From Solobacterium sp. (GTDB lineage: Bacteria > Bacillota_I > Bacilli_A > Erysipelotrichales > Erysipelotrichaceae): DNA of 14,920 nt. Where the stretch lies: positions 1 through 14,920 of the forward strand of contig JAFWJP010000150.1 in the NCBI GenBank assembly GCA_017514645.1. Direction: 5' to 3'. The first letter of the stretch is position 1, and the number at the start of each line of letters is the position of its first letter. Shown in pieces: positions 1 through 14,920 of the stretch. Under the pieces are notes generated by a model that ran no database searches, was not told the DNA's origin, and saw nothing but the letters and a program-made list of their open reading frames with translations. The position numbers were made by a program, and so were the translations under genes.

Positions 1-4
1 CCAT
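1..4 (-). CDS. First codon of a minus-strand gene that leaves the window
   Basis: On the minus strand an ATG lies at 4-2. It is preceded at 18-13 by a perfect AGGAGG ribosome binding site with an 8-nt spacer. This looks like the start of a gene running leftward out of the window. Only one codon is visible, so nothing can be said about the product. It would be divergent from the surface-protein gene at 325. Confidence 0.5.
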
Positions 5-54
5 GATAAAAACCTCCTCTTATTCTTCGTTGTAGTTTCGCAGACCACACACGA

Positions 55-60
55 ATTATA
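55..60 (-). promoter_or_regulatory. Candidate -10 box for the gene leaving the window on the left
   Basis: The minus strand reads a perfect TATAAT here, about 50 nt upstream of the ATG at 4-2. No good -35 hexamer is seen at the proper distance, so the call rests on the -10 and its position. Confidence 0.3.
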
Positions 61-77
61 AGCCAGGAGGTTTTTTC

Positions 78-245
78 ATGATCTCTCCGCTTAAGCTTTT
101 TGGACCCCCGGACTATCCGGGGGTTTTAATGGCTTTGCCAATACAGCCGCCGCTGGTACATAACGGCGGCTTTTCCTATTCTCCTGCATGGTTGTTTCAG
201 CCCGCGGTCATTGAGGTGATGCCTGTATTCCGGTATAATATATAA
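78..245 (+). CDS. Possible 55-aa small ORF or leader peptide
   Basis: An ATG follows a perfect AGGAGG (65-70) with a 7-nt spacer and opens a 55-codon frame ending TAA at 243-245. The predicted peptide is proline- and aromatic-rich with no recognisable domain. Two intrinsic terminators (105-127 and 146-174) and the downstream promoter (211-239) lie inside it, which is odd for an ordinary gene. It could be a leader peptide over an attenuator, the remnant of a gene, or a chance frame behind a good Shine-Dalgarno. No plus-strand promoter upstream is evident within the window. Confidence 0.25.
   Translation: MISPLKLFGPPDYPGVLMALPIQPPLVHNGGFSYSPAWLFQPAVIEVMPVFRYNI
105..127 (+). terminator. Intrinsic terminator 1 upstream of the surface-protein gene
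   Basis: CCCCCGG (105-111) pairs with CCGGGGG (117-123) around a 5-nt loop and is followed by TTTT. There is no U-tract on the other strand, so it acts in the plus direction. It insulates the surface-protein gene from upstream transcription or acts as an attenuator. Confidence 0.75.
146..174 (+). terminator. Intrinsic terminator 2, in tandem with the first
   Basis: GCCGCCG (146-152) pairs with CGGCGGC (164-170), followed by TTTT. It lies 23 nt after the first terminator, so two stops occur in series before the promoter at 211. Confidence 0.65.
211..239 (+). promoter_or_regulatory. Sigma-A-type promoter of the surface-protein gene
   Basis: TTGAGG (211-216), a 17-bp spacer and a perfect TATAAT (234-239) form a vegetative promoter. 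The start point would be near 246, giving a leader of about 80 nt before the ATG at 325. Confidence 0.7.
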
Positions 246-324
246 GGAGATTTATACCTTTTACGTGCAAGCAACCCACAGCCGGAGGATCAACCCTTCG
301 ATACCGCCAAGGGGGGTCAATCAT

Positions 325-3252
325 ATGAAAAAGCGCGTTGCAGCAACGCCCCGTAAATTCATACTTTGTGCAGGTCTGTCTTTGGCCATGGTGTTTTTCA
401 ATGCGGCCGGAGTCCATGCACTGGAGGAAACCGCAGAGGAGCCACAGACAGCACAGGTGACAGAACCCGTCAGCCAGGATGAAGTACCGACGGTTCCTGC
501 AGAAAACAACATTTCCGACGAGTCGGGGTCCGGCGCAGAAGATGTACCGGAGGAAATCCGGACGGTCTTTCCTGAAGAGCAGACGGAAACGATATCTGTA
601 CCGGAAGCTGCTGAGGAAGAACCTGCAGCGGCACCGGAAGAATTTCCGGATTCTGTGACGGAAGAAGAACCGGAGTCCGTTCCGGAAAACAATCCTGATA
701 CAGATTCTGCAGCAGATGCAGAAGAGCCGATAGCTGTCGCAGCTGCAGATCCGGATCTGCCGGGGCAGACAGTTGAAGACATTCCTGTACAGACCGCAGC
801 TGTATCTACATTTGCTGCACCTGCTGCAGCCGGACAGGAAACACCGCAGACCGACACAGAAAATACGGACAATACGATAGAAAACACCGGAACCGTAACC
901 ATCGATATCAATGGTACACAATTCCGTCCCGATGACGATGAATCCTCCCACTGGTCAAACGGCACCGGCTGGAAGAACGTCGCCGGGCAATATGTCGCAA
1001 TGGTTGATTACGACGGCGGTGGAACCATCTCCGCGGACGGCGGTGTTCTGACACTGGCTGTCGCCGGTGTCAACCGGATCGGCTCCTTGTCAGGTGACTG
1101 CTCCGTTCAGATCGTCGGCACCGGCATTGTGCTGATTGACCGTATTGACATCACTGAAGGTAATACAGTCACCCTGCATCCCAACACTGCCCTTTATGAT
1201 GAGGGAAGCGCAGCGATATTCCTGCTGCAGGATGATGGAAGCTATCTGCTCATCAACGGCAGCGCCACGACCGGCATCCTGGATGAAACCTACAATCTGG
1301 ACAATGTCCGTCTGCGTGTGCCGGAAGGCTCCTCCCTGACCCTCGGCGCTGCTGCAGTGCGCACGGAAAGCTGGGAAGAGAGCGGACAGCTGGAGGAAGA
1401 AGTCACAGTGTATACGGAATCCGTACCCTTCGATTACCTGGACCCTGCCCATGACGGAAAGGTCGAGGTCAAAGGTGCTTCCGCCAGTGTCATTCTCGGA
1501 AAGAACTGTACCATGACGGTAGACAGCGGGGCTTCCATTGTCCTGGAGAGCATCCAGATCGGTATCAGTACGGAATGCGCCGAGCTGATTGTACAGGGAA
1601 TCCTGGACATCAAAGGCATTGTCGAAGGCGGACTTGTAAACATTGGCAGCGGTGGATCTGTTACAGGTGATGGTACGCTTCAGTCCACCGAGGTCCTCTT
1701 GAATCCTCAGGGCAGCATTACTACAGATGTTCTGCTTGACAACAGCCGGCTCCGGATCAACGGTGACGGAATGACGGTTATACCGCCGCAGCTCAAGGAC
1801 AGCATTATCTATCTGGACGGGCAATCCATTACCATTCCGCGGCTGAACGCTTCCGGGACTTCCTACGTCGGAGTGAATACCCTGGATGAAGGCGGATACA
1901 ATTGCTCGATCGGTGACATCATTCTCGATTCCGGCAGTACACTCAACGTTGTCTGCAACAATCATGAATATGTACCGTACACCACCGGCGAGCTTCCCCG
2001 GTATGTGGAAGACTGCATCCTGACCATCAGCGGCACCATTGCAGGCGGAACCGTAAACGCCTATGCCGGCCTGGTGGAATACACCGGATCCCAGACAGAC
2101 AATCTGCCGCTCGCTCCCATTGATTCAGCAGCCAGAGTATACTTTACAGCTGTTGATACAGAGTCAACGGAAAGTCCGCTGAATATGTCCGCCGAAGACG
2201 CAGCCGCGCTGGCACAGACCGATACGATTCCCCTGATGAGGGCCGTTGTTGTGGATACGCTGGTCTCGAATGATTTCCTGTCCCGCAAATGGGTCGTTGA
2301 CTATGTCATATCCCTGGGTCCGATAGCGCGCAAAGCAAACCAGAGCTACACCTGTGCTTCTTTCCTGGAAGAATACGGAATCACAGGCACGACCATAATT
2401 CCGGGGAATGAGTCCGGTTGGGCAAGGTACTGCACAGCAGTGGAAATCATCGACCGCTATCTCAACCGCAGGCGCTGTTTCCTGGAGGACAAGACAACCT
2501 TTGATCTGGATGATGCAATCATGATCCGGGTGCTTGACTGCATAGGAAACGGAGGCCAGGGAGGATCCTCCTCCACGCATTCCGAAACGAACTTCACCGG
2601 CAACGGTGAACTCGGCGGAACCGGAGCAGGCTCATCACAGACCGGAAGCGGAACGGCCATCTTCGGCACAAATACCGTACCGGAAGAACCGGTGGATCCT
2701 GAACCGGATAAGCCTACAGATCCTGAACCGGATGAAAACAAACCCGGAACTGACACAACACACTCCGGCAGCACCGCTGCAGTCGTCCACACGGCACCTG
2801 CCGCCGCAAGCGATACTGCATGGAAAGAGCCTGCACAGACCGTCTATACCTACACCGGACCGGCTGCACCGGCGCCGGTATATGTACCTGAAACACCGGA
2901 AGCTGCTGCCTATACGGTTTCCTTTGAAACCTACGGCGGTACAATGATTCTGGCACAGACCGTAAACGCCGGAACAACCGCCGTAAAGCCGGACGATCCC
3001 GCCAAAGAAGGATTCCTGTTCGACGGCTGGTACAAGGACAAGGAACTGACGGAAACCTTCGATTTCCAGACACCGATCAATGCGGATACGACCGTATATG
3101 CTAAATGGACAGAACCGGCAGAAGCCGTTCCTGCTCCGGCAGAGCTTGTGGAAAAGAGCCTGTCCTGGCTGTGGATCCTGCTGGCATTGGTTCTCAGTGC
3201 ATTGGGCTTCGGTGGATGGAAGCTCTCCCGGAACAAGGACGAAGAAGACTAA
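325..3252 (+). CDS. Secreted, C-terminally membrane-anchored surface protein with Flg_new (Listeria-Bacteroides) repeat
   Basis: This 975-aa protein is exported and held on the membrane. The ATG at 325 is preferred over the in-frame GTG at 265 because it has an AAGGGGGG site (309-316) 8 nt upstream and begins a classic signal peptide: MKKR, a hydrophobic core, and a likely cut after VHA (residues 33-35). Then come a long Glu/Pro/Ala-rich acidic stretch (about 36-200), a beta-rich region with many short GxxT/V-type strands (about 205-640, perhaps a right-handed beta-helix or adhesin fold), a Gly/Ser segment, and a proline-rich PEPDKPTDPEPDE linker. One Flg_new/InlB B-type repeat follows (860-928, with DGWYKDKELT and VYAKW). 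A TM helix (about 945-965) and the tail KLSRNKDEED end the protein. No LPXTG motif is present. The ligand is unknown; adhesion or host contact is an inference from architecture. It is monocistronic, between its own promoter and a terminator. Confidence 0.85.
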   Translation: MKKRVAATPRKFILCAGLSLAMVFFNAAGVHALEETAEEPQTAQVTEPVSQDEVPTVPAENNISDESGSGAEDVPEEIRTVFPEEQTETISVPEAAEEEPAAAPEEFPDSVTEEEPESVPENNPDTDSAADAEEPIAVAAADPDLPGQTVEDIPVQTAAVSTFAAPAAAGQETPQTDTENTDNTIENTGTVTIDINGTQFRPDDDESSHWSNGTGWKNVAGQYVAMVDYDGGGTISADGGVLTLAVAGVNRIGSLSGDCSVQIVGTGIVLIDRIDITEGNTVTLHPNTALYDEGSAAIFLLQDDGSYLLINGSATTGILDETYNLDNVRLRVPEGSSLTLGAAAVRTESWEESGQLEEEVTVYTESVPFDYLDPAHDGKVEVKGASASVILGKNCTMTVDSGASIVLESIQIGISTECAELIVQGILDIKGIVEGGLVNIGSGGSVTGDGTLQSTEVLLNPQGSITTDVLLDNSRLRINGDGMTVIPPQLKDSIIYLDGQSITIPRLNASGTSYVGVNTLDEGGYNCSIGDIILDSGSTLNVVCNNHEYVPYTTGELPRYVEDCILTISGTIAGGTVNAYAGLVEYTGSQTDNLPLAPIDSAARVYFTAVDTESTESPLNMSAEDAAALAQTDTIPLMRAVVVDTLVSNDFLSRKWVVDYVISLGPIARKANQSYTCASFLEEYGITGTTIIPGNESGWARYCTAVEIIDRYLNRRRCFLEDKTTFDLDDAIMIRVLDCIGNGGQGGSSSTHSETNFTGNGELGGTGAGSSQTGSGTAIFGTNTVPEEPVDPEPDKPTDPEPDENKPGTDTTHSGSTAAVVHTAPAAASDTAWKEPAQTVYTYTGPAAPAPVYVPETPEAAAYTVSFETYGGTMILAQTVNAGTTAVKPDDPAKEGFLFDGWYKDKELTETFDFQTPINADTTVYAKWTEPAEAVPAPAELVEKSLSWLWILLALVLSALGFGGWKLSRNKDEED

Positions 3253-3330
3253 CGGAAACCTTGATCGGCTTTGTCTATTACGGACACAACCGCAGATCCC
3301 GTGACTGATCGTTTATGAACAAAAAGAAAG

Positions 3331-3366
3331 ACATGACCGTCTGTTCAACAGACGGCCATGTTTTTT
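3331..3366. terminator. Bidirectional terminator between convergent genes
   Basis: ACATG/CATGT (3331-3335 with 3357-3361) and CCGTCTG/CAGACGG (3337-3343 with 3349-3355) form a long stem with one mismatch. T6 follows on the plus strand. An A-rich run (3320-3329) before the stem gives a U-rich tract for minus-strand transcripts. It serves both the surface-protein gene and the M42 peptidase gene. Confidence 0.85.
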
Positions 3367-3382
3367 CTGTATGTTCTGCCGC

Positions 3383-4438
3383 TTACAGGAAGGCAAAGTC
3401 TTCCTTTGAACGCATGTGCAGAATAAACGCATTGAGCAGTCTGCCGCAGGCTTCTACGTCCTCCAGATCGATCATCTCAATGCAGGAATGCGCATACCTT
3501 GAAGGAACGGAGATCACGCCGGTCGGCACACCGCCGGCTCCCATATGCAGCGCCCCGGCATCCGTACCGATTCCCGTAAAGATCTCCGTCTGATACGGAA
3601 TCTTTTCGCTTTCCGCTGTCTGTACCAGATACTTCCACACCGCCTTCGACGCAATCAGACTCGCATCCATGATCTTGATGCCGGCTCCGTCTCCCAGCGC
3701 CAGCGTATGATCCATCATACCTTCCGGTGTATCGCTGACCGCTGTGGTATCCACAGCCAGTGATACATCCGGCCTTAGCTCTGCAGCGGCCGCATGTGCG
3801 CCGCGCAGACCGACTTCCTCCTGCGTGGAGAAGATACCGATCAAAGTTCCGTGTACCTGGGAGAAATCGACGGTTTCAAACGCGTTGACCAGCAGTGCGC
3901 AGCCGCAGCGGTCGTCATACGCATGACCGTATACTCGCGTGCTGCCGGCATCCCGCATCGGAGAATCCCAGGTGATGTAATCACCGGGCTTGATCCCCAT
4001 GGCTTCCGCATCGGTCTTGTCCTTTGCGCCGACATCGATGTACAGTTCCCGGTAATTGCGGATCATCTGGGCATTGTCGAATTTCATCATATGCGCCGAG
4101 ATCGTGCCGATAACACCGGGATGCGGACCGTTGTCACTGGTCACGATGACCCGCTGGGCCGGAAGGATGCGGTCATCATGTCCGCCGAGTTTTTCAAACC
4201 GGATCAGTCCGCTGTTTTCGATCTTCTTGACGATGAAGCCGACTTCATCCGTATGTGCGGATACCGCCAGTACCGGACCATCAAATGCACCGTGTTTCGT
4301 TACGATCAGGTCACCGAGTCCGTTCACCCGGATCTCGTCTGCCTGATCCTTCAGCCGTTCATAGAGGAAACGGATCACTTCGTGCTCGAACCCGCAGGGT
4401 CCGGGGATGTCGATCAAGGTTCTCAACAGTTCTTTCAT
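3383..4438 (-). CDS. M42-family (glutamyl/TET-type) metallo-aminopeptidase
   Basis: This 351-aa cytoplasmic aminopeptidase would be expected to form large TET-type oligomers and trim N-terminal residues from short peptides with two divalent metals. The family signature is complete: SAHTDEVGF (His62, Asp64), YDDR with bridging Asp175, FSTQEEVG with catalytic/metal Glu207-Glu208, LAVDTT with Asp230, and SRYAHS with His317. GIGTDAG (289-295) is also typical, and the length matches the family. The ATG has an AGGAGA site about 10 nt upstream. It lies 42 bp downstream of the XRE-cupin regulator on the same strand and probably shares its transcript. Exact residue preference (Glu/Asp versus Leu/Ala) cannot be read from sequence; endoglucanase annotations in this family are historical errors. 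Confidence 0.93.
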   Translation of the reverse strand: MKELLRTLIDIPGPCGFEHEVIRFLYERLKDQADEIRVNGLGDLIVTKHGAFDGPVLAVSAHTDEVGFIVKKIENSGLIRFEKLGGHDDRILPAQRVIVTSDNGPHPGVIGTISAHMMKFDNAQMIRNYRELYIDVGAKDKTDAEAMGIKPGDYITWDSPMRDAGSTRVYGHAYDDRCGCALLVNAFETVDFSQVHGTLIGIFSTQEEVGLRGAHAAAAELRPDVSLAVDTTAVSDTPEGMMDHTLALGDGAGIKIMDASLIASKAVWKYLVQTAESEKIPYQTEIFTGIGTDAGALHMGAGGVPTGVISVPSRYAHSCIEMIDLEDVEACGRLLNAFILHMRSKEDFAFL

Positions 4439-4480
4439 AATCGCTATATCTCCTGAATATCCTCCCGTTGCTCAAAAGCA

Positions 4481-5032
4481 TCAATTGTTGTACATGATAT
4501 TATAGAACACCGTTGGAATTCGTCCGGGATTCCGGTACGAATGCGGGATATCAGCCTGGAAATACAGACTATCCCTTCTAGACAGACTGTACCGTCTGTC
4601 GCCTACCGTCACTTCCAGTTCTCCGTCAAACACCGTAATGAATTCTATCGTGCCCGGTGTATGCGCATCTGACTGCCAGGAACTCCCGGGATCAACTTCC
4701 AGATAATACGTGCCGAAATGACGCCCGTTCTCATCAGGAAACACGGCATAGTTCCGTACCGTTCCGTGATTCTCAAGAATCGGCTCCAGATCATCCAGCC
4801 GGATGATTTCCGCTGTTTTTTTGTTGTGTTCTGTCAATGTATTGAACGGGACGCCCATTCCGTTGGCGATCTTCCACAAAGTAGAAAGGGTCGGGTTCCC
4901 TTCTCCGCGCTCAATCTGTGCCAGCATTGATTTACTGACAGAACTCAGCCTGGCAAGTTCTTCAAGACTCAGTTTTTTCTGTTTTCTAAGGCTGCGGATG
5001 TTTTCCGCAACAATTCCATTCAGATCTTCCAA
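4481..5032 (-). CDS. XRE-family HTH regulator with C-terminal cupin domain, probable TTG start
   Basis: This 183-aa DNA-binding regulator has an N-terminal HTH (about residues 7-62, with SLEELARLSSVSKSMLAQIE and PTLSTLWKIA) and a C-terminal double-stranded beta-helix cupin (about 105-180). The cupin carries H124 in the HTPGTIE motif, GDRRYSLSRRDSL, and H164 in DIPHSYRNPG, where a small ligand or metal could bind. An ATG at 5098 would add 22 residues. I prefer the TTG at 5032 because GAGGAGG (5047-5041) sits exactly 8 nt upstream and the resulting N-terminus MEDLNGIVAENIRSLR is the usual start of this family. The 5098 ATG also lies within the promoter/operator. The gene is divergent from the MalY-like gene and upstream of the M42 peptidase, so autoregulation and control of both are likely. 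Confidence 0.87.
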   Translation of the reverse strand: MEDLNGIVAENIRSLRKQKKLSLEELARLSSVSKSMLAQIERGEGNPTLSTLWKIANGMGVPFNTLTEHNKKTAEIIRLDDLEPILENHGTVRNYAVFPDENGRHFGTYYLEVDPGSSWQSDAHTPGTIEFITVFDGELEVTVGDRRYSLSRRDSLYFQADIPHSYRNPGRIPTVFYNIMYNN

Positions 5033-5050
5033 AGTAACATCCTCCTCATA

Positions 5051-5079
5051 TTGACAATATATTGCACTAATTGTACTAT
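5051..5079 (+). promoter_or_regulatory. Promoter for the MalY-like gene
   Basis: A perfect TTGACA (5051-5056), a 17-bp spacer and TACTAT (5074-5079) form a plus-strand promoter. The start point near 5086 would give a leader of about 95 nt before 5180. It overlaps the dyad at 5063-5097 and runs across the ribosome binding region of the divergent regulator, so transcription of the two genes is physically interlocked. Confidence 0.55.
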
Positions 5080-5118
5080 TATATCGTACATAGTGCATTA
5101 TATTACTATGCTACGTAC
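5063..5118. promoter_or_regulatory. Overlapping dyads: candidate operator of the XRE-cupin regulator
   Basis: TGCACTA (5063-5069) mirrors TAGTGCA (5091-5097), with inner arms TGTAC (5072-5076) and GTACA (5086-5090). A second dyad pairs GTACATAGT (5086-5094) with ACTATGCTAC (5105-5114). A minus-strand TATAAT (5083-5078), the likely -10 of the regulator, sits in the middle of the first dyad, and the -10 of the plus promoter overlaps it. This position fits repression of both directions. Confidence 0.55.
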
Positions 5119-5179
5119 ATTATATCACAATACAGGCCTGAGTGTGATGATTGTCTGAAACGATGAAAGGAGACCGAAC

Positions 5180-6373
5180 ATGACAAGTCGTTTTGATGAT
5201 GTAATCGACCGTTCCAATACTATTTCCATCAAATGGGCAAAATCACAGCTACAGGATCTTTACGGAGAACCGGATCTGATCGCGCTCGGCATTGCGGATA
5301 TGGACTTCCGCGTTTCTCCGGCAATCGCTGCAGCCGTACAGGAGCGTGCAGCCCACGAAAACTATGGCTATGCCTATCCGTCCGATGAATATCTGGACGC
5401 TTGTGTGAACTGGCAGAAACGCCGCAATCACTGGGACATTAAGCGTGACTGGATCACCTATACACCGGGGTTGAACGTTCCGCTGACCGCTGCAGTAGAA
5501 ATCTTTACCGAGCCAGGTGACAATGTCATCATCCAGTCTCCGGTCTATTATCCTTACTATCATTATGTTCAGGAAAAAGGACGCAACGTCGCTGTCAACG
5601 TACTTGTCAATCATGACGGGTATTATGAAATCGACTTTGAAGATCTGGAAGCCAAGGCAAAGGATCCGAAAACAAAAGCCATGATTCTCTGCAGCCCTCA
5701 TAACCCGGTAGGCAGGAACTGGACACTGGAAGAACTGACGAAGATCGGACGTATCTGCATTGACAATGGTGTAAAACTGGCTGTTGATGAAATCCATTCC
5801 GATCTGGTGTTCGAACCGAACAAGTTTGTTCCGTTCGCTACCATTTCCGATGAGTTCGCTCAGAATGCCATGATCTGCACTTCTCCGTCCAAATCCTTCA
5901 ATCTGGCGGGTCTGCTCAATTCCGACATCATCATTCCGAACGATGAGATCCGGGCTGCCTTCCGCCAGTGGATGGATCCCCTGTATCTCTGGCCCGGAGC
6001 CTTCGGTGCTGTATCCCAGATCGCCGCTTACAACGAGAGTGAAGACTGGCTTGAAGAACTGAAAGTCTACTTGAAGGAAAACGCGGAATACGTCGCAAAA
6101 GTGATCAAGGAAAGAAATCTGAAGATCGGATACGTTGTCCCTGAAGCGACCTATCTCGGGTGGCTGGACTTCCGCGCTTACGGAATGACCAACGAAGAAC
6201 TGTGGGACTTTATGATCCACGAAGCACACGTCGCAACCGATGACGGTCCCAAGTTCGGATTCTGCGGTGATGCGGATGGATTCCAGCGTCTGAACTTCGC
6301 TTGTCCGCGTTCCCGGCTGATCGTTGCGATGAACCGTATTGCGGACGCGCTGGAGAAGCGGTTCGAGAAGTAA
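5180..6373 (+). CDS. MalY/PatB-family PLP-dependent cystathionine beta-lyase (C-S lyase)
   Basis: This 397-aa enzyme of aminotransferase fold type I, MalY/PatB subfamily, would cleave cystathionine or cysteine conjugates to pyruvate, ammonia and a thiol in the cytoplasm. It shows the subfamily N-terminus (FDDVIDRSNTISIKW, and IADMDFRVSPAI at 38-49), the NYGYAYP substrate loop (61-67), and PVYYPYYHY (121-129). SPHNPVGR (172-179, Asn175), DEIHSDL (203-209, Asp203) and the PLP lysine K238 in TSPSKSFNLAG complete the active site. The length is standard. The ATG has an AAAGGAGA site at 5164-5171. It is monocistronic between the regulator's divergent promoter and a terminator. The physiological substrate is uncertain, since members also act as C-S lyases on sulfur flavour precursors or as modulators. 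Confidence 0.92.
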   Translation: MTSRFDDVIDRSNTISIKWAKSQLQDLYGEPDLIALGIADMDFRVSPAIAAAVQERAAHENYGYAYPSDEYLDACVNWQKRRNHWDIKRDWITYTPGLNVPLTAAVEIFTEPGDNVIIQSPVYYPYYHYVQEKGRNVAVNVLVNHDGYYEIDFEDLEAKAKDPKTKAMILCSPHNPVGRNWTLEELTKIGRICIDNGVKLAVDEIHSDLVFEPNKFVPFATISDEFAQNAMICTSPSKSFNLAGLLNSDIIIPNDEIRAAFRQWMDPLYLWPGAFGAVSQIAAYNESEDWLEELKVYLKENAEYVAKVIKERNLKIGYVVPEATYLGWLDFRAYGMTNEELWDFMIHEAHVATDDGPKFGFCGDADGFQRLNFACPRSRLIVAMNRIADALEKRFEK

Positions 6374-6405
6374 TTCGTTCCGATATACTGATCATTGAAT
6401 TCACG

Positions 6406-6432
6406 GGATGATCCAGCCGGATCATCCTTTTT
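6406..6432 (+). terminator. Terminator of the MalY-like gene
   Basis: GGATGATCC (6406-6414) pairs perfectly with GGATCATCC (6419-6427) over a 4-nt loop and is followed by TTTTT. Confidence 0.9.
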
Positions 6433-6440
6433 GGTTCTGA

Positions 6441-6473
6441 AGAAAAGACCCTGCATGAATATGCAAGGTCTTT
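6441..6473 (-). terminator. Terminator of the DUF4139-pepV operon
   Basis: AAAGACC (6444-6450) pairs with GGTCTTT (6467-6473), and inside it TGCAT pairs with ATGCA, with one mismatch between. Read on the minus strand the stem is followed by TTTTCTT. It lies 23 bp beyond the pepV stop codon. Confidence 0.8.
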
Positions 6474-6495
6474 CACCTCTTTTACTGATGATCGA

Positions 6496-7881
6496 TCAGG
6501 ACTCTGCCGGAACACCTGCCAGAGCCATGATGGCATCTGCCAGAAGCTTGGTGTTCAGATCGATCTGTTCCATCGTGATGAACTCGTTGGCGACGTGGAC
6601 GCTGCTGGGGCACTTGTAGCCTTCCGGTCCGAAGCTGACGGCGTTCTTCAGATGTCTTGCGTAGGTACCGCCGCCGATCCGCTGCGGCTTCGCATCCGTT
6701 TCGCCTGTCCGCTCAATGAACACGTTGAGCAGGCCCTGCACCAGTTCGGAATCCTCAGGAATCGAGAAGCCCTTGTTGTAGCGCCAGCCTTCCAGTACAG
6801 CACCGGCATTCGCGGCGCCTTTGTCCAGCTGCGCGTGAATGTACTCCGGATCCATGCTCGTCGGCACACGCAGATCCAGCGTCATCCGGAAGCCGTTCTC
6901 ATCCCAGCGCATAACACCCAGGTTGCAGGTCAGTCTGCCGGAATAATCCTCGAAGTCCAGATCCAGATTCTCACCGTAGTAACCCAGTCCGAAGCTCTCC
7001 ACAAGACCGTCGATGGTCTTCTTGTCTTCACCGGTCAGAGGCAGGCTCTTCATGATGTAGATCAGACCCTGCAGGGCATTGGCACCTTCCCACGGCAGGG
7101 ACGCATGGCAGCTTTCACCCTGCATGCTGATCTTCGTGCCGCCTTCCGCAGGCTCCAGCGTCCAGTTGAACTTCTCCGGCAGTTCTACAGCAGACAGGCA
7201 CTCCTTTACGGTTTCAATCCCGACCGGGACAAAAGCCCAGGCAGTACCCGGCGCAATGTTGGAAGCTTCTCCGGCTTCCATGCGGATACCGGACGCATAC
7301 TTCTTCGTATACGCGCCGCCGCAGCCGCTCTTCTCGGAACTGACAACCGGGAAGTTCGCATCCGGGCTGAAGGACAGATCCGGCATTCCCATCTTCTCAA
7401 TGTAGTGATCGATGCACTTCATGCCCGTTTCCTCGTTGCAGCCAAGGATGATGCGCACCTTGCGCTTCAGCGGGATTCCGGCTTCCTTGACAGCTTTCAG
7501 GGCATAAATGGACATGATCGCCGGTCCCTTGTCATCCAGAGAGCCGCGCGCATACAGCTTATCATCGTGAATCTCTGCCGCAAACGGCGGATAGATCCAG
7601 CCATCTCCTGTCGGTACGACATCCAGATGTGCCAGAATACCCAGCATCTCCTCGCCTTCACCGAAATCAACATACCCGCAGTAACCGTCCAGACTATGGG
7701 CTTCAAAGCCCAGACGTCTGGCCATAGCCAGTGTACTCTCCAGGCAGTCATTCACATTCTTTCCGAACGGCATGCCTTCTTCTGCTTTCCCTTCCAGGGA
7801 CGGAAACCGCAGACATTCCTGCATGTCCTTGATCAGTTCCGGCTTGTGTTCATCGATCCATTCATCAACTCTTTTGTTCAT
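6496..7881 (-). CDS. pepV: PepV-type M20 family dipeptidase
   Basis: This 461-aa cytoplasmic zinc dipeptidase (PepV/Sapep subfamily of M20) releases amino acids from dipeptides. Visible active-site motifs are AHLDVVP (His85, Asp87), GSLDDKG with bridging Asp117, CNEETG with Glu150-Glu151, and FSPDANFPV with Asp174. GESCHASLPWEG in the lid domain carries the oxyanion-type His, and SSVHVANEF near the C-terminus carries the last metal His. Length and spacing match PepV. An AAGGAG site sits just upstream of the ATG and overlaps the end of the preceding DUF4139 gene (gap of 12 bp), so the two are co-transcribed and probably coupled. A good terminator follows. An alternative call is the related carnosinase/Xaa-His dipeptidase group, but the motifs favour PepV. 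Confidence 0.93.
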   Translation of the reverse strand: MNKRVDEWIDEHKPELIKDMQECLRFPSLEGKAEEGMPFGKNVNDCLESTLAMARRLGFEAHSLDGYCGYVDFGEGEEMLGILAHLDVVPTGDGWIYPPFAAEIHDDKLYARGSLDDKGPAIMSIYALKAVKEAGIPLKRKVRIILGCNEETGMKCIDHYIEKMGMPDLSFSPDANFPVVSSEKSGCGGAYTKKYASGIRMEAGEASNIAPGTAWAFVPVGIETVKECLSAVELPEKFNWTLEPAEGGTKISMQGESCHASLPWEGANALQGLIYIMKSLPLTGEDKKTIDGLVESFGLGYYGENLDLDFEDYSGRLTCNLGVMRWDENGFRMTLDLRVPTSMDPEYIHAQLDKGAANAGAVLEGWRYNKGFSIPEDSELVQGLLNVFIERTGETDAKPQRIGGGTYARHLKNAVSFGPEGYKCPSSVHVANEFITMEQIDLNTKLLADAIMALAGVPAES

Positions 7882-7893
7882 ACCTTCTCCTTT

Positions 7894-9492
7894 TTATTCC
7901 AGCGGGGAACCGCACTCCGGACAGAACCGGAGATTCCCCTCAACTCTCGCTCCGCACGTAGGACAGAACCGGGTTTCCGGCACCGTCGTCTCACTGAGCT
8001 GCTTGTCCTTCGGCCAGCTGACCGTATAGGCAGTATTCAGCACCTTGGTTTCCTTCGGTGCCAGCTTCAGCTTCCACGTCAGGATTCCCTTGTCATCCTT
8101 TTCCGCACCATCGGTCTTCTGTGTTTCCACGATGATGGTCTTCTCCCGGGATACCGGAATCTGATCCTTGACCGTGATCTCTGTTTCCTTGTTTTTGCCG
8201 TTGGTGATCTTCAGCTCATATTCGTACTCGGTCGTACGCTGGTTCTTGATGAGAGCCTCCGACGTCTTCCGTTTCTTCTCTGTCCGGCTGACCTGGATCC
8301 CTTCTTCCTTGCCGAGCGGAATATCCAGGGTTTCCTTCGTCAGATCAGCGGTAATGTCTGTTTCCCCGGCATAGACCCCGTTCAGATAGATACCGGCTGT
8401 TCCCCGGATATCCTCCGGAAGATCTTCCGTCTTCACCTTCGCTGCCAGGTATGCCCGTACATCCTGCTTCGGTACGGCAACGATCTCGTAGTCCACCGGA
8501 AGGGTATATTCCAGCAGATCCGCCATCGTACCCTTCGTTCCGGACGGAATCGTCTTCTTTCCGGGCAGGGTATATTCCGTCACGGTGTCACTGCTCTCTG
8601 CTTCGGCGGCTTTTGATTCGATCCGCTGCAGTGATGTTGTTGCGCCGAACGCTTCCATCGCTGCATCGTCTTCCACCATCTCCTCGTCCATCATCCTGGA
8701 CATCTTCATTGCGCCCATCATCATCGGCGCACCCGCGGCACGGGCTTTCATTACCGGTGCTGTCCGGAAGTTCAGGTACAGCGGATCGAGCACAGGCAGG
8801 CTTCCGCCTGTCGGTACACTTGTCAGCAGTGTTGTCTGTACATCCTTCCATTCTTCTTCGGTATGCTGGTAGATCCGTGCCCGTACCTTCAGCTGCAGAG
8901 GACCTTCTGCGTCTGTGTGTACTTCATACACCGGCATCCATCCTGCGCTCTGTTCATGAAAGCGGACTTCAAACGGATACGTACCGCCTTCCGGCACTTC
9001 CAGCACAACCATGATCCGCGGCAGATTCTCCGCCCTGTCTGCGTCCTTCAGCTTCTTCTCCAGCGCTTTGCGTTCTTTGGCAATGCCTGCCAGCGTTTCA
9101 TTCAATGCGCTGAGACGTTCCGGAAGCTTTTCAATGTAGTTCTCCACTTCCCGAAGATCCGGTGCGTTCTGACCGGAAAAGGTTCCGTTCTCCTTCCAAA
9201 GGGAAGCCTGCAGTTCCAGGATCTCCGCCTTCTTCTTCAGTGTTTCGATCTCTTCCCGGATCTTTACGGATTCCAGCGCTTCATCCTCCTCGGCACCATG
9301 ACGGAAGTGAATGTCCGCCAGTCCGATTCCGGCCGGAAAGAACAGCTTCACCGTATCGATCACGGTATTGTAGGACAATCCCCGGATCTCAAGTTCATTC
9401 GTTCCTGTTACAAGATCAGCTGTACCTGTACGTACGACATCTGCTCCGCTGCGGTAGATCTGCACAGATGCTGGCTTTGTCTGTATGATCAT
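7894..9492 (-). CDS. MuiA-family DUF4139 protein with C-terminal zinc ribbon
   Basis: This 532-aa protein has the MuiA (mucoidy inhibitor A) layout: an N-terminal DUF4140-like beta domain (about 8-65), a charged coiled coil (about 68-155, with EEIETLKKKAEILELQA), then DUF4139. DUF4139 includes SAGWMPVYEVH (182-192) and HTEEEWKDVQTTLLTSVPTGG (210-230), and a Met/Ala/acidic low-complexity insert (about 246-300) typical of the family. Unusually, it ends in a two-knuckle zinc ribbon (residues 508-532; Cys510, 513, 524, 527). No signal peptide or TM helix is seen, so it is probably cytoplasmic. The molecular role of the family is unknown. The ATG is preceded by GGAGG 8 nt upstream. It is first in an operon with pepV. 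Confidence 0.85.
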   Translation of the reverse strand: MIIQTKPASVQIYRSGADVVRTGTADLVTGTNELEIRGLSYNTVIDTVKLFFPAGIGLADIHFRHGAEEDEALESVKIREEIETLKKKAEILELQASLWKENGTFSGQNAPDLREVENYIEKLPERLSALNETLAGIAKERKALEKKLKDADRAENLPRIMVVLEVPEGGTYPFEVRFHEQSAGWMPVYEVHTDAEGPLQLKVRARIYQHTEEEWKDVQTTLLTSVPTGGSLPVLDPLYLNFRTAPVMKARAAGAPMMMGAMKMSRMMDEEMVEDDAAMEAFGATTSLQRIESKAAEAESSDTVTEYTLPGKKTIPSGTKGTMADLLEYTLPVDYEIVAVPKQDVRAYLAAKVKTEDLPEDIRGTAGIYLNGVYAGETDITADLTKETLDIPLGKEEGIQVSRTEKKRKTSEALIKNQRTTEYEYELKITNGKNKETEITVKDQIPVSREKTIIVETQKTDGAEKDDKGILTWKLKLAPKETKVLNTAYTVSWPKDKQLSETTVPETRFCPTCGARVEGNLRFCPECGSPLE

Positions 9493-9517
9493 CGTGAGTA
9501 CCTCCGTTTCTGTTCTT

Positions 9518-9542
9518 CTGTTTCTGTTATCTCTATTTTAAC
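9518..9542 (-). promoter_or_regulatory. Extended -10 promoter of the DUF4139-pepV operon
   Basis: The minus strand reads TGTTAAAAT at 9542-9534, an extended -10 (TGn plus TAAAAT), followed by AGAGATAACAGAAA. No convincing -35 is present, as often with extended -10 promoters. The start point would be near 9528, giving a leader of about 36 nt. Confidence 0.5.
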
Positions 9543-9589
9543 AGGAACGCGTACGTCGGACAGAGTGAATACGCTATAATGGAGATAAC
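9526..9589. promoter_or_regulatory. Inverted repeat embracing the divergent promoters
   Basis: GTTATCTC (9526-9533) mirrors GAGATAAC (9582-9589), and the symmetry extends imperfectly into the two -10 boxes. The initial transcribed regions of both divergent units therefore carry the same GAGATAAC element about 2 nt after the -10. It may be an operator or a shared start-site feature. Confidence 0.35.
9575..9580 (+). promoter_or_regulatory. -10 box of the DUF1232-GNAT operon
   Basis: A perfect TATAAT lies here; the -35 region is weak. The start point near 9587 would leave only about 16 nt before the ATG at 9603, just enough for the GGAGGTGG site. This also rules out the in-frame ATG at 9579, which lies inside the -10. 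Confidence 0.5.
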
Positions 9590-9602
9590 CGGAGGTGGAA
9601 TT

Positions 9603-10010
9603 ATGGAAACGGTTGTCAGCCTCGACAAGGCAAAAGTAATTCTCGACAGCGGTATCGAACAGGCCACTGCCCTTATTCAGGACAAGACAGAGCTGGATGA
9701 TCTGCTCACCAAAGTACAGACCAAGATACAGGAAACACCTGTTCTCGGAAGCGCGGCTGCCGACTTCCCGGTGATGCTGCAGATGGTCAAAGGCTACGCA
9801 ACAAAGGAATACACAAACGTATCGCCGAAGGTCGTTGCGGCTCTGGTCAGTGCCTTCCTCTATCTTGTAAAGCGCAAGGATCTGATCCCCGACAGTATTC
9901 CGATCCTCGGACAGCTGGATGATCTGGCTGTTATTGCGGTTGCCCTGAAGCTGTCTGAACCGGAACTGAAGGAATTCCAGCGCTGGAAGGCCTCCCGCGA
10001 AACCGCATAA
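9603..10010 (+). CDS. DUF1232 (YkvA-like) domain protein
   Basis: This 135-aa protein carries the DUF1232 signature. A helix SPKVVAALVSAFLYLVKRKD (about 74-93) is followed by the hallmark DLIPDSIPILGQLDDLAVIAVA (93-114), where an Ile-Pro-Asp turn and a DD pair are conserved. The N-terminal 70 residues are helical and charged. The function of the family is not established; members are often thought to be membrane-associated. The start at 9603 is set by GGAGG at 9591-9595 (7-nt spacer) rather than the ATG at 9579. Its stop TAA shares a base with the ATG of the next gene (TAATG), so the GNAT gene is translationally coupled. Confidence 0.83.
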   Translation: METVVSLDKAKVILDSGIEQATALIQDKTELDDLLTKVQTKIQETPVLGSAAADFPVMLQMVKGYATKEYTNVSPKVVAALVSAFLYLVKRKDLIPDSIPILGQLDDLAVIAVALKLSEPELKEFQRWKASRETA

Positions 10011-10504
10011 TGGATATCCGGAACATACCTGCTGAAGACATTCCGCAGGTACTCGATATTTACCGGGACAGTGTTAAGAAAGGCACCAGTACTTTTACGC
10101 GCTCTGTACCCACGGCGGAAGAATGGGACAAGGGACATCATCCGTTTGCCCGGACGGGCGTCTACGACGGAGACCTGCTCATCGGCTGGGCGGCACTCTC
10201 CCCTACATCCTCAAAGCCGCACTATTCCGGTGTTGCGGAAGTCAGCCTGTACATCCGGGATGGTTACCGGTATACCGGCATCGGTACGGAACTCATGAAA
10301 GCGGAGATGCAGGAAGCGGAACGGAACGGGATCTGGACGCTGTATGCCCATATCTTCTCCTCCAACACCGCCAGCATCCGCATGTGTGAGAAAGCCGGCT
10401 GGCGCCTGGTCGGTACAAGAGAGAAGATTGCCAGGGACAGCTTCGGTGTCTGGCAGGACACGACCATCATGGAATACCGCAGCAGAACCATCGGTATTGA
10501 CTGA
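10010..10504 (+). CDS. GNAT N-acetyltransferase, phosphinothricin acetyltransferase-like (Pat/MnaT group)
   Basis: This 164-aa acetyl-CoA-dependent N-acetyltransferase is of typical GNAT length. It shows IRNIPAEDIPQVLDIYRDSV at the N-terminus, FARTGVYDGDLLIGWAALSP (about 46-65), and the strand VAEVSLYIRDGYRYTGIGTELM with the acetyl-CoA loop RYTGIG (87-92). It ends with ASIRMCEKAGWRLVGTRE (121-138), the usual beta-bulge/C-terminal region. The closest named relatives by motif are Pat/Bar and the methionine-derivative acetyltransferase MnaT (YncA), so substrates could be amino acid analogues. The start overlaps the DUF1232 stop codon. A terminator follows. Confidence 0.87.
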   Translation: MDIRNIPAEDIPQVLDIYRDSVKKGTSTFTRSVPTAEEWDKGHHPFARTGVYDGDLLIGWAALSPTSSKPHYSGVAEVSLYIRDGYRYTGIGTELMKAEMQEAERNGIWTLYAHIFSSNTASIRMCEKAGWRLVGTREKIARDSFGVWQDTTIMEYRSRTIGID

Positions 10505-10522
10505 ATCACAGAAACTGAAAAC

Positions 10523-10546
10523 GCAGGACACTCATCCTGCATTTTT
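10523..10546 (+). terminator. Terminator of the DUF1232-GNAT operon
   Basis: GCAGGA (10523-10528) pairs with TCCTGC (10535-10540) over a 6-nt loop, followed by ATTTTT. It also separates the operon from the degenerate region to the right. Confidence 0.75.
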
Positions 10547-10559
10547 CTTTACCGTACGC

Positions 10560-10763
10560 TTATGTCCGCAGCGCAGTCAGCTGTCTGCGCAGTCCCATCA
10601 GCATCCCGAAGTTTCCCAGCGCGATCACGGCTGCACCGTACAGCACCGCATCGTTCCCGAGCGGCAGGCACATGATTCCCCCGCCGATCACCATGAACAC
10701 AAGTACGGACAGCAAGTGTTTCTTCCCGAACGATATTTCCGGGAAATAATAGACGCTGTCGGT
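10560..10763 (-). pseudogene. C-terminal remnant of a membrane protein
   Basis: On the minus strand a frame that is open only back to a TGA at 10799-10797 encodes, from about 10763 to the TAA at 10562-10560, a convincing membrane tail. [19 protein letters not shown] is followed by two hydrophobic helices separated by a short PLGND turn, then a positive tail GLRRQLTALRT. There is no plausible start codon with a ribosome binding site before the first helix; the first candidate is an internal TTG without one. The bases upstream of about 10763 belong to the tuf-derived array. This looks like the 3' end of a gene whose 5' part was lost or displaced. The parent family is not recognised. Confidence 0.6.
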
Positions 10764-10780
10764 TCTGTTGGACGACCTAC

Positions 10781-10802
10781 CGATTTCAGTGCCTCGTCAA
10801 AC
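10781..10802 (+). repeat. 22-bp direct repeat, left copy
   Basis: This matches 11189-11210 at 21 of 22 bases (T/C difference at the 17th base; core GATTTCAGTGCCTCG). The two copies sit at the two ends of the tuf-derived array, 408 bp apart. Confidence 0.8.
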
Positions 10803-10826
10803 TGATGATCATGGGCCGATCCACCC

Positions 10827-11188
10827 GGTTGAAATGGAAGGTTGTGCTCTGCTGTATGGGTACGGTTTCGAAGGTGATGACACACCGATCATCCGTGGGG
10901 CCGCCCTGAAGGCCCTGGTTGACGATCCTGAACTAATCGTTATGGTTGAAATGGAAGTCCGCGAACTGCTGTCCTAGTCTGGTTGAAATGGAAGTTCGTG
11001 AACTGCAGTCTGAGTGTGTTTTGAAGGTAATGCTGCACTGATCATCCGTAGTTCTACTCTGAAGGTTCTGGTTGACAGCCCTGAGCTGATCAGCCCGGGT
11101 GAAATGGAAGTCCGCGAACTGTTGTCCTAGCCTGGTTGAAATGGAAGTTCGTGAACTGCTGTCGGGTATGGCTTCGATGGAGATGATA
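10827..11188 (+). repeat. Tandem repeat of 154/153 bp with an internal 37-bp sub-repeat
   Basis: Units begin with GGTTGAAATGG at 10827, 10981 and 11134 (third unit partial). Each of the first two units ends in a second copy of its own beginning, at 10944 and 11097, exactly 37 bp before the next unit. The five copies are thus spaced 117, 37, 116 and 37 bp. 117 bp is 39 codons, the length of the repeated EF-Tu segment. Confidence 0.85.
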
Positions 11189-11210
11189 CGATTTCAGTGC
11201 CTCGCCAAAC
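11189..11210 (+). repeat. 22-bp direct repeat, right copy
   Basis: Partner of 10781-10802. It lies directly upstream of the promoter of the next gene, so the region where a -35 box would fall (about 11200-11206) is inside the repeat. Confidence 0.8.
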
Positions 11211-11223
11211 AGGTAAGATCACT

Positions 11224-11229
11224 TATAAT
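11224..11229 (+). promoter_or_regulatory. -10 box of the small unknown gene at 11256
   Basis: A perfect TATAAT lies 27 nt before the ATG. No recognisable -35 is at 16-18 bp upstream. An AGGAAGG site (11243-11249) follows. Confidence 0.45.
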
Positions 11230-11255
11230 ACTGTTGAGGAAGCAGGAAGGATACT

Positions 11256-11678
11256 ATGGAAAGACCGGTTATTGTAGGTTATGTAACAGAAGGTAAATAT
11301 GCAGGGTCTCAGATTATGATCTATGACCCGGAACTGCGCGCCTACCCTTCGGGCATGCTGGAACTTCGGGAGTACAGAGGACAGTTGCTGGTAAGTCTCA
11401 GTTCGATGAAGAAGAATATCGGAACACCGGCTGAGGATCAATTGTACCGGGTTCTGAAATACAACAGAGTTCTGTCGGTCACAGAGAACGTAGACGAAGC
11501 CAGTGCTGCGACGCGGACAACGGTAGGTGCGTTTGTAGCAGGACCGATCGGAATGCTGGCAGGCTTGACCGCCAAAAAGAAACTCACGTATATCATTGAG
11601 GTCACCTGGGGAGATTCCGCAACATCAGTGATCGAACTCAATGAAGAAGGCTACGAAATCTTCCTGGACTGCCAATAA
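11256..11678 (+). CDS. Hypothetical protein with glycine-rich hydrophobic segment
   Basis: This 140-aa protein is not assigned to a named family. It begins with short beta-prone stretches (VIVGYVTEGKYAGSQIMIYD). A putative glycine-zipper segment TTVGAFVAGPIGMLAGLTAKKK (about 88-109) follows, then TYIIEVTWGDSATSVIELNEEGYEIFLDC. The order of strands, a Gly/Pro-rich hydrophobic insert followed by basic residues, then a strand of the type IEVTWxD, is reminiscent of small PH-like bacterial proteins, but that is only an impression. The ATG has AGGAAGG 6 nt upstream. It is a single-gene unit between its -10 and a strong terminator, directly right of the tuf-derived array. Confidence 0.75.
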   Translation: MERPVIVGYVTEGKYAGSQIMIYDPELRAYPSGMLELREYRGQLLVSLSSMKKNIGTPAEDQLYRVLKYNRVLSVTENVDEASAATRTTVGAFVAGPIGMLAGLTAKKKLTYIIEVTWGDSATSVIELNEEGYEIFLDCQ

Positions 11679-11683
11679 TACAT

Positions 11684-11712
11684 AAACCCGGGATTATCAT
11701 TTCCCGGGTTTT
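11684..11712 (+). terminator. Strong terminator after the hypothetical gene
   Basis: AAACCCGGGA (11684-11693) pairs perfectly with TCCCGGGTTT (11702-11711) over an 8-nt loop, followed by T. The A-run on the left gives a short U-run on the minus strand, so it may also end the convergent AEC permease transcript. Confidence 0.85.
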
Positions 11713-11740
11713 ATACAGCACTGGTGTTGCTTTGGAATTA

Positions 11741-12679
11741 TTACACGAAGCCCAGACTGCTGAGCACGGTGATCCAGCAGAACATTGTAAAGATAACCCC
11801 GATCGTTGTTATCATGACACACTGTGCTGCCAGCTCATCATCAAGCCCCATCTGCATGGCCATGGAGAACGAAGCGATGGCAACAGGACCTCCGAAGAGC
11901 ACTAACAGCCCCGCCAGATCCACACCGCTGTATCCGAGCGCAATCGCTGCAGAAAGAGCGATCAGCGGTACAATGACCAGTCGTCCGGCTGTCGTGATAA
12001 ACAATAGTTTTGCGTTGCTGCGGACGGATACAAGCTGGAAGCTGCCGCCCAGCACCAGAAGCGACAACGGTGTCGTCATCCGTACCACTTGATTCAGAAT
12101 TCCGGTAAGGATCTCCGGTGTACGGATCCCGGAAAACTTGTATGCAAGACCGATTATTGCCGCAAGGATCAGCGGGTTCGTCAGAAGTCCCTTTACAGTC
12201 CTGCGCAGATCTCCCTTGATATCTGAATAGTGCTGGAGTATCAACACGGAAAGGATATTGAATGTCGGAACGACGAAAGCAATGAGAAGCGGCACCGATC
12301 CGGTATTTCCCGGACCGTAGATCGACTCGATGATCGGCAGACCGAGGATAACGAAGTTGGAGCGGAAGATTGCCTGAACGACAACACCTCTCTGCCGGTC
12401 GCTGATGGATACTCTGCTCATCAGCAGCATCGACACAACCGCAGCCGCCACAACAGCCGCAAACGCAAACAGAACAATACCCGGATCTGAAAGCATCGCC
12501 GGATCCATGCCCTGAATGTTATTGAACAACGTAACCGGCAGGCAGATGTGAAATACCACCCAGTTGAAGTCCTTGAAGGAAGCTTCCCGGATGATGTTTC
12601 TGTTCTTCAGCAACGCGCCCAGCAGCATCATGAAGGCTACGGAGAGCACTGCGTTGGCAGCGATTACTATACTATGCAT
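11741..12679 (-). CDS. AEC (auxin efflux carrier) family permease
   Basis: This 312-aa integral membrane transporter has about ten hydrophobic helices arranged as two halves of five. AEC features include FNWVVFHICLPVTLFNNI in the first half, the helix-breaking FRSNFVILGLPII about one third along, and LLTNPLILAAIIGL and TTPLSLLVLGGSF in the second half. GGPVAIASFSMAMQMG occurs near the end. Bacterial members export or import organic acids such as malate; the substrate here cannot be told. The start at 12679 is chosen over the ATG at 12706 because GGAGG lies 5 nt upstream and the 12706 ATG falls inside the promoter -10. It is monocistronic. Confidence 0.88.
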   Translation of the reverse strand: MHSIVIAANAVLSVAFMMLLGALLKNRNIIREASFKDFNWVVFHICLPVTLFNNIQGMDPAMLSDPGIVLFAFAAVVAAAVVSMLLMSRVSISDRQRGVVVQAIFRSNFVILGLPIIESIYGPGNTGSVPLLIAFVVPTFNILSVLILQHYSDIKGDLRRTVKGLLTNPLILAAIIGLAYKFSGIRTPEILTGILNQVVRMTTPLSLLVLGGSFQLVSVRSNAKLLFITTAGRLVIVPLIALSAAIALGYSGVDLAGLLVLFGGPVAIASFSMAMQMGLDDELAAQCVMITTIGVIFTMFCWITVLSSLGFV

Positions 12680-12705
12680 CTGAACCTCCCTGCATTGCTG
12701 TCTCA

Positions 12706-12735
12706 ATCATAGCGGGAAAAGGAAACCTCCGACAA
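12706..12735 (-). promoter_or_regulatory. Promoter of the AEC permease gene
   Basis: On the minus strand TTGTCG (12735-12730), an 18-bp spacer and TATGAT (12711-12706) form a plausible sigma-A promoter, with a start point near 12700 and a short leader of about 20 nt. Confidence 0.5.
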
Positions 12736-12786
12736 CCATTTAACCGCATTCTCTTCAGGAAATCCTACGCATCAGGTCCATAACAC

Positions 12787-12831
12787 AAAAAGACCCGCTG
12801 CCGCCGCAAATATGCTGAAACAGTGAGTCTT
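12787..12831 (-). terminator. Terminator of the bPH_1 gene
   Basis: Minus strand: AAGACTC (12831-12825) pairs with GGGTCTT (12796-12790), extended by ACTG/CAGC with one mismatch, with a large loop. It is followed by a U-rich tract (TTTTTGTG). It lies 35 bp past the stop at 12866. Confidence 0.6.
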
Positions 12832-12865
12832 CCTTCTATGGAATCCCGTGACTGACAATGGATTC

Positions 12866-13255
12866 CTACAATATGAACCTTGAAATGAGCGTACTGATCT
12901 GATGAATGTCCACGTTGGTCTTGAAATCGAACTGGAGCCGCGCTCCGTTGGCAAAAGTTAGGACCAGTTCGCTGTCAAGATCCAGAACGCCTGCTGTCTC
13001 AATACCGTAATACAGCACCTTCGCATACGGATACGAGAAATAGGAGATCTTCTTCCCGGTAAGTCCCTGTACATTGACAACGAAAATACGTCTGTCTGTA
13101 AAGATCACCTGATCGCGCATGGTCATGAAGGCCTGCATCATCTGCTCATCTTCCATCATGAGTTCCGGTACTTCCGGTCTCACCTGATTGAGATTGATGG
13201 CACGCAGGTTCAGGAGATTGGCGTCTCCGATAATTCCGCTTGATACTGCCGGCAT
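12866..13255 (-). CDS. Bacterial PH-domain protein (bPH_1, PF08000 type)
   Basis: This 129-aa cytoplasmic protein of the bPH_1 group has a PH-like beta-barrel closed by a C-terminal helix. The family pattern is clear: an N-terminal acidic segment, then RDQVIFTDRRIFVVNVQGLTGKKISYFSYPYAKV (47-80), which is the strand FTDRR, then V-x-x-QG(L/I)TGKK and a Tyr-rich strand. ETAGVLDLDSELVL (86-99) and the terminal helix VDIHQISTLISRFIL complete it. The length is that of the family. The role of these proteins is largely unknown; they form ring oligomers in structures. An AAGGAGG site is 9 nt upstream. It is monocistronic with its own terminator and divergent from the unknown gene at 13407. Confidence 0.87.
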   Translation of the reverse strand: MPAVSSGIIGDANLLNLRAINLNQVRPEVPELMMEDEQMMQAFMTMRDQVIFTDRRIFVVNVQGLTGKKISYFSYPYAKVLYYGIETAGVLDLDSELVLTFANGARLQFDFKTNVDIHQISTLISRFIL

Positions 13256-13358
13256 AATCTGTATCCTCCTTGATGTTTTACAGTTCTATCCTACTTATGG
13301 ATTGTGCAGAAAACCTGCCAGCAGACGAATTTCCGTATTCTGTTGATCCTACGCCGTA

Positions 13359-13364
13359 TATAAT
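13359..13364 (+). promoter_or_regulatory. Candidate -10 box upstream of the small ORF at 13407
   Basis: A TATAAT occurs 42 nt upstream of the ATG; no good -35 is seen. The rest of 13256-13406 shows no other gene. Confidence 0.35.
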
Positions 13365-13406
13365 ATCGTTGAATAAGGCAGTTCAAAGCCATCATCCCGA
13401 TCATAT

Positions 13407-13745
13407 ATGAACCATTACATTCTGCTCCATCAAACAGAACCCTGGATCCGACGTACGACCCTGCAGGCCTATCTCAATGACGGTTATTCCGTCTTCTTTG
13501 AAGATGCCCGTACCCTGCTTGTATACAAGCGCACAGATCCGGTTGATACCCAGACGGAAGCTACGCTGCTGCGGCTGATCATCCGCAGCTTCCGCCGTTC
13601 CATCCGGCACAGTGCGGTACTGGATCTCTCAGATCTCATGAACAAACATATCGCCCGTCTGACAGACAATCACTGCAGCAGTCTGAAATTCCACGATCCG
13701 TTCAACGATGAACTGAAGCAGCTCATCGTCCGTACACTCGTCTGA
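13407..13745 (+). CDS. Hypothetical protein, 112 aa
   Basis: The protein begins MNHYILLHQTEPWIRRTTLQ, has a moderately basic middle (RLIIRSFRRSIRHSA) and a helical C-terminus (NDELKQLIVRTLV). No family is recognised, and no TM helix or signal peptide is present. No Shine-Dalgarno is visible before the ATG. The call rests on the open frame, a TATAAT at 13359, and a terminator starting 3 bp after the stop. It could be poorly expressed. Confidence 0.55.
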   Translation: MNHYILLHQTEPWIRRTTLQAYLNDGYSVFFEDARTLLVYKRTDPVDTQTEATLLRLIIRSFRRSIRHSAVLDLSDLMNKHIARLTDNHCSSLKFHDPFNDELKQLIVRTLV

Positions 13746-13747
13746 AG

Positions 13748-13772
13748 CGCACACTTCGCATGTGCGTTTTTT
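13748..13772 (+). terminator. Terminator of the 112-aa hypothetical gene
   Basis: CGCACA (13748-13753) pairs with TGTGCG (13761-13766), followed by T6. It immediately follows the stop codon and isolates the hydrolase gene downstream. Confidence 0.8.
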
Positions 13773-13788
13773 GTTCCGTACGGTCTAT

Positions 13789-13811
13789 GTTAAGATATAG
13801 ATAACAGAAAG
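13789..13811 (+). promoter_or_regulatory. Extended -10 promoter of the alpha/beta hydrolase gene
   Basis: TGTTAAGAT (13789-13797) is an extended -10 (TGn plus TAAGAT), followed by ATAGATAACAGAAA. It matches the DUF4139-pepV promoter (minus strand 9542-9520) at 21 of 23 positions. No clear -35 is present. Confidence 0.5.
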
Positions 13812-13834
13812 CATTATTGAAAGGAGAATTGTAC

Positions 13835-14758
13835 ATGCTGCACGAGATCAAGTTTTCATCATTCAACGAGCGTGATACGGTCTATGGCTGGGTCTATGTC
13901 CCTGCCTGTGAACCGGAAGGCGTCATTCAGCTCATCCATGGCTTCGGCGAGCATTCCCGCCGTTACCTGCACATGATCACGACCTTCATGGAAGCCGGCT
14001 ATATTGTCGCGGCAGACGACCATGTCGGTCACGGAAAGACCGCTGTCGAGAACGATGCCTGGGGTGACTGGGGTGACAAGGGCTATACCGTCATGGTCGA
14101 AGACGAAAAACGCCTGCACGATCTGGTCAAGGAAATGTTCCCGGATGTACCGTACTTCATGTTCGGCCACAGTATGGGTTCCTTCATCACCAGAATGTAT
14201 ATGTCCCGCTACGGTGAGGACCTTGACGGCGCCGTCATCTGCGGTACTGCCGGTGTCTGGGCTGGCGATCCTGCAAGCATCAAGCTGGTGGAAAAGGCTG
14301 CAGCGGAAGACCCGACCGGCAGCGATCCTACCCTCGGCGGCGCAATGATGGGCTGGATGTTCTCCCGCATTGAAGAAGGCGTTACGCTCGGAAACGAGTG
14401 GATCTGCCATGATCCGTACGTTCAGAAGGACCACGCAGCCGATCCGTTCGATGCCTTTACCAAGCCTACCAGCAATCGTTCCTGGCTGTATTTCCAGCAG
14501 ATGATGGCGGATATCACCGGTCCGGAATGGGCGGAAAAAGTACCTGCGGACCTGCCGATCCTGAACATTGCCGGTGATGAAGATCCGGTCGGTTCCTTCG
14601 GACAGGGTGTCTATCAGGTATCCAACTGGCTGATCGACTCCGGTCACCATGTCAAGACACACCTGTACAGCGGCTACCGCCATGAGATCCACAACTATGC
14701 CGACCTCAAGGACATCGTTGAAATGGATATCCTGGATTTCATCGACTCCTGTCTCTGA
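13835..14758 (+). CDS. Alpha/beta hydrolase, serine aminopeptidase S33 / monoacylglycerol lipase-like
   Basis: This 307-aa cytoplasmic hydrolase belongs to the S33-like (Hydrolase_4) group, which contains lysophospholipases and monoacylglycerol lipases. Motifs in order are the oxyanion HGFGEHSRRY (35-44), DDHVGHGKT (61-69), the nucleophile elbow FGHSMGS with Ser113, the acid AGDEDPVG (Asp250), and YRHEIHNY with His283. All three catalytic residues are present. A lid region with KDHAADPFDAFTKPTSNRSW lies between. The ATG at 13835 is used because AAAGGAGA (13820-13827) precedes it; the upstream in-frame TTG (13817) overlaps the site. Natural substrate is unknown; a lipid or lysophospholipid ester is most likely by family. 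Confidence 0.88.
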   Translation: MLHEIKFSSFNERDTVYGWVYVPACEPEGVIQLIHGFGEHSRRYLHMITTFMEAGYIVAADDHVGHGKTAVENDAWGDWGDKGYTVMVEDEKRLHDLVKEMFPDVPYFMFGHSMGSFITRMYMSRYGEDLDGAVICGTAGVWAGDPASIKLVEKAAAEDPTGSDPTLGGAMMGWMFSRIEEGVTLGNEWICHDPYVQKDHAADPFDAFTKPTSNRSWLYFQQMMADITGPEWAEKVPADLPILNIAGDEDPVGSFGQGVYQVSNWLIDSGHHVKTHLYSGYRHEIHNYADLKDIVEMDILDFIDSCL

Positions 14759-14855
14759 TTCATCATCAATCTACAGCTGACACTGCTTTGAAAGCCTGGC
14801 CTTCAGACCGGTGCAGCGGGTTCACCGCCAATTTTACATAGCTGTTAATATCAAG

Positions 14856-14889
14856 AAAGATGCGGCAGATATGATTCCGCATCTTTTTT
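14856..14889. terminator. Terminator right of the hydrolase gene
   Basis: AAAGATGCGG (14856-14865) pairs perfectly with CCGCATCTTT (14877-14886), followed by more T on the plus strand. The A-rich left side means it could also end a convergent gene outside the window. The 97 bp between the hydrolase stop and this stem hold no gene I can see. Confidence 0.85.
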
Positions 14890-14920
14890 GTCTGCGCTGT
14901 TCAAACAACAGGATCCTTAA

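Follow-up and report, generated by a model that had tools for sequence, protein, structure and literature searches.

A decayed tandem array of tuf fragments between 22-bp direct repeats in a Solobacterium genome

The locus and the structure of the array

The window analysed here is the whole of one contig (C123), a stretch of 14,920 nucleotides from the draft genome of a Solobacterium sp., the assembly of which comprises 1.73 Mb in 307 contigs and is 69% complete, with 3% contamination. Towards its left end, at 265-3252, there is a large surface-protein-like open reading frame (ORF) that carries, close to its C-terminus, a Listeria-Bacteroides repeat domain (Flg_new). In two close relatives (G015 and G011), the genes that lie left of position 10505 and right of position 13407 are separated by approximately 40 bp. 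Thus, the array of tuf fragments described below sits within a 2.9-kb stretch (10506-13406) that is absent at this place in both relatives.

The 2.9-kb stretch contains a small reverse-strand ORF, the array, an ORF beginning at 11256, a transporter gene (Mem_trans) and a further ORF at 12866-13255. A counterpart of the transporter gene is found on other contigs in G015 and G011. No mobility gene was recognised among the scanned proteins. The ORF at 11256-11678 on the forward strand encodes 140 amino acids and has no Pfam or NCBIfam match. In a large protein collection its product has four relatives at 72-76% identity and one at 40%; none that close was present in the genomes searched, and two others of the 272 family genomes gave only weak matches. 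An empty site was also sought through this gene and the upstream reverse-strand ORF, both of which occur only in the host among the 70 genomes of the genus.

A preliminary description of the window had placed a head-to-tail array of EF-Tu (tuf) gene fragments at 10771-11210. Comparison of 10641-11300 with the host’s own tuf gene by BLASTN bears this out, with five significant matches (E-values from 5.6e-30 to 2.4e-9; 79-84% identity), all of them to nucleotides 428-560 of tuf. The interval itself requires correction: the tuf-derived part is 10803-11188 (386 bp), nearly all of which consists of these five pieces, whereas the outer segments, 10781-10802 and 11189-11210, form a 22-bp direct repeat with no more similarity to tuf than shuffled sequence has.

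All five copies lie on the forward strand. Copy A (10803-10931; tuf nucleotides 432-560; 79.8% identity; E-value 5.6e-30) begins with a DDPELIDL-like sequence, continues through VEMEV to ALKAL and runs on into the next DDPE. Copy B (10916-10971; tuf 428-483; 83.9%) overlaps copy A at the A/B joint. It is followed by copy B′ (10979-11071; tuf 454-547; 78.7%, with a one-base gap), copy C (11069-11124; tuf 428-483; 78.6%) and copy D (11131-11189; tuf 453-512; 83.3%), which terminates at GDDT, where the right flanking repeat starts. The VEMEV words are spaced at 117, 37, 116 and 37 bp, in agreement with the periods of 117 and 37 bp proposed earlier. The 37-bp units occupy 10944-10980 and 11097-11133 on the forward strand, and the joint bases at the two 37-bp steps, seven (10972-10978) and six (11125-11130), fall outside the BLASTN matches. 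At a larger scale, the array contains two 146-bp blocks, offset by 153 bp, that are 81% identical. The disabling changes reported from the first reading are also present: a TAG stands in the EF-Tu frame at the joint that ends each 37-bp unit, and there is a one-base slip in the second array unit. The repeated segment had been placed between the G4 and G5 motifs of the GTPase domain. It does begin right after NKCDM; it extends through SALKAL, however, and so includes the SAL word that we take to be G5.

The flanking repeat, X (CGATTTCAGTGCCTCGTCAAAC), abuts the tuf-derived part exactly on both sides, as tuf similarity sets in at 10803/10804 and stops at 11189. The left copy (10781-10802) and the right copy (11189-11210), both on the forward strand, are identical at 21 of 22 positions, while shuffling both 100-bp flanks 200 times, base by base, gave no 22-bp match better than 16 of 22. 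At up to three mismatches, X occurs in the host assembly, 69% of a complete genome, at these two places only. The idea that X is a further decayed piece of tuf, plausible by eye, was rejected, as its similarity to the tuf unit is at the level of shuffled sequence; the same is true of the sequence beyond X. X therefore looks like a target-site duplication bracketing an insert of 386 bp, and probably is one, although 22 bp is long for a duplication of this type. Between its two copies 1 of 22 bases differs, compared with 19% between the 146-base blocks; X may thus postdate the array, on numbers too small for a decision.

The parent gene and the origin of the periods

The host tuf gene lies on contig C121 (7278-8462) and is the sole place above the EF-Tu cut-off in the host assembly, at its 69% completeness. 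When the array was searched against the genus, this gene scored highest among all the matched tuf places (116 bits, with 104 for the next), which supports the earlier proposal that a piece of tuf was captured and amplified at this locus. A copy-by-copy comparison was made with nine tuf segments, these being the nine of 20 loci caught by a motif. The host gene is the best match for copy A (77 against 69) and copy B′ (52 against 50), and is slightly behind others for copies B (39 against 41), C (32 against 34) and D (38 against 42). The overall pattern fits capture from an ancestor of the host lineage, and a close sister lineage may have been the source.

A reason for the main period can be found in the parent gene. 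Host tuf carries a 10-bp direct repeat, CGATCCTGAG, at nucleotides 435 and 552. The two copies are exactly 117 bp apart, lie at the edges of the unit, and form one of five direct repeats of at least 10 bp in this gene with copies within 600 bp. The A/B joint falls in this same block, since 10916-10931 belongs to two matches, as the end of copy A (tuf up to 560) and as the start of copy B (tuf from 428). The 117-bp joint reads CTGGTTGACGATCC, which places the exchange at a TGG left of the perfect 10-bp repeat. The block around the exchange is imperfect, with 14 of 17 positions identical in a count by eye; annealing over this wider, imperfect block is therefore the better description of the event.

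For the shorter period, copy A contains GGTT at 10827 and 10864, 37 bp apart. Today’s host tuf has GGTT at neither of the corresponding positions, so that the words have to be attributed to an older or a sister sequence; TGGTT is found at both places in four of the 17 tuf genes compared. With the CGATCCTGAG pair of tuf at 117 bp and the GGTT words of copy A at 37 bp, both periods fit slippage between short repeats. The length of the 39-codon unit is explained by the parent gene’s own direct repeats. Since the TAG is common to both 37-bp units, the simplest order of events would be a 117-bp step, then a 37-bp step, and then duplication of the combined 153-bp unit.

Searches for related arrays

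Matches to the array were obtained in 54 of the 70 genomes of the genus, the host included, and the remaining 16 gave no match at an E-value of 0.001; in many genomes only nine first-look candidates were scored. In the other 53 matching genomes every listed place is inside an ordinary tuf gene (19 and 37 loci fetched). A pattern for the junction, allowing up to three mismatches, was found in one of 244 family genomes, the host, where it occurs twice.

Exact patterns were written for the 37-bp and the approximately 117-bp arrangements, both of which match the window itself. The 37-bp pattern had no matches in viral contigs or in genome contigs. The approximately 117-bp pattern had none in viral contigs, as was also the case for the further patterns searched there, and nine in genome contigs. 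Two of these nine are in draft tuf genes with N bases. In Kangiella aquimarina (L032, approximately 711-2015), the same EF-Tu segment is duplicated in tandem and in frame over 39 codons, with 110 of 117 bases identical, and the gene has three N bases. In Rhodanobacter sp. Root480 (L033, approximately 445-2065), the locus contains N bases and is split into several pieces that overlap one another, the appearance expected of duplicate tuf genes that have been collapsed. Both cases are read as probable misassemblies, since tuf is fragmented in these genomes; the Kangiella duplication, probably a misassembly of two tuf genes, could be real. For the other seven matches, tblastn gave no similarity to tuf at its cut-off. 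A Lachnospiraceae contig (RUG14853; L031, 3242-3359) holds a short tandem repeat with a AGATCCACATGCAGATGGGAAGTCCGCGAAGAG-like unit, in which no tuf similarity was found.

Plasmid and phage records were searched as well. All seven plasmid matches are annotated as EF-Tu. Among the five phage matches, two are annotated as EF-Tu, two are in records without annotation, and one is Moraxella phage Mcat7, the record of which carries, at one of its ends, a complete tuf frame next to a frame taken for fusA. Among the papers listed in literature searches no title deals with arrays of tuf fragments, and “tuf pseudogene” does not occur in the listed papers of one search, which is no proof of absence from print.

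Decay, possible roles and origin

The five copies, when pooled, differ from host tuf at 15, 20 and 40 of 131 sites at codon positions 1, 2 and 3, respectively, the A/B and B′/C overlaps being counted twice. For six other tuf genes, the corresponding differences over a 128-nt segment are 1, 0, 12; 1, 0, 12; 0, 1, 13; 1, 0, 12; 5, 2, 17; and 2, 2, 21. Positions 1 and 2 together have thus changed by 13% in the array, compared with approximately 1% in the four nearest tuf genes and approximately 8% and 5% in the two distant ones. The array is evidently not maintained as an EF-Tu coding sequence. Silent changes in the parent gene itself since the capture would be expected to give the excess at position 3. 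The blocks spaced at 153 bp differ by 19%, only about 1.4 times the 13%, which fits a duplication some time after capture rather than the formation of all copies at once.

The array is real in the assembly. It is nonetheless a fragmented assembly, as outlined above, and the draft tuf genes of Kangiella and Rhodanobacter, with internal duplications of 39 and approximately 37 codons and N bases, make tuf seem error-prone. It could be argued from this that conserved tuf sequences of a mixed sample were stitched into the contig. This is improbable, as the longest exact matches, 17 nt between array and host tuf and 28 nt within the array, would permit stitching only if k were small, and the stops and replacements of the array are absent from the 17 tuf genes compared. 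Moreover, a 47-amino acid ORF of the array is represented in a protein collection by two sequences on two contigs. One of these is apparently the present window; the other contig is perhaps from the same sample. The same open frame might be thought a small gene for an EF-Tu-like peptide (ending in RELLS) that mimics EF-Tu, for which its occurrence on two contigs could speak. Such a gene is the least credible of the readings: visual inspection shows no clear ribosome-binding site, there are replacements such as VRELLS to GCALLY, and among the short proteins (approximately 31-100 amino acids) of a collection of 5.8 billion the sole other match is weaker (66%) and is, by its sequence, a partial ordinary EF-Tu. 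A regulatory or non-coding role, in which the repeat acts upstream of the 11256 gene through spacing or protein binding, or as RNA, has more to recommend it and is still unlikely. The array stands directly upstream of that open gene and of a promoter-like site (TCGCCA-16-TATAAT; 11202-11229, forward strand; 10 of 12 positions), the -35-like hexamer of which is overlapped by the right copy of X, and a second, weaker site (9 of 12) lies within the array at 10919-10946. The former is the best of six such sites in 10400-13500, where 3.3 are expected. As this better site is downstream of the array, the array would be outside that transcript. Its copies have drifted to approximately 80% identity, with frame slips, and it was not found elsewhere in the genus. 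No Rfam family was reached at the gathering cut-off, and relaxing the E-value to 1 gave one weak match (E 0.76), outside the array. The RNA fold is unremarkable on either strand, with z-scores of 0.68 and -0.36; of 100 shuffled sequences, 77 and 36 had a fold that was equally good or better.

It has to be considered whether the units were multiplied before they reached the locus. Head-to-tail units in one register and a flanking duplication resembling that of an integrated fragment would be produced if a 117-nt circle of tuf, as single-stranded DNA or RNA, were copied by rolling circle and the preformed concatemer captured at a staggered break. This is judged unlikely. Between units made in one event, a divergence of about twice their 13% change from tuf at positions 1 and 2 would be expected, in place of the ratio noted above; the 37-bp steps require further slippage regardless; and the scan of 15 protein queries revealed no recognisable reverse transcriptase or recombinase. 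A more specific version, in which a circle of approximately 117 nt of tuf RNA or single-stranded DNA arose from the abundant message and its rolling-circle concatemer was integrated with a 22-bp target duplication, is speculative and very doubtful; if true, such a processed capture would be a bacterial counterpart of retrocopied repeats.

The preferred explanation, to which we assign a probability of roughly 0.7, is a captured tuf fragment that was expanded at short repeats, inserted at a staggered break and left to decay without selection. A tuf fragment of the host lineage (approximately codons 143-187) would have been inserted between two genes at such a break, with duplication of 22 bp. 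Either before or after the insertion, slippage or annealing between short direct repeats would have expanded it, at the CGATCCTGAG pair of tuf (117 bp), then out of frame at the GGTT pair (37 bp), and finally by duplication of the combined 153-bp unit. Since then the array would have decayed free of selection. The simplest reading of the codon-position changes, the absence of an unusual fold and the lack of related arrays among the genomes searched is that the array is a relic without a role; it looks like the product of a repair or copying accident and not a working element.

Several known systems offer points of comparison. As in bacterial pseudogene fragments, a piece of a gene lies outside that gene, with clear similarity to a functional parent in the same genome, its codon constraint relaxed and its frame broken by stops and slips; unlike them, the array is tandemly duplicated inside and is flanked exactly by 22-bp repeats. 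It shares with repeats made by slipped-strand mispairing or short-repeat recombination a period, 117 bp, that matches the distance between the copies of a short direct repeat in the parent; the same 37-bp correspondence is seen only in copy A and the four tuf genes mentioned. It differs from them in that its parent is a coding segment of tuf and that two periods (117 and 37 bp) are nested. As a short insert between direct repeats, with the form of a target-site duplication for which the mechanism can be proposed, it resembles MITE-like non-autonomous elements. In contrast to these, terminal inverted repeats were not seen by eye in the 30-nt ends, and a program search for inverted repeats of at least 12 nt returned one palindrome, inside the array; no further copy was found in the host genome or the related genomes searched, and the flanking repeat is of unusual length. 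It is not a CRISPR-like array either, lacking regular, near-identical repeats and unique spacers of near-constant length. The array belongs to a known kind, that of partial gene duplications that have become pseudogenes, and is a well-explained instance of it.

Its value is that of a readable fossil, from which it can be seen how a core gene may lose a fragment to capture, and how such a fragment may be duplicated at short repeats and persist as noncoding DNA. The direct repeats of the parent gene itself can explain what was suspected to be a new repeat element. If the 22-bp duplication reflects a specific route of integration, the array would be valuable as a bacterial record of such a route.
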